From: Gemmatimonas sp.
GTDB lineage: Bacteria; Gemmatimonadota; Gemmatimonadetes; Gemmatimonadales; Gemmatimonadaceae
Direction: 5' to 3'
Assembly (NCBI GenBank): GCA_013822425.1
Contig: PNKL01000021.1
Coordinates: 1 to 45,147, forward strand
Length of the DNA stretch: 45,147 nt
Shown here: in pieces, positions 1 through 45,147 of the stretch
Numbering within the stretch: the stretch's first letter is position 1
Layout: each line of letters starts with the position of its first letter
Made by a program: the position numbers and the translations under genes
The notes under the pieces: model-generated
What the model was told of the DNA's origin: nothing
Databases searched by the model: none
Seen by the model: only the letters and a program-made list of their open reading frames with translations

Positions 1-108
1 GAACATCAGTCCTCTGTTACGCTCCTCTTCGCGCTGGTGCTGTTCGACGTGGCCGTGCGCATTGTCCGGAAATACGGGTCCGTGAGAACAGCGAAGGAGC
101 GCGAGTGA
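1..108 (+). CDS. C-terminal end of a membrane protein (partial)
   Basis: An open frame enters from the window edge and stops with TGA at 106-108. It gives 35 residues: a hydrophobic stretch (VTLLFALVLFDVAV) followed by a basic tail ending TAKERE. This looks like the last membrane segment and cytoplasmic tail of an unidentified protein. The next gene starts with GTG at 105, making a GTGA overlap, so the two are probably translationally coupled. The family cannot be named from this fragment. Confidence 0.6.
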   Translation, partial: EHQSSVTLLFALVLFDVAVRIVRKYGSVRTAKERE

Positions 109-782
109 CGACGCAGCGCTCGCACACGCGCAAGCCGCTCGCGATCCTGGCGGGCATCGGCCTCCTTGTCATCGGCCACTCGCTGACGGAGGACTCGCCC
201 GCGCAGTTCTCGCGTACCCTGCCGTTCCTGCTGATGCTGATTCTCGGCGAACTCGTTCGCGAATGGACGGTCGCCCGACTTGCACCGACGGCGGACGAGC
301 GGACGATGCGTCGGCGCCGATACCATCAGTGGATTGCCCTGATTGCGGGTATTGGGTTTATGGCGTTGTCGGTCATTGGAGCCGTAGACGAGTGGTGGCC
401 GAGGCGTGGCGTATGGGGCTATGCGCTCTTCGCCGCCGGCATGATCGGCCTCGGCGTCTCAGCTGGCATCATGCTCGTGCGAAGTCGGACAGATGCCGAC
501 GCCAAGCTTGCGGAGATGGCACGCGGGGGCCAGCAGCCCGTGAGCAATGCGCTCAGTCCGCTTGCCTTTCCGCTGGTCTTTGTCGTGACTCTGGTGATCT
601 TCGCCATGGCAAACGCCACGGCAATTGACACGCTTCTCTCGCAGCAGGCACTCAACAGCAGGCAGTGGATTCGCGTGATCGTGTCGGCCGTCCTTTGCGG
701 CGGGCTCGCCTTTATCGTCATGCGCAAGCTGAACGAGTTCGCGGACCGCCCGTTCGATGCAGCGAATCCCGACCTCACCTAA
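105..782 (+). CDS. Membrane protein of unknown function
   Basis: 225 residues starting at GTG 105, which overlaps the stop of the preceding gene (GTGA). About five to six hydrophobic segments are visible, roughly at residues 12-27, 40-55, 75-95, 103-125, 152-170 and 188-205. A basic RRRR patch lies before the third. I see no catalytic motif. The gene sits between two other membrane-protein genes with almost no spacing, suggesting a small envelope operon. Function is not recognised. Confidence 0.65.
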   Translation: MTTQRSHTRKPLAILAGIGLLVIGHSLTEDSPAQFSRTLPFLLMLILGELVREWTVARLAPTADERTMRRRRYHQWIALIAGIGFMALSVIGAVDEWWPRRGVWGYALFAAGMIGLGVSAGIMLVRSRTDADAKLAEMARGGQQPVSNALSPLAFPLVFVVTLVIFAMANATAIDTLLSQQALNSRQWIRVIVSAVLCGGLAFIVMRKLNEFADRPFDAANPDLT

Positions 783-792
783 AGGTTGTCAG

Positions 793-1275
793 GTGGCCAC
801 CACCCTCTCCTCCCGCTGGACCCCGTTCTACAAGTTCGTCATCCCGCCGCTGGTGCTCGGCGGAATCGGAACGAGCGCCGTCGTTGCCTATCTGCACCCC
901 GAACCGCAGAGGATGCCGCCCGGCCTGCGCGCGGACCAGGGATGGCTGCTCCTCGCCGGCGCTACAGTGGTCGTGGCCACAATTCTCTGGTGGGCCCTCA
1001 GGCGGTTGATGCGCGTCGAGCTCGACGATGACGAACTGATCATCTCGAACTACCGCACCGAGATCCGCGTCCCGCTGTCGAACGTCGCCAGGATCGGCGG
1101 CCCAAGCTGGAGCAGCCCGCCGCGCTACACGCTGACGTTCGAAGAGCCCACGGACCTTGGGCGCACCGTCGCGTTCATTCCGCCGATCACGTGGACGCTG
1201 GGGCGCATGAAGGAGCGGGATGAAGTGGTGGAACTGCGCGCCGCGTGGGAGGCGGCGCGTAGTGCTAAGCCGTGA
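793..1275 (+). CDS. Membrane protein with PH-like C-terminal domain
   Basis: 160 residues if GTG 793 is the start. I prefer it to the upstream in-frame ATG at 757 because AAAGG at 781-785 is well spaced and 757 lies inside the previous gene. Two N-terminal membrane segments (about residues 13-30 and 55-72) are followed by a soluble part, VELDDDELIISNYRTEIRVP onward. This reads like the beta-rich bacterial PH-like (bPH) domains that follow paired membrane helices. The domain call is inference from pattern only. Confidence 0.6.
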   Translation: MATTLSSRWTPFYKFVIPPLVLGGIGTSAVVAYLHPEPQRMPPGLRADQGWLLLAGATVVVATILWWALRRLMRVELDDDELIISNYRTEIRVPLSNVARIGGPSWSSPPRYTLTFEEPTDLGRTVAFIPPITWTLGRMKERDEVVELRAAWEAARSAKP

Positions 1276-1315
1276 TCAGCTTGGCAGTGCGGCGAGCAGG
1301 GTAACTGCAACGACT

Positions 1316-1446
1316 TACCACGGATAACACGGAAGAAGGCGGACGAACACGGAGAGAACATTGGGGGGGGCGCACCGCAGCGTCGGTGCGCACCCCCCGA
1401 AGTCTGATCCGTGTTTATCCGCGCCTGAATCCGCGTGATCCGCGGC
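1316..1446. repeat. Nested inverted repeat (CACGGAT family) with a 15-bp GC hairpin
   Basis: The gap 1276-1478 between convergent genes holds no gene but a large imperfect inverted repeat. The outer arms are built on CCACGGATAACACGG (from 1318) and its mirror ending TGATCCGCGG (to 1445). At the centre, 1363-1377 pairs with 1384-1398 with one mismatch around a 6-nt CAGCGT loop. There is no T-tract, but the position between convergent genes fits a bidirectional terminator or a dispersed intergenic element. Confidence 0.7.
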
Positions 1447-1478
1447 AAAGCAGTTGCCGTTGTCGTCCCCTTCCCCCC

Positions 1479-2303
1479 TCACCCGTACCTCACGTCCCGC
1501 CCCCGAAAGCGCTTCTTCATGACCGCGATCGCCGCGCGGCTGGAATCAACCAGCACGCAGTCGCGGCCGTTGCGGTCGGCGGCATCGCCGAACGAGCCGC
1601 TCCCCGCGAAGAAGTCGAGCAGGCGGTCGCCTGGGTTCGAGTGCACGCGCACGATGCGCTCGAGGATGCCGAGCGGCTTCTGCGCGGGGTAGCCGGTCTT
1701 CTCCTTCCCCGTCGGGCTCACGATGGTGTGCCACCACGTGTCGGTGGGCACCTTGCCACGCGCGGCCTTCTCCGCCCCAACCAGTCCCGGCGCCATGTAC
1801 GGCACGCGGTCGCCGGCGTCCTGGTTGAAGGTGTAGTGCTTCGGGTCGCGCGCGTACCAGAGCAGGTTGTCGTGCTTGGGGCTCCACCGCTTGCCCGTCC
1901 GCGCGCCATAGTCGTACGCCCAGATGATCTCGTTGATGAACGAGGCGCGGCCGAAGATCTGGTCCAACAGTACCTTGGCGTAGTGCACCTCGCGATAATC
2001 GAGATGCACGAAGAGCGACCCGGTGCTCGTCAGCAGGCGCTGCGCCTCCACGAGCCGCGGCTCGAGGAAGGCGAGGTAATCACCGAAGACATCCCCGAAC
2101 GAGCTGCTCCCGGTGCGCACCTGCGTGTAGCGCTTGCCGTTGAATGCCACCCGCCCACCCTCGTTCACCCGCTGCGCCTTCCAGCTCGTCCGCACCTGCG
2201 CACGCCCCGTGTTGAAGGGCGGGTCAATGTAGATCAGGGCGAAGCTCGCCGCGGAATAGGCGGCAAGGGCCTGGAGATTGTCGGCGTGGTGGATGGTCAG
2301 CAC
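1479..2303 (-). CDS. Solitary DNA methyltransferase (N6-adenine/N4-cytosine, beta-class order)
   Basis: 274 residues from GTG 2303. The catalytic motif DPPF (residues 27-30, in DPPFNTG) comes before the AdoMet-binding motif FAGSG (232-236). That is the motif order of beta-class amino-methyltransferases such as the type III Mod/MboII group. A TGYPAQKP segment precedes the AdoMet motif, as is usual in this family. The central region (about 50-200) is likely the target-recognition part. No restriction endonuclease gene is adjacent, so it is probably an orphan methylase acting on chromosomal DNA. The target sequence cannot be read from the protein. The start lies next to an inverted-repeat element. 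Confidence 0.88.
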   Translation of the reverse strand: MLTIHHADNLQALAAYSAASFALIYIDPPFNTGRAQVRTSWKAQRVNEGGRVAFNGKRYTQVRTGSSSFGDVFGDYLAFLEPRLVEAQRLLTSTGSLFVHLDYREVHYAKVLLDQIFGRASFINEIIWAYDYGARTGKRWSPKHDNLLWYARDPKHYTFNQDAGDRVPYMAPGLVGAEKAARGKVPTDTWWHTIVSPTGKEKTGYPAQKPLGILERIVRVHSNPGDRLLDFFAGSGSFGDAADRNGRDCVLVDSSRAAIAVMKKRFRGRDVRYG

Positions 2304-2315
2304 AACTACAATATG

Positions 2316-2456
2316 GCGGAACGAGGAGGGGGTTGAGGCGTAGCGAGGAGCAAGGAGAGGTGGAACGAGGAGAGAGGCCTCTGGCGCACAAGAGACCGCC
2401 CTCCTCGTTCCGCATCCCGTCCCTCCTCGCTACGCCTCTACCTCCTCCCCGTTCCG
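2316..2456. repeat. Intergenic inverted repeat, family B (GGAACGAGGAGG...)
   Basis: The left arm begins GGAACGAGGAGGGGG and contains GAGGCGTAGCGAGG. The right arm carries the mirror images CTCCTCGTTCC, CCTCGCTACGCCTC and CCCCGTTCC. It fills the space between the start of the methyltransferase and the end of yceI. Related copies lie at 9281-9325 (one arm), 15811-15904 and 22594-22744. Confidence 0.8.
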
Positions 2457-2457
2457 T

Positions 2458-3021
2458 TCAACGCGTCGCCGGCTTGAACGTCACGTTGAAGCTCACCGCC
2501 ACTTCGTCCGCGATCGGGTTCATCATGGAGTTGTAGGCCACGCCGTACTCCGACCGCACGATCGTGAACTGTCCCTTCATGCGCCCCGTGCGCGTCTTCT
2601 CGTCCCAGAAGACCAGCGTCCCCGGGATCGTCACTGGCTTCGTCACGCCGCGGATGGTCAGGTCACCTGTCAGGTTGACCTTCGTGTCGCTCAGCTTGTT
2701 CACGATCGTCGAGACGAAGGTGATCTGCGGGAACGAATCGGCGTGGAAGAAGTCCTTGCTGCGCAGGTGGTTGTCGCGCGCCACCACGCGCGTGTTCACG
2801 CTCTTGGTGTCAATGACCAACTTCACCGACGCCTTGTCCCACGCCGCCGGGTCGAGCGTGATGTCAACGTCCCACGTGTCCCAGAAGCCGTGCGCGTCCA
2901 GCAGGCGCGACTCGGCGACGAAGTTGATCTGGCTGTGCGCCGCGTCCTTCACGAACTTCGCCTCCTGGGCGCCCGCCGCCGTGGCGACGAGGAGGACGAA
3001 CAAGCCAAGCACTGCACGCAT
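2458..3021 (-). CDS. YceI family secreted protein
   Basis: 187 residues from ATG 3021, chosen because GGAG lies 9 nt upstream and a signal peptide follows at once (AVLGLFVLLVATAAGAQ). The mature part begins with the typical YceI opening, DAAHSQINF. It continues with strands such as KSVNTRV, LRSKDFFHADSFPQITFVST and GDLTIRGVTKPVTIP, which match the YceI lipocalin-like barrel thought to carry polyisoprenoid or other lipids in the periplasm. The length is normal for the family. The frame is open further upstream to 3180, but those codons would precede the signal peptide and are unlikely to be used. Confidence 0.9.
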   Translation of the reverse strand: MRAVLGLFVLLVATAAGAQEAKFVKDAAHSQINFVAESRLLDAHGFWDTWDVDITLDPAAWDKASVKLVIDTKSVNTRVVARDNHLRSKDFFHADSFPQITFVSTIVNKLSDTKVNLTGDLTIRGVTKPVTIPGTLVFWDEKTRTGRMKGQFTIVRSEYGVAYNSMMNPIADEVAVSFNVTFKPATR

Positions 3022-3114
3022 ATGTGTCCGCTCCATCTGCATCTGGTGGGATGACCCAGCCGGGGGGCCGGGCATGACGGGGGAAGATTGCTTTAGTGCT
3101 GAGATTCTCGCAAG

Positions 3115-3144
3115 TGGGGCAACTCCTGATGGGGCAACTCCTGA
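3115..3144. repeat. 15-bp tandem duplication
   Basis: The 15-mer TGGGGCAACTCCTGA occurs twice head to tail. It lies in the 187-nt gap (3022-3208) between the DtxR-type gene and yceI, upstream of yceI on its strand. The rest of the gap is C-rich and holds no gene that I can support. Confidence 0.85.
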
Positions 3145-3208
3145 CAACGAAACCCCTTCACCCCACCCTGCCCCCTGCACCTCACCGTGCCCCTGCCCCA
3201 GTCGGCCG

Positions 3209-4003
3209 TCACCTCACATAGACCTTTCTCGCCACCGCCGACCCGATCACGTGCCGCGCCCTTCCCACCGCCACCGTCAGCGGTCCCTCGAACGGCGCCC
3301 GGTCCACGAGTCGCAGCGTCACCCCGGGGCGAATCCCCAATTCGCCGAGGTAGCGCAGCAGCGCCGGGTCGCGGTCGCTCATGCGCGCCACGCGCGCCGG
3401 CGAGCCCACCGCCAGGTCGTCCAGCGTACGCAGCCGCGTGTCGTCCACGCTGCCGTCGGTGCGCGGGATCGGCGCGCCGTGCGGATCCACGTCCGGATTG
3501 CCGAGCGCTGCCGCCATCCGGTCGATGAGATCCGCGCTCGCCGCGTGCTCCAGCCGCTCGGCCTCCTCGTGCACGCCGTCCCAGCCGAAGCCAAGCCGCG
3601 TCACGAGGTAGCTCTCGAGAATGCGATGACGGCGGATCATCTGCAGGGCGACGCGCCGCCCGCGCGCCGTGAGCCGCGCCCCGCGGTACCGCTCCACCGC
3701 CACCAGCCCCTGCCGCGCCAGCCGGCGCACCATGCCGCTCACCGACGCCGGCGCGATGCCGAGGCGCGTGGCGATGGCCGTCGTGGCCGCGGCATCGCCG
3801 TCGCGCTCGATCTCGTAGATGGTCTTCAGGTAGTCTTCGGCTTGCCGCGTGAGCACGGGCGTGATCCTCGCGGGCGGCGTGGCCGGGCGCCCGGCGGGGC
3901 TGCGAGTGCCGCGAGTACCGCGAGTGCCGCGAGTGCCGCGAGTGCCGCGAGTGCCGCGAGTGCCGCGAGTGCCGCGAGTGCCGCCGCGGGGTGGAGCGGT
4001 CAC
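3209..4003 (-). CDS. DtxR/MntR-family metal-dependent repressor with FeoA-like domain
   Basis: 264 residues from GTG 4003. The start is well supported: AGGAG lies 6 nt upstream and the GTG overlaps the stop of the universal stress gene (GTGA). The N-terminus carries nine GTR tripeptides encoded by a 9-bp repeat. A winged helix follows (RQAEDYLKTIYEIE..., ATRLGIAPASVSGMVRRL), then the DtxR dimerisation/metal region (RHRILESYLV, HEEAERLEHAAS, NPDVDPHGAPIP). A C-terminal FeoA/SH3-like domain (ARVARMSDRDPALLRYLGELGI to the end) closes the protein. It is the last gene of the operon with mntH, so it probably represses it in response to Mn(II) or Fe(II). Which metal it senses cannot be decided here. 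Confidence 0.9.
   Translation of the reverse strand: MTAPPRGGTRGTRGTRGTRGTRGTRGTRGTRGTRSPAGRPATPPARITPVLTRQAEDYLKTIYEIERDGDAAATTAIATRLGIAPASVSGMVRRLARQGLVAVERYRGARLTARGRRVALQMIRRHRILESYLVTRLGFGWDGVHEEAERLEHAASADLIDRMAAALGNPDVDPHGAPIPRTDGSVDDTRLRTLDDLAVGSPARVARMSDRDPALLRYLGELGIRPGVTLRLVDRAPFEGPLTVAVGRARHVIGSAVARKVYVR
3902..3982. repeat. Nine-copy 9-bp tandem repeat inside the DtxR gene
   Basis: The unit GCGAGTGCC is repeated nine times without interruption, with one silent change in the second copy (GCGAGTACC). It is in frame with the repressor gene and encodes (Gly-Thr-Arg)x9 near the N-terminus. Copy-number change would lengthen or shorten this basic tail without breaking the frame. Confidence 0.97.
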
Positions 4004-4341
4004 GGAGCGCTCCTGGGCGGCGCCTCACGCACCATCAGCACCGGAACGTGCGTGCGGTGGCGCAGCTCGCTGGCGACGCTCCCCCGGATCAGGTCGTTGA
4101 GCCCCCGGTGTCCGTGGGTGGCCATGGCGATGAGGTCGGCGCCTTCGCGCATGGCAGCGGCGGCGATCTCGTCGGCCGGGTTGCCGCACGCCAGCACCGC
4201 CTCGCACGGCAAGCCGTCAGCGATGATCTCCTCGCAGAGGACGATGGCTGCCCCGCAGTGGCGCGCGACCTGGCGCACGTGGTCAAGGATGACCCGGTCG
4301 GTACGCGTGTTCTCGAGCGGTACGAGGATGCGCTTGTACAT
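4000..4341 (-). CDS. Universal stress protein (UspA family)
   Basis: 113 residues from ATG 4341, which overlaps the mntH stop as TGATG; an in-frame GTG at 4353 is less likely. The protein has the Usp fold order: KRILVPLENT at the start, ADLIAMATHGHRGL, then the nucleotide-binding GHRGLNDLIRGSVA and the terminal strand VPVLMV. It keeps the G-x2-G-x9-G-S pattern of ATP-binding members. The length is a little shorter than the usual 140. It is coupled on both sides to mntH and the DtxR gene, so it is likely co-expressed with metal uptake. Confidence 0.88.
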   Translation of the reverse strand: MYKRILVPLENTRTDRVILDHVRQVARHCGAAIVLCEEIIADGLPCEAVLACGNPADEIAAAAMREGADLIAMATHGHRGLNDLIRGSVASELRHRTHVPVLMVREAPPRSAP

Positions 4342-5747
4342 CAGGAGATCCACCCCGTAATGGTCTGCACCAGCAGCCAGACGTTAAGAGTCGCAATGAA
4401 GAACGCCACCACGTACGCCAGCGCCTTGAGCCAGGGCGGATTCGCAAACTCGCCCATTTTTCCCTTGTCCGACGTGAACAGAACCAGCGGGAAGACCGCG
4501 AACGACAACTGCAGCGACAGGATGACCTGGCTCAAGATAAGCAGTTTCGCGGTGCCGCTCTCGCCGTACAGGATGCTCACGATGACGGCCGGCACGATGG
4601 CCACCGCGTGCGTGATCGACCGCCGCACCCACGGCCGCAGGCGCAGGTCGAGGAAGCCCTCCATGACGATCTGCCCGGCGAGCGTGCCGGTGAGCGTCGC
4701 GTTCTGCCCGCTGGCCAGCAGCGCGACTGCAAAGACCGTTGACGCGCCGGCGACGCCCAGCAGCGGCGTGAGCAGCCGGTGGGCATCCTGGATTTCGGCT
4801 ACTTCCGTGTTGCCCGTCGTGTGGAACGTGGCGGCAGCGACGATGAGGATGGCCGCATTGATGAACAGCGCCATCGAGAGCGCGATGGTCGAGTCGATGA
4901 ACGCGAACCGCACCGCCTCGCGCTTGCCCTGCGCCGTCTCCTCGTAGCGCCGCGTCTGCACCACCGACGAGTGCAGGTACAGGTTGTGCGGCATCACCGT
5001 GGCGCCGAGGATGCCGATGGCGATGTAGAGCATCTGCGGATTGGTGACGATCTCCGTGGTCGGGATGAAGCCGCGCGCGACCGCGCCAAGGTCGGGGCGC
5101 GAGATGAACATCTCGAACAGGAAGCAGGCGCCGATCGTGGCGATGAGCACGATGACGAGCGCCTCAAGCAGGCGGAAGCCGCGCCGCTGCAGCATGAGGA
5201 GAATCAGGTCGTCCACCGCCGTGATGATGACGCCTCACGTCAGCGGGATGCCGAAAAGCAGGTTGAGCGCGATGGCGGAGCCGATGACCTCGGCGAGGTC
5301 GCAGGCGGCGATGGCGATTTCACAGAGGAACCAGAGGGCGATGGAGACCGGGCGCGAGTAGTGGTCGCGGCACGCCTGCGCGAGGTCGCGCCCGGTGACG
5401 ATGCCCAGCTTGCTGGAGAGTCCCTGGAGCAGGACGGCCATCAGGTTGGACAGGAGGATGACGCTGAGGAGGGTGTAGCCGAACAGCGACCCGCCGGCAA
5501 TGTCGGTGGCCCAGTTGCCCGGGTCCATGTAGCCGACGGCGACGAGATAGCCCGGGCCCGCGAAGGCGAGGAGCTTGCGGAATCAGGTCGCGCCGTCCAC
5601 GGGGATCGTGCGGTACGACTCGGAGAGCGAAGGGGCGGCGCGCGACCGGCGCCATCCGTCACTCCTCGGTACGGCGGCCCCCTTCGCCGGTAGGTCCGGA
5701 GTCGCAGGGACGGTAGCGGTGGCGTCGGGTAGAGGCGGGCTGGTCAT
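4341..5747 (-). pseudogene. mntH: Nramp Mn/Fe transporter with two in-frame UGA codons at Trp positions
   Basis: Reading from ATG 5747 (TGATG overlap with the porin stop), one unbroken frame of 469 codons covers a full Nramp transporter. TGA codons fall at codon 55 (5583-5585) and codon 171 (5235-5237). Key motifs are intact: DPGN in [10 protein letters not shown] (TM1) and [10 protein letters not shown] (TM6), plus [10 protein letters not shown] and [10 protein letters not shown]. From memory of close MntH relatives, the first TGA replaces Trp before [11 protein letters not shown] and the second replaces Trp in PLT-W-GVIIT. Other Trp codons in the gene are TGG. It may be a recent pseudogene, a sequence error, or a recoded gene. 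If functional, it imports Mn(II)/Fe(II) with protons across the inner membrane. Confidence 0.85.
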
Positions 5748-6910
5748 CAGAAGTAGGTCGTCAGTGACACAAGCACGGCGGCGCGCTCCGTGGGGTTGTT
5801 GAACTGGTCCCGATCGCGGCCGCGCACCAGGTCGAATTTGATCGCGCTGTCCCGCGTCGGGCGGAAGGTGAGCCCCGCGGTAAAGCGCACCACGGCGTCG
5901 CCCCGCACGTGGCGGTTGAGGTCAATGGCGTCGAACCGTGCCTTGGCCGCGAATGACGACTGGGGCATGGTGCGCACGAGGCCTCGCGCGAACTCGCGGA
6001 CGACTTCCACGTAGCCCCCCGCCTGCCGCGTCGCGTAGATGCCGTGCAGGCCGTCCGGGACGGCGATGGCTGCCGTTGCCGCCTCGCCTTGCAGCAGCAC
6101 GCCGCGCCATTCGGCCTCGACGTCGAGCACGGCGATGGTCAGCGACCGCCGCGCGTCGAACGCCACCCCCTCGCTGGCGTGCGTGTTCCACTGGCCGCGG
6201 TGCGCCGACAGCCCGAACTCGGTGCCAAGGCGGGGGCTCCACGCGACGCGTCCGACAAGCGCGGGAGACCCGTTGTTGTCCTTGAAGTTCCCGCGTCCAG
6301 CGGGAATCCGCGTTCCCGCCTCCGACGCCGTCACCACGCCGTCGCTGAAGCCGTTGGTGGCGTAGAGCTCCCACGTCAGGCGCGACGCCCCACCCGTGCG
6401 CACCCGCCCGAACGCTCCGATGGCCGGTTCCGACAGCGCCACGCCGATGATTTCGGTGGAGACGAGGGGGCGGTCGGTGAACTCGGTGAGCGGACTGTCG
6501 TGCGCAAGATTGAACCGGCCGAGCGGCGAGAGGATGATCCCGCCGCGGAGCGACAGCGCGGGATGCAGGCGGAGGTCCATGGCCGCGAACTCGAGGCTGA
6601 CCTCGCGTCCGCCCTCCTCGAACTCGAGTTCGGCGGCGAAGCGCACGAAGTCGCTCACCCGCGCGTTGGCGAACAGATTGAACCGCTTGGCCTCGAAGCC
6701 GCCGTCCACCAGCAGGCCGTCCGCACGTTCGTGACGCCAGTGTACCTCGGCGTATCCGCCGAAGACGGCGCGTCCCGCCAGGCGATGTTGAAAGGGCTTG
6801 TCGTAGACGCCGCCTCGCACGAACGGCCGGTCTGTCGTGTCGGCCTGCTGCGCGCGGGCACTGCCGGCGACGAGCAGCGCCGCGATGGCGATGAGCAGGT
6901 GGCGCATCAT
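5747..6910 (-). CDS. Outer-membrane porin-like protein
   Basis: 387 residues from ATG 6910 (GGAGGA upstream; ATGA overlap with the Rieske stop). A signal peptide is clear (RHLLIAIAALLVAGSARAQ). The rest is rich in alternating beta strands, with blocks such as AVFGGYAEVHWRHE, FNLFANARVSDFVRFAAELEFE, GGIILSPLGRFNL and FTAGLTFRPTRDSAIKFDLVRG. It ends in a beta-signal-like strand with terminal Phe (VLVSLTTYF). This is the pattern of porins of the phosphate-selective (OprP/O) superfamily. The substrate is unknown; its place in the operon suggests passage of metal or a metal chelate. Confidence 0.82.
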   Translation of the reverse strand: MMRHLLIAIAALLVAGSARAQQADTTDRPFVRGGVYDKPFQHRLAGRAVFGGYAEVHWRHERADGLLVDGGFEAKRFNLFANARVSDFVRFAAELEFEEGGREVSLEFAAMDLRLHPALSLRGGIILSPLGRFNLAHDSPLTEFTDRPLVSTEIIGVALSEPAIGAFGRVRTGGASRLTWELYATNGFSDGVVTASEAGTRIPAGRGNFKDNNGSPALVGRVAWSPRLGTEFGLSAHRGQWNTHASEGVAFDARRSLTIAVLDVEAEWRGVLLQGEAATAAIAVPDGLHGIYATRQAGGYVEVVREFARGLVRTMPQSSFAAKARFDAIDLNRHVRGDAVVRFTAGLTFRPTRDSAIKFDLVRGRDRDQFNNPTERAAVLVSLTTYF

Positions 6911-7332
6911 GCGCTCCTCCGCAGGTCGATGAGCAGCCGTCCATCGGCGACGGCGGCGTGATAGCGTGGGAGCGGATGCTGTGCGGGACCGCGCAGTACC
7001 GCGCCGTCGCGCCCAAAGGCAGACCCGTGGCAGGGGCAGACGAGGCGCGTTGCCTCCGCGTCGAGTGTGCATCCGCGATGCGTGCATTGGGACGAGAGCG
7101 CGGCGAAGGCGCCCGCGCCAAGCGCGAGCACGAAGATGGGATCGCTCTCCGCCTCAGGGAGGAGACTTAGCACGCCCCCCTCGCGCGCCAGCTCCGGAAA
7201 GTCGGCCAGCGCCAGCGACACTCGACCTTGCGGTGCGGGCACAGTGTGCACCACGAGCGAGCCGCAGCCCCCGAACGCGAGCGCGGCGGCGGCGGCCGAG
7301 CAGCGGGTGACGAACTCACGCCGCGCGATCAT
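6907..7332 (-). CDS. Tat-exported Rieske [2Fe-2S] lipoprotein
   Basis: 141 residues from ATG 7332 (ATGA overlap with the upstream di-heme gene). The N-terminus has a twin-arginine signal (RREF, residues 4-7), a hydrophobic run and a possible lipobox ending at Cys23 (AFGGC). Both Rieske boxes are present: C83-T-H85-R-G-C88 and C99-P-C101-H102-G-S. C83, H85, C99 and H102 would bind the cluster, with C88-C101 as the disulfide. This is a small single-domain protein, not a cytochrome bc1 subunit: there is no cytochrome b gene nearby. It probably passes electrons in the periplasm with the neighbouring di-heme protein. Confidence 0.92.
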   Translation of the reverse strand: MIARREFVTRCSAAAAALAFGGCGSLVVHTVPAPQGRVSLALADFPELAREGGVLSLLPEAESDPIFVLALGAGAFAALSSQCTHRGCTLDAEATRLVCPCHGSAFGRDGAVLRGPAQHPLPRYHAAVADGRLLIDLRRSA

Positions 7333-8534
7333 CGCGACTCCACAAAGTCGAGGAGGGTGCGGCGCGACGCCGGGTCGAGCGCGGCGAACGCGGCGCGCGC
7401 TCTCTCTCCCTCGCCGCCGTGCAGCAGGATGGCGGCCTCCACGGTGCGCGCTCGGCCGTCGTGCATCAGGAAGGCGTCGCCGTCGAGGAACCGCCGCATG
7501 AGGCGCAGCCCCCACAGCGGCGGCGTTCGCCATTCGCGCCCGCTGGCCTGGCCGTCGGGGCGCTGATCGGCCAGTGCGTCGCCCATGTCGTGGAGCAGGA
7601 AGTCGGAGTACGCCTCCACGCGGCGGCCGGCCAGCGCCGCGATGGAAGACGGGCCCGTGGTGAATGCGGGAGTGTGGCACGCCGCGCAGCCCACGGAGGC
7701 GAAGAGCGCGGCGCCGGTGCGTCGAGTGGGTGTGTCGGCGCCCGGCGCCGGAGGCGCGAGTGCACGCACGTAGTGCACGACCGCCTGCACGGTTGCCACG
7801 GGAATCTCCGGGTCGATGGCTTGATCGTCGCTGAACGGCGCTCGCACGTTCACGTTCTCCGCAGGCCGAAAGACGGAGGTGATGCCCATGTCCTGGTGAT
7901 ACGCCTCGACGACCTGTTCCAGCAGGGTGGCGGTCTGCGCCTTCCGTCCGAACCGGCCGAGGGCCGTGCGCGCGGCGCCAGGCACTCCGCCCGGCACGTA
8001 GTCGCGTACGCTCACCCAGTTGGGGCGACCGGAGATGCCGTCGCCGTTGGCGTCGTCGGGATCGGCGTTGGCGAGGATGCTCGCGTCGGGAATCGCCTCG
8101 ATGAGCCCCACCCCGAAGACGGGGGGCGGCAGCCGCCGCGAGAGCGGCACGCCGTCCGGGACCATTTCCGCAATCGCGCCGGCGATGGCCCGGTCCTGGA
8201 TTTGGGGTCCGCCAAGGTGGGGGAGGAAGTCGTTGTCGGGCGTGCCGAGCCGAACGAGTGAATTCTCGACGCGCCCGCGGCCGTCGGCGGAGTGGCAGGA
8301 GAAGCAGGAGGCGTTGTTGAAGATCGGACCGAGGCCGGTGGCCGGCGCAAACCGGCGGCTGAACTCCGCGTCGCCGGTAAGGAAAACGCGGAGTTCGCCG
8401 GCGGAGAGTTCGGCAAACGGGGCGTCGAAGACCTCGCCATCGGCGGGCGGCTCGGTGGCGAGCTCGGCGCAGGCGGCCATGGTCCCGGCGAGGATGGCGA
8501 GGGCGGGCGCGAGGTGTCGAAGCGGGAGGCGCAT
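7329..8534 (-). CDS. DUF1111-type di-heme c-type cytochrome (DHOR family)
   Basis: 401 residues from ATG 8534. A signal peptide ends near Cys22 (GTMAAC), so it may be a lipoprotein. Two c-type heme sites are present: CFSCH (77-81) and CAACH (about 281-285). Segments such as GLGPIFNNASCFSCHSADGRG, LEQVVEAYHQDMGITS, SDFLLHDMGDAL and LWGLRLMRRFLDGDAFLMHDGRA are typical of the DUF1111 di-heme oxidoreductase group, distant relatives of cytochrome c peroxidases. Members elsewhere occur in iron-regulated operons, often with imelysin. It is the first gene of the metal operon. The electron donor and acceptor are unknown. Confidence 0.9.
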   Translation of the reverse strand: MRLPLRHLAPALAILAGTMAACAELATEPPADGEVFDAPFAELSAGELRVFLTGDAEFSRRFAPATGLGPIFNNASCFSCHSADGRGRVENSLVRLGTPDNDFLPHLGGPQIQDRAIAGAIAEMVPDGVPLSRRLPPPVFGVGLIEAIPDASILANADPDDANGDGISGRPNWVSVRDYVPGGVPGAARTALGRFGRKAQTATLLEQVVEAYHQDMGITSVFRPAENVNVRAPFSDDQAIDPEIPVATVQAVVHYVRALAPPAPGADTPTRRTGAALFASVGCAACHTPAFTTGPSSIAALAGRRVEAYSDFLLHDMGDALADQRPDGQASGREWRTPPLWGLRLMRRFLDGDAFLMHDGRARTVEAAILLHGGEGERARAAFAALDPASRRTLLDFVESR

Positions 8535-8555
8535 GCAGTGTATCAACGATTTAAT

Positions 8556-8597
8556 GTTAGTACGTGCTAACTTATATCTTCCTGCATTCTAAGACAA
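8556..8597 (-). promoter_or_regulatory. Promoter and 16-bp palindromic operator of the metal operon
   Basis: GTTAGTACGTGCTAAC at 8556-8571 is palindromic except for one symmetric pair. On the minus strand it abuts a -10-like TATAAG (8576-8571; TAAGTT overlaps), with TTGTCT at 8597-8592 as a possible -35 (15 or 17 nt spacing). The start codon is 22 nt beyond the operator. The TTAG...CTAA half-sites resemble DtxR-family boxes, and a DtxR-type gene ends this operon, so autoregulation is likely. The promoter elements are weak; the palindrome is clear. Confidence 0.65.
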
Positions 8598-9280
8598 TGG
8601 GTCGCGCGCGGGTTACCACGACGACGGCGACTACAAGCTGTACGAGTTCGCCGCCGGCACGACGCGCACGCTCACCGCAGGCGTGAACGCGACATTCTGG
8701 GACGACGAGGACGACCACAACACCATCAGGCCGGCTGCCGCCGCGTCCTTCGGCTGGGCCAAGGACGGCAGCGCCGTGCTGGTGCGCGACACCTGGGACG
8801 TGTGGAAGCTGCCCGTCACCAGACGAAGGTGGGCCTGCAAGGACGCAGCTGGGGCGGCTACCAGACGACCTTCATCACGACGCAGACCGACATCTTCAGG
8901 ACGGCCATCGCCGGCGCGCCGCTCACCGACATGGTCTCGATGTTCAGCTCGGTGTACTGGAACTCGGGCTCGGCCAACCAGCCGATCTTACACAGAGCCC
9001 GATCTTCATTTCGAGCCAGGGACGCTTCAGCGACAGCTACGCGCGCAACCCCGACCCGTACATCAACACGCTGCGTGAACTGGGCAAGGATGTGGTGCTG
9101 CTGGAGTACGTGGGCGAGAACCACGGCCTCTCACGCACCGCGAACCAGAAGGACTACGCCGTGCGCATGCAGGAGTGGTTCGACACGTTCCTGCGCGACC
9201 AGCCGGCGCCCGAGTGGCTCAAGGACGGCGTGCCGAGACTGCAGATGGAACAGCACCTGAAGGACAGGAAACCCCTCGTG
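8597..9280 (+). pseudogene. Remnant of an S9 prolyl-oligopeptidase-family peptidase
   Basis: Three pieces in three frames read as one S9 peptidase. 8610-8820 gives beta-propeller sequence (DYKLYEFAAGTTRTL, SFGWAKDGSAVLVRDTWDVW). After a large deletion, 8826-8990 gives the nucleophile region (LQGRSWGGYQTTF) and AGAPLTDMVSMFSSVYWNSG. After a frameshift, 8991-9280 gives SPIFISSQGRF and the catalytic-His region EYVGENHGLSRTANQKDY to the C-terminus. The N-terminal half, the segment around 8820 and any start are missing, so it cannot make the enzyme. It runs into a family-B repeat arm. Confidence 0.85.
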
Positions 9281-9325
9281 CCTCGCTACGCCTCTACCCC
9301 CTCCTCGTTCCGACCCTCGTCCCCG
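9281..9325. repeat. Single arm of the family-B repeat
   Basis: CCTCGCTACGCCTCTACCCC followed by CTCCTCGTTCC matches the right arm of the elements at 2316-2456 and 15811-15904. No left arm is present; it may have been lost with the deletion in the adjacent peptidase remnant. On the minus strand the arm supplies the last codons and the TAG stop of the CPBP gene. Confidence 0.8.
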
Positions 9326-12300
9326 CCCGCACCAGCACCAGGCACGCCCCGCACGCCACCCACGCGAGCGCTGCCCCCGCTCGCTCTTCCGCGGTCGCCG
9401 ATTCGAACATGCTGCGTGTGGCATCGAACAGGCTCATCAGGATGCTCGCGGCAAACCAGGTGATCGCCGACCCCGCGGCATAGTGGCGCAACGCGAGCAC
9501 TGCCGCCGGCACCGACAGCACCGCCACGGCGCCGAGCGCGGTGGGGTACCGCAGCGCCGGCAGGTCCGCTTCCATCGCGGCCAGCGTGCCGCCGACAAGG
9601 AGCACGATCACGAGCCCGAGTCCGGCGCGGGCCGCCACCGTACGCGCGAGCAGCAGCACGACGAACACTGCCAGCGCCGGTACGACGACACGCATCACGA
9701 CGTCGACCGGCAACGACAGCACCTGAACGAGCCACGGCAGGGCGCTGTCGAGCGACGCGTCGCCGACTGACATCGGCATGGCGCGAACGCGCGCCCACCG
9801 CAACGCCGCGAAGATGGCGGCGAACGTGCCGGCGAGGCCCACGGCGGCGCGCAGCACGTCGGGCCACGTGTCGCTCGCCCTTACAAACGGCACCCCAACG
9901 CGCCGCCGCAGTCCGTCGAACGCCAGCCACATCCCGAGGAGCACGCCAACCATGGCAAGCGAGATGACGCCGAACACGAGCGTGCTGCCAAGGAACGACC
10001 GCCACTCCACTGCGGTGTCGTACGAGGCAAGCGCCCTCGGCAATTCGTTCAGCAGCGAGACGCCCAGCGTCAACGCCAACACGCCCGCCGCAATCCACAG
10101 TCGCCGCGCGCCGAGTGGACGGTCCTCAACGACGTTCGCGCGGTATCGGCGCACATAGAACACGCCGATGAGCAACAGGCCGAGCAACCCGAATATCAGC
10201 GCGCCGCTGATCATCACCCGCGTCAGCTGACGCTGCCGGTCGTCGCGACGGAACGCCTCCGGGAGTTCGAGCCCTTGGCGCACCACCGTCACCTCGTTGC
10301 CCGCCATCGTCACCCAGGCGCGGGCCAGCGCCTGACCGGGGAGATGCCGCACGGTATCGGTGTACGTGATCGTGATGTCCTTGCGGCGCGCGCCTGCGGC
10401 GTTGGGCGGCTTGACATCAGCGGCGAGCCTGGCTTCCACGAACCGCAGCGTGTCGAGCCGCGCCGAAGCGAGCGCACGTCGTGCCAGGGCGCGCGCCTGG
10501 TCATCGCCCACGGAATCGCGCCATGCGGTGTCGGCGAGCAGGTGGCGCACGTCCAACAACCGGCCGTTGGGCCAGACGCGCACGCGCCATTCCTCGGCCC
10601 GCTCCGCGAGCGTCCCCCGCGGTCGCACATATCGCACCACCCACCACGCGGCGGGGTGAATGCTCGAAGCGAGCGGCTGGGCAAGCGATTCGGCGTGTTC
10701 GCGCACGAGGAAGCGCGGCAGGGCATCCATGGTGTCGCGGGCGACGCGCGACAATGCCGTCCACCCGGAGGTCACGACGCCGCGGGACGCCAGGGCGGAA
10801 TCGGCCACGCGCACGGCCGTCGCGCGGTCAGCCGTCAGCCGCGGCCCGAGTGGCTCCCGCGATGGGACCACCATCGTGAGGAGGATGCCCACCACGCCAG
10901 CCACCAGCGCCATCGTCCTCGACCGCGGCGTCAGGCGGGATTCCCTGTGCGCGGTCGTGACCGGTGTTGCGGCTTCTCGCGGCGGCTGAATCCACGCACC
11001 GAGTGACTGGGACGCGGTCGCCTCCGCCAGTCCGCGATTGCGCCACACTGTCCAGGCTACGGCGGCGGCCGGCGCCAACCCGATCAGCACCGCGATGGCC
11101 GTCGTGACGCGATACGCGAGCCCACTGCCCGCGCCCGCGAACAGGCTGAACAGCACGAAGTCGTACAGGAAATGCCCGAGCATCGCAGGCAGCGGGCCGA
11201 AGGCGAGCACGATCACCGCCCAGAGCGACGACTCGATGAACAACTCGACGCCGCGCGAGTACGCCGGCCAGCTCAGGTACGATGCGTGCGCAAACCCGAA
11301 CACCAGCGCGGTGCCCACGACGCCGAGCGCCATGATGCGCGTGCGATGGGGGCGGTCCTTGGCCCAGATGGCGAGCAGCGAGAGCGGCAGCACGCGGAAC
11401 ATCGCCTCTTCCCAGACGCCCGCCTGCAACGAGATGGCGAGCCCGCCCAGCCACGGCAGCCGGGTTGCAACCTGGTTGGGGTCGTCGAGCATCTCGCTCG
11501 GCGTCCACCAGCCGAGCAGCTGGCGCGCCATCAGGTAGAACAGGCACACATACAGCAGGCCGAAGGCGGCCACCGCGTAGCCGCCGAGCACCTGTCCGGC
11601 GACCTGTCGCGTGCCCCGCGCCTTCCACCATTGCCACCAGTCGAGCTGTGATGGGAAGGCACGCCGTGTCGCGGCTTCAGCGGCGGCCAGCGTGAGTCCG
11701 ACCAGCACTGCCGTGAGCAGCCCTTCCAGCACCACGGTCCCGATGGACTGCAGCCGGAAGGTGGCGGCCGACGTCGCCGTGTCATAGTCGTACCAGGCCA
11801 GCGGCAGGCTGTTGACGCCCGCGCCTGCCACCAGCAGTCCGATTACACCGCCCGCAACGAGCGCCGGGCGCCAGCGAATGCCACCATCCTTCGAGAAGCG
11901 GAGAAGGGCAAGCACGCAGGCGAAGAGCAGCGCCACTTGCCCGATGCCGGACAGCGATGCGAGCAGGGCGTTGGCGGCGCGCATTTCGGTGAAACGGCGC
12001 TCGAACGTCTGTGGCACGTCCACCGATCGCGTCGCCTCGATTGGCAGGTCGCCTCCAATCACGACCTTCAGGCGAAGCGGCGCGCCCAACAGGCGCCGGC
12101 CGGTGCGCTCGAACACAAAGGTGCGGTCAATGCGGTTGCTCGCCGCCTTGGTGTCGTAGCTCGAGGAGACGAGCACCCACCGCGCCGACGGCTCGCCGAG
12201 CCACACCTCCCGCACACGCTCGGCGAGCGCACGCGCCGAGTCCACGCCCAGCGACGGTCGCGGTTCGCTGTCGGCCAGCGTGCGCCTGAAGCCGATGACG

Positions 12301-12677
12301 CGTCCGTCGGGAGCGAGCGTGACGTTCGTCTCGCGCACTTCGCCGGGCGTGAAGCGGCGTACCTGCCAGCGGTAGAGCGCGTGATCGGTGCCGCGCGCCA
12401 CGGCGCGTACCGTGTCGGCGCCGCCGTCGAGGTCAAGGAAGATCTGCGTCTTGCTGTCGGCGGTGAACCGCGCAGCCATGCGCGTGCCCGTGCGCGGCAG
12501 GTCGTGCGCCACCGCGAACGAATCGGCCTTCTGCCTGGCGATGGGTCCGGTGAGGCGTTGATCGACCGAGAGAATGGGAAAGGCGCGCGGAAAGAGCGCG
12601 GCGGCGGCAGCGCCGCCGCCGAGCACGACGACGATGAGGGCGACCGCGGCTCGCCGCTCCGCGCTACGCGACCGCAC
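9294..12677 (-). CDS. Large CPBP-family intramembrane protease-like protein with duplicated architecture
   Basis: 1127 residues from GTG 12677, overlapping the PAP2 gene by 14 nt. The first half has a signal anchor, an extracytoplasmic region of about 200 residues and then a polytopic domain. That domain bears the CPBP (Abi) motifs EEAMFR (about 420), FGFAHAS (about 460) and GHFLYD (about 500). The second half repeats the plan: an anchor near 590, a soluble region of similar character (RLTADRATAVRVADSALASRG...) and a membrane domain in which I find no EExxxR or HxxxD/N motif. CPBP proteins are Rce1-like metal-dependent proteases in the membrane. Normal members are 200-350 residues, so this is unusually long. 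Only the N-terminal copy looks catalytic. Confidence 0.8.
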   Translation of the reverse strand: MRSRSAERRAAVALIVVVLGGGAAAAALFPRAFPILSVDQRLTGPIARQKADSFAVAHDLPRTGTRMAARFTADSKTQIFLDLDGGADTVRAVARGTDHALYRWQVRRFTPGEVRETNVTLAPDGRVIGFRRTLADSEPRPSLGVDSARALAERVREVWLGEPSARWVLVSSSYDTKAASNRIDRTFVFERTGRRLLGAPLRLKVVIGGDLPIEATRSVDVPQTFERRFTEMRAANALLASLSGIGQVALLFACVLALLRFSKDGGIRWRPALVAGGVIGLLVAGAGVNSLPLAWYDYDTATSAATFRLQSIGTVVLEGLLTAVLVGLTLAAAEAATRRAFPSQLDWWQWWKARGTRQVAGQVLGGYAVAAFGLLYVCLFYLMARQLLGWWTPSEMLDDPNQVATRLPWLGGLAISLQAGVWEEAMFRVLPLSLLAIWAKDRPHRTRIMALGVVGTALVFGFAHASYLSWPAYSRGVELFIESSLWAVIVLAFGPLPAMLGHFLYDFVLFSLFAGAGSGLAYRVTTAIAVLIGLAPAAAVAWTVWRNRGLAEATASQSLGAWIQPPREAATPVTTAHRESRLTPRSRTMALVAGVVGILLTMVVPSREPLGPRLTADRATAVRVADSALASRGVVTSGWTALSRVARDTMDALPRFLVREHAESLAQPLASSIHPAAWWVVRYVRPRGTLAERAEEWRVRVWPNGRLLDVRHLLADTAWRDSVGDDQARALARRALASARLDTLRFVEARLAADVKPPNAAGARRKDITITYTDTVRHLPGQALARAWVTMAGNEVTVVRQGLELPEAFRRDDRQRQLTRVMISGALIFGLLGLLLIGVFYVRRYRANVVEDRPLGARRLWIAAGVLALTLGVSLLNELPRALASYDTAVEWRSFLGSTLVFGVISLAMVGVLLGMWLAFDGLRRRVGVPFVRASDTWPDVLRAAVGLAGTFAAIFAALRWARVRAMPMSVGDASLDSALPWLVQVLSLPVDVVMRVVVPALAVFVVLLLARTVAARAGLGLVIVLLVGGTLAAMEADLPALRYPTALGAVAVLSVPAAVLALRHYAAGSAITWFAASILMSLFDATRSMFESATAEERAGAALAWVACGACLVLVRAGTRVGTRRG

Positions 12678-13308
12678 GCGGTCCCTCCATTCGTCGCCTC
12701 ACCAGGAACCAGATGCCCCATCCCACGCCCCATCCCATCAGCGCCCCCAGCGTCACGTCGCTGAAGAAATGCGCGTGCGCGAGCATTCGCGTGACGCCAC
12801 AGCCGGCGGCGAGCGCATACCAGACCCACCTGGCGCGCGGGAAAAGCCGCGCCAGCGCCGTTGCCGCCGCAAACGCCACCATCGTGTGGCTGCTCGGCCA
12901 GGCGAGCCCGCTCGTGCTGAACGGGTTCTCGCTCCACAGGCGGAAGCTGTAGTCGCCGGCCAGCACGTTGGGGCGTTCGCGTCGCAGCAGGAGCTTCATG
13001 ACCTCGGCGACGAGTCCGCCCGCGAACGGCGTGACAAGCAGGTACCAGGCGCGCGCCCTGGCCCGCTGGGCGGCTTCGGGGCGTTCGTGCAGCCACATCG
13101 CCAGCGCGGCAATGCTCCACGTCGGGGCAAAGCCCATCACGCGCAGCAGCCGCGCCCAGTCGAGGTCGTAGATGTCCTTGTGATACCAGTTGTCGTAGAA
13201 GTACCGGTCGGCCAGCATCGGGAGCGCGCCGAACACAAGCACGCACCCGATGAGCCACATCGTGCGCTGCGCCGTGCCGCCGCCCCATGCCGGGTTCGTC
13301 TCGCTCAT
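12664..13308 (-). CDS. PAP2-family membrane phosphatase
   Basis: 214 residues from ATG 13308, which overlaps the NUDIX stop (ATGA); upstream in-frame codons lie inside that gene. The three lipid-phosphatase motifs are present: K105-x6-R112-P113, PSSH at 138-141 and R174-x5-H180-x3-D184. Several membrane helices surround them. The family removes phosphate from lipid or isoprenoid phosphates at the outer face of the inner membrane (undecaprenyl pyrophosphate, phosphatidic acid, PGP). Here the middle residue of the second motif is Ser instead of the more usual Gly. It lies between a NUDIX hydrolase and the CPBP protein, in one overlapping operon. Confidence 0.9.
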   Translation of the reverse strand: MSETNPAWGGGTAQRTMWLIGCVLVFGALPMLADRYFYDNWYHKDIYDLDWARLLRVMGFAPTWSIAALAMWLHERPEAAQRARARAWYLLVTPFAGGLVAEVMKLLLRRERPNVLAGDYSFRLWSENPFSTSGLAWPSSHTMVAFAAATALARLFPRARWVWYALAAGCGVTRMLAHAHFFSDVTLGALMGWGVGWGIWFLVRRRMEGPRAVA

Positions 13309-13898
13309 CGCCAGTGTCCCTCGAACGTGCGCAGGATGTGCTCGGTCAGCCCCCAGATCACATGCTCGCCGACGCCGATGGCCGAGCGTTTCATGTTGAT
13401 GCCGGGGAAGTGGATGGTGATTTCCTGCCGGCGCTCCGGATCGAAGACCTCGCACAGCGGCGCCCAGAACGCCTCGGCCACTTCCTCGCTCAGTATGAGC
13501 GCTGGACGTTCCGCCACGGCAAAAACGTACGGCCGGACGACGATCGGCGGCAGGAGCGGCGAGCGCGGACGCAGTTCGTCGAGTTCTCCGAGTAGCACGC
13601 CCTCCGTGGCGAGGTCAACACCAATCTCCTCGTACGTCTCTCGAATCGCGGTGCACAGCAGCGTCGGTTCGTCCGCGTCGCGCCGTCCGCCGGGAAGCGC
13701 GATCTGTCCGCTCCACGGGTCCCCCTCGCGCGTGGCGCGTCTAATGAAGAGCGCCTCGAGCCCGTCGTCCAGCGGATGCAGGACGAGGGCCACCGCCGCC
13801 TCGTGAAACGGCTCATCGCGCGGCGCCGGCGTCGGTGTGCTCGCCGTCAGCGCGCGGACGATGCGGGAGAGATCGGGGTGGAGGTCTAGAGACGGCAC
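13305..13898 (-). CDS. NUDIX hydrolase, CoA pyrophosphatase (NudL)-like
   Basis: 197 residues from GTG 13898; no clear ribosome site was found. The Nudix core is present: GG at 70-71, then R86-E87-x2-E90-E91-x-G93. The segment before it, RRATREGDPWSGQIALPGGR, resembles the UPF0035/CoA-pyrophosphatase signature that precedes the box in NudL-like enzymes. Such enzymes cleave CoA or CoA esters to phosphopantetheine and 3',5'-ADP, using Mg or Mn. The length is usual for the group. It is the first gene of the NUDIX-PAP2-CPBP operon; the repeat just upstream (13914-13947) leaves little room for a long promoter. Confidence 0.88.
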   Translation of the reverse strand: MPSLDLHPDLSRIVRALTASTPTPAPRDEPFHEAAVALVLHPLDDGLEALFIRRATREGDPWSGQIALPGGRRDADEPTLLCTAIRETYEEIGVDLATEGVLLGELDELRPRSPLLPPIVVRPYVFAVAERPALILSEEVAEAFWAPLCEVFDPERRQEITIHFPGINMKRSAIGVGEHVIWGLTEHILRTFEGHWR

Positions 13899-13913
13899 TC
13901 AGAGGGGGCGAGT

Positions 13914-13947
13914 GAGGGTAGATGGTGGAGGGTAGAAGGTAGACGGT
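13914..13947. repeat. Arm of the family-A repeat (GGTAGATGGTGGAGGGTAGA)
   Basis: Purine-rich GGTAGATGGTGGAGGGTAGA and variants, lying between the divergent NUDIX and cupin genes. The same phrase forms both arms of the long hairpin at 26659-26758 and the arms at 28194-28308. Here only one orientation is seen. Confidence 0.75.
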
Positions 13948-14027
13948 CGAAACTACCTGCCGTCGGGGAATATCGCCTCAGTCATTCGTTTCCGCTTGCG
14001 CGCGCCGCGGTTCGGCGCGAGCATCTA

Positions 14028-14059
14028 CTCCCTCTCCCTCACCCTCTCCCTCTCCCTCT
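14028..14059 (+). repeat. CCCTCT pyrimidine tract upstream of the cupin gene
   Basis: A run of CTCCCT units (TCCCTCTCCCTCACCCTCTC and on) ends about 12 nt before the cupin start codon. It replaces a recognisable ribosome-binding site. The rest of the 13899-14070 gap holds the family-A arm and no gene that I can support. Confidence 0.85.
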
Positions 14060-14070
14060 GCGAGTCCCGC

Positions 14071-14514
14071 ATGCGCGTTCGTGCCGCCGCCCTGTTCTGT
14101 GCCCTGTCCGTCTGCAGCTCCGCGATCGGCGCCCAGGGGGCACCGGCACCGCAGTCGCCGCTGAAGCGCACGGTGCTGCAGACGCATGCCCTGACATCCA
14201 CGCCGGGGCACGAGGGCATCACCGTGCTGGCTGAACTTTCCGTGGGCGGCTCGGCGCCGCGCCACACGCATCCGGGCGAGGAGTTCGTCTACGTTCTCGA
14301 GGGAACGGCCACTTTTGACATGGCTGGCCGGCCGCCGCTCGCGATCAAGGCGGGCGATGCCTTCTTCATTCCGCCCCACACGCCGCACGTCGCCACCAAC
14401 ACCGGCAAGGTCCCGCTGAAGCTGCTGAGCAATTACATCATCCCGACCGGCAAGCCGCTGGCGACGCCAGCGCCGCCGGCGACGCCTTCGACGGCGGCGC
14501 CATCGGCGCCGTGA
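14071..14514 (+). CDS. Secreted cupin-domain protein
   Basis: 147 residues from ATG 14071, chosen because a signal peptide starts there (MRVRAAALFCALSVCSSAIGAQ). The cupin core is clear: PRHTHPGEEFVYVLEGTATF (metal-ligand His and Glu of motif 1) and GDAFFIPPHTPHVATNTGKVP (motif 2 with His). It ends in a Pro/Ala/Thr-rich tail. Single-domain cupins of this type bind a metal and sit in the periplasm; the substrate is not predictable. The dicarboxylate symporter follows 35 nt later and may be co-transcribed. Confidence 0.88.
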   Translation: MRVRAAALFCALSVCSSAIGAQGAPAPQSPLKRTVLQTHALTSTPGHEGITVLAELSVGGSAPRHTHPGEEFVYVLEGTATFDMAGRPPLAIKAGDAFFIPPHTPHVATNTGKVPLKLLSNYIIPTGKPLATPAPPATPSTAAPSAP

Positions 14515-14549
14515 TAGCGACGCCCGACCGCCGCGCGTAGCTTTTCCGC

Positions 14550-15806
14550 GTGCCCTTCGCCATCAAGGTCCTCATCGGTCTGGCCGCGGGTTTCGTGGTC
14601 GGCCTGTTCATCGCCGGCGGCAGCGTCGGCTTCCTCGCGCCCGTGGCGCGCTTCCTCGAAGTCGTCGGCACGATGTGGATCGCCGCGATCCGCATGACGG
14701 TGATTCCGCTGGTGATGAGCAGCCTCATCGTCGGCGTGAACCGCGCGCCGAATCCGGCGACCATCGGGCGGCTGGGCGGCCGCGCCATTACGTTCTTCGT
14801 GGTCGCCACGACGATCGCTGCGATCATGGCCATCACCATCGGGGCGCCGCTGATGGCGCGCATCCCGCTCGACCCCGTCGCGGTGGACGCGCTGCGCGCG
14901 ACGGCGAGCACCGCGGGGGCCCCACCGGGGACCATGCCGACGGTCTCGCAGTGGTTCATCGACCTCGTGCCGCTGAACCCGGTGAAGGCCATGGCCGACG
15001 GCGCCATGCTGCCGCTCATCACCTTCACGCTCGCCTTCGCCATCGCCATCACGGGCGTCGCCGAGTCAAAGAAGGCGCCGTTTCTCGCGATGGTGGAAGC
15101 CGTGCAGGGCGCCTCGCTCACCATGGTGCGCTGGGTGATCGACACCGCGCCGTATGGCGTCTTCGCGCTCGCCGTGCCGCTCGCCACCAAGCTGGGGCTC
15201 TCAGCGCTCGGCGCGCTGGCCGGGTACACGGTGATCGTCTGCGGCGTCACGACGCTGTACTGCGTGACCATCCTGTACCCCGCCGCGGTGGTGCTGGGGC
15301 GGGCGCCGCTCAAGAGCTTCTGGCGCGTCTGGCTGACGCCGCAGTCCATCGCGTTCAGCGCGCGGTCGTCCATGGCGGCGCTCCCGGCAATGATCGAGGA
15401 AGCGCGCGACCGGCTCAGGCTGCCGGCGTCCATTCACGGCTTCCTGCTCCCGCTCGCCGCCTCCACCTTCCGTCCCGGCGCGGGCGTTGGACAGATTCTC
15501 GGCGCCCTCTTCATCGCGCGCCTCTACGGCATCCACATCGGCCCCGACGCACTGGCGGCCATCGCTGCCACGGCCATCGTGACGTCGTTCTCGGTGCCGG
15601 GCATCCCCGGCGGTTCGATCATCGCCCTCGTCCCCGTGCTGATGGTCGTGAACCTCCCCGTCGAAGGCATCGGCATCCTGCTGGGCGTGGATACGATTCT
15701 CGACATGTTCCGCACGACGACGAACACCACCGGGCACCTGAGCGCGGCGATGGTACTGGCGCATGGGGAGCGCGAGATGGAAGAGGCGCCTTCACTTGGG
15801 GCGTGA
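14550..15806 (+). CDS. Dicarboxylate/amino acid:cation symporter (DAACS family)
   Basis: 418 residues from GTG 14550. It follows the GltP/DctA pattern: VPLNPVKAMADGAMLPLITFTLAFAIA, APYGVFAL, a serine-rich loop (AFSARSSMAALP), GHIxxG-like FLLPLAASTFRPGAGVGQ and the final VDTILDMFRTTTNTTGHLSAA that includes the NTTG/Na-site region. Family members import acidic amino acids or C4-dicarboxylates with Na+ or H+ across the inner membrane. The length matches the family. A family-B repeat begins 5 nt after the stop, probably ending the transcript. Confidence 0.92.
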   Translation: MPFAIKVLIGLAAGFVVGLFIAGGSVGFLAPVARFLEVVGTMWIAAIRMTVIPLVMSSLIVGVNRAPNPATIGRLGGRAITFFVVATTIAAIMAITIGAPLMARIPLDPVAVDALRATASTAGAPPGTMPTVSQWFIDLVPLNPVKAMADGAMLPLITFTLAFAIAITGVAESKKAPFLAMVEAVQGASLTMVRWVIDTAPYGVFALAVPLATKLGLSALGALAGYTVIVCGVTTLYCVTILYPAAVVLGRAPLKSFWRVWLTPQSIAFSARSSMAALPAMIEEARDRLRLPASIHGFLLPLAASTFRPGAGVGQILGALFIARLYGIHIGPDALAAIAATAIVTSFSVPGIPGGSIIALVPVLMVVNLPVEGIGILLGVDTILDMFRTTTNTTGHLSAAMVLAHGEREMEEAPSLGA

Positions 15807-15810
15807 GGTC

Positions 15811-15904
15811 GGAACGAGGAGGGAGTTCCTCGGCGCGCCCATGATCTCCGTCCTCGTTCCGCATCTCGTCCCCCGTCCCTACGCCTCTACCCCCTCCTCG
15901 TTCC
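15811..15904. repeat. Intergenic inverted repeat, family B
   Basis: The left arm GGAACGAGGAGGGAGTTCCT is followed by a GGCGCGCC centre. Mirror arms follow: CCTCGTTCC, then CCCTACGCCTCTACCCCCTC and CTCGTTCC. It occupies nearly all the space between the symporter and the HAD gene. The centre GGGAGTTCCT-y-GGCGCGCC is shared with the copy at 22594-22744. Confidence 0.85.
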
Positions 15905-15932
15905 GCGCCTCGGTTCCCGTTTAGTTTGTGTC

Positions 15933-16583
15933 ATGCCTCTCCCCGCCCTCCTCTTCGATCTCGATGGCACGGTCGTCGATTCCATCGAGCTCATCGTCCA
16001 GGCCGCCGTGCACGCCTTTGACGGGCGTGAGGGGCCGCGGCCGACGCGCGAGGAGTGGGTGGCGCTGATCGGCACGCCGCTGGCGCCGATGCTGCGGCGG
16101 TGGGCGCACGATGACGATGACGTGAAGTTCCTGTGGGACCGGTACCGCGCCTATCAGATTGAGCACCACGACCGGCTCGTGTCGGCGTATCCGGGGGCGG
16201 TGGAACTCATCCGGCGGCTGCACGCGCGCGGACATGCGATGGCGATCGTGAGTTCGAAGTTGGAGTCCGGCATCCGGCGCAGTCTCGATTATGTGGGAAT
16301 CACCGACTGCTTTGGCGCGCTCATCGGCATCGAGGCCACCGAGAAGCACAAGCCCGAGCCCGAGCCGGTGCTGCTGGCGCTCGAACGGCTCGGAATGTCG
16401 GCGAGCGATGCCTGGTTCATTGGCGACTCGCCGTACGACGTGCTGGCCGGTCACGCGGCGGGGGTGCGAACGATCGGCGTGTTGAGCGGACCGTATGATC
16501 GCGCGGCGATGGAGCATGCGAAGCCGATGCACCTGGTGGAATCGCTTACCGACATCGAGCCGCTGCTGGTCGCAGGCAATTGA
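15933..16583 (+). CDS. HAD-family phosphatase (Gph/PpaX-like)
   Basis: 216 residues from ATG 15933. The HAD motifs are in order: I, D9-L-D11-G-T; II, AIVSSK; III, the Lys of EKHKPEPEP; IV, GDSPYDVLAGHAAG. A helical cap between motifs I and II places it in subfamily IA with phosphoglycolate and pyrophosphate phosphatases. D9 would be phosphorylated and D11 act as acid/base. The substrate is uncertain; a house-cleaning role on phosphoglycolate or pyrophosphate is possible. The 3' end is duplicated in the next 33 bp. Confidence 0.9.
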   Translation: MPLPALLFDLDGTVVDSIELIVQAAVHAFDGREGPRPTREEWVALIGTPLAPMLRRWAHDDDDVKFLWDRYRAYQIEHHDRLVSAYPGAVELIRRLHARGHAMAIVSSKLESGIRRSLDYVGITDCFGALIGIEATEKHKPEPEPVLLALERLGMSASDAWFIGDSPYDVLAGHAAGVRTIGVLSGPYDRAAMEHAKPMHLVESLTDIEPLLVAGN

Positions 16584-16620
16584 GCCGACGGGCTGCCGCT
16601 GATCGCAAGCAATTGAGCCG
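16563..16620 (+). repeat. 33-bp-period duplication of the HAD gene's 3' end
   Basis: The last codons and stop of the HAD gene (16563-16587, ending GCAATTGAGCCG) are repeated at 16596-16620 with two or three changes, at a 33-bp period. The second copy lies just after the gene and 53 bp before the large methyltransferase starts. It may be a slippage duplication or a scar at the edge of an inserted block. Confidence 0.8.
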
Positions 16621-16673
16621 TGGTGCGCTGACACGGTGACGCCCCGCGGCGCACGTGACGCTACCGTGCCCGC

Positions 16674-19600
16674 GTGCTCACCGTCACCGATGCCGCCGCG
16701 CTGCTGCAGCGCACCTCCGACCGCCGCGGACGCGTGGCCCTGCTTCGCATGCTGGGCTTTCGTGCGCCGGCTGGCGATCTCGACCCCGATGCGGCGCGGC
16801 GACTCGGCCTTGATTACCCGCTGCAGCGCGTCGAGGTCGCGTCGGGACCCGGCACACTGCGCGCACTGCTGCTCGAGGTCCCGATGTCGGCGTCACTCCG
16901 CGACACCGCCGGACGCGCGGCACGCAGCATTGCGACGCGCGCACCGGAACTCCTCTGGCTGGTGCTTGCGGCGCAGCGTCAGAGCGCGGTGGCGCTCCTG
17001 GTTCCGGCGCCGGGGGGCGCTGCTCATGCCGCGGCGATGGTGGTGGAGCCTGCCATGGTGCGGCCTGGCGACGCCGAATCGCTCGTCGCGCTCGAGGGCG
17101 GTCGCAGTGACAGCGACCTCGACACGCACCTGCGCTGGCGTGAGGCGCTCGGCCGCGACGCGCTGACACGGCGATTCTATCGGGAGCTTGAACAGGCCGT
17201 GCTCGCGTTGGCCGGCGGCGCGCGCGGCGCCGCTGACAGCGCCACGCGTCACGCCCTTGCCCTGCGCTGCACGTCTCGCCTGCTCTTCCTCTCGTTTCTT
17301 GAAGCAAAGGGATGGCTCGACGGCGACCGCGCCTTCCTGTCGCGGCAGGTGGCCGCGCGCGGCAACCGGCTGCACGGCACGCTGCTCGAGCCCTTGTTCT
17401 TCGGGACGCTCAATGCGCCGATGTCGCGCCGGTCCCCCGCCGCCCGCGCCTTCGGCCGCCTGCCCTTCCTCAACGGCGGCCTCTTCACGCGCGACGTGCT
17501 GGAGAAGCAGCATCGCGCGTTGCGATTCGCGGACGAGGACATCGCGCGCATCGTTGGTGAGCTGCTCGCGCGCTACCGCGTCACCGCCCACGAGGGATCG
17601 GCCGAGTTCGCCGAAGCGGCGGTGGACCCGGAGATGCTCGGCCGCGCATTCGAGTCGTTGATGGCATCGGATGATCGGCGACTTACGGGCGCCTTCTACA
17701 CGCCGCCCACGATGATCCGCCACATCACGGACCTCGCGTTGGATGCGGCGCTCTCCGGGCCGGAGCAGCGCTCGGCACTCGCAGAGGCGCGAGCGGGCCG
17801 TGTGGCCGACGACGACGCCGCCACGCGGCTCCGCACCGCACTCAATGACCTGCGCATTCTGGACCCAGCCTGCGGTACGGGCGCCTTTCTCGTGCATGCG
17901 ATGACGGAGGTTTCCCGTCTGCTGGCGGCAGCGCACGACGCGCGTCCGGAGCATGTGCGGCGCCGCGCCGTGCTCGCCCAGTCGATCTTCGGCGTCGACA
18001 TCAATCCCACCGCCATCTGGCTGTGCGAACTGCGGCTGTGGCTCTCCGTGGTGGTGGACAGCCCGGAGCGCGATCCGCTGCGCGTGCCGCCGCTGCCAAA
18101 CCTCGACCGGCACATTCGCTGCGCCGACGCGCTCGCGGGCCCCGCCTTCGATGTCACGGGTGGCGGCGACGCCGGCGTCACGCGGTTGCGCGAGCGGTAC
18201 GCCCGCGCCACCGGACCCCGCAAGCGTTCGCTGCAGCGCGCGCTCGACCGTGCCGAACGCACGCTCGCGGTGGACGCGGTGGAGCGACGGCTCGCGGTGG
18301 CGGCGTTGAAGCGGCGTGACCTGGTGTGCGCGCTGCGCGGGCGCGACCTGTTCGGCAGGCGCCGCGTGGCCACGGCCACCGAGCGCGCGGCGCTCGACGA
18401 GTGGCGGCGCGACGCGCGAGGGCTGCGCCGCGCGCTCGCGGCGCTGCGCGCCGGCGGCGCCGTCCCCTTCGGCTTCGCGTCGCACTTCGGCGACGTGGCG
18501 CAACGCGGCGGCTTCGACCTCGTCGTCGGCAACCCGCCGTGGGTGCGACTGCATCGCATCCCGCCCAGTGAGCGCACGGCGCTGCGCGCCCGGTATGAGT
18601 CCATGCGCGATGCCACATGGCGGGCGGGAGCGGTGGCGAGCGGCGCCATGTCCGGCTTCGGCATGCAGGCCGATCTCTGCGCGCTCTTCACCGAACGCGC
18701 CGCTTCACTCGTGCGGCCCGCTGGCGTGGTGGCGCTGCTCGTGCCGTCGAAGCTGTTCCGCAGCCTCGCTGGCGGGGGGCTTCGCGCGCTCCTGGCGCGC
18801 TCCACGGCGCTGCTGTCCTGCGAGGACCACTCGGCGGGTCGTGCGCTGTTCGACGCCGCTGTCTATCCCGCCATTCTCCTGCTCCGGCGTGAGCGCGTGG
18901 CCGGGCGCTCGCGGGCAGGTGCGGACGTGGCATGCGCCGTAGTGCGCCGAGATGTCGAATGCCGCTGGCGCACGCCGCTCGGCCGAATGGCGCTCGACGC
19001 CAGCGACGGAGCCCCCTGGCTGCTGCTGCCACCGCCTGTGCGCGACGCCTTCGATGCGCTCGTGGCGGCAGGGACACCGCTTGCCGACACCCCGTTCGGG
19101 CGTCCGCTGCTCGGCGTGAAGAGCGGGTGCAATGACGCCTTTGTCGTGCAGCCGGAGGCGTCGTGGGCGGCGCGATCGGGCGTCGCGTCGTGCACGGTGC
19201 GGAGCGGCGAGCGCGAGGGGCTCATCGAGCGCGCGTTGTTGCGCCCCGCGTTGCGCGGCGAGGACCTCACGGCCTTCGCCGGACCTGCGCTGCAGCGCGC
19301 CATCATCTGGACGCACGACGCATCACTGCAGCCGCTGCGCTCCCTGCCGCCGCGCGCGGGTCGCTGGCTGTCGCACTGGCGGCCGACCCTCGAGCGGCGC
19401 GCCGATGCGCGGTCTCGCGACCAGTGGTGGTCGCTCTTCCGTCTCGAAGCCTCCGTCCGGGGCTGGCGCGTTGCCTGGGGTGATGTGGGACGGACGCCGC
19501 GCGCCGTGGTGCTCCCGCCGGACGATGACACCGTGCCGCTGAACAGCTGTTACGTCGTGCGCGCACCCTCCGAAGACGACGCCGACGCCCTCGCCACGTG

Positions 19601-19865
19601 GCTCAACGCCCCGCTCGCCGTCGCCTGGCTGGGCGCAATCGCGGAACCCGCACGAGGAGGGTACCACCGCTTCCTCGGCTGGACGATGGCGCGCCTGCCG
19701 CTGCCGTCCGACTGGCCGGCCGCGCGCCGCCTGCTCGCAAGCATCGGACACGCCGCGCGCGCGGGTCACGTGCCGTCCCCCGCTGAGCTGCATGAATGTT
19801 CACTCCGCGCCTTCCGCGTATCCGCGTCGCTGATGGAGCCGTTGCTGACATGGACGCGCTGGTAG
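16674..19865 (+). CDS. Large Eco57I-like class I N6-adenine DNA methyltransferase
   Basis: 1063 residues from GTG 16674. An N-terminal domain of about 170 residues is followed by a helical region with LLFLSFLEAKGWL and ESLMASDDRRLTGAFYTPP, the usual lead-in of this family. AdoMet motif I is DPACGTGAF (D397), a FGVDINPTAIWLCELRLWL segment follows, and the catalytic motif is N620-P-P-W (VVGNPPWVRLHRI). The C-terminal 300 residues, from LLGVKSGCNDAF, look like a TaqI-type target-recognition domain. I cannot find a clear PD-(D/E)xK nuclease in the N-terminus. The next gene is an overlapping SNF2-like helicase, so this is probably the modification and recognition part of a restriction or anti-phage system. 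Confidence 0.9.
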   Translation: MLTVTDAAALLQRTSDRRGRVALLRMLGFRAPAGDLDPDAARRLGLDYPLQRVEVASGPGTLRALLLEVPMSASLRDTAGRAARSIATRAPELLWLVLAAQRQSAVALLVPAPGGAAHAAAMVVEPAMVRPGDAESLVALEGGRSDSDLDTHLRWREALGRDALTRRFYRELEQAVLALAGGARGAADSATRHALALRCTSRLLFLSFLEAKGWLDGDRAFLSRQVAARGNRLHGTLLEPLFFGTLNAPMSRRSPAARAFGRLPFLNGGLFTRDVLEKQHRALRFADEDIARIVGELLARYRVTAHEGSAEFAEAAVDPEMLGRAFESLMASDDRRLTGAFYTPPTMIRHITDLALDAALSGPEQRSALAEARAGRVADDDAATRLRTALNDLRILDPACGTGAFLVHAMTEVSRLLAAAHDARPEHVRRRAVLAQSIFGVDINPTAIWLCELRLWLSVVVDSPERDPLRVPPLPNLDRHIRCADALAGPAFDVTGGGDAGVTRLRERYARATGPRKRSLQRALDRAERTLAVDAVERRLAVAALKRRDLVCALRGRDLFGRRRVATATERAALDEWRRDARGLRRALAALRAGGAVPFGFASHFGDVAQRGGFDLVVGNPPWVRLHRIPPSERTALRARYESMRDATWRAGAVASGAMSGFGMQADLCALFTERAASLVRPAGVVALLVPSKLFRSLAGGGLRALLARSTALLSCEDHSAGRALFDAAVYPAILLLRRERVAGRSRAGADVACAVVRRDVECRWRTPLGRMALDASDGAPWLLLPPPVRDAFDALVAAGTPLADTPFGRPLLGVKSGCNDAFVVQPEASWAARSGVASCTVRSGEREGLIERALLRPALRGEDLTAFAGPALQRAIIWTHDASLQPLRSLPPRAGRWLSHWRPTLERRADARSRDQWWSLFRLEASVRGWRVAWGDVGRTPRAVVLPPDDDTVPLNSCYVVRAPSEDDADALATWLNAPLAVAWLGAIAEPARGGYHRFLGWTMARLPLPSDWPAARRLLASIGHAARAGHVPSPAELHECSLRAFRVSASLMEPLLTWTRW

Positions 19866-22039
19866 CCGTGCAACGGCGCATCGCCGACGCCATCGCCGGC
19901 GAAGCGCCGGATGCTGATGCCCGCCTCGGCAGGGTTCGCCTGCGACCGCATCAGGTGGACGCCGTGCATCGACTGCGTGCGGCCATGCGTTCGCACGGCG
20001 GGGCGCTGCTCGCCGATGCTCCCGGACTTGGCAAGACGTACGTGGCCCTGGCCGTCGCGCGCGCCTGCGGCGGCGCGATGGTCATCGCCCCCGCGGCGCT
20101 GCGCGCGCAGTGGATGCGCTCGGCCGCGCTCGCCGCCGTGCGCGTGGAGTGGCGGTCGCTCGAGCAGCTCAGCCGGCGGTCGGCAGCCTCCGCGGCGCCT
20201 CTGCTCGTCGTGGACGAGGCGCATCACCTGCGCAACCCGCTCACGCGACGCTATGCGCATGCCGCCGCACTGGCCATCGGCAAGCGCGTCCTCCTGCTGT
20301 CCGCCACGCCCGTGCACAACCGTGCCGAGGATCGCGATGCACTGTTCGCCCTCTTCCTTGGACCGGCCGCTGCCACCCTGCCTGCCGACGTCCTGGCGCG
20401 ACTCATCGTGCGGCGCGAGGCGGAGGCGACGCTCCTTCCTCGCCGTCGCCCTGTACGCTGGCTCCGACCTCCGCCTCACCCCGACGTCAGCGCATTGCTG
20501 TGTGCGCTTCCACCGCCACTCCCGGCCGCGGATGGACGGGCAGCGGTGGCGCTGGTACGACTCACCCTCGCGCACGCGTGGTCGTCAAGCATGGCGGCGC
20601 TCGATGCGACGGTGCGGCGCGCCCTCCATCACGCCGCGGCCATTGATGACGCACTCACGGCGGGGCGCTGGCCGACGCGCCGCGAGCTGCGCGCGTGGGT
20701 CACCACCGCCGAGTCGTCCCAGTTGGCATTCCCCGAGCTCGTCGCGGCGCCGGCGCGCACGGACCTCGGGGCGGCACGCACGATCCTCGCCCGCCACGTG
20801 CGCGCACTCGTTGCCCTGCATGCACGCGTAGTCGGAGCGCGCGATGGTGACACCGCCGCGCGCGCCGCGCTCCTGCGTCGCGTGCTCGACACACACCCCG
20901 CCGCGACGATCGTCGCGTTCTCGCGCTACGCCGGCACCATTGATGCCCTCTGGCACGCGCTGCGATTCGAGGCGGGCGTCGTGGCGATCACGGCGCGGGG
21001 GGTGCGGTCGGCAGGAGGCGGACTGAGTCGCCTGGACGTGCTCGCCGCACTGGCATCCGATGCCGTCGAGGACGCACGCGCTCCCCTGCGGCTCGTGCTG
21101 AGCACCGACCTTTTGGGCGAGGGCCTCGACCTGCGCGCCGCTTCGGTAATCGTCCACCTCGATCAGCCGTGGACTCCGGCACGGATCGACCAGCGCGAGG
21201 GGCGCGCGCTGAGGCTTGGTTCGCCACACGCGACGGTCGCAGTCTACGCGGTGCGGCCGCCGCGCGGTGCGACGCGCCTGCTCGCGCTTGCGGCGCGCTT
21301 GCAACACAAGCGATGCGCCATGGACTCGAGCGTGGAGGCGGGCACGGCACGCGAATCGCTGCTCGCACGTGTTCGCCCGTGGCAGCAGGCACCGCGCGGC
21401 GGCGCCAGGGTGGCGGCGGCGTGTGCAGGTTCGAATGGCTGGGTGGCGGTTCTTCGCGACGCGAGTGGCCGCGCGCGCGTGGTCGTGAGCGACGGCTGCA
21501 CGGTCGTTGAAGACGACGCACGACTGCTCGATGTGCTCGCGCGCGTTGAGCCAGGCCGTGCGGTATCGCCACCTGCGGAGCGGCTGCGCGAGGCCCACAG
21601 ATACATTCGAGACTGGCTTCGCGCTGACGCTTCGGCCGCGCTGGCGGGCGCGCACGCGGGCGCGCACGCGGGCGACCGCGGCAGCCGCGCGGCGATCGCG
21701 CGACGGCTGGACGCCGCGTTGCGCTCGGCGCCGCTCACCCTGCGTGCCGCCCTTCAGTCACGGATTGTCGCGGCACAGGCCCGGACGGCCGTCATGTCCG
21801 GCGCCGGTGTCGAGCGGGCCCTTGCTGCGGCCCTGAAGAGCGAGAGCGTGGAGGAACTACTCAATGCTGTAGAAGCCATCGGCGAGCCGCAGGATGACAA
21901 ACGGCCAGCAGCGCGCGGATCGCGGCTGCTGGCCCTGTTGCTGCTCGTCGCCCACGAGCAGAGGAGCCTTACCGGTCCCCCGCCGCTCCCAATCGCCCCT
22001 CGCTCAGCAGCTTCGCCTGGAACCGCTGCGCCTCGCTGA
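19850..22039 (+). CDS. SNF2-like superfamily 2 helicase/translocase partnered with the methyltransferase
   Basis: 729 residues from ATG 19850, inside the end of the methyltransferase gene (16-nt overlap); ATG 19796 is an alternative. Helicase motifs: I, APGLGKT (K62); II, D122-E-A-H; III, LLSATPVHN; V, STDLLGEGLDL; VI, DQREGRALRLGS (about 447), where the usual second Arg pattern QRxGRxxRxGQ is slightly changed. An Ala/Arg-rich C-terminal part of about 200 residues is unassigned. SNF2-type enzymes translocate on duplex DNA. Pairing with a type II-like adenine methylase recalls DISARM (DrmMI/DrmD) and split type ISP or Hma-like systems, but no third gene is seen. The 3' end overlaps the convergent gene by 71 nt. 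Confidence 0.88.
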   Translation: MDALVAVQRRIADAIAGEAPDADARLGRVRLRPHQVDAVHRLRAAMRSHGGALLADAPGLGKTYVALAVARACGGAMVIAPAALRAQWMRSAALAAVRVEWRSLEQLSRRSAASAAPLLVVDEAHHLRNPLTRRYAHAAALAIGKRVLLLSATPVHNRAEDRDALFALFLGPAAATLPADVLARLIVRREAEATLLPRRRPVRWLRPPPHPDVSALLCALPPPLPAADGRAAVALVRLTLAHAWSSSMAALDATVRRALHHAAAIDDALTAGRWPTRRELRAWVTTAESSQLAFPELVAAPARTDLGAARTILARHVRALVALHARVVGARDGDTAARAALLRRVLDTHPAATIVAFSRYAGTIDALWHALRFEAGVVAITARGVRSAGGGLSRLDVLAALASDAVEDARAPLRLVLSTDLLGEGLDLRAASVIVHLDQPWTPARIDQREGRALRLGSPHATVAVYAVRPPRGATRLLALAARLQHKRCAMDSSVEAGTARESLLARVRPWQQAPRGGARVAAACAGSNGWVAVLRDASGRARVVVSDGCTVVEDDARLLDVLARVEPGRAVSPPAERLREAHRYIRDWLRADASAALAGAHAGAHAGDRGSRAAIARRLDAALRSAPLTLRAALQSRIVAAQARTAVMSGAGVERALAAALKSESVEELLNAVEAIGEPQDDKRPAARGSRLLALLLLVAHEQRSLTGPPPLPIAPRSAASPGTAAPR

Positions 22040-22511
22040 TCCGCTCCACTTCCAGCGACATCGCGTCCACGCTCTGCTGCAACTGCAATAGCTGCTGCTG
22101 CAGCACCTGCGAATGCTCGCCCGCTGCCTTGATCTCGGTGTTCCGGTTGAACCGCCGCGCAATCATGCGCGCAAACGGGCCCAGGATCACCATCGCCGCA
22201 ATCAGCCCCATCAGGCCGAGCGCCGTCTCCTGCGCCATCGTCGCCAGCGGCATCACCTCGGGAGGCAACTGCGCGCTCGTGATGACCGTGCGGTCGCCCT
22301 GCCTGTCGATGATCACCCGCCCGCCGCCTTCTGGCACGGGCGGCAGCGCCACCGGCGCCTGGGGCGCCGTGGCCGGCTGCGGCGCCGTCGGCTGGCCCGA
22401 CTGTGCGGCCCGCGCCGCCTGCGTGGCCTGCTGCACGGCCTCCTGCACCGCGCTCCGGACCTGCTGCTGGATCTCCGCGTTTGTCGGCCTGGCATTCTGC
22501 AGCGTCAGCAT
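21969..22511 (-). CDS. Single-pass membrane protein with coiled coil, unknown function
   Basis: 180 residues from ATG 22511. An N-terminal Gln/Ala-rich helix (EIQQQVRSAVQEAVQQATQA) and a Pro/Ala linker are followed by a stretch of VIIDRQGDRTVIT type. One membrane segment comes next (ALGLMGLIAAMVILGPFARMI), then a C-terminal coiled coil (HSQVLQQQLLQLQQSVDAMSLEVERISEAQRF). The family is not recognised. The frame is open upstream to 23333, but that part runs through repeats and the sigma-factor gene and is not coding. Confidence 0.72.
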   Translation of the reverse strand: MLTLQNARPTNAEIQQQVRSAVQEAVQQATQAARAAQSGQPTAPQPATAPQAPVALPPVPEGGGRVIIDRQGDRTVITSAQLPPEVMPLATMAQETALGLMGLIAAMVILGPFARMIARRFNRNTEIKAAGEHSQVLQQQLLQLQQSVDAMSLEVERISEAQRFQAKLLSEGRLGAAGDR

Positions 22512-22593
22512 CGTTCCACCCGGTGGGGGACGGCACAAAAGTACACATTCTATACGTAGGGTGGAGGACATAAGTGTCTTCAAGCCTTTCAAC

Positions 22594-22744
22594 GGAACGA
22601 GGAGGACGTAGAGGCGTAGGGACGAGGGACGGGGGGTGGAACGGGGAGGGAGTTCCTTGGCGCGCCGATGACCTTCCTCCTCGTTCCTCGCCCCGTCCCC
22701 CTCGCTGAGCCTCCACCCCCTCCCCGTTCCGATCCCTCGTCCCC
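22594..22744. repeat. Intergenic inverted repeat, family B
   Basis: The left arm, GGAACGAGGAGGACGTAGAG with GTAGGGACGAGGGACG, is mirrored on the right by CCTCCTCGTTCC, CTCCACCCCCTCCCCGTTCC and CCCTCGTCCCC. The centre shares GGGAGTTCCT-t-GGCGCGCC with the 15.8-kb copy. It lies between the divergent membrane-protein and ECF sigma genes, a place where a terminator is not expected. Confidence 0.85.
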
Positions 22745-22749
22745 TCTTC

Positions 22750-22777
22750 AAACCTTTTATGCCCTCCTCCTGTCTGA
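22750..22777 (+). promoter_or_regulatory. Candidate ECF-type promoter of the sigma operon
   Basis: AAACCTT (22750-22756) and GTCTGA (22772-22777) are 15 nt apart, about 30 nt before the sigma factor start. This resembles ECF promoters (AAC core at -35, GTC at -10) and would fit autoregulation. The match is partial and the call tentative. GAGGA at 22792-22796 is a possible but distant ribosome site. Confidence 0.35.
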
Positions 22778-22808
22778 TCCTGCGAACCACCGAGGACCAG
22801 CACTCCGG

Positions 22809-23372
22809 ATGCAGGCTACCCCACTCCCCGTGATGCCCACGCCGTCGCTCGCCGACGACGTCGCCCTCGCCGCCCGCGGCGATCGGCGCTCCTTCGAGCG
22901 CCTGTACCGGGCCCACGTGGACAAGGTCTTCACCCTCTGTGCCCGAATGGTGGGCGACCGGATGAGGGCCGAGGAACTGACGCAGGATGTCTTCGTCAGG
23001 GCGTGGGAGAAGCTCGCGCAGTTCCGCGGGGACTCGGCTTTTGGCACCTGGCTGCACCGTCTGGCAGTGAACGTCGTGCTCAACGAACGGCAAGTGGAAA
23101 AGCGCCGGCGCGAGCGGCACGACGATGGCATCGAGGACATGGACGCATTGCCTCATGGCGAACTGCGCCCGCTTCCGGTGCCCGGGCTCAGCATTGACCT
23201 GGAGGCGGCCATCGCCAGCCTGCCTCCGGGCGCCAAGAAGGTGTTCGTGCTGCACGACGTGGAGGGCTACACCCACGAGGAGATCGCCGGCATGTTCGGC
23301 GTCACTGCGGGAGGATGCAAGGCGCAGCTGCACCGCGCCCGAATGCTGCTGAGGGAGGCCTTGAACCGATGA
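22809..23372 (+). CDS. ECF-family RNA polymerase sigma factor
   Basis: 187 residues from ATG 22809; ATG 22833 is possible. Region 2 runs from DVALAARGDRRSFERLYRAH through AEELTQDVFVRAWEKLAQFRGDSAFGTWLHRLAVNVVLNE. Region 4 runs from LEAAIASLPPGAKKVFVLHDVEGYTHEEIAGMFGVTAGGCKAQLHRARMLL. Region 3 is absent, as expected for ECF sigmas. It directs core polymerase to stress or envelope promoters and is probably held by the anti-sigma factor encoded next, whose ATG overlaps this stop (ATGA). Confidence 0.95.
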   Translation: MQATPLPVMPTPSLADDVALAARGDRRSFERLYRAHVDKVFTLCARMVGDRMRAEELTQDVFVRAWEKLAQFRGDSAFGTWLHRLAVNVVLNERQVEKRRRERHDDGIEDMDALPHGELRPLPVPGLSIDLEAAIASLPPGAKKVFVLHDVEGYTHEEIAGMFGVTAGGCKAQLHRARMLLREALNR

Positions 23373-24055
23373 CCCATCCCATGATCACTTGCGACGACGC
23401 CCTGCTGCTGGTCAGCGACCGGCTCGACGGCACGCTCAGCGACACGCAGCGCGCGCAACTCGACGCGCACCTCGCCGCGTGCGTCGCGTGCTGCAAGGTG
23501 GTGCGCGACCTCGAGCAGATTCACGCCGACGCCGCGTCGCTCCCCACGCTGACCCCGTCGCACGACCTGTGGGCCGGCATCGAGGCGCGTATCGACGCCC
23601 CCGTCGTTTCATTGAAAACGCACCGGCACCCCCCCATCGCCCACTGGTCGTCGCGGCAGTTCGCTGCCGCCGCCGCGGTGCTGATGGCGGTGACGGCCGG
23701 CGGCACCTGGTTCGTGGCCATCCGTTCGGCGGGTTCGCCCACCGAACTCGTCGCGACCTCCCCCGCCCCGCGTACCGAGCTCGTCTCGGTCGCTTCCGAA
23801 AAGGGGATGGCGGCGTACGAGGGTGAGATCGGCGCGCTGCGCAACATCATCGAGACGCGCCGCGGCGATCTCGACTCCGCCACGGTCGCCGTGCTTGAAA
23901 AGAACCTGAAGCTCATTGACCAGGCGATCACCGAGAGCAAGGCCGCGCTGGCCGCCGATCCGGCCAGCACCTTCCTCGCCGACCAGGTCAGCCGTGCCTA
24001 CGACACCAAGCTCGAACTCCTGCGCTCGGCGGCGATGCTGCCGTCACGCACCTGA
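23369..24055 (+). CDS. Anti-sigma factor with zinc-finger (ZAS) domain
   Basis: 228 residues from ATG 23369 (ATGA overlap with the sigma gene). The cytoplasmic N-terminus has the ZAS zinc site H34-x3-C38-x2-C41. One membrane helix follows (about 93-113, FAAAAAVLMAVTAGGTWFVAI), then an external helical domain (YEGEIGALRNIIETRRGDLDSATVAVLEKNLKLIDQAI...). It likely binds the partner sigma factor at the membrane and releases it when the external domain senses stress. Two secreted DUF4097-like proteins follow in the same operon. Confidence 0.92.
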   Translation: MTHPMITCDDALLLVSDRLDGTLSDTQRAQLDAHLAACVACCKVVRDLEQIHADAASLPTLTPSHDLWAGIEARIDAPVVSLKTHRHPPIAHWSSRQFAAAAAVLMAVTAGGTWFVAIRSAGSPTELVATSPAPRTELVSVASEKGMAAYEGEIGALRNIIETRRGDLDSATVAVLEKNLKLIDQAITESKAALAADPASTFLADQVSRAYDTKLELLRSAAMLPSRT

Positions 24056-24068
24056 CAAGGACCTGACC

Positions 24069-24974
24069 ATGCGCAACATCCTGTTTGCTGCCGTCGCTGC
24101 CCTGCTGTTCGTCCCTGCTGCCGCGTGCGCGCAGGGCGAGGAGCGGCAGAGGATCGACACCACCTTCGCCTTCGACAAGAGCGGCGTCGTGGACCTCGGA
24201 CTCGTCTCCGGTGACATCGTCGTCACCGGCTGGGCGCGGAACGAGGTGAAGGTCCTCGCCTCCATCGAGATCGGCTACTTCGAGCATTCGCTCTCATCGA
24301 CTCGCGTCCAGATCAAGGCGAAGTCGCGGCGCAACCGCATGGGCGAGTCGCGCATCGAGGTCTCGGTGCCCGTGGGCACCGAGGTGCGCGCCTCCTCCGT
24401 TTCCGGTGACGTGACCGTGCGCGGCTCGGCCGGGCGCGTGACCGCCAACACCGTGAGCGGCGAGGTGGAAGTGCGCGACGCCAGCGACGCCGTGGAGATG
24501 CATGCCGTCAGCGGCGACCTGCGGGGCGAGAAGCTGCGCGGGCGGATCCGCGTCAACACCGTCAGCGGCGACCTCCGCCTCGACGACGTCATCGGCGACC
24601 TGCGCGGCAAGAGCGTGAGCGGCACGCTGACGATGCGGGGCGCCCTGGACGGGCTTGAATTCGAGAGCATGAGCGGCGACTTCGAATTCCGCGGCGACTT
24701 CCGCGGAACGGGAACATTTTCGGCGAACACATTCTCGGGCGATCTTCGTCTGACGCTGCCGGAGAACCTCGCGGCCAACCTCGAACTCAAGACGTTCAGC
24801 GGCGACATGCGCACCGAGTTCCCGCTCACGCTGCAGCCGGGCGCGGCGGTCGGCCGGCGCTCGCGTGAGATGCAGACGACCATCAACGGCGGCGGGGCGC
24901 GCATCCGCCTCGGCACGTTCAGCGGCGACATCACGATCCAGAAGGGCGCAGCGCGCCCCACCAAGGAGGAGTGA
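24069..24974 (+). CDS. Secreted DUF4097-like beta-repeat protein (SGD repeats)
   Basis: 301 residues from ATG 24069, with a signal peptide MRNILFAAVAALLFVPAAACAQ. The mature part is made of short beta repeats, each with a Ser-Gly-Asp/Glu turn (VSGDI, VSGDV, VSGEV, VSGDL, MSGDF, FSGDL, FSGDM, FSGDI); I count about ten. This is the pattern of DUF4097 proteins, predicted to form a stacked beta solenoid at the cell envelope. It lies 13 nt after the anti-sigma gene and is followed by a paralogue with a different repeat turn. Biochemical function is unknown. Confidence 0.85.
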   Translation: MRNILFAAVAALLFVPAAACAQGEERQRIDTTFAFDKSGVVDLGLVSGDIVVTGWARNEVKVLASIEIGYFEHSLSSTRVQIKAKSRRNRMGESRIEVSVPVGTEVRASSVSGDVTVRGSAGRVTANTVSGEVEVRDASDAVEMHAVSGDLRGEKLRGRIRVNTVSGDLRLDDVIGDLRGKSVSGTLTMRGALDGLEFESMSGDFEFRGDFRGTGTFSANTFSGDLRLTLPENLAANLELKTFSGDMRTEFPLTLQPGAAVGRRSREMQTTINGGGARIRLGTFSGDITIQKGAARPTKEE

Positions 24975-24976
24975 CC

Positions 24977-25774
24977 ATGCGGACCCTGCACCTGATTGCC
25001 GCCGGCGCGGCACTGGCCGTGCTCGCACCGAGCGCAAACGCCCAGGAGCGTGACGATTCATTCAAGTGGACCGGCGGCATCGAGACCGGGCGCACCGTGT
25101 ACGTGCGCAACCTGAACGGTTCCATCAACGTGGAGAACGCGCCGGGTGCCACCGTCGAGGTGCGCGCCGAGAAGCAATGGCGCCACGGCGATCCCACGGA
25201 CGTGAAGATCACGGCCGAGAGGACGGCACGCGGCGACATCCTGGTCTGCGCCATCTGGGAAGGGCGCAACACGCGCTGCGACGAGGACGGCTACAGCTCG
25301 CGCGGCGGTGACAGATGGTGGGGCGATCGCAACGACGTGTCGGTGAAGTTCACGGTCCTGCTGCCCAAGGGCGTCAAGCTCGACGCGTCCACCGTGAACG
25401 GCGGACTCGGCATTGCCGGGGCAACGGCGGCCGTGAAGGCGCGCACGGTGAACGGCAGCATTGACGCCGCCTCGACGAGCGGACCGGTCAGCGCCAAGAC
25501 CGTGAACGGCGGCATTCGCGTGCGCGCCGGCACCCTTGGCGACGGCCCGGTAGAGTATGAGACCGTCAACGGCAGCATTTCTCTGGAGCTGCCCGAAGGG
25601 CTCAACGCCGACATCGAGATGCGCACGGTCAACGGCAGCATCACCTCGGAGGACTTCCCGATCACGGTGCAGGGGCGCATTGATCGGCGGCGTCTCGAGG
25701 GGAAGATCGGCAAGGGCGGCCCGGAGTTGAGCGTTTCGACCGTGAATGGCTCGATTCGGCTGCGGAAGAATTAG
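24977..25774 (+). CDS. Secreted DUF4097-like beta-repeat protein (VNGSI repeats)
   Basis: 265 residues from ATG 24977, with AGGAGGA at 24964-24970 6 nt upstream; the GTG at 24971 is less well placed. The signal peptide is MRTLHLIAAGAALAVLAPSANAQ. Seven repeats centre on a Val/Leu-Asn-Gly turn (LNGSI, VNGGL, VNGSI, VNGGI, then VNGSI three times), in the same spacing style as the preceding protein. A Trp/Arg/Asp-rich loop (RGGDRWWGDRND) interrupts the early part. Probably a paralogue sharing the solenoid fold; function unknown. Confidence 0.83.
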   Translation: MRTLHLIAAGAALAVLAPSANAQERDDSFKWTGGIETGRTVYVRNLNGSINVENAPGATVEVRAEKQWRHGDPTDVKITAERTARGDILVCAIWEGRNTRCDEDGYSSRGGDRWWGDRNDVSVKFTVLLPKGVKLDASTVNGGLGIAGATAAVKARTVNGSIDAASTSGPVSAKTVNGGIRVRAGTLGDGPVEYETVNGSISLELPEGLNADIEMRTVNGSITSEDFPITVQGRIDRRRLEGKIGKGGPELSVSTVNGSIRLRKN

Positions 25775-25883
25775 ACTGCGACCACGAAGCGAAGGGTGCA
25801 AAGGGGCGCGATGAAGAGCGGCTGTGCCAGTTGCCGTTCTTCGCGCCCATCCGCGCCCGTCGTCCTCCTTCGCGGTGGCAGTA
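25775..25883. repeat. Imperfect intergenic inverted repeat (CGCGAAGG family)
   Basis: The left arm starts right at the end of the second DUF4097 gene (CACGAAGCGAAGGGTGCAAA, GGGGCGCGATG). The right arm mirrors it (CTTCGCGCCCATCCGCGCCC, CTCCTTCGCGGTGGCAGT). Arms of about 45 bp pair with gaps. It may act as a terminator before the Bax-inhibitor gene, which has its own promoter. Confidence 0.6.
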
Positions 25884-25914
25884 ACCGCTTGATTCTCAAC
25901 CACTTGCACCACGC

Positions 25915-25943
25915 GAACTTTTCGCTCCGACGGGCGTTATAAT
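25915..25943 (+). promoter_or_regulatory. Promoter of the Bax-inhibitor-1 gene
   Basis: A perfect TATAAT at 25938-25943 is preceded at 17 nt by GAACTT (25915-25920). Transcription would begin near 25950, about 32 nt before ATG 25982, with CAGGAG (25968-25973) as ribosome site. The -35 resembles ECF more than housekeeping boxes, so the sigma factor used is uncertain. Confidence 0.5.
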
Positions 25944-25981
25944 TCCAGTAATCCCCCCGTTCTCCTCAGGAGCTGAACTCG

Positions 25982-26665
25982 ATGGGCTTTTCCCGAACCA
26001 TGGAGCGGCCGGCGCTCGTCCTGACCGGCGAAATGCGCGCCACGCTGGTGCGCCGCACCTACCTGCTCGTCTTCGCGTCGGTGATCGTCACGATGATGGG
26101 CACGGGCCTCGCCATGACGCAGGAGGCGCTGCTCGTCAGCGCCGCGAAGCACCCGATCATCACGATGCTGCTCCCCTTCGTGCCGCTCTGGATGGCCATG
26201 AAGACGCGCAACAGCGCGCCGCGTGCGCTCGGCTTCGTCTTCCTGTTCAACCTCGTGATGGGCGTGGCGATCGCGCCGATCATCTTCATGTACAGCCGCA
26301 ATGAACCCGGCATCGTCGGCCAGGCCGGCATCCTCACGCTCAGCACGTTCGGCGTGCTCACAGCGTACGCGTGGATGAGCCGCCGCGACTTCAGCGCGTG
26401 GGGCTCGTTCCTCGTCGTCGGCCTGTGGGTGCTCATCGGCACGTCGCTGCTCAACATGTTCTTCCAGAACCAGACGGCCGGCCTCTGGATTGCCGGCGCG
26501 ACGGTGCTGATCTTCGGCGGCCTGCTCGTCTTCGACACGTGGCGCCTGCGCACGCAGTACGGCCCCGACGACTACGTGCCGGCGGCGGTGCAGATCTATC
26601 TCGATCTGCTGAATATGTTCTTGGCGGTTTTGCAGCTGCTCGGCGGCGGGCGGAATAGAGGCTGA
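25982..26665 (+). CDS. Bax inhibitor-1/YccA-like membrane protein
   Basis: 227 residues from ATG 25982. Seven hydrophobic segments are visible in the typical BI-1 order: RRTYLLVFASVIVTMMGTGLA, IITMLLPFVPLWMAM, LGFVFLFNLVMGVAIAPIIF, ILTLSTFGVLTAYAW, FLVVGLWVLIGTSLLNMF, LWIAGATVLIFGGLLVFDTW and the final LDLLNMFLAVLQLLGG. FDTWRL and the acidic YLDLLNMF segment carry residues conserved in the family's Ca2+/H+ sensing site. Bacterial members are inner-membrane proteins linked to Ca leak and membrane quality control. The stop lies inside the long hairpin at 26659-26758. Confidence 0.9.
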   Translation: MGFSRTMERPALVLTGEMRATLVRRTYLLVFASVIVTMMGTGLAMTQEALLVSAAKHPIITMLLPFVPLWMAMKTRNSAPRALGFVFLFNLVMGVAIAPIIFMYSRNEPGIVGQAGILTLSTFGVLTAYAWMSRRDFSAWGSFLVVGLWVLIGTSLLNMFFQNQTAGLWIAGATVLIFGGLLVFDTWRLRTQYGPDDYVPAAVQIYLDLLNMFLAVLQLLGGGRNRG

Positions 26666-26758
26666 TGGTAGATGGTGGAGGGTAGATGGTAGAAGCGCCC
26701 GGGAGCTGAGCTCTCCGGGCGCTTCTACCATCTACCACCTACCCTCTACCATCAGCCT
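26659..26758. terminator. Long near-perfect hairpin (family-A repeat) between convergent genes
   Basis: About 47-nt arms: AGGCTGATGGTAGATGGTGG with ...GAAGCGCCCGGGAGCT on the left, and a mirror ending ACCATCAGCCT on the right, with only a few mismatches. It contains the stop codon of the Bax-inhibitor gene and abuts the stop of the convergent hydrolase gene (26759-26761). Its position fits a bidirectional terminator built from the family-A element. Confidence 0.75.
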
Positions 26759-27817
26759 CTACGGCTCCGGAAATAGCAACGGCAACGTAACATCCGCCGT
26801 ATACATGCACCGCGCGTTGTGCCCGCACATCGGTACGACCACGACATCGTGCTTGGCCCCGAGCTTCTCGTTCACGTACTTCGCGAACGCCTGGCCGCGG
26901 GCGAGCCGCGTCGGTCCCTGGGCCATCGCCGAACACGACCCGTCGAAGCCGGCAAGCGGGAGGATGTCGAGCTCGCCAAGCAGGTAGACCGTCGGGCGCG
27001 AGGCGAGTTGCTTCCGGATCTGGTCGTCGGTCTGCGACGCCGAGTAGCCGGTGCGGTTCACGAGTCCGAACGACCACTGGTTGTAGTTCGTGCAGCCGCG
27101 CCCGGCGCCGAATGATGCAAACGCGGGTGCGTCCTGCCGCACCTCGGCGATGTAACCCGGGGCATTCGCAGTGAGGCTCCACGCGGTCGCGGTGGGGCGT
27201 TCGTCGCTCGGCCAGGCATAGGACGACGGGTTTGAGACGATATAGCGCACCGGCACGCCGAGCTTGTCGTGCACCTGGTTGGTCATCTGGTAGCGGTTCG
27301 TGACCTGCCCGCCGGCCGAATGCCCGGTGACGACGATGACCTTGAGGTTGGGAAAGACCTGCTTGCGCGCGACCTTGCGGAGAATCGCGTCCATGAAGTC
27401 GAACGACGTGACGGCGGGATGCGTGAGCGCTGGCCCGCCGGAACGCCAGGTGTTGCAGTGCCAGCTGATTTCGTTGGGAGCCAGCGTGTCGCGGCAACCT
27501 TGGCCGTCGTTGGAGGCCATGCGCGGCGAGATGACGAGCGTGTTCTCGAGCGCGCGAGCGAGGAATGCCGCGGCCATCGCCGAGCTGAAGTACCCGTCGG
27601 CGTTGCGGCCGGCCCCGTGCACCATCACGAGCACGCGCGTGATGGACTCGTTGCGCACGTCCAGGACATGGGAACGGAAGACGAGCGAGCGCCCCGCGCC
27701 GGTGCCGACAGCGACCCACTCCGTGCACTCCGGGGTTGCGGTCGTGCACGCCTGGGCGTGTGCATCGGACGGCGCGATCGCGGCCGCGGCGGCCAGGATG
27801 AGTAGTGGGCGGATCAT
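26759..27817 (-). CDS. Secreted alpha/beta hydrolase (PHB-depolymerase/esterase-like)
   Basis: 352 residues from ATG 27817, chosen for AGAGGAA 7 nt upstream and an immediate signal peptide (MIRPLLILAAAAAIAPSDAHA). Hydrolase features are an oxyanion-side MVHGAG strand, the nucleophile elbow GHSAGG (TGHSAGGQVTNRY), a late Asp strand (VYLLGELDILPLAG) and a His region (VPMCGHNARCM). Several Cys residues suggest disulfides in the periplasm. It resembles secreted PHB depolymerase-like esterases, but the substrate is not determined. Confidence 0.82.
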   Translation of the reverse strand: MIRPLLILAAAAAIAPSDAHAQACTTATPECTEWVAVGTGAGRSLVFRSHVLDVRNESITRVLVMVHGAGRNADGYFSSAMAAAFLARALENTLVISPRMASNDGQGCRDTLAPNEISWHCNTWRSGGPALTHPAVTSFDFMDAILRKVARKQVFPNLKVIVVTGHSAGGQVTNRYQMTNQVHDKLGVPVRYIVSNPSSYAWPSDERPTATAWSLTANAPGYIAEVRQDAPAFASFGAGRGCTNYNQWSFGLVNRTGYSASQTDDQIRKQLASRPTVYLLGELDILPLAGFDGSCSAMAQGPTRLARGQAFAKYVNEKLGAKHDVVVVPMCGHNARCMYTADVTLPLLFPEP

Positions 27818-27862
27818 GGATTGGTTCCTCTTGCGAGTCATTGGGGAATCCCGCGAGCGAGG

Positions 27863-28186
27863 CTACGCCCCCAGGCTCGGCCCCTCGGGCGCCTTCGGCA
27901 ACCCCGCCAAGTCATCCATCGTTCGGGCGAGCGTGAAATCGAGCGCGGTCACGCCCCCGCTGTCGTGCGTCGAGAGCGAGACGATGACGCGCGAGAAACG
28001 GATGTCAACATCGGGATGATGGTTGGCGACTTCCGCCGCGGCGGCGACGCGATTCACCCAGGTCATCGCGTCAGCGAACGTCGTGAAGTCGTACGTCTTC
28101 ACGATCGCCTCGCCCTTGCGTGACCATCCGTCCATCGCGTTGAGCTCGCGCTGGATTTCGATGTCGGAGAGGGGAGGGTGGCGCAA
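27863..28186 (-). CDS. Pterin-4a-carbinolamine dehydratase
   Basis: 107 residues from TTG 28186; no better start or ribosome site is visible, so the start is uncertain. The family pattern is complete: GWSRKGEAIVKTYDFTTFADAMTWVNRVA, NHHPDVDIRFSRVIVSLSTHD and GGVTALDFTLA. The paired His of NHHPD is catalytic in known enzymes. It dehydrates 4a-hydroxytetrahydropterin, recycling pterin cofactor for aromatic amino-acid hydroxylases. No hydroxylase gene lies nearby. Confidence 0.93.
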   Translation of the reverse strand: MRHPPLSDIEIQRELNAMDGWSRKGEAIVKTYDFTTFADAMTWVNRVAAAAEVANHHPDVDIRFSRVIVSLSTHDSGGVTALDFTLARTMDDLAGLPKAPEGPSLGA

Positions 28187-28193
28187 AGGGACA

Positions 28194-28308
28194 GATGGTA
28201 GAAGGTAGATGGTAGATGTCCAGACGGAACCTACGTCGCCTCATCCACTTCGCCAGCCGAAGGGGCGGCTGCAGTATCTACCGTCCACCCTCTACCTTCT
28301 ACCCTCTG
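28194..28308. repeat. Family-A inverted repeat spanning the xdhC 3' end
   Basis: The left arm (28194-28218, GATGGTAGAAGGTAGATGG) and right arm (28277-28308, CTACCGTCCACCCTCTACC) face each other around 58 bp holding the xdhC stop codon. The right arm is translated as the QRVEGRGWTVD part of the XdhC tail. Confidence 0.75.
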
Positions 28309-29316
28309 TCGCCTCACCGCGACCAATTGCGCGACGACAGAAATCGCAATCTCCTCCGGCGTGTCCGCCGAGACGTCCAGCCCCACGGGGCAGACGATGC
28401 GTTCCACGTCCGCCGCCGGCAGGCCCCAGCCGCGCAGTGCCTGCGCGGTGAGCGCCGCCTTCCGGCGCGAACCCAGCATGCCGAGAAACCGTGGCCGCAG
28501 GGGCGCCACCTGCGAGGCGATGAGGACGTCGTGCTGGTGTCCTCTCGTGCAGATGACCACGCAGTCCGTGGCGGCCACCGCGGCGGCGCGTACGTCGCCA
28601 AAATCGCAGACCAGCACGCGCTCGGCGCGCGGCAGTCGCGCGGCGTCGGCAAACTCGGCGCGGTCGTCCACGATCGTCACCCGCCAGCCGGCGAAGGCCG
28701 CCGCCTCGCAGATGCGCGCGCCCACGTGCCCGGCGCCGAAAACCACGAGGCGCGGCGCGCCGACGAGCGCCTCCACCACAACGTCGTCGCCGAGCGCCGG
28801 CTCCTCGCGACGGATGTCGAAGGCGTCGGCCACGTCGCACAACGCAGCATCGTCGCCGACGCTCACGGTGCCGCGCGCGGTACGAAGCACCTTGCGCGGC
28901 GCGCCGTCGGGCCAGGCGCGCGCCGTGGCGAGCACGGCGCGGTCGCCGCGCGCCACCACGGCTACCGCCTCGGCGTACAGCGCGGCGAGCGCCGGGTCGG
29001 GAATCACGGGCTCGATGAAGACATCGGCCGTGCCGCCGCAGGTCAGGCCATAATCGCCGGCAAGCTCGGCGTTGAGCGTGTGCGAGGTGCAAACGGGAAC
29101 GCGGCGCTCGCAGACATCGAGCGCCTGTTCCATGACGTCCGCCTCGAGGCATCCGCCGCCCACGGTGCCAAACCGCGCGCCGTCAGCGGTAACCAGCAGC
29201 TTGGCAGTGGCGCTCATCGGAAGCGAGCCGCGCCGGCGCACGACGCTCGCCAGCGCCCCAACGCCCCCGCCGGCGGCGAGGCGCGCACATTCGGTGAGGA
29301 TGGCGGCAAGGCTCAT
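28231..29316 (-). CDS. XdhC/CoxI-family molybdenum-enzyme maturation factor
   Basis: 361 residues from ATG 29316. The N-terminal XdhC domain has GTVGGGCLEADV and the GLTCGGTADVFIEP segment. The C-terminal Rossmann-like half has LVVFGAGHVGARICEAAAFAGWRVTIVDDR and FLGMLGSRRKAALTAQAL. XdhC-type proteins bind the molybdopterin cofactor and help insert and sulfurate it in xanthine dehydrogenase or CO dehydrogenase-like enzymes. No such enzyme is encoded in the window. The last 25 or so residues come from a family-A repeat arm, so the native C-terminus was probably near VVAQLVAVRR. Confidence 0.9.
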   Translation of the reverse strand: MSLAAILTECARLAAGGGVGALASVVRRRGSLPMSATAKLLVTADGARFGTVGGGCLEADVMEQALDVCERRVPVCTSHTLNAELAGDYGLTCGGTADVFIEPVIPDPALAALYAEAVAVVARGDRAVLATARAWPDGAPRKVLRTARGTVSVGDDAALCDVADAFDIRREEPALGDDVVVEALVGAPRLVVFGAGHVGARICEAAAFAGWRVTIVDDRAEFADAARLPRAERVLVCDFGDVRAAAVAATDCVVICTRGHQHDVLIASQVAPLRPRFLGMLGSRRKAALTAQALRGWGLPAADVERIVCPVGLDVSADTPEEIAISVVAQLVAVRRQRVEGRGWTVDTAAAPSAGEVDEAT

Positions 29317-29432
29317 GCACGCACGTTATCGCCGCAACGCCAAGTGGCGCAATGCTCCCGGGCCGCGTATTGTAGAGCCGTCATTCGCGCCCCCTGCTCC
29401 CCGTCATCCGGGGTACTGCCCCAGGGGCCGTC

Positions 29433-29780
29433 ATGAAGCAGCACATGCAGTTTCACGCCGACCAGTCTCCGTCTGTCGGACCCAAGTTGGCGATTATCGC
29501 CTGGTACGTGGTGTGCGCCGCGGCGGCGGCGTGGCTGGTGCTCGGTGCGCCGTCGGGTGTGATGCCCGCGGGCCATCCGGGTCGGCAGGCGGTACTGCTC
29601 GCCTGCGCCGCCCTCTATGTGGGCCGGGCAGCGCACACGCTGTTCGTTCCGCTGGGGATGGCGTGCAACTTCATCTTCGTCATCATCCCCGCGCACGATG
29701 CATACCTCGCCGAGCACTATGGCGAGGAGTTCGCGCGGTACGCGGAGCGCACGAAGCGGTTGATTCCGATGGTTTACTGA
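29433..29780 (+). CDS. Small membrane protein, possibly ICMT-like
   Basis: 115 residues from ATG 29433. Three hydrophobic segments (about 19-39, 50-65, 69-85) precede a C-terminal stretch AYLAEHYGEEFARYAERTKRLIP. That stretch resembles the tail of isoprenylcysteine carboxyl-methyltransferase-like membrane methyltransferases. The usual upstream RHP-Y-G motif is absent and the protein is short, so the assignment is weak. The stop overlaps the start of the UbiA-type gene (TGATG), so the two are coupled. Confidence 0.65.
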   Translation: MKQHMQFHADQSPSVGPKLAIIAWYVVCAAAAAWLVLGAPSGVMPAGHPGRQAVLLACAALYVGRAAHTLFVPLGMACNFIFVIIPAHDAYLAEHYGEEFARYAERTKRLIPMVY

Positions 29781-30503
29781 TGGCAGCGGTTGCACCGACC
29801 GCGGGGCGACGGCTGCGCGGTCTCGTGCGGCTCTTTCGGTTTGAACTGCCGTTCGCGGCGGGATCGTGCGTGCTCCTTGGCCAGGTGCTCGCGCTCGGCG
29901 TGCCGCCCGCGGCGGGCACGATGGCGCTCGGGTTCGCCGCCATCTTCTGCCTATCGACCACGGCGCTGATCCTCAACGACTACTTCGACGTCGAGACCGA
30001 CCGCGTCAACGCGCCGCACCGGCCGCTGCCATCAGGGGAAGTGCGCCCGCGCGACGCGCTTATGCTGTCGGTGGTCGTGGCACTGGCCGGCCTGGCGGCG
30101 AGCGCGGCGATTGGCGCGGTGGCGTTCATCACCGCGCTGGTCATCTGGGTGATCGGCGTGCTGTACAACTGGCGGTTCAAGCGCACTGGCCTGGCCGGCA
30201 ACCTGATGGTCGCGGTCTCCGTCGGCATGACGTTCATCTTTGGCGGCATCACGGTCGGGCGACCGACGAGCGTGTATGCGTGGTGGTTCGGCGCCATCGC
30301 CTTCCTGATGGACCTCGGCGAGGAAATCGCCGCCGACGCCATGGATATTGAAGGGGACAAGCTCAATGGACGTGGTCACGCTGTATGCGGCCATCCGGCT
30401 GCTCGATCCGCGCCTCGCGAACCCCCGGGCGCATATTCGGGCGATTTACCTGAGCGGACTCGCAGCCGTGGTGCTCTTCCTCGTGCTACGTTTGACGCGC
30501 TGA
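29780..30503 (+). pseudogene. UbiA-family prenyltransferase with internal deletion/frameshift
   Basis: From ATG 29780 the frame gives about 196 residues of a UbiA enzyme. The first Asp-rich motif is NDYFDVETD and the second region ends in ADAMDIEGDKLNG. Near 30366 the frame stops making sense, while another frame continues as MDVVTLYAAIRLLDPRLANP...LVLRLTR to TGA 30503, a typical UbiA C-terminal end. The sum of about 240 residues is short by some 45-50, so an out-of-frame deletion seems to have removed the middle of the second half. Intact enzymes attach prenyl chains to aromatic or lipid acceptors in the membrane. Assembly error is an alternative. Confidence 0.78.
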
Positions 30504-30543
30504 CGCTTGTTGCAGTCCCACATTCACCCCGCTGGGTTACCGC

Positions 30544-31314
30544 ATGCGAACCGCATTCCTGCCGGCACTCGGCGCCGTCGTCCTGTTCGGAACCGCCTGT
30601 CGCCCCGCCGCCCGCCCGGCGACCGCACCCCTGCCGGCTGCGGCGCCCGTCGTCGTCTGGCAGCCGTCGCACCAGACGGATACCGGGACCGACTTCAACG
30701 AAGCCGAGGTGAGCAACGGCATTGCGGTGGCGGCCATGGCGACCCAGCCCGTGTTCAACGAGAGCAAGGTGTGGAGCCATGGCGTGTCGGGCCTGCACCA
30801 TGCCAACGTCGGCAGCAACACGATGATCGCGCACACGTCGGCCGTCGTGGATGGCCAGCTCTCGGGCTACACGTACGAACTGCAGCAGTCCAACACGCTC
30901 GCGCCCACCGTGTTCATCTCGCTGCACAACAACGGCGGCACCAACCGCCACGCCGTGTGGGGCTACATTCACGACGGCGACTCGTTCGAGAGCGAGAACC
31001 GTGCGCTGGCGGCGCGCCTGGTGGCCGCGATTGCCGCGGTCACGGACCTCGAGAATCGCGGGGTGCTGCTCGACAGCTCGACCGGCCGGAACGACTACCG
31101 CTGCGCAACCACGGGGCGGCTGGGCTTCTACAGCCTGGACGAGAACGTGAACAAGGCGCCGTATCGGGTGCTGCTCGAAATCGGCGACAACGGCGTGAGC
31201 CGTGCGTTGCTGCAGGATCCCGCCAAGCAGCAGATCATGGGGGCGGCGATCAAGAGGGAGCTGGCGGCGTGGCTGGGGGAGCGGAAACAGGGCCAGAATG
31301 GTGATGGATCCTGA
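30544..31314 (+). CDS. N-acetylmuramoyl-L-alanine amidase (Amidase_3-like) lipoprotein
   Basis: 256 residues from ATG 30544. The signal peptide ends in a lipobox-like LFGTAC (Cys19), suggesting a lipoprotein. The order of zinc-site residues fits Amidase_3: H43 in PSHQTDTG, Glu in the NEAEVSNGIAVAAM helix, H128 in SLHNNGG and the catalytic Glu E212 in RVLLEIGDNG. SENRALAARLV and NRGV segments also match. Such enzymes cut the amide between MurNAc and L-Ala in peptidoglycan. The motifs are somewhat divergent (PSHQ for GHG), so the substrate could differ. Confidence 0.82.
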   Translation: MRTAFLPALGAVVLFGTACRPAARPATAPLPAAAPVVVWQPSHQTDTGTDFNEAEVSNGIAVAAMATQPVFNESKVWSHGVSGLHHANVGSNTMIAHTSAVVDGQLSGYTYELQQSNTLAPTVFISLHNNGGTNRHAVWGYIHDGDSFESENRALAARLVAAIAAVTDLENRGVLLDSSTGRNDYRCATTGRLGFYSLDENVNKAPYRVLLEIGDNGVSRALLQDPAKQQIMGAAIKRELAAWLGERKQGQNGDGS

Positions 31315-31325
31315 TCTGTCATTCT

Positions 31326-31406
31326 GTATTCGCGAATGACGAACGTCATGTATAACTCATTGACTAATAAAGATAATTTGGCTATCATTTGGTATTCCCG
31401 AATACC
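31326..31406 (+). promoter_or_regulatory. Near-consensus sigma-70 promoter with two matching operators
   Basis: TTGACT (31360-31365), a 17-nt spacer and TATCAT (31383-31388) form a strong promoter in an AT-rich patch. Transcription would start near 31395, inside GGTATTCCCGAATACC (31391-31406), an inverted repeat with 7-bp arms. A second site with the same core, GTATTCGCGAAT (31326-31337), lies upstream of the -35. Both are likely bound by the winged-helix protein encoded just downstream (ATG 31409). Confidence 0.75.
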
Positions 31407-31408
31407 GA

Positions 31409-31966
31409 ATGCGACCTAAGAATACTTCCATCCGACCGATTGATGTGCCGGTGCTTCTGTACCTCGCCGAGCATCCCGGCTCGCCGTACGCACGCGTCGC
31501 CGAAGCGCTCGGCGTTAGCACGAGTACTGTGCATGCCGCCCACACGCGGCTGATTGCGAGTGGCCTGGCGCATCGCATCGCGGGCGCGAAAACCGAAGTC
31601 GCCCGTGGCCCATTGCTCGAGTTCCTCCAGTACGCGGTGCAGTACCTGTTTCCGGCGACGTTTCTCCCAAAGGCGCGGGGCATTCCCACCGGGCTGTCCG
31701 AGCCGGTCCTTGCGGAATTCAACGAAGACCCGGAGTTCCAAGACCTCCTGACCGCGGATGCGTCGCCGCAGGTGTGGCCGTCGCACCTAGGCTCGGTCGT
31801 GGGCGTCGGGATTCTCCCGCTTGTCGCGGACGCACCGTCGATCGCCAGCCGAGATCCGTCGCTGTACCGATGGCTCGCGCTGGTGGATGTGGTGCGAGGC
31901 GGCGACGCGCGGGCGCGCACTTTTGCGCGACGTGCGTTTAAGAGGCTCGTGGCCGCGTTGCCGTGA
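31409..31966 (+). CDS. Winged-helix regulator, antitoxin-like partner of a nucleotidyltransferase
   Basis: 185 residues from ATG 31409; the leader would be about 14 nt and has no clear ribosome site. The N-terminus is a winged helix (VPVLLYLAEHPGSPYARVAEALGVSTSTVHAAHTRLIASGLAHRI). The rest (residues 70-185) is not recognised. The stop overlaps the next start (GTGA). In this arrangement the DNA-binding protein usually represses its own operon and acts as, or resembles, the antitoxin. The flanking inverted repeats support self-regulation. Confidence 0.78.
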   Translation: MRPKNTSIRPIDVPVLLYLAEHPGSPYARVAEALGVSTSTVHAAHTRLIASGLAHRIAGAKTEVARGPLLEFLQYAVQYLFPATFLPKARGIPTGLSEPVLAEFNEDPEFQDLLTADASPQVWPSHLGSVVGVGILPLVADAPSIASRDPSLYRWLALVDVVRGGDARARTFARRAFKRLVAALP

Positions 31967-32670
31967 CGACTCCGACGCGCACGGGTTCCCTCGATCGCAT
32001 CGTTGCCGTGGCCGAGGCGTTGCCCGCACGCGTTCGCGACCAAGTCGTGTTCATCGGAGGGACAGTGCTTCCTCTCCTCGTGGATGTGGACGCCAAGTTT
32101 GACGCGCCGCGCCCAACACGCGACGTGGATGCAGTGACGGCGACGGTGAGCTACACACAGTACGGGCTGATTGAGGATGCACTGCGTGCGGCGCAATTCA
32201 GGCACGCACCCTCAGGCCCCATCAGCCGATGGATCGCCCCAAACGGCGAGATCTTCGACCTCTCGACGGCCGGTGACCACCCCGGGGGTACTGGCGCGAT
32301 CGTGGACCAGATGGCGATCGAGACCGCGGTGCCAATCCCTGAGTATTCGCATCTCCGCCAGCTGAGCGGCATTGGGTTCTTCTTGATGAAATCGGCTGCA
32401 TTCGCCGACCGCGGCGCGCGGGTCGCCTACGAGTCGAAGGACCTTGCGGACCTGGCAGTTTTGTTGGCGGGCCGTGAGACGCTGGTGGCCGAGGCAACGC
32501 AAGCCGCCGACAAAGTGCGCGAGATGATCCACATGCACGCGCGCGCGTTGCTTGAGAGTCCCGACCTCGCCGGCGCGCTGCGGTCGCACTATCGCGATCG
32601 GCATCCGATTCCGCCGGACACACCGGACAGTCTCGCCAACGACGTCGCGGCTGTTCTCGCAAGGTTGTAA
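31963..32670 (+). CDS. Nucleotidyltransferase, AbiEii-like toxin candidate
   Basis: 235 residues from GTG 31963 (GTGA overlap). Features of the polymerase-beta-like nucleotidyltransferase fold are a Gly-Gly motif in VVFIGGTVLPLL (G32-G33), a D-x-D in PTRDVDAV (D54, D56), and the strand IFDLSTA that would give the third acidic residue. A LMKSAAFADRGARVAYESKDLADLAVLL segment matches the region after the catalytic domain in AbiEii/AbiGii-type proteins. Such toxins transfer nucleotides to RNA or other targets. Pairing with an upstream winged-helix gene fits a type IV-like toxin-antitoxin or abortive-infection unit. Confidence 0.8.
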   Translation: MTTPTRTGSLDRIVAVAEALPARVRDQVVFIGGTVLPLLVDVDAKFDAPRPTRDVDAVTATVSYTQYGLIEDALRAAQFRHAPSGPISRWIAPNGEIFDLSTAGDHPGGTGAIVDQMAIETAVPIPEYSHLRQLSGIGFFLMKSAAFADRGARVAYESKDLADLAVLLAGRETLVAEATQAADKVREMIHMHARALLESPDLAGALRSHYRDRHPIPPDTPDSLANDVAAVLARL

Positions 32671-32710
32671 GCACTCCGGCGGTGTGTCCGGCCTGCGAAG
32701 ATGACGTTTC

Positions 32711-34051
32711 CTATTCCTTCGCCATCGCGAAGACGAATGGCTGCTGCACGAGCTGACGCACGGGTGTCCCGCGCAACGTGCCGGGAACGTAGCGCGCCGT
32801 TGCAATCGCGTCGCGAACTGCCGCTTCGAACGCCGTGATATCCGCGTTGTTCGCGTTGGTGGCCTTGCCTGCGGGGTCAACGCCGATAACGGAGCTCCTG
32901 GTGTCAACGTCCATAATGGAGATCTTCAGGACTTTGAAGCTCCCTGCCTCCACAGCACCGTCTGCGCCGACGATGAACTGCACCAGGACCTCGCATTCAA
33001 TTCCGGCCGCTTTCTGCACCGCTGGGTAGATCCCTCGGAAGGTCCCAGGAACCTGTCGCACCGGCTCTTCGAGCTGATACTCAAGGTAGGCGTTCGCAGG
33101 TCCTGCGGGTTGCACGACCTGCGATGCCGGCCGCGTCTGGCGGGCACTCGGGGCGGTGCCACCCCCGCTGTTGAGGGCAGACGAGCACGCGGTCACAATA
33201 GCCGCGACGGCGACCAGCGACAGCGCGGCCGCCAGAAGGCGTGAGTTTTGGGGACGGGTCGTGGTCATGGTCCGGATTCTCCGGGAAAGCAGTGAATGGG
33301 GTTCCGCGAGCATGGACGCGAGGGGCATGGACGGCTGCCGTTGGGCGAGCAGCATGAGGAGCCGGCCGTAGCGTGATGCATCATCTTCAGCCGTCAGCAC
33401 CCGGGCGTCGCAGTCCAGTTCAATGGCGGCGCGCAGGCGGTTGCGCATCCACCACACCGCCGGATGCCACGGCATCAGCACCACCGCACACTCGGCGGCC
33501 AGCAGCCACCGCGGATCATGCGCGCGGCAGTGTTCGCGCTCGTGCTGCAGGATGAGGCGGCACAGCGAGGGATCGACCTCATCCAGCCACCGGGGCCAGA
33601 GCACATGCGGCTGCACCCAACCCACCACGGCGGGGCCGGCGGCGTCCGAGAGCACGACGGGCGCGCCGTCGACCATCGCGCGTTCGCCCGTGTGGAGTGC
33701 GGAGGTTGCCGCGCGCGCGGCGCGCACGAGTCGCGCCAGCAGCACCAGCGACGCGAGGCCCCATAGGACGACAAGGCCTTGGGCAAGCCACGGACGGCTG
33801 GTTGCCGCAATGCGTGCCGCTTGTGAGACGACCACGACCGCCGGCAGCTGAATGGCCGCTGTCGTCGGTGAGGATAGCATGAACTGACCGATATTCGCCT
33901 GGATGAGCGGCCAGGCGGCTGTCGCGATCAGGGCAACCAGCCACGGCAGCCGTCGCGATGCGCCGAGCAGCCAGCGCGCCTGTTCCGTGGCCCAGGCGGC
34001 CAGCGCGGCGAGTACGCCGAAGACGAGGAGGGACCAGACGAGGGCGAGCAT
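32711..34051 (-). CDS. M56 (BlaR1-like) membrane metallopeptidase with TonB-like C-terminus
   Basis: 446 residues from ATG 34051, chosen for GGAGG 8 nt upstream and a TGATG overlap with BlaI; ATG 34057 is also in frame. Four membrane helices surround the zinc site HEREH (170-174), with ELDCDARVL downstream as the third-ligand region. There is no penicillin-binding sensor. Instead a further membrane segment (about 275-290) is followed by a periplasmic TonB-C-like domain (GIYPAVQKAAGIECEVLVQFIVGADGAVEAG...AVRDAIATARYVPG). By analogy it senses an envelope signal and triggers cleavage of the BlaI-type repressor. Confidence 0.88.
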   Translation of the reverse strand: MLALVWSLLVFGVLAALAAWATEQARWLLGASRRLPWLVALIATAAWPLIQANIGQFMLSSPTTAAIQLPAVVVVSQAARIAATSRPWLAQGLVVLWGLASLVLLARLVRAARAATSALHTGERAMVDGAPVVLSDAAGPAVVGWVQPHVLWPRWLDEVDPSLCRLILQHEREHCRAHDPRWLLAAECAVVLMPWHPAVWWMRNRLRAAIELDCDARVLTAEDDASRYGRLLMLLAQRQPSMPLASMLAEPHSLLSRRIRTMTTTRPQNSRLLAAALSLVAVAAIVTACSSALNSGGGTAPSARQTRPASQVVQPAGPANAYLEYQLEEPVRQVPGTFRGIYPAVQKAAGIECEVLVQFIVGADGAVEAGSFKVLKISIMDVDTRSSVIGVDPAGKATNANNADITAFEAAVRDAIATARYVPGTLRGTPVRQLVQQPFVFAMAKE

Positions 34052-34434
34052 CAGCATGCCCTCCCCTTGGGTTTCCTGGCACTGCTGACGCGCTTCGCCA
34101 GGTCGCGCAGTTCGTCGGGCGTGAGCGCTTCTGTTTCGACGAGGCGCGCCAACAGCAGCTCGGGCGATCCCTGAAAGAGCCGCGACAGCATGTGCGACAG
34201 CGCGCTCTTCTGCGCCGTACGCTGTGCAATGCGCGGCGCGTAGCGATGCGCTCTTCCCTCGACGGTGTGGGACAGGTATCCCTTGGCCTCGAGGTTGCGC
34301 AGGATGGTCAGCACGGTCGTGTAGGCCAGGTGGGCGGGGAGGCGTTGGCGCACTTCACCGACCGTCCCCGATCCGATCTCCCACAGCACCGCCATCACAT
34401 CGAGTTCACGATCTCCGAGCGCATGCTCATCCAT
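34051..34434 (-). CDS. BlaI/MecI-family repressor
   Basis: 127 residues from ATG 34434 with GGAGG about 5 nt upstream. The winged helix (LGDRELDVMAVLWEIGSGTVGEVRQRL, AYTTVLTILRNLEAKGYLSHTVEGRAHRYAP) and C-terminal dimer region are typical. It is the first gene of the pair with the M56 peptidase, which probably inactivates it. Two 16-bp operators of the family type lie in its promoter, so it represses this operon and perhaps others. Confidence 0.93.
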   Translation of the reverse strand: MDEHALGDRELDVMAVLWEIGSGTVGEVRQRLPAHLAYTTVLTILRNLEAKGYLSHTVEGRAHRYAPRIAQRTAQKSALSHMLSRLFQGSPELLLARLVETEALTPDELRDLAKRVSSARKPKGRAC

Positions 34435-34450
34435 TGGCGCCTCCAGTGAC

Positions 34451-34514
34451 TACTATGTGCGTAGTAGATAATGGGACACCGGGTTCGATTTGTCAACTAC
34501 GGTCGTAGTTGACA
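34451..34514 (-). promoter_or_regulatory. BlaI-operon promoter with two BlaI-type operators
   Basis: On the minus strand TTGACA (34496-34491), a 17-nt spacer and CATTAT (34473-34468) form the promoter. One operator, TACTA-N6-TAGTA (34451-34466), lies just past the -10. The other, AACTA-N6-TAGTT (34495-34510), sits in a longer dyad with 11-bp perfect arms (34491-34514) covering the -35. Both have the 5-6-5 spacing of known bla/mec operators (TACTACATATGTAGTA). Confidence 0.85.
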
Positions 34515-34564
34515 CTTGGTGGCAGGTGCCCCCGACCGCCCCGGAGGCACCCTACGGCGTCCGC

Positions 34565-34642
34565 GACCTCATACTGATCGCGCGCGGCCTGCATGATCGG
34601 TTTCGCCCAGTCCGGGATTGCTCCCGGAGGGACCTCATGTGT
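34565..34642 (-). pseudogene. C-terminal fragment of a zeta-toxin-like gene
   Basis: Read on the minus strand, this stretch gives THEVPPGAIPDWAKPIMQAA then RDQYEV. It closely matches the C-terminus of the zeta-type toxin at 44245-44877 (TYEAPRGSVPDWVKAIVQAA). No kinase domain precedes it: the upstream DNA is the end of the ABC permease gene. It is probably debris of a lost toxin gene. The remaining part of the 34435-34665 gap holds the BlaI promoter. Confidence 0.65.
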
Positions 34643-34665
34643 CGTTCGCGCGCGTCCAGCCCACG

Positions 34666-36165
34666 CTATTCGCGCACGGCCCGCAGACGCACCGGCGCCT
34701 GCCCCAGTGACTTCCAGTCCAGCCACACCAGCCTGGCTGGTGCCATGGCGCTGCCGGCGTGGGCCACTGGCCACCTTGCCTCCATCTTTATCCATGAGCG
34801 GACGACGGACATTCCCGGCAGGATCATCCATTTACTCGACGCACCGCCCCCCTGACCGAAGGTCGGAACGCCTCGGCGCGCCTTGTCGTCGACAAGAACG
34901 AGCCGGGGCAACACATACAACGCTGGGTTTTTCGCGCTCATTTTCTGCTGCACCGTGCGAACCGAGACGGTCGTCGCGACCGCTGAAGAGACCACCGGAT
35001 CCCGCTGCACCGAATCCACCTGGTACATCGTGCCCTCTGCCTGCACCTGGGCCCCCGATGTGAACGGCAGGATGGCCGCTATCCGGACCGCAAACGGCTC
35101 CACAGTTCCGACGAGTTCAATGCTCTCAATGCCGGAGGTCAGCCTTTTGAGTTCTCCGGGAGTCAAGTAGAGTGCTGATGAAGAGCCCGGATATATATCG
35201 ATCAGGGACGCACCGTCGGGCATCGGGTCGTGCAGTGGCACGGCCAAGGCTCCGACACGCATCGCAGCGAACGTGGTACCGTCGCGCGCGCGCACCAGAA
35301 GGCTCTTCACCGACACGACCAGCCGGGCGGCATCGCGCCAAGGCTTGCCACTCACGTGGAATCGCAGCATTTCCGGCCCATCGTTCGGCAGTGGACGATC
35401 GAAGACCAAGGAGATCTGCGGCGCCTCCGTGGGCGGCAGCGTCTTCACTACCGTTTCGACGCGATAACCCCGTGGAATTGAAAACGGGGTAACGACGAGG
35501 TACACCGCCAGCAGCGCTCCTCCGAATGCGCGCGCCCTGCGGACGGCATCGCGCTTCAGATACACATACGCCAGCACCGCCAGCGGCCCCACGTGGAGAA
35601 GCACCGCGGCAGCCAGCGTGGCGGTCTCGTTCGATCCGACGTTTGACCCGCTTCGCTTGAGAAAAGACGATACCATGAAGAGCGTCACGAGTCCCACAAA
35701 CACATTGGCAACGCTGCGCAAGTCGTGCGTGACGGCAGCGAGAGCCATGCCAGCGACTAGCCATGCGGCAAAGCCGAGCGAGGCCGGCCCGAGCGCCGAC
35801 CCATATTCACTCGAGGGAAACCCAATGTGGACGAGCGCCCACGCGAGCCCAGCCACCGGGAGCGCCACAACCAGTGCCGCGAGTACGAGTTTGGCGCCAA
35901 GTACCGCGGCCGGCTGAATCGGCCGGCTGACCCAGAAGGCGTCGGGCCGGTATGGCGAATCGGCCTGCACGGCGGAGGCCATCAGGAAGAAGCCGCCCAG
36001 GAACACGGTCACGGGCATCCCGTCAAACCAGCCCGTCGAACGGAGCGCGAACAAAAGCGCGGCGACTGTAGCCAGCAGCACGTAGGCAACGTACGCCACG
36101 ATCACCCACCGCAGGCGGCGCACATCGTTGAACAGCAGATGGCGCACTTGTGCGAACGCGTTCAT
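34666..36165 (-). CDS. ABC transporter permease (ABC-2-like)
   Basis: 499 residues from ATG 36165, overlapping the ATPase stop (ATGA). Six or more membrane helices lie in the first half (about 18-45, 55-68, 88-110, 125-145, 152-170, 185-203) and one near 225. The second half (from about 240) is a long hydrophilic region with beta strands and ends without a further clear membrane helix. It forms the membrane part of an exporter with the preceding ATPase, under a YtrA-type regulator. The substrate is unknown; such sets often respond to cell-wall antibiotics or metabolites. Confidence 0.85.
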   Translation of the reverse strand: MNAFAQVRHLLFNDVRRLRWVIVAYVAYVLLATVAALLFALRSTGWFDGMPVTVFLGGFFLMASAVQADSPYRPDAFWVSRPIQPAAVLGAKLVLAALVVALPVAGLAWALVHIGFPSSEYGSALGPASLGFAAWLVAGMALAAVTHDLRSVANVFVGLVTLFMVSSFLKRSGSNVGSNETATLAAAVLLHVGPLAVLAYVYLKRDAVRRARAFGGALLAVYLVVTPFSIPRGYRVETVVKTLPPTEAPQISLVFDRPLPNDGPEMLRFHVSGKPWRDAARLVVSVKSLLVRARDGTTFAAMRVGALAVPLHDPMPDGASLIDIYPGSSSALYLTPGELKRLTSGIESIELVGTVEPFAVRIAAILPFTSGAQVQAEGTMYQVDSVQRDPVVSSAVATTVSVRTVQQKMSAKNPALYVLPRLVLVDDKARRGVPTFGQGGGASSKWMILPGMSVVRSWIKMEARWPVAHAGSAMAPARLVWLDWKSLGQAPVRLRAVRE

Positions 36166-37079
36166 ACGCTCATCCCCCTGGCTGATGCGGAGGTGCCGCG
36201 GGCCAGCGCGATAAAGACTTCGCGAAGGGTCGCGTTGCGAATATCCAACCGCGAGGCTCCGGAAAACTGCTGGCGCAGCACCGCGGTGGCCGCCTCGCTG
36301 CCGTCCGTCTCGGCAATGAACGACATCATGCGACCGTTCTGCTCCACGGAGAACCAGCGGGCCGGGTGTGGACGCCCGATACCTGCGCCGTCGGCGAGTT
36401 GTACCTCAACGTGCTTGAAACGCTGGTGCAACTGGTCCATGGGTTCCGACAGGCGCATTCGTCCCTTCTGCAAGAAGCCCACCCAGTCCGCCAACATCTC
36501 CACCTCGGCGATGTCGTGCGAGCACACCAGCACGGTCCACCCCTCGGCACCCGCCGACTGCAGAAGTCCGCGCACCAGGTCATCGCGCACCAGCGCGTCC
36601 ATTCCCGTGAACGGTTCATCCATCACGAGCAGGGTCGGGCGCGGCGCGAGCGCGCAGAGCAGCGCCGCCTTCATCTGTTCGCCGCGCGAAAAGGTCTTGA
36701 ATCTGCGGTCAGGATCGAGCGAAAAACGTTCCCGAAGGTTGCGTGCCAACGCGGCGTCCCACGTCGGGTACAGCGGTGCCAGGAATGCCTCGGCCTCGCG
36801 CAGGCACATCGAGCCTGGCAGCGCCTGCCCCTCGGCGATGTAGCCGATGGATGTCTTGTCGGCCGCCGTCAGCGTCGCGCAGTCGCGTCCCATGACGGAA
36901 GCGTGCCCCGATTGCGCGCGCCGCAGGCCGAGCAGCACCTGCATGAGCGTGGTCTTGCCCGATCCGTTTGGACCAACGAGCGCGTACAGGGCGCCCGTGG
37001 GGACAGTCAGATCCAGGAGCCGCAGCGCCTGGACGCGCCCGTAGGCGTAGCTCAAGCGATTGACTTCAACCATGGACAT
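36162..37079 (-). CDS. ABC transporter ATP-binding protein
   Basis: 305 residues from ATG 37079 with GGAG 7 nt upstream. Walker A is GPNGSGKT (36-43), the signature is the divergent FSRGEQMK in place of LSGGQ, Walker B is LLVMDEPF, and the switch His is in VCSHD. A C-terminal extension of about 90 residues follows the nucleotide-binding domain. It powers the permease encoded downstream. The gene lies 41 nt after the GntR gene and probably shares its promoter. Confidence 0.93.
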   Translation of the reverse strand: MSMVEVNRLSYAYGRVQALRLLDLTVPTGALYALVGPNGSGKTTLMQVLLGLRRAQSGHASVMGRDCATLTAADKTSIGYIAEGQALPGSMCLREAEAFLAPLYPTWDAALARNLRERFSLDPDRRFKTFSRGEQMKAALLCALAPRPTLLVMDEPFTGMDALVRDDLVRGLLQSAGAEGWTVLVCSHDIAEVEMLADWVGFLQKGRMRLSEPMDQLHQRFKHVEVQLADGAGIGRPHPARWFSVEQNGRMMSFIAETDGSEAATAVLRQQFSGASRLDIRNATLREVFIALARGTSASARGMSV

Positions 37080-37120
37080 CAGCTGGCTCCAGCGTGGTTG
37101 GTCTGGTGCGAATCATGTGG

Positions 37121-37522
37121 CTAGCGCTCCGCCGAGCGCGGCTCATCGAACAGCTCACACCAGCGGTTCGCGACGGCGTCGACGAGTTCATCCTTGCTGA
37201 GACCGAGGCGCTTCGCCTCGACGAGCAGTTGCTCGAGGTCCTTGGACAACAGACCCCGGCGTTCCGCTGCGGTGGCGCGGCGCAGGCCGCTGACGACGGT
37301 GCCAATGCCAGGGCGGACTTCGATCAGCCCGGCCCGTTGCAGGTCGGCGACGACCTTCTGTGCGGTGTTCGGATTGATCTTCAGCGCGTGGCTGAGTTCC
37401 CGAACGGACGGGAACGTTGCGCCAGCGGCGAGATCACCGGAAACGATGGCCTTCGTCGCCGCGTAGACGACCTGGCGGTACGGTGATTCCCCTGGTACGA
37501 GCGTGACGGGAAAGGGCAGCAT
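37121..37522 (-). CDS. GntR-family regulator, YtrA subfamily
   Basis: 133 residues from ATG 37522. The N-terminal winged helix is typical of GntR (PYRQVVYAATKAIVSGDLAAGATFPSVRELSHALKINPNTAQKVVADLQRAGLIEVRPGIGTVV). The short C-terminal helical part of about 50 residues, without a ligand domain, is characteristic of YtrA-type repressors that control ABC exporters. No ribosome site precedes the ATG. The predicted transcription start is only a few nt upstream, so translation may be leaderless. Confidence 0.93.
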   Translation of the reverse strand: MLPFPVTLVPGESPYRQVVYAATKAIVSGDLAAGATFPSVRELSHALKINPNTAQKVVADLQRAGLIEVRPGIGTVVSGLRRATAAERRGLLSKDLEQLLVEAKRLGLSKDELVDAVANRWCELFDEPRSAER

Positions 37523-37526
37523 GATT

Positions 37527-37559
37527 GTGTACTATGTGTGCTAGTACACGTATTGTCAA
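37527..37559 (-). promoter_or_regulatory. Promoter of the GntR-ABC operon with internal palindrome
   Basis: On the minus strand TTGACA (37559-37554), 17 nt, then CATAGT (37536-37531). A perfect dyad GTGTACTA-N7-TAGTACAC (37527-37549) lies between and over the -10. It would block polymerase when bound, most simply by the YtrA-type protein encoded next. The start point near 37524 is 2-3 nt from ATG 37522. Confidence 0.82.
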
Positions 37560-37694
37560 TACCCAGCGTTCACCGTTCGGGCGTTTTATCAGGCCAAGCT
37601 CGAGAGACACGCGTCCATTTCCCGTGACGTCTTCCTGAAAACTGACTCCGCTCGCTACGTGTTGCCGGAACTTACGCGTGAAAAGCGTGAGGGC

Positions 37695-37719
37695 CGGGGT
37701 TCAACTCCTCGGTGGCCCA
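37695..37719 (+). other. tRNA 3'-end-like sequence (T-arm plus acceptor strand)
   Basis: CGGGG-TTCAACT-CCTCG folds as a standard T-arm with the GGTTCRANTCC consensus and is followed by GTGGCCC and A, like the 3' acceptor strand and discriminator. I find no matching 5' half (GGGCCAC), D-arm or anticodon arm upstream. It may be a tRNA gene's 3' end kept as an attachment-site remnant, or chance. The rest of the 37560-37796 gap shows no gene. Confidence 0.4.
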
Positions 37720-37731
37720 GGTAGGATAATA

Positions 37732-37763
37732 GAAGCCCCGCCGTCAGTTGGCGGCGGGGCTTC
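37732..37763. terminator. Intrinsic terminator
   Basis: A perfect 12-bp stem (GAAGCCCCGCCG with CGGCGGGGCTTC) and an 8-nt loop are followed on the plus strand by GTTTGTCT and on the minus strand by TATTATCC. It can end transcription from the AAA ATPase gene (minus strand) and anything read through the tRNA-like element (plus strand). Confidence 0.88.
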
Positions 37764-37796
37764 GTTTGTCTCCATGCACCGTGATGAAAAGGCCAG

Positions 37797-38969
37797 TTAC
37801 GGCATGACCCGCCTCATGAACTCATCAAACAGGGGCACGGTGAACGCCATGTCGCCATGCGCGGGGCTGTAGATCATGCCCTTGCGGATCAGGTTCGCTC
37901 GTGCCGGCCCCAGGCTGCTGAGTTTCAGGTGCAGCGCATCCGCAATAGCTGAACTTCGATGGGCTCCGGGACCCAGTCCCGCCATCGCGCGCATGAATCG
38001 CTTCTCTCCGGGCGTAAGCCTGTCAAAGCGGACGCGGAAGAAGTTCTCGTCGAGACGCGCGATCACTCTCGCCGTGGCGCTCCGCACGTCGGCCAGCGTG
38101 ATCGGCGAAGCCATCGCGTGATTCCACGATTGGTAGCCCCACTCCTGAAGGAAGTAGGGATAGCCCTGTGTCAATTGGAAGATCTCGTCAAGCGCATCCG
38201 GCTCGATGTCGACTCCGACAGCCCTCGTCGGATCACTGACGGCCTTTTTCGCGTCTGCTTCGCAGAGTGCACCGATCTTCGGAAAGCTGAACAGTCGCTC
38301 CGCATAGGATTTCGATTCTCCGGCCAATCCAGGCAGGATTGGAAGGCCGGCGCCGAGCAGCACAAATGGCATCCGGCTTTGCTGCATCTTGTGCATGGCC
38401 ATGATCAGCGCGCTGAGCTCGTTCGGCGTGAAGTACTGGAGCTCGTCGATCAAGAGCGCCACGGGGATGCCGCGTTCAGCGGCCGCTTCCGCGACCGCCA
38501 TGAACAAGTTCGGGAGATCACTCTCGAGATCGCCGCTGTCCGCGGCCCCCGTTTCGGCCTCGATGTCGAGTCCGACCTCGACCCCATGCACGGTCAATCT
38601 GACGCCGTTGATGAAACCCTTGAGCACGGCGAGCCCCCGCTTCGCCTTGTTCCCGGCACCCGCGATCCTGTCGAGTTCATGAAGCAGCTTCCGCAGCGGA
38701 GGTACGAGCATCGCAGCCAGCGACTTGTCCTCATGCGCCTCAAGCGCCAGGGTGCGATATCCCTCCTGGATGGCGAGGCGCTCGATCTCGTTGAGCAACA
38801 CGGTCTTGCCGACGCCGCGTAACCCAGTGAGGAGGATGCTCTTCTCTGGGCGCCGAACCTTGATTCTTCCGAGAAGGATACGCGCCTCCTCGAGAATCCC
38901 GGCTCGTCCAACGAGTTCGGGAGGTGGCGACCCCGCGCCTGGCGAGAATGGGTTCGCAATCGGGTCCAT
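37797..38969 (-). CDS. AAA-family ATPase (STAND/orc-like) with C-terminal winged helix
   Basis: 390 residues from ATG 38969. Walker A is GLRGVGKT (49-56) and Walker B is ALLIDELQYF (D175-E176). A sensor strand FVLLGAGLP and a lid region (LTQGYPYFLQEWGYQSW) follow, as in archaeal-type ATPases (AAA_16/ATPase_2 group). The last 80 residues (TPGEKRFMRAMAGLGPGAHRSSAIADAL...) look like a winged helix. Such stand-alone ATPases are common in mobile or accessory DNA; the role is unknown. The gene has AT-rich flanks and no operon partner. Confidence 0.85.
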   Translation of the reverse strand: MDPIANPFSPGAGSPPPELVGRAGILEEARILLGRIKVRRPEKSILLTGLRGVGKTVLLNEIERLAIQEGYRTLALEAHEDKSLAAMLVPPLRKLLHELDRIAGAGNKAKRGLAVLKGFINGVRLTVHGVEVGLDIEAETGAADSGDLESDLPNLFMAVAEAAAERGIPVALLIDELQYFTPNELSALIMAMHKMQQSRMPFVLLGAGLPILPGLAGESKSYAERLFSFPKIGALCEADAKKAVSDPTRAVGVDIEPDALDEIFQLTQGYPYFLQEWGYQSWNHAMASPITLADVRSATARVIARLDENFFRVRFDRLTPGEKRFMRAMAGLGPGAHRSSAIADALHLKLSSLGPARANLIRKGMIYSPAHGDMAFTVPLFDEFMRRVMP

Positions 38970-39172
38970 GTGCGGGGTTGGAGGTTCTACAATTATACGA
39001 GTATCTAAGAGAAATGCACTATACTCTGATATATATTGCTATAGATGACCTAAGGGGCTGTGTGTCATATACTTAGCATCATAGCAGCGTGGATTCTGAT
39101 AGCTGTTGTGGCCGACTTCGACCGTTGTCGCGACAGGTTATTCGTCCAAGAGTCCCTTTATACCCTCAACAC
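38970..39172. other. AT-rich intergenic region with ATPase promoter
   Basis: About 200 nt, much lower in GC than its surroundings (TATATATTGCTATAG and similar). On the minus strand TATAAT (38997-38992) lies about 23 nt before the ATPase start; its -35 is weak. No gene was found. The base composition suggests acquired DNA or a promoter hub between divergent genes. Confidence 0.55.
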
Positions 39173-39201
39173 TTGATGTAATAACAGGCATGATGTAGAA
39201 T
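39173..39201 (+). promoter_or_regulatory. Sigma-70 promoter placed for leaderless transcription
   Basis: TTGATG (39173-39178), a 17-nt spacer and TAGAAT (39196-39201). The expected start, about 7 nt after the -10, falls on the A of ATG 39208. There is no ribosome-binding site before that ATG, in agreement with a leaderless message. Confidence 0.7.
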
Positions 39202-39207
39202 CTGGCC

Positions 39208-41826
39208 ATGCTCGGTCCCGGCAAACGCGTCTTCCGCCTTCCGTGGCGCACACCGGTTTCCGATGTCGACGCAGAACTTCGCTTCCATCTCGAGGAGCGT
39301 ATCGCCGAGCTTGTTGGCCAGGGGCGCAGCCCGGCTGAAGCACACGCCGAAGCCGCGAGCGAATTCGGCGATCGCAACGCCGTGCGCACGGAGCTCATCG
39401 AAATCGACCGGCGCATCGCGAAACAGCACTCGCGGCGCGACCGCATCGAGCTGTTTGCGCTCCCCTTCCGGTTCGCGTTCCGTCGCCTGCTGCGCCAGCC
39501 GGGGTTCTTCGCGCTGACCGCTGGGTCGCTCGCCCTCGCACTCGGCGCCACCACGGCCGCAATCGGATTTGCCGACGCCTGGCAGCACCCTGCAATCGCG
39601 TTTGACGCGCCCGAACGTACCGCTGCGCTCACGATGTGGGGTGGACCCGACTACAGGCATGGTCTTCTAAAGCACATCGACCGATGGCGCCGGATCGCCG
39701 AGACGGAGTCGTTCGAGGGCTACGCCCTCACGGGAGTTGAGGTGAGCATCGTCCGGATCGGAGAAGAGGTGGCCCGCGAATCCGTCCTCAAGGTTTCGGC
39801 GAACTTCGCTGCCATCACCGGCGTTCGCCTTCGGCGCGGAAGGAGCTTCATCGCCGGAACGGCTGATGAAGACGCGGTGCTCGTCAGCACGTCGTATTGG
39901 CGCCGTTACTTCGGCGATCGTGAGCCGGTCGGCGACGCCAGCATCGAAGTGGATGGACGTACGTACCGCGTCATCGGTGTCATGCCGCGAAGCCCGATGT
40001 TTCCGCTCGGCTTCAACGTCTTTCGGCTGATGACACTCGCCGAGACGCAGCAGCTTGCCTGGCCAATCGTGCGACTCAAGCGCGACGCGACGATGGAGCG
40101 CGCGCAACAGCAACTCAACGCGACGGCCGCCATCATGAACGCCGGCGGCGATCCGGCGCGGCCCTACGGCTTCACGCTGCGTTCCTTTGCGGCGCAGTCT
40201 TCGCAGGGCCTCAACGGCATCCACTTCATCATGCTCCTCGTCGCGGGATTCGTGCTCGTCATCGCCTGCGCCAACGTTTCGGCCCTCCTCCTGGCGCGTG
40301 CCGCCAATCGCCGCCGCGACCTCGCATTGCGCCTATCGCTCGGGGCGAGCCGCGGTGCGATCGTTGCCGACGTTCTCGCCGAGCTTGCGATCCTCGCGGC
40401 GGCGGGCGCTGCGCTCGGGCTCGCGATCGCCAATGGCGCGACTGGTATCGTGCGCGCGTTGATGCCCCAGGAGCTTGCGTGGGCGAGCTACGTCGAGATG
40501 CACTGGAGTTGGCGCGTGTTTTCGATGTCCGGGGTTGTCCTGATTCTGGTGACTATCGCTGTTGGCTTGCTCCCCGCGCTTCAAGTGTCGCGTATCCCGC
40601 TCATGGAGCCGCTCAAGGAGTCGACCGGAGGCACCGTCGCCAGGCGACCACAACGCATGAAGTCCGTGGTGATGCTGCAGCTCGCCGCATCGCTCGTCAT
40701 GCTCATCGCCACGAGCGTGTTCGTGGCGAGCGCCGCGCGGCTTTCCCGCTTCGACTTCGGGATTGATACCCGCCGCGTGGTGACCGTGACCGGCAACTTC
40801 GTCTATCAATGGAATACGGCGAGGCTCGGCGGCAGGGCGCCCACGGAATTTGTGTTGGCCAGGGTGGCCGCCGCGAAGGGTGTTGTCGTGGCTTCGTTCT
40901 ACGCGGGCGCCAAGCCGGAAGGCCTTCAAGTCACGCCAGACGGTTTCACGCGCAACGGACTCCCGCTGCTGGTGGACCAGTACACGATCGCGGGACCGCG
41001 TTTCCTGGAAACGGTCGGCATTCCCTTGATCGAGGGGCGCGACTTCTCCGAGGGCGACAGCACGGGCACGGGCGCCGTAATTCTCGATGACAGTGCCGCG
41101 AAGGCGCTCTTTCCTGCTGGTAGCGCGGTCGGACGTCGCATCCGTCTCGGCCGCGAGACCTCCGGCGAACCCTGGCGTCGGGTGGTTGGCGTGGCCCGCA
41201 GTGTCGCCCTGCGCTTTCCCCCGGCGTCCACTCCGGCACGATCGCCTGCCATCTACGTCGCACAGGCGCTTCCGACCACGCGCGAGTTCGCCGTCGTGGC
41301 ACGTGTGGCCCGCGTCGAAGACGCCCTGATGGCGACGCAGCAGATCCGCCGCGAGGTGACATCGATCCTTCCCCTCTCAGTGCAGCTCAGCGTCAGGCCG
41401 CTCTCTGCCCGCCATGACGCCTCGCTCCGCTCGCAACGTCAGTTCGCGACGCTGTTCGGATCGCTCTCCATCGGCGCGCTGCTCTTCGCCGCCGCTGGTC
41501 TCTTCGCGGTGCTCTCGTACATGGTGAGCCAACGGATGCGGGAATTCGGGGTGCGGGTGGCCGTTGGTGCCACAAGGCGGGACCTCGCGCGGCTCGTGCT
41601 GCGGGACGCGTTGGAACTGGCACTGGGAGGCACTGCCATCGGCGGCACTGCCGGCCTCGTCCTGATCTTCCTCTTCGGTGGCGCGATCTTCGGTATACGC
41701 AGCACCAGCGTATGGGCACTCGTGACTGCCGAAGCGATCCTCCTGGTCGTCGCCGCGATTGCGGCACTTGGCCCACTTCTCCGCGCGATGCGGGCCGATC
41801 CCGTAGATGTCCTGCGCGCTTCCTAG
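39208..41826 (+). CDS. ADOP-type (MacB/FtsX-like) ABC permease
   Basis: 872 residues from ATG 39208. The N-terminus has the ADOP lead domain (VDAELRFHLEERIAELVGQGRSPAEAHAEAASEFGD). A membrane helix, a MacB periplasmic core domain, three FtsX helices (about 340-470), a fourth near 490, a second periplasmic core and three final helices ending ALGPLLRAMRADPVDVLRAS follow: two fused MacB-like permease units. Most ADOPs lack a nearby ATPase. Here PadR, a MacA-like adaptor and a MacB/LolD-type ATPase follow on the same strand, suggesting a complete exporter. The substrate is unknown. Confidence 0.92.
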   Translation: MLGPGKRVFRLPWRTPVSDVDAELRFHLEERIAELVGQGRSPAEAHAEAASEFGDRNAVRTELIEIDRRIAKQHSRRDRIELFALPFRFAFRRLLRQPGFFALTAGSLALALGATTAAIGFADAWQHPAIAFDAPERTAALTMWGGPDYRHGLLKHIDRWRRIAETESFEGYALTGVEVSIVRIGEEVARESVLKVSANFAAITGVRLRRGRSFIAGTADEDAVLVSTSYWRRYFGDREPVGDASIEVDGRTYRVIGVMPRSPMFPLGFNVFRLMTLAETQQLAWPIVRLKRDATMERAQQQLNATAAIMNAGGDPARPYGFTLRSFAAQSSQGLNGIHFIMLLVAGFVLVIACANVSALLLARAANRRRDLALRLSLGASRGAIVADVLAELAILAAAGAALGLAIANGATGIVRALMPQELAWASYVEMHWSWRVFSMSGVVLILVTIAVGLLPALQVSRIPLMEPLKESTGGTVARRPQRMKSVVMLQLAASLVMLIATSVFVASAARLSRFDFGIDTRRVVTVTGNFVYQWNTARLGGRAPTEFVLARVAAAKGVVVASFYAGAKPEGLQVTPDGFTRNGLPLLVDQYTIAGPRFLETVGIPLIEGRDFSEGDSTGTGAVILDDSAAKALFPAGSAVGRRIRLGRETSGEPWRRVVGVARSVALRFPPASTPARSPAIYVAQALPTTREFAVVARVARVEDALMATQQIRREVTSILPLSVQLSVRPLSARHDASLRSQRQFATLFGSLSIGALLFAAAGLFAVLSYMVSQRMREFGVRVAVGATRRDLARLVLRDALELALGGTAIGGTAGLVLIFLFGGAIFGIRSTSVWALVTAEAILLVVAAIAALGPLLRAMRADPVDVLRAS

Positions 41827-41835
41827 GCGGTTCTC

Positions 41836-42180
41836 ATGTCCACCGACGAACTCGAACTTCTGCAAGGCACGCTGGACCTGCTGGTGCTGCGCGCCCTGAC
41901 GTGGGGGCCCATGCACGGCTATGGCGTCGTCCGATTCATTCGCTCCGGTTCGAGCGGCGCCTTCGACGTGAAGGACGGTGCGCTGTATACCTGCCTGCAC
42001 CGACTCGAGGAGCGCGGCCTCGTCGAAGCGGAGTGGGGACTCTCCGACCTCGGCAAGCGGGCACGGTTCTATTCGATCACCGCGGCGGGGCGGCGGTCGT
42101 TGCGCAGCAACGCCACGATGTTCGAGCGCTATGTAGCGGCCGTGCAGGGTGTGATGAGCGCCGAACCTCGCGAGGCGTGA
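41836..42180 (+). CDS. PadR-family transcriptional regulator
   Basis: 114 residues from ATG 41836, 9 nt after the ADOP gene. The winged helix is typical of PadR: LLQGTLDLLVLRALTWGPMHGYGVVRFI, the wing region FDVKDGALYTCLHRLEERGLVEAEWG and ARFYSITAAGRRSL. The C-terminal helix is short, as in the subfamily linked to ADOP permeases. It probably represses the exporter operon in which it lies. No dyad was noted at the 39.2-kb promoter. Confidence 0.93.
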   Translation: MSTDELELLQGTLDLLVLRALTWGPMHGYGVVRFIRSGSSGAFDVKDGALYTCLHRLEERGLVEAEWGLSDLGKRARFYSITAAGRRSLRSNATMFERYVAAVQGVMSAEPREA

Positions 42181-42241
42181 CGCGCATGGTGCAGGCGGAC
42201 CGCTGACTCGGCGGCATCAATGATGATTCCAGGGCAGTCGA

Positions 42242-43510
42242 ATGGTTGATATCGCGAGAACACCACAATCGAAGGTCAGACGCAACCTGCTCCTGGCGGG
42301 CGGAGCCGTCGCATTCATCGCGCTTTCGTTTCTCGTTGCCCGACTCCAGCCGGGTGCGCCGACGGTTGAACGCAGCGCCATTTCGATTGACTCGGTGCGC
42401 CAAGGCGACATGATCCGCGAAGTGAGGGGCCCAGGGACGCTCGTGTCCGAGCACGTCCGCCGCATCGCCGCCATCACGTCGGCACGGGTGGATCGCATCG
42501 TTGCGCAGGTCGGTCAGCAGGTCACACCGTCCACAGTGCTCCTCGAGATGTCCAATCCCGACGTGGACATCCAGGCCATGCAGGCACAGCAGACCTACAA
42601 TGACGCACGCTCGATGCTCGTGACGCTCCGCGTCAACCTGCAGCGCGGCGTGCTCCAGCAGCAAACGGCCGTTGCGGCGGCAAAGACGGCGAACGTCCAC
42701 GCAGCGCAGCAGGCGCTTGGCATTGAGCACATGCTGGCGGAGCGGCTCATTTCTCCGGCGGAGTACAACGTGCGCAAAGCGGCTCTCGAAGAGACGGCGA
42801 CCCGCTACCGCGTGGCCCAGGAGGAGTATGAGCTGCTGCGGTCGTCCATCGACTCGCAGATTTCGGTCCAGCGTCAGAACGTGGAGCGACTCAGGCAGAT
42901 CGCCGCGTTTCGCGAGACGCTCCGATCCGCGCTCGTCCTGCGGGCCGGTGACTCGGGCACGCTGCAGGAACTATCGTCGGGTGCAAGCGGAACCGCACTT
43001 GAACCCGGTCAGTGGGTGAACGCGGGGATGGCACTCGCCAAGATCGTACAGCCCGGCACGCTCAAGGCCGTGATTCGCGTTCCCGAGACGCAAGCAAAGG
43101 ACATATCGATTGGGCAGTCGGCTGCGGTGGATACACGAGACGGGATTGTGAAGGGCCACGTCGCTCGAATCGACCCTGCCTCCTCTGGGGGTACCGTCAC
43201 GGTGGATATCGCACTCGACGGGGCGCTCCCCAACGGTGCGCGGCCGGACCTTAGCGTGGACGGCACAATTCAGATACAGAAGCTCACAGGCATCGTGTTT
43301 ACCGGTCGACCCGCGTATGGACAGGATGGCGCGACGGTCGGGATGTTCAAGCTCGACGCTGATGGAAGGGGTGCCACGCGCGTACAGGTGCGGCTCGGCA
43401 CGAGCTCGGTCAATGCGGTGCAGGTACTCGCCGGCCTCACACCAGGCGACAAGGTCATCCTCTCCGACATGACGATGTGGGACAATACCGACCGCGTGCG
43501 CATCAAGTAG
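42242..43510 (+). CDS. Periplasmic adaptor subunit (MacA/HlyD-like)
   Basis: 422 residues from ATG 42242. One N-terminal membrane helix (NLLLAGGAVAFIALSFLVA) is followed by a lipoyl-like half (GTLVSEHVRRIAAITSARVDRIVAQVGQQV). A long helical hairpin follows (about 115-230, Gln/Ala-rich), then the second lipoyl half (LEPGQWVNAGMALAKIVQPGTLKAVIRVPE) and a beta-barrel/membrane-proximal end. It would join the inner-membrane permease to an outer-membrane channel. The gene lies between PadR (61-nt gap) and the ATPase (49-nt gap) in one operon. Confidence 0.9.
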   Translation: MVDIARTPQSKVRRNLLLAGGAVAFIALSFLVARLQPGAPTVERSAISIDSVRQGDMIREVRGPGTLVSEHVRRIAAITSARVDRIVAQVGQQVTPSTVLLEMSNPDVDIQAMQAQQTYNDARSMLVTLRVNLQRGVLQQQTAVAAAKTANVHAAQQALGIEHMLAERLISPAEYNVRKAALEETATRYRVAQEEYELLRSSIDSQISVQRQNVERLRQIAAFRETLRSALVLRAGDSGTLQELSSGASGTALEPGQWVNAGMALAKIVQPGTLKAVIRVPETQAKDISIGQSAAVDTRDGIVKGHVARIDPASSGGTVTVDIALDGALPNGARPDLSVDGTIQIQKLTGIVFTGRPAYGQDGATVGMFKLDADGRGATRVQVRLGTSSVNAVQVLAGLTPGDKVILSDMTMWDNTDRVRIK

Positions 43511-43559
43511 CCGCAACACGATACACCTCGATCACAGCGGCGTTCATCTGGAGCATGTC

Positions 43560-44237
43560 ATGCCCGGCACGAGCACCCTGATCAAACTGGAAGGAATCAG
43601 GAAGGTTTTCTTTACCGACGAGGTCGAGACGCATGCGCTCGCCGACGTGCACTTCACGGTGAGCGATGGCGAATACGTCGCGATCTCAGGCCCGTCCGGC
43701 TGCGGCAAGACCACGCTGCTCTCGATCCTTGGGCTGCTGGACACGCCGAGTGACGGCTCGTACACGTTGGCCGGGGAGGCGGTAGAAAGCCTCTCCACGG
43801 CGGATCGGGCACGTGTCCGCAACCGGCAGATCGGATTCATCTTCCAGGCGTTCAACCTGCTCGGCGACATGACGGTGTACGAGAATGTCGAACTGCCGCT
43901 GACTTATCGCGGCATGATTGGCGCAGAGCGAAGAAAGCGAGTCGAGACAGCGCTCGAGCGCGTGGGAATGGCGCACCGGATGAAGCACTTCCCGGCGCAG
44001 CTCTCTGGCGGCCAGCAGCAGCGAGTGGCCGTGGCGCGTGCCGTCGCCGGAGACCCGGCCATCCTCCTCGCCGACGAACCGACCGGCAATCTCGACTCTC
44101 GCAACGGAGAGCAAGTCATGGACCTGCTCAAGGAACTGCACAACGGCGGCTCGACGATCTGCATGGTGACGCACGATCCGCGCTACGCGCAGCACGCGGA
44201 CCGGGAGATTCATCTCTTCGACGGCAAGGTGGTTTAG
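43560..44237 (+). CDS. ABC transporter ATP-binding protein (MacB/LolD-type)
   Basis: 225 residues from ATG 43560 with GGAG 6 nt upstream. Walker A is GPSGCGKT (44-51), the Q-loop is FIFQAFNLL, the signature is LSGGQQQR, Walker B is [12 protein letters not shown] and the switch is VTHD. The sequence and short length are those of the MacB/LolD/FtsE-like group that works with FtsX-fold permeases, so it should drive the ADOP permease at 39.2 kb. It is the last gene of the operon and is convergent with the zeta-type toxin 7 nt later. Confidence 0.95.
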
Positions 44238-44244
44238 GAGATGA

Positions 44245-44877
44245 TCACAGCAGCTCGCGCGCGGCTTGCACGATCGCCTTGACCCAGTCCGGGACTGATC
44301 CCCGGGGGGCCTCATACGTGATCGCTCCGGCCTGCATCTCCAGCAGGCGGGTGGGACGAGGCGTCACCGTCCCGACTGACACAACCTCTTCACTGTTGTC
44401 GTAGACCCGCAGCGATGCGAGGAAGGGGATGAGGTCGATCAGGTTGGCCCGGCTGGAGGTGTAGCGCGAGCGGATCTTCGCCTCGGGAATGTCGTGCCCG
44501 CCAGCCTGGACGCGCGCCGCGACGCGCGCGATGTGTCGCTCGGGCGAGTCCAATCCAACGAACAGGATGTGCACGTCATGGCTGGCGGCCGCGCCCCGCA
44601 GGAGCTTCGGGATCGTGGTGGCACCCAGAGTGGACTCGAACGCGAAGTTCACCTTGGTGTCGATGGCGCGCTGCAGCAGGCCGCGACCGCGTTGCCACGC
44701 CTGACCGTTCGCGTCCTCGATGGACAGGCCGGGCTGGGTGATCTGGAGCTGACGGGCGTACAGGTCGGGATTGTAGAACTGGCCGCCCGCGTTCAACACG
44801 CGCGCGCCGGCCACACTGCTCTTCCCTGCCCCATTCACGCCCGCAAGAACGAGGATTTCCGGCCGGGCAGTCGCCAC
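44245..44877 (-). CDS. Zeta-toxin-family kinase
   Basis: 210 residues from GTG 44877. The P-loop is GVNGAGKS (13-20). NFAFESTLGATTIPKLL with its conserved Glu, and VHILFVGLDSPERHIARVAARVQAGGHDIPEAKIRSRYTSSRANL, match the zeta/PezT group found on chromosomes. Members phosphorylate UDP-N-acetylglucosamine or related small targets. It follows a Phd-like antitoxin gene by 3 nt. Its C-terminus (VPDWVKAIVQAARELL) has a fragmentary homologue at 34565-34642. Confidence 0.88.
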   Translation of the reverse strand: MATARPEILVLAGVNGAGKSSVAGARVLNAGGQFYNPDLYARQLQITQPGLSIEDANGQAWQRGRGLLQRAIDTKVNFAFESTLGATTIPKLLRGAAASHDVHILFVGLDSPERHIARVAARVQAGGHDIPEAKIRSRYTSSRANLIDLIPFLASLRVYDNSEEVVSVGTVTPRPTRLLEMQAGAITYEAPRGSVPDWVKAIVQAARELL

Positions 44878-44880
44878 GGG

Positions 44881-45147
44881 TCAGGCGCCCGCGCGCGCGC
44901 GGCCTTTCTTCTGCGGGGCCACCGGCAGCTGATCGAGACGCGCCATGAAGCCCCGCCTGGTGCCGTGCCAGACCCCGGGCGCGTTCATGGCCGAGAGTTC
45001 CGCGTCGAAGCGGGCGGTCAGCGCGTCCAGCCGCTGCGCGCTGACGTTGGCGAGGGACTCGAATTCCTCGAGCGGGATCATCACGACCGCCGGCCGGTCG
45101 TGGCGCATCACGACCAGCTTCGCACCGCGTTCGACGCGGTGCACCAG
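44881..45147 (-). CDS. Phd/YefM-like antitoxin (5' end outside window)
   Basis: At least 88 codons, open to the window edge; the true start lies beyond 45147. The visible N-terminal part (RVERGAKLVVMRHDRPAVVMIPLEEFESL) matches the middle of Phd/YefM-type DNA-binding antitoxins. A helical and basic C-terminal part (LDALTARFDAELSAM... GRARAGA) probably wraps the toxin. It is followed 3 nt later by the zeta-type gene, so the two form a toxin-antitoxin operon read leftward. Confidence 0.8.
   Translation of the reverse strand: MVHRVERGAKLVVMRHDRPAVVMIPLEEFESLANVSAQRLDALTARFDAELSAMNAPGVWHGTRRGFMARLDQLPVAPQKKGRARAGA

Follow-up and report, generated by a model that had tools for sequence, protein, structure and literature searches.

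A methylase gene and an overlapping SNF2-type helicase gene

Within the window (the whole stretch of Gemmatimonas sp. DNA that was analysed, 45,147 nucleotides of contig PNKL01000021.1), an adenine DNA methyltransferase (MTase) gene and an SNF2-type helicase gene lie on the same strand in overlapping frames. These genes, their features and a frequent neighbour are listed here.

15933..16583, + strand: HAD-family phosphatase (HAD_2, 5.7e-43), a frequent neighbour of the pair
16674..19865, + strand: MTase ORF, GTG start, 1063 aa; adenine DNA methyltransferase, Eco57I/CamA/BseCI-like (gamma group)
16674..17147, + strand: MTase N-terminal domain, aa 1-158; fast evolving, with no invariant residue and no nuclease signature (conservation, alignment)
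17862..17888, + strand: MTase SAM-binding motif I DPACGTGAF, aa 397-405; unchanged or almost unchanged across 38 orthologues
18531..18542, + strand: MTase catalytic motif IV NPPW, aa 620-623; the same in all 38 orthologues
19041..19703, + strand: MTase target-recognition domain (TRD), about aa 790-1010; conservation close to that of the catalytic core
19850..22039, + strand: helicase, SNF2/RapA-type ATPase; 729 aa from ATG 19850, or 747 aa if from ATG 19796
20024..20038, + strand: helicase Walker A (GLGKT); the two G residues and the K do not vary across 35 orthologues
20213..20224, + strand: helicase DEAH box; D, E and H invariant in 35 orthologues
21191..21205, + strand: helicase motif VI QREGR; Q, R, G and R invariant in 35 orthologues
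21311..22036, + strand: helicase C-terminal region, after K505; no invariant residue and no nuclease signature (conservation)

The MTase is a single polypeptide that includes its recognition domain, and is matched in Pfam by Eco57I (1.3e-17) and N6_Mtase (6.5e-8). Its predicted structure (pLDDT 88, pTM 0.87) has as nearest folds CamA (Z 29.8), BseCI (27.6), BrxX (27.6), and MmeI (24.7). The helicase is matched by SNF2-rel_dom (3.2e-10) and Helicase_C (8.4e-10), with RapA as a PDB sequence match (2e-30), and its predicted structure (pLDDT 84, pTM 0.84) resembles INO80, CSB, SNF2h, and ZorD with Z values of 19-20. While its longest ORF runs from ATG 19796 (747 aa), a start at ATG 19850 gives a 16-nt overlap with the MTase, and as the same overlap recurs at several orthologous loci, the 729-aa form is the likelier one. 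The original prediction of a 1063-residue Eco57I-like adenine methylase with a recognition domain, overlapped by a 729-residue SNF2-like translocase, is thus borne out by the ORFs, Pfam and the orthologues. Judged by their intact catalytic motifs, both enzymes look active, with the helicase evolving faster (mean column identity of 30%, n=35, versus 47% for the MTase, n=38).

Homologues of the HAD phosphatase occur in 24 of the 40 fetched loci. This gene, a possible operon partner, precedes the pair in this genus but follows it in most other lineages. Other syntenic neighbours include NUDIX, dicarboxylate symporter, glycosyltransferase, sigma, anti-sigma, and DUF4097 genes. None of the ten neighbours has a PADLOC match. 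Carriage of the pair by a mobile element was rejected, there being no phage matches and, among plasmids, matches to distant armed relatives only.

Search for a nuclease

As first described, the window holds no third gene, no PLD nuclease, and no clear nuclease motif, which our analysis upholds. It had also been suggested that a nuclease might hide in one of two regions, the first 170 residues of the methylase or the last 200 of the helicase. The orthologues lend this no support, as no conserved catalytic-type charged residues are present in MTase residues 1-158 (38 orthologues) or in the helicase C-terminal region (35 orthologues). Accordingly, a PD-(D/E)xK or HKD nuclease was rejected for both parts, which lack a conserved acidic/basic set. 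Moreover, Pfam detects a nuclease domain in neither protein, and the ExK motif is absent from the MTase N-terminus when aligned with armed outgroups. An inactive nuclease-like fold is possible in both parts, since the structural match lists barely probe them.

The best relatives of the methylase outside Gemmatimonadota (27-30% identity) are found on plasmids of Nostoc, Calothrix, Thermus, and Deinococcus (PADLOC C3a139, HKD+Snf2). Here, as at our locus, an SNF2 helicase is encoded in the same operon, though in these plasmid-borne systems it carries a PLDc_2 nuclease, intact and active-looking by its sequence, and one to three ORFs intervene. An armed sibling (PLD-SNF2 plus methylase) is also found in the phylum, with its MTase in 24 of 298 genomes, three of them in the order. 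In the sister family f4, a PLD-like domain is encoded as a separate gene (HHalign probability 93%, E 2.7e-7, score 51 versus at most 17 for shuffled columns), but it is degenerate, having lost the HxK and its catalytic residues, and no homologue of it is found in the loci of the order. The helicase of family f9 has an N-terminal extension of 165-200 aa, which could not be linked to PLD, so that a degenerate PLD is not demonstrable there. Since the PLD domain looks active in the plasmid relatives, is catalytically stripped in f4, and is absent from the order, loss of the nuclease from an ancestral system can be regarded as shown in part.

A restriction system whose nuclease is encoded elsewhere in the genome and recruited by the helicase has precedents in DISARM and Dpd, where PLD nucleases are separate proteins (PMC12458937), as is the f4 PLD-like domain. 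We regard this as improbable, as the 41 loci show no conserved nuclease gene next to the pair, and the f4 domain is without catalytic residues and without a homologue in the loci of the order.

Comparison with known systems

Among solved structures, the closest fold is that of CamA (Z 29.8 over 524 residues; sequence profile 1e-20), the core orphan adenine methylase of Clostridioides difficile (PMC8187626). Both are gamma-group adenine methylases with a C-terminal recognition domain, fixed in their taxon, and lacking a restriction enzyme. In contrast, CamA is about 580 aa long, stands alone, and is fixed in one species, whereas the 1063-aa MTase has an additional N-terminal and helical region, is paired with an SNF2 protein, and is spread over a whole order. 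Type IIG/IIL (MmeI) and type ISP (LlaGI) enzymes align over the helical connector, methylase, and recognition domain (Z 24-25). However, the nuclease domain that these carry within the methylase polypeptide was not found here (Pfam; residues 1-158 of 38 orthologues), and the helicase is a separate protein.

The arrangement of a PglX/YeeA-like adenine methylase beside a RapA/SNF2-like helicase is shared with class I DISARM (DrmMI and DrmD) and ARMADA (ArmA and ArmB), and the proposed kinship to DISARM and ISP-type components is well founded. Unlike these systems, the locus is without a DrmA/YprA-like helicase, DrmB, DrmC, and UvrD helicase, and the pair is not patchy. In fact, PADLOC finds neither the class I DISARM core of DrmA and DrmB (DUF1998), nor the usual DrmC, nor PglZ and BrxC of BREX among the ten neighbours, and no YprA-like helicase as in ARMADA is among the immediate ones. 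The curated cut-offs for DrmD (NF038317, 67 bits versus 610), BREX PglX (NF033451, 42.9 bits versus 400), and DpdE are all missed by far. As for Hma, the HmaA match is partial and of only 42 bits, and a third defence gene is absent from the locus. That the pair is a partial relic, with homologues always accompanied by further DISARM or BREX genes, is contradicted by the lack of such genes beside the homologues. BREX-related (BR) type 2 systems also combine an N6-methylase with an SNF2 helicase (PMC12839542), and an N-terminal HKD/PLD on the helicase is common to them and the plasmid relatives. Here, Pfam finds no HKD/PLD at the helicase N-terminus, DUF3780 was not seen, and the DUF499 ATPase (PF04465) is absent from this genome, though present in 4 of 60 relatives.

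The best PADLOC matches of the pair (type IIG, DrmMI, DpdE, and DrmD), together with the closeness of the MTase structure to BrxX/PglX, favour a nuclease-free defence, where the methylase would mark self and the SNF2 motor would detect unmethylated incoming DNA and block its replication or transcription (BREX-type exclusion), with retention by almost the whole order. This we consider unlikely. The far-missed cut-offs for DrmD, DpdE, and PglX weigh against it, as do the absence of defence neighbours and the distribution, synteny, and vertical descent described below, which are typical of core genes.

Distribution and inheritance in Gemmatimonadales

We surveyed 172 genomes of the order, whose members live in soil and lakes. 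The MTase was found in 158 and the pair in 152, while 14 had neither. A helicase without the MTase was never found (0/172), as a self/non-self pair for defence would predict. Among the six MTase-only genomes, two stop at a contig edge and three have a truncated MTase. Roughly nine out of ten species in the order thus have the pair, at one chromosomal site. Genomes lacking it are smaller (median 2.75 versus 3.59 Mb, p 4e-4). In the MTase tree, each of the five families forms one clade, with the five label changes being the minimum, and the helicase tree tracks that of the MTase (Mantel rho 0.81, 0/1000 permutations). Other Eco57I-family MTases show a scattered distribution. The pair is therefore near-universal, vertically inherited, and syntenic across the order.

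Whether the two genes travel together without others had been posed as a check, and their linkage proved strong, being almost always adjacent in the 152 genomes. A separate helicase about 12 kb away (G022) and a missing one (G025, Gemmatirosa kalamazoonensis) are what chance neighbours with unrelated roles would predict. Set against this, the genes are adjacent in almost all of the order, and families f4 and f9 show such adjacency too. Their reading frames overlap, they are lost jointly (Fisher p 3e-16), their trees match, and plasmid relatives have the pairing as well. The association is far beyond chance, and the chance pair raised as an alternative is extremely improbable.

With truncated remnants in G304, G135, and G190, losses in small genomes, and the nuclease already gone, the pair might be seen as an addictive or drifting relic, that is, an old restriction fossil of no present use, kept by inertia or post-segregational dependence. 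This is very unlikely, as neither enzyme varies in any of its catalytic motifs over the depth of the order, loss is rare, and without a nuclease nothing enforces addiction.

Recognition domain and candidate mark

The ratio of TRD to catalytic-core identity is at least 0.83 at every divergence (703 pairs), and no pair (0/703) has a swapped TRD. The armed control has a ratio of 0.67-0.72 at 30-60% identity, the contrast being moderate and gone above 60% identity. These sequence comparisons suggest a methylase of probably stable specificity; lack of TRD diversification is also at odds with defence.

The methylome of Gemmatirosa kalamazoonensis has three m6A motifs, and methylation at its motifs exceeds 99% (PMC3974934). 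By elimination, RGATCY is the candidate mark of the MTase in this species, with ATGCAC as the alternative. The latter is weakened as a core mark by an MmeI-type enzyme in the same genome that fits ATGCAC better. If one of the motifs is that of the MTase, the helicase would be dispensable for methylation there, since this genome lacks it and is methylated to more than 99%. Across some 1 Mb of locus sequence, neither RGATCY nor ATGCAC is consistently over- or under-represented. There is no strong avoidance of RGATCY, ATGCAC, or GATC, and this also argues against a nuclease encoded elsewhere. Among the papers available to our literature search, none besides that on the Gemmatirosa methylome deals with restriction or methylation in Gemmatimonadota.

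A probable core DNA-marking module

Defence systems are patchy and horizontally transferred. As the pair is near-universal, vertical, and syntenic, the minimal defence system of the original prediction is unsupported as its function. Instead, several features of core orphan methylases are found here, namely, taxon-wide fixation with vertical descent (158/172 genomes; family clades), intact catalytic motifs, and a missing cognate nuclease. Since the nuclease is lost and the pair is kept vertically at one site in some nine out of ten species, a housekeeping DNA-marking system is more probable than defence. We thus think it probable that a restriction-like module, having lost its nuclease, turned into a core DNA-marking system of Gemmatimonadales.

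The origin of such a pair, by descent or through common ancestry, would lie with a restriction-like system in which an adenine methylase worked with a PLD-nuclease/SNF2 helicase. Nuclease loss would have left an active-looking methylase of stable specificity, which most likely puts N6-methyladenine on the whole chromosome, and an active-looking SNF2 ATPase that would translocate on double-stranded DNA. We infer that mark and motor may cooperate on the cell's own DNA, for instance, in methylation-gated clearing or remodelling of DNA-bound proteins, with a role in replication, repair, or gene expression comparable to that which Dam, CcrM, and CamA have as core orphan methylases.

Several observations count against the DNA-marking reading. 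Faster evolution, as in the helicase (30% versus 47% identity), is common in defence proteins. A missing nuclease is no proof of a non-defence role, because BREX-like defences too function with no obvious nuclease. The moderate size of the TRD contrast with the armed control, the methylation of more than 99% in Gemmatirosa kalamazoonensis despite its missing helicase, and the f9 helicase extension weigh on the same side.

Only a small number of core orphan methylases have cellular roles, and most of these (Dam, CcrM, CamA) lack a partner; here a probable one is fixed in an order together with an SNF2 motor. More tentatively, the pair could be a core marking machine, made from a restriction-like defence minus its nuclease, in which an adenine methylase has its own SNF2 remodeller and methylation directs where on the chromosome this motor acts, and as such a bacterial counterpart of DNA methylation and the DDM1/LSH SNF2 remodellers in eukaryotes. 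Related lineages present what look like stages of disarming, with the nuclease on plasmid relatives, dead in a sister family, and gone in the order. In a phylum with almost no epigenetic data but with cultured members (Gemmatimonas, Gemmatirosa), a conversion from defence to housekeeping becomes directly testable. As a warning, profile-based defence annotation would label a probable core function as anti-phage across the whole order.

The methylase and helicase genes

The window is contig C21 in full, from an assembly of 3.57 Mb that is 99% complete; named relatives belong to the Gemmatimonadota. The two ORFs of the original prediction are both present as described there:

16674-19865, + strand, methylase (1063 aa; Pfam matches Eco57I and N6_Mtase)
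ending at 22039, + strand, helicase (Pfam matches SNF2-rel_dom and Helicase_C)

Here, the more likely start of the helicase is the ATG at 19850 (729 aa) rather than that at 19796 (747 aa), because the resulting 16-nt overlap with the methylase recurs in several orthologous loci. The DPACGTGAF and NPPW motifs are invariant or nearly so in 38 methylases, as are Walker A, DEAH, SAT and motif VI in 35 helicases. It had also been suggested that a nuclease might hide in the methylase N-terminus or the helicase C-terminus, a proposal left unsupported since neither region keeps any invariant residue (methylase residues 1-158, n = 38; helicase past K505, n = 35). The N-terminal domain of armed outgroup methylases, those paired with a PLD-nuclease helicase, likewise lacks an ExK motif. 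The pair consists of two intact enzymes that are inherited together and are without a nuclease.

Distribution and inheritance

Among the 60 nearest genomes, 55 have the methylase and 52 the helicase, with coordinates nearly always adjacent. Of 298 genomes drawn evenly from the phylum, 172 are members of this order (families f1, f2 and f3); 158 of these carry the methylase, 152 both genes, 14 neither, and none the helicase alone. As for the six methylase-only genomes, a contig edge cuts off two (G005 and G247), the methylase is truncated in three (G304, G135 and G190), and only Gemmatirosa kalamazoonensis KBS708 (G025) has truly lost the helicase. The G190 remnant (L273:1512-2108) retains just the methylase N-terminal domain (~195 aa) as an open ORF. 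Genomes of the order without the pair are smaller than those with it. Adjacent pairs are also present in f9 and f4, further families of the class, while helicase matches in f5 are attributed to another system, of the PLD-SNF2 type.

In the methylase tree, each family forms a single clade with label changes at the minimum, and the helicase tree shows the same grouping, except that the small f4 set is not resolved as one clade. The two trees correlate with a Mantel rho of 0.81 overall (0.76 within f1 and 0.85 within f2). The pair has been inherited vertically, from the ancestor of the order at the latest and probably from that of the class.

Across 41 loci, recurring neighbours include a NUDIX hydrolase, dicarboxylate symporter, glycosyltransferase, LD-carboxypeptidase, HAD phosphatase, sigma factor, anti-sigma factor and DUF4097 proteins. 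A HAD phosphatase homologue (window 15933-16583; family F3 in loci L117-L156) adjoins the pair upstream or downstream by lineage, and its staying adjacent despite this switch hints at a functional link. Elsewhere in the window, a 1127-aa ORF (9294-12677, - strand) lies within strong AT skew, and none of the 40 related loci fetched holds a homologue of it.

Relatives with a PLD nuclease

Beyond the phylum, methylase relatives are few and distant (27-30% identity), and comprise Nostoc, Calothrix, Thermus and Deinococcus plasmids and two cyanobacterial contigs. On the plasmids, between one and three ORFs separate the methylase from a downstream helicase of ~1.1 kaa whose PLDc_2 domain is intact:

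L244:6494-14761, L243:6704-13489, L246:7112-14472 and L245:7749-17119, methylase and PLD-SNF2 helicase systems on Nostoc, Thermus and Deinococcus plasmids

For the intervening ORF of ~420 aa, neither Pfam nor PADLOC gave a match to the Nostoc copy, and the Thermus copy has a weak methylase match; in Deinococcus, a GmrSD_N (DUF262) gene and a RelA/SpoT-like ORF take its place. In f4, a PLD-like region forms either an ORF of its own between the methylase and helicase genes or the N-terminal part of the helicase. It aligns with the PLD domains of the plasmids with an HHalign score of 51 (probability 93%, E 2.7e-7), against at most 17 for shuffled columns, though its HxK and GSSN residues are gone. 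The f9 helicases (L228, L229, L230 and L231) keep an N-terminal extension (first 165-200 aa) within the family, in which no PLD residues are recognisable and a PLD link is not demonstrable; no PLD remnant is left in f1-f3. Since the f4 intermediate is dead and PLD is widely used in the outgroup, we infer that PLD was lost rather than gained.

Within the phylum, an armed sibling system of two genes (L252:946-8365, on G001:C8; also L253, L254 and L275-L304) places an Eco57I-type methylase before a PLD-SNF2 helicase. In L252, the methylase has 1368 aa and the adjoining helicase 1094 aa, with the PLD nuclease at the helicase N-terminus; no further large defence-like gene lies beside them in the 9 kb fetched. 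As this methylase occurs in 24 of the 298 genomes (three in the order) and further Eco57I-family methylases are scattered, restriction-like systems of the ordinary kind are patchy in these genomes, unlike the studied pair.

Recognition domain and candidate motif

The recognition domain of the studied methylase retains at least 83% of the catalytic identity at all distances, with a swapped domain in 0 of 703 pairs. In the armed control, the corresponding value is 67-72% of core identity at 30-60% catalytic identity, and about equal to the core above 60%, a moderate contrast. The nearest solved folds are CamA and M.BseCI, followed by BrxX and MmeI.

The KBS708 methylome contains RGATCY, ATGCAC and CCAGN7TCA, each >99% methylated (PMC3974934). 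Its genome encodes a type I system (HsdR, HsdS and HsdM), which fits CCAGN7TCA. A complete MmeI-type enzyme is also present, to which we presume ATGCAC belongs, going by the usual habit of that family. Methylases of PF01555 and PF02086 are absent from this genome. By elimination against these four classes only, RGATCY would be the candidate motif of the core methylase; like the BseCI site, it is a palindrome. If so, methylation would not need the helicase, which KBS708 lacks. In this genome (L134 and L269), the core methylase is kept and the helicase lost, and a DEAD-box protein and a T5orf172/MUG113 protein adjoin the MmeI-type enzyme.

Proposed role of the pair

The PADLOC and NCBIfam matches, to type IIG enzymes, DrmMI, PglX, DrmD, DpdE and RapA, are all partial or below threshold, and the extra genes defining each known defence system compared do not accompany the pair. 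BREX-related type 2 systems, for one, join an HKD-SNF2 helicase and N6-methylase with DUF499 and DUF3780 (PMC12839542). For ten neighbours of the pair in the window, PADLOC gave no match. That the pair serves defence without a nuclease is, in our estimation, rather unlikely, and other readings share the remaining weight. The closest working likeness is to core orphan methylases such as Dam, CcrM and CamA, from which the pair differs by its SNF2 partner; to our knowledge, none of these has one. The methylase would place m6A genome-wide at one fixed motif, and the SNF2 motor may act, dependent on methylation, on double-stranded DNA or on proteins bound to it. On balance, we lean towards a core, non-restricting role for the pair.
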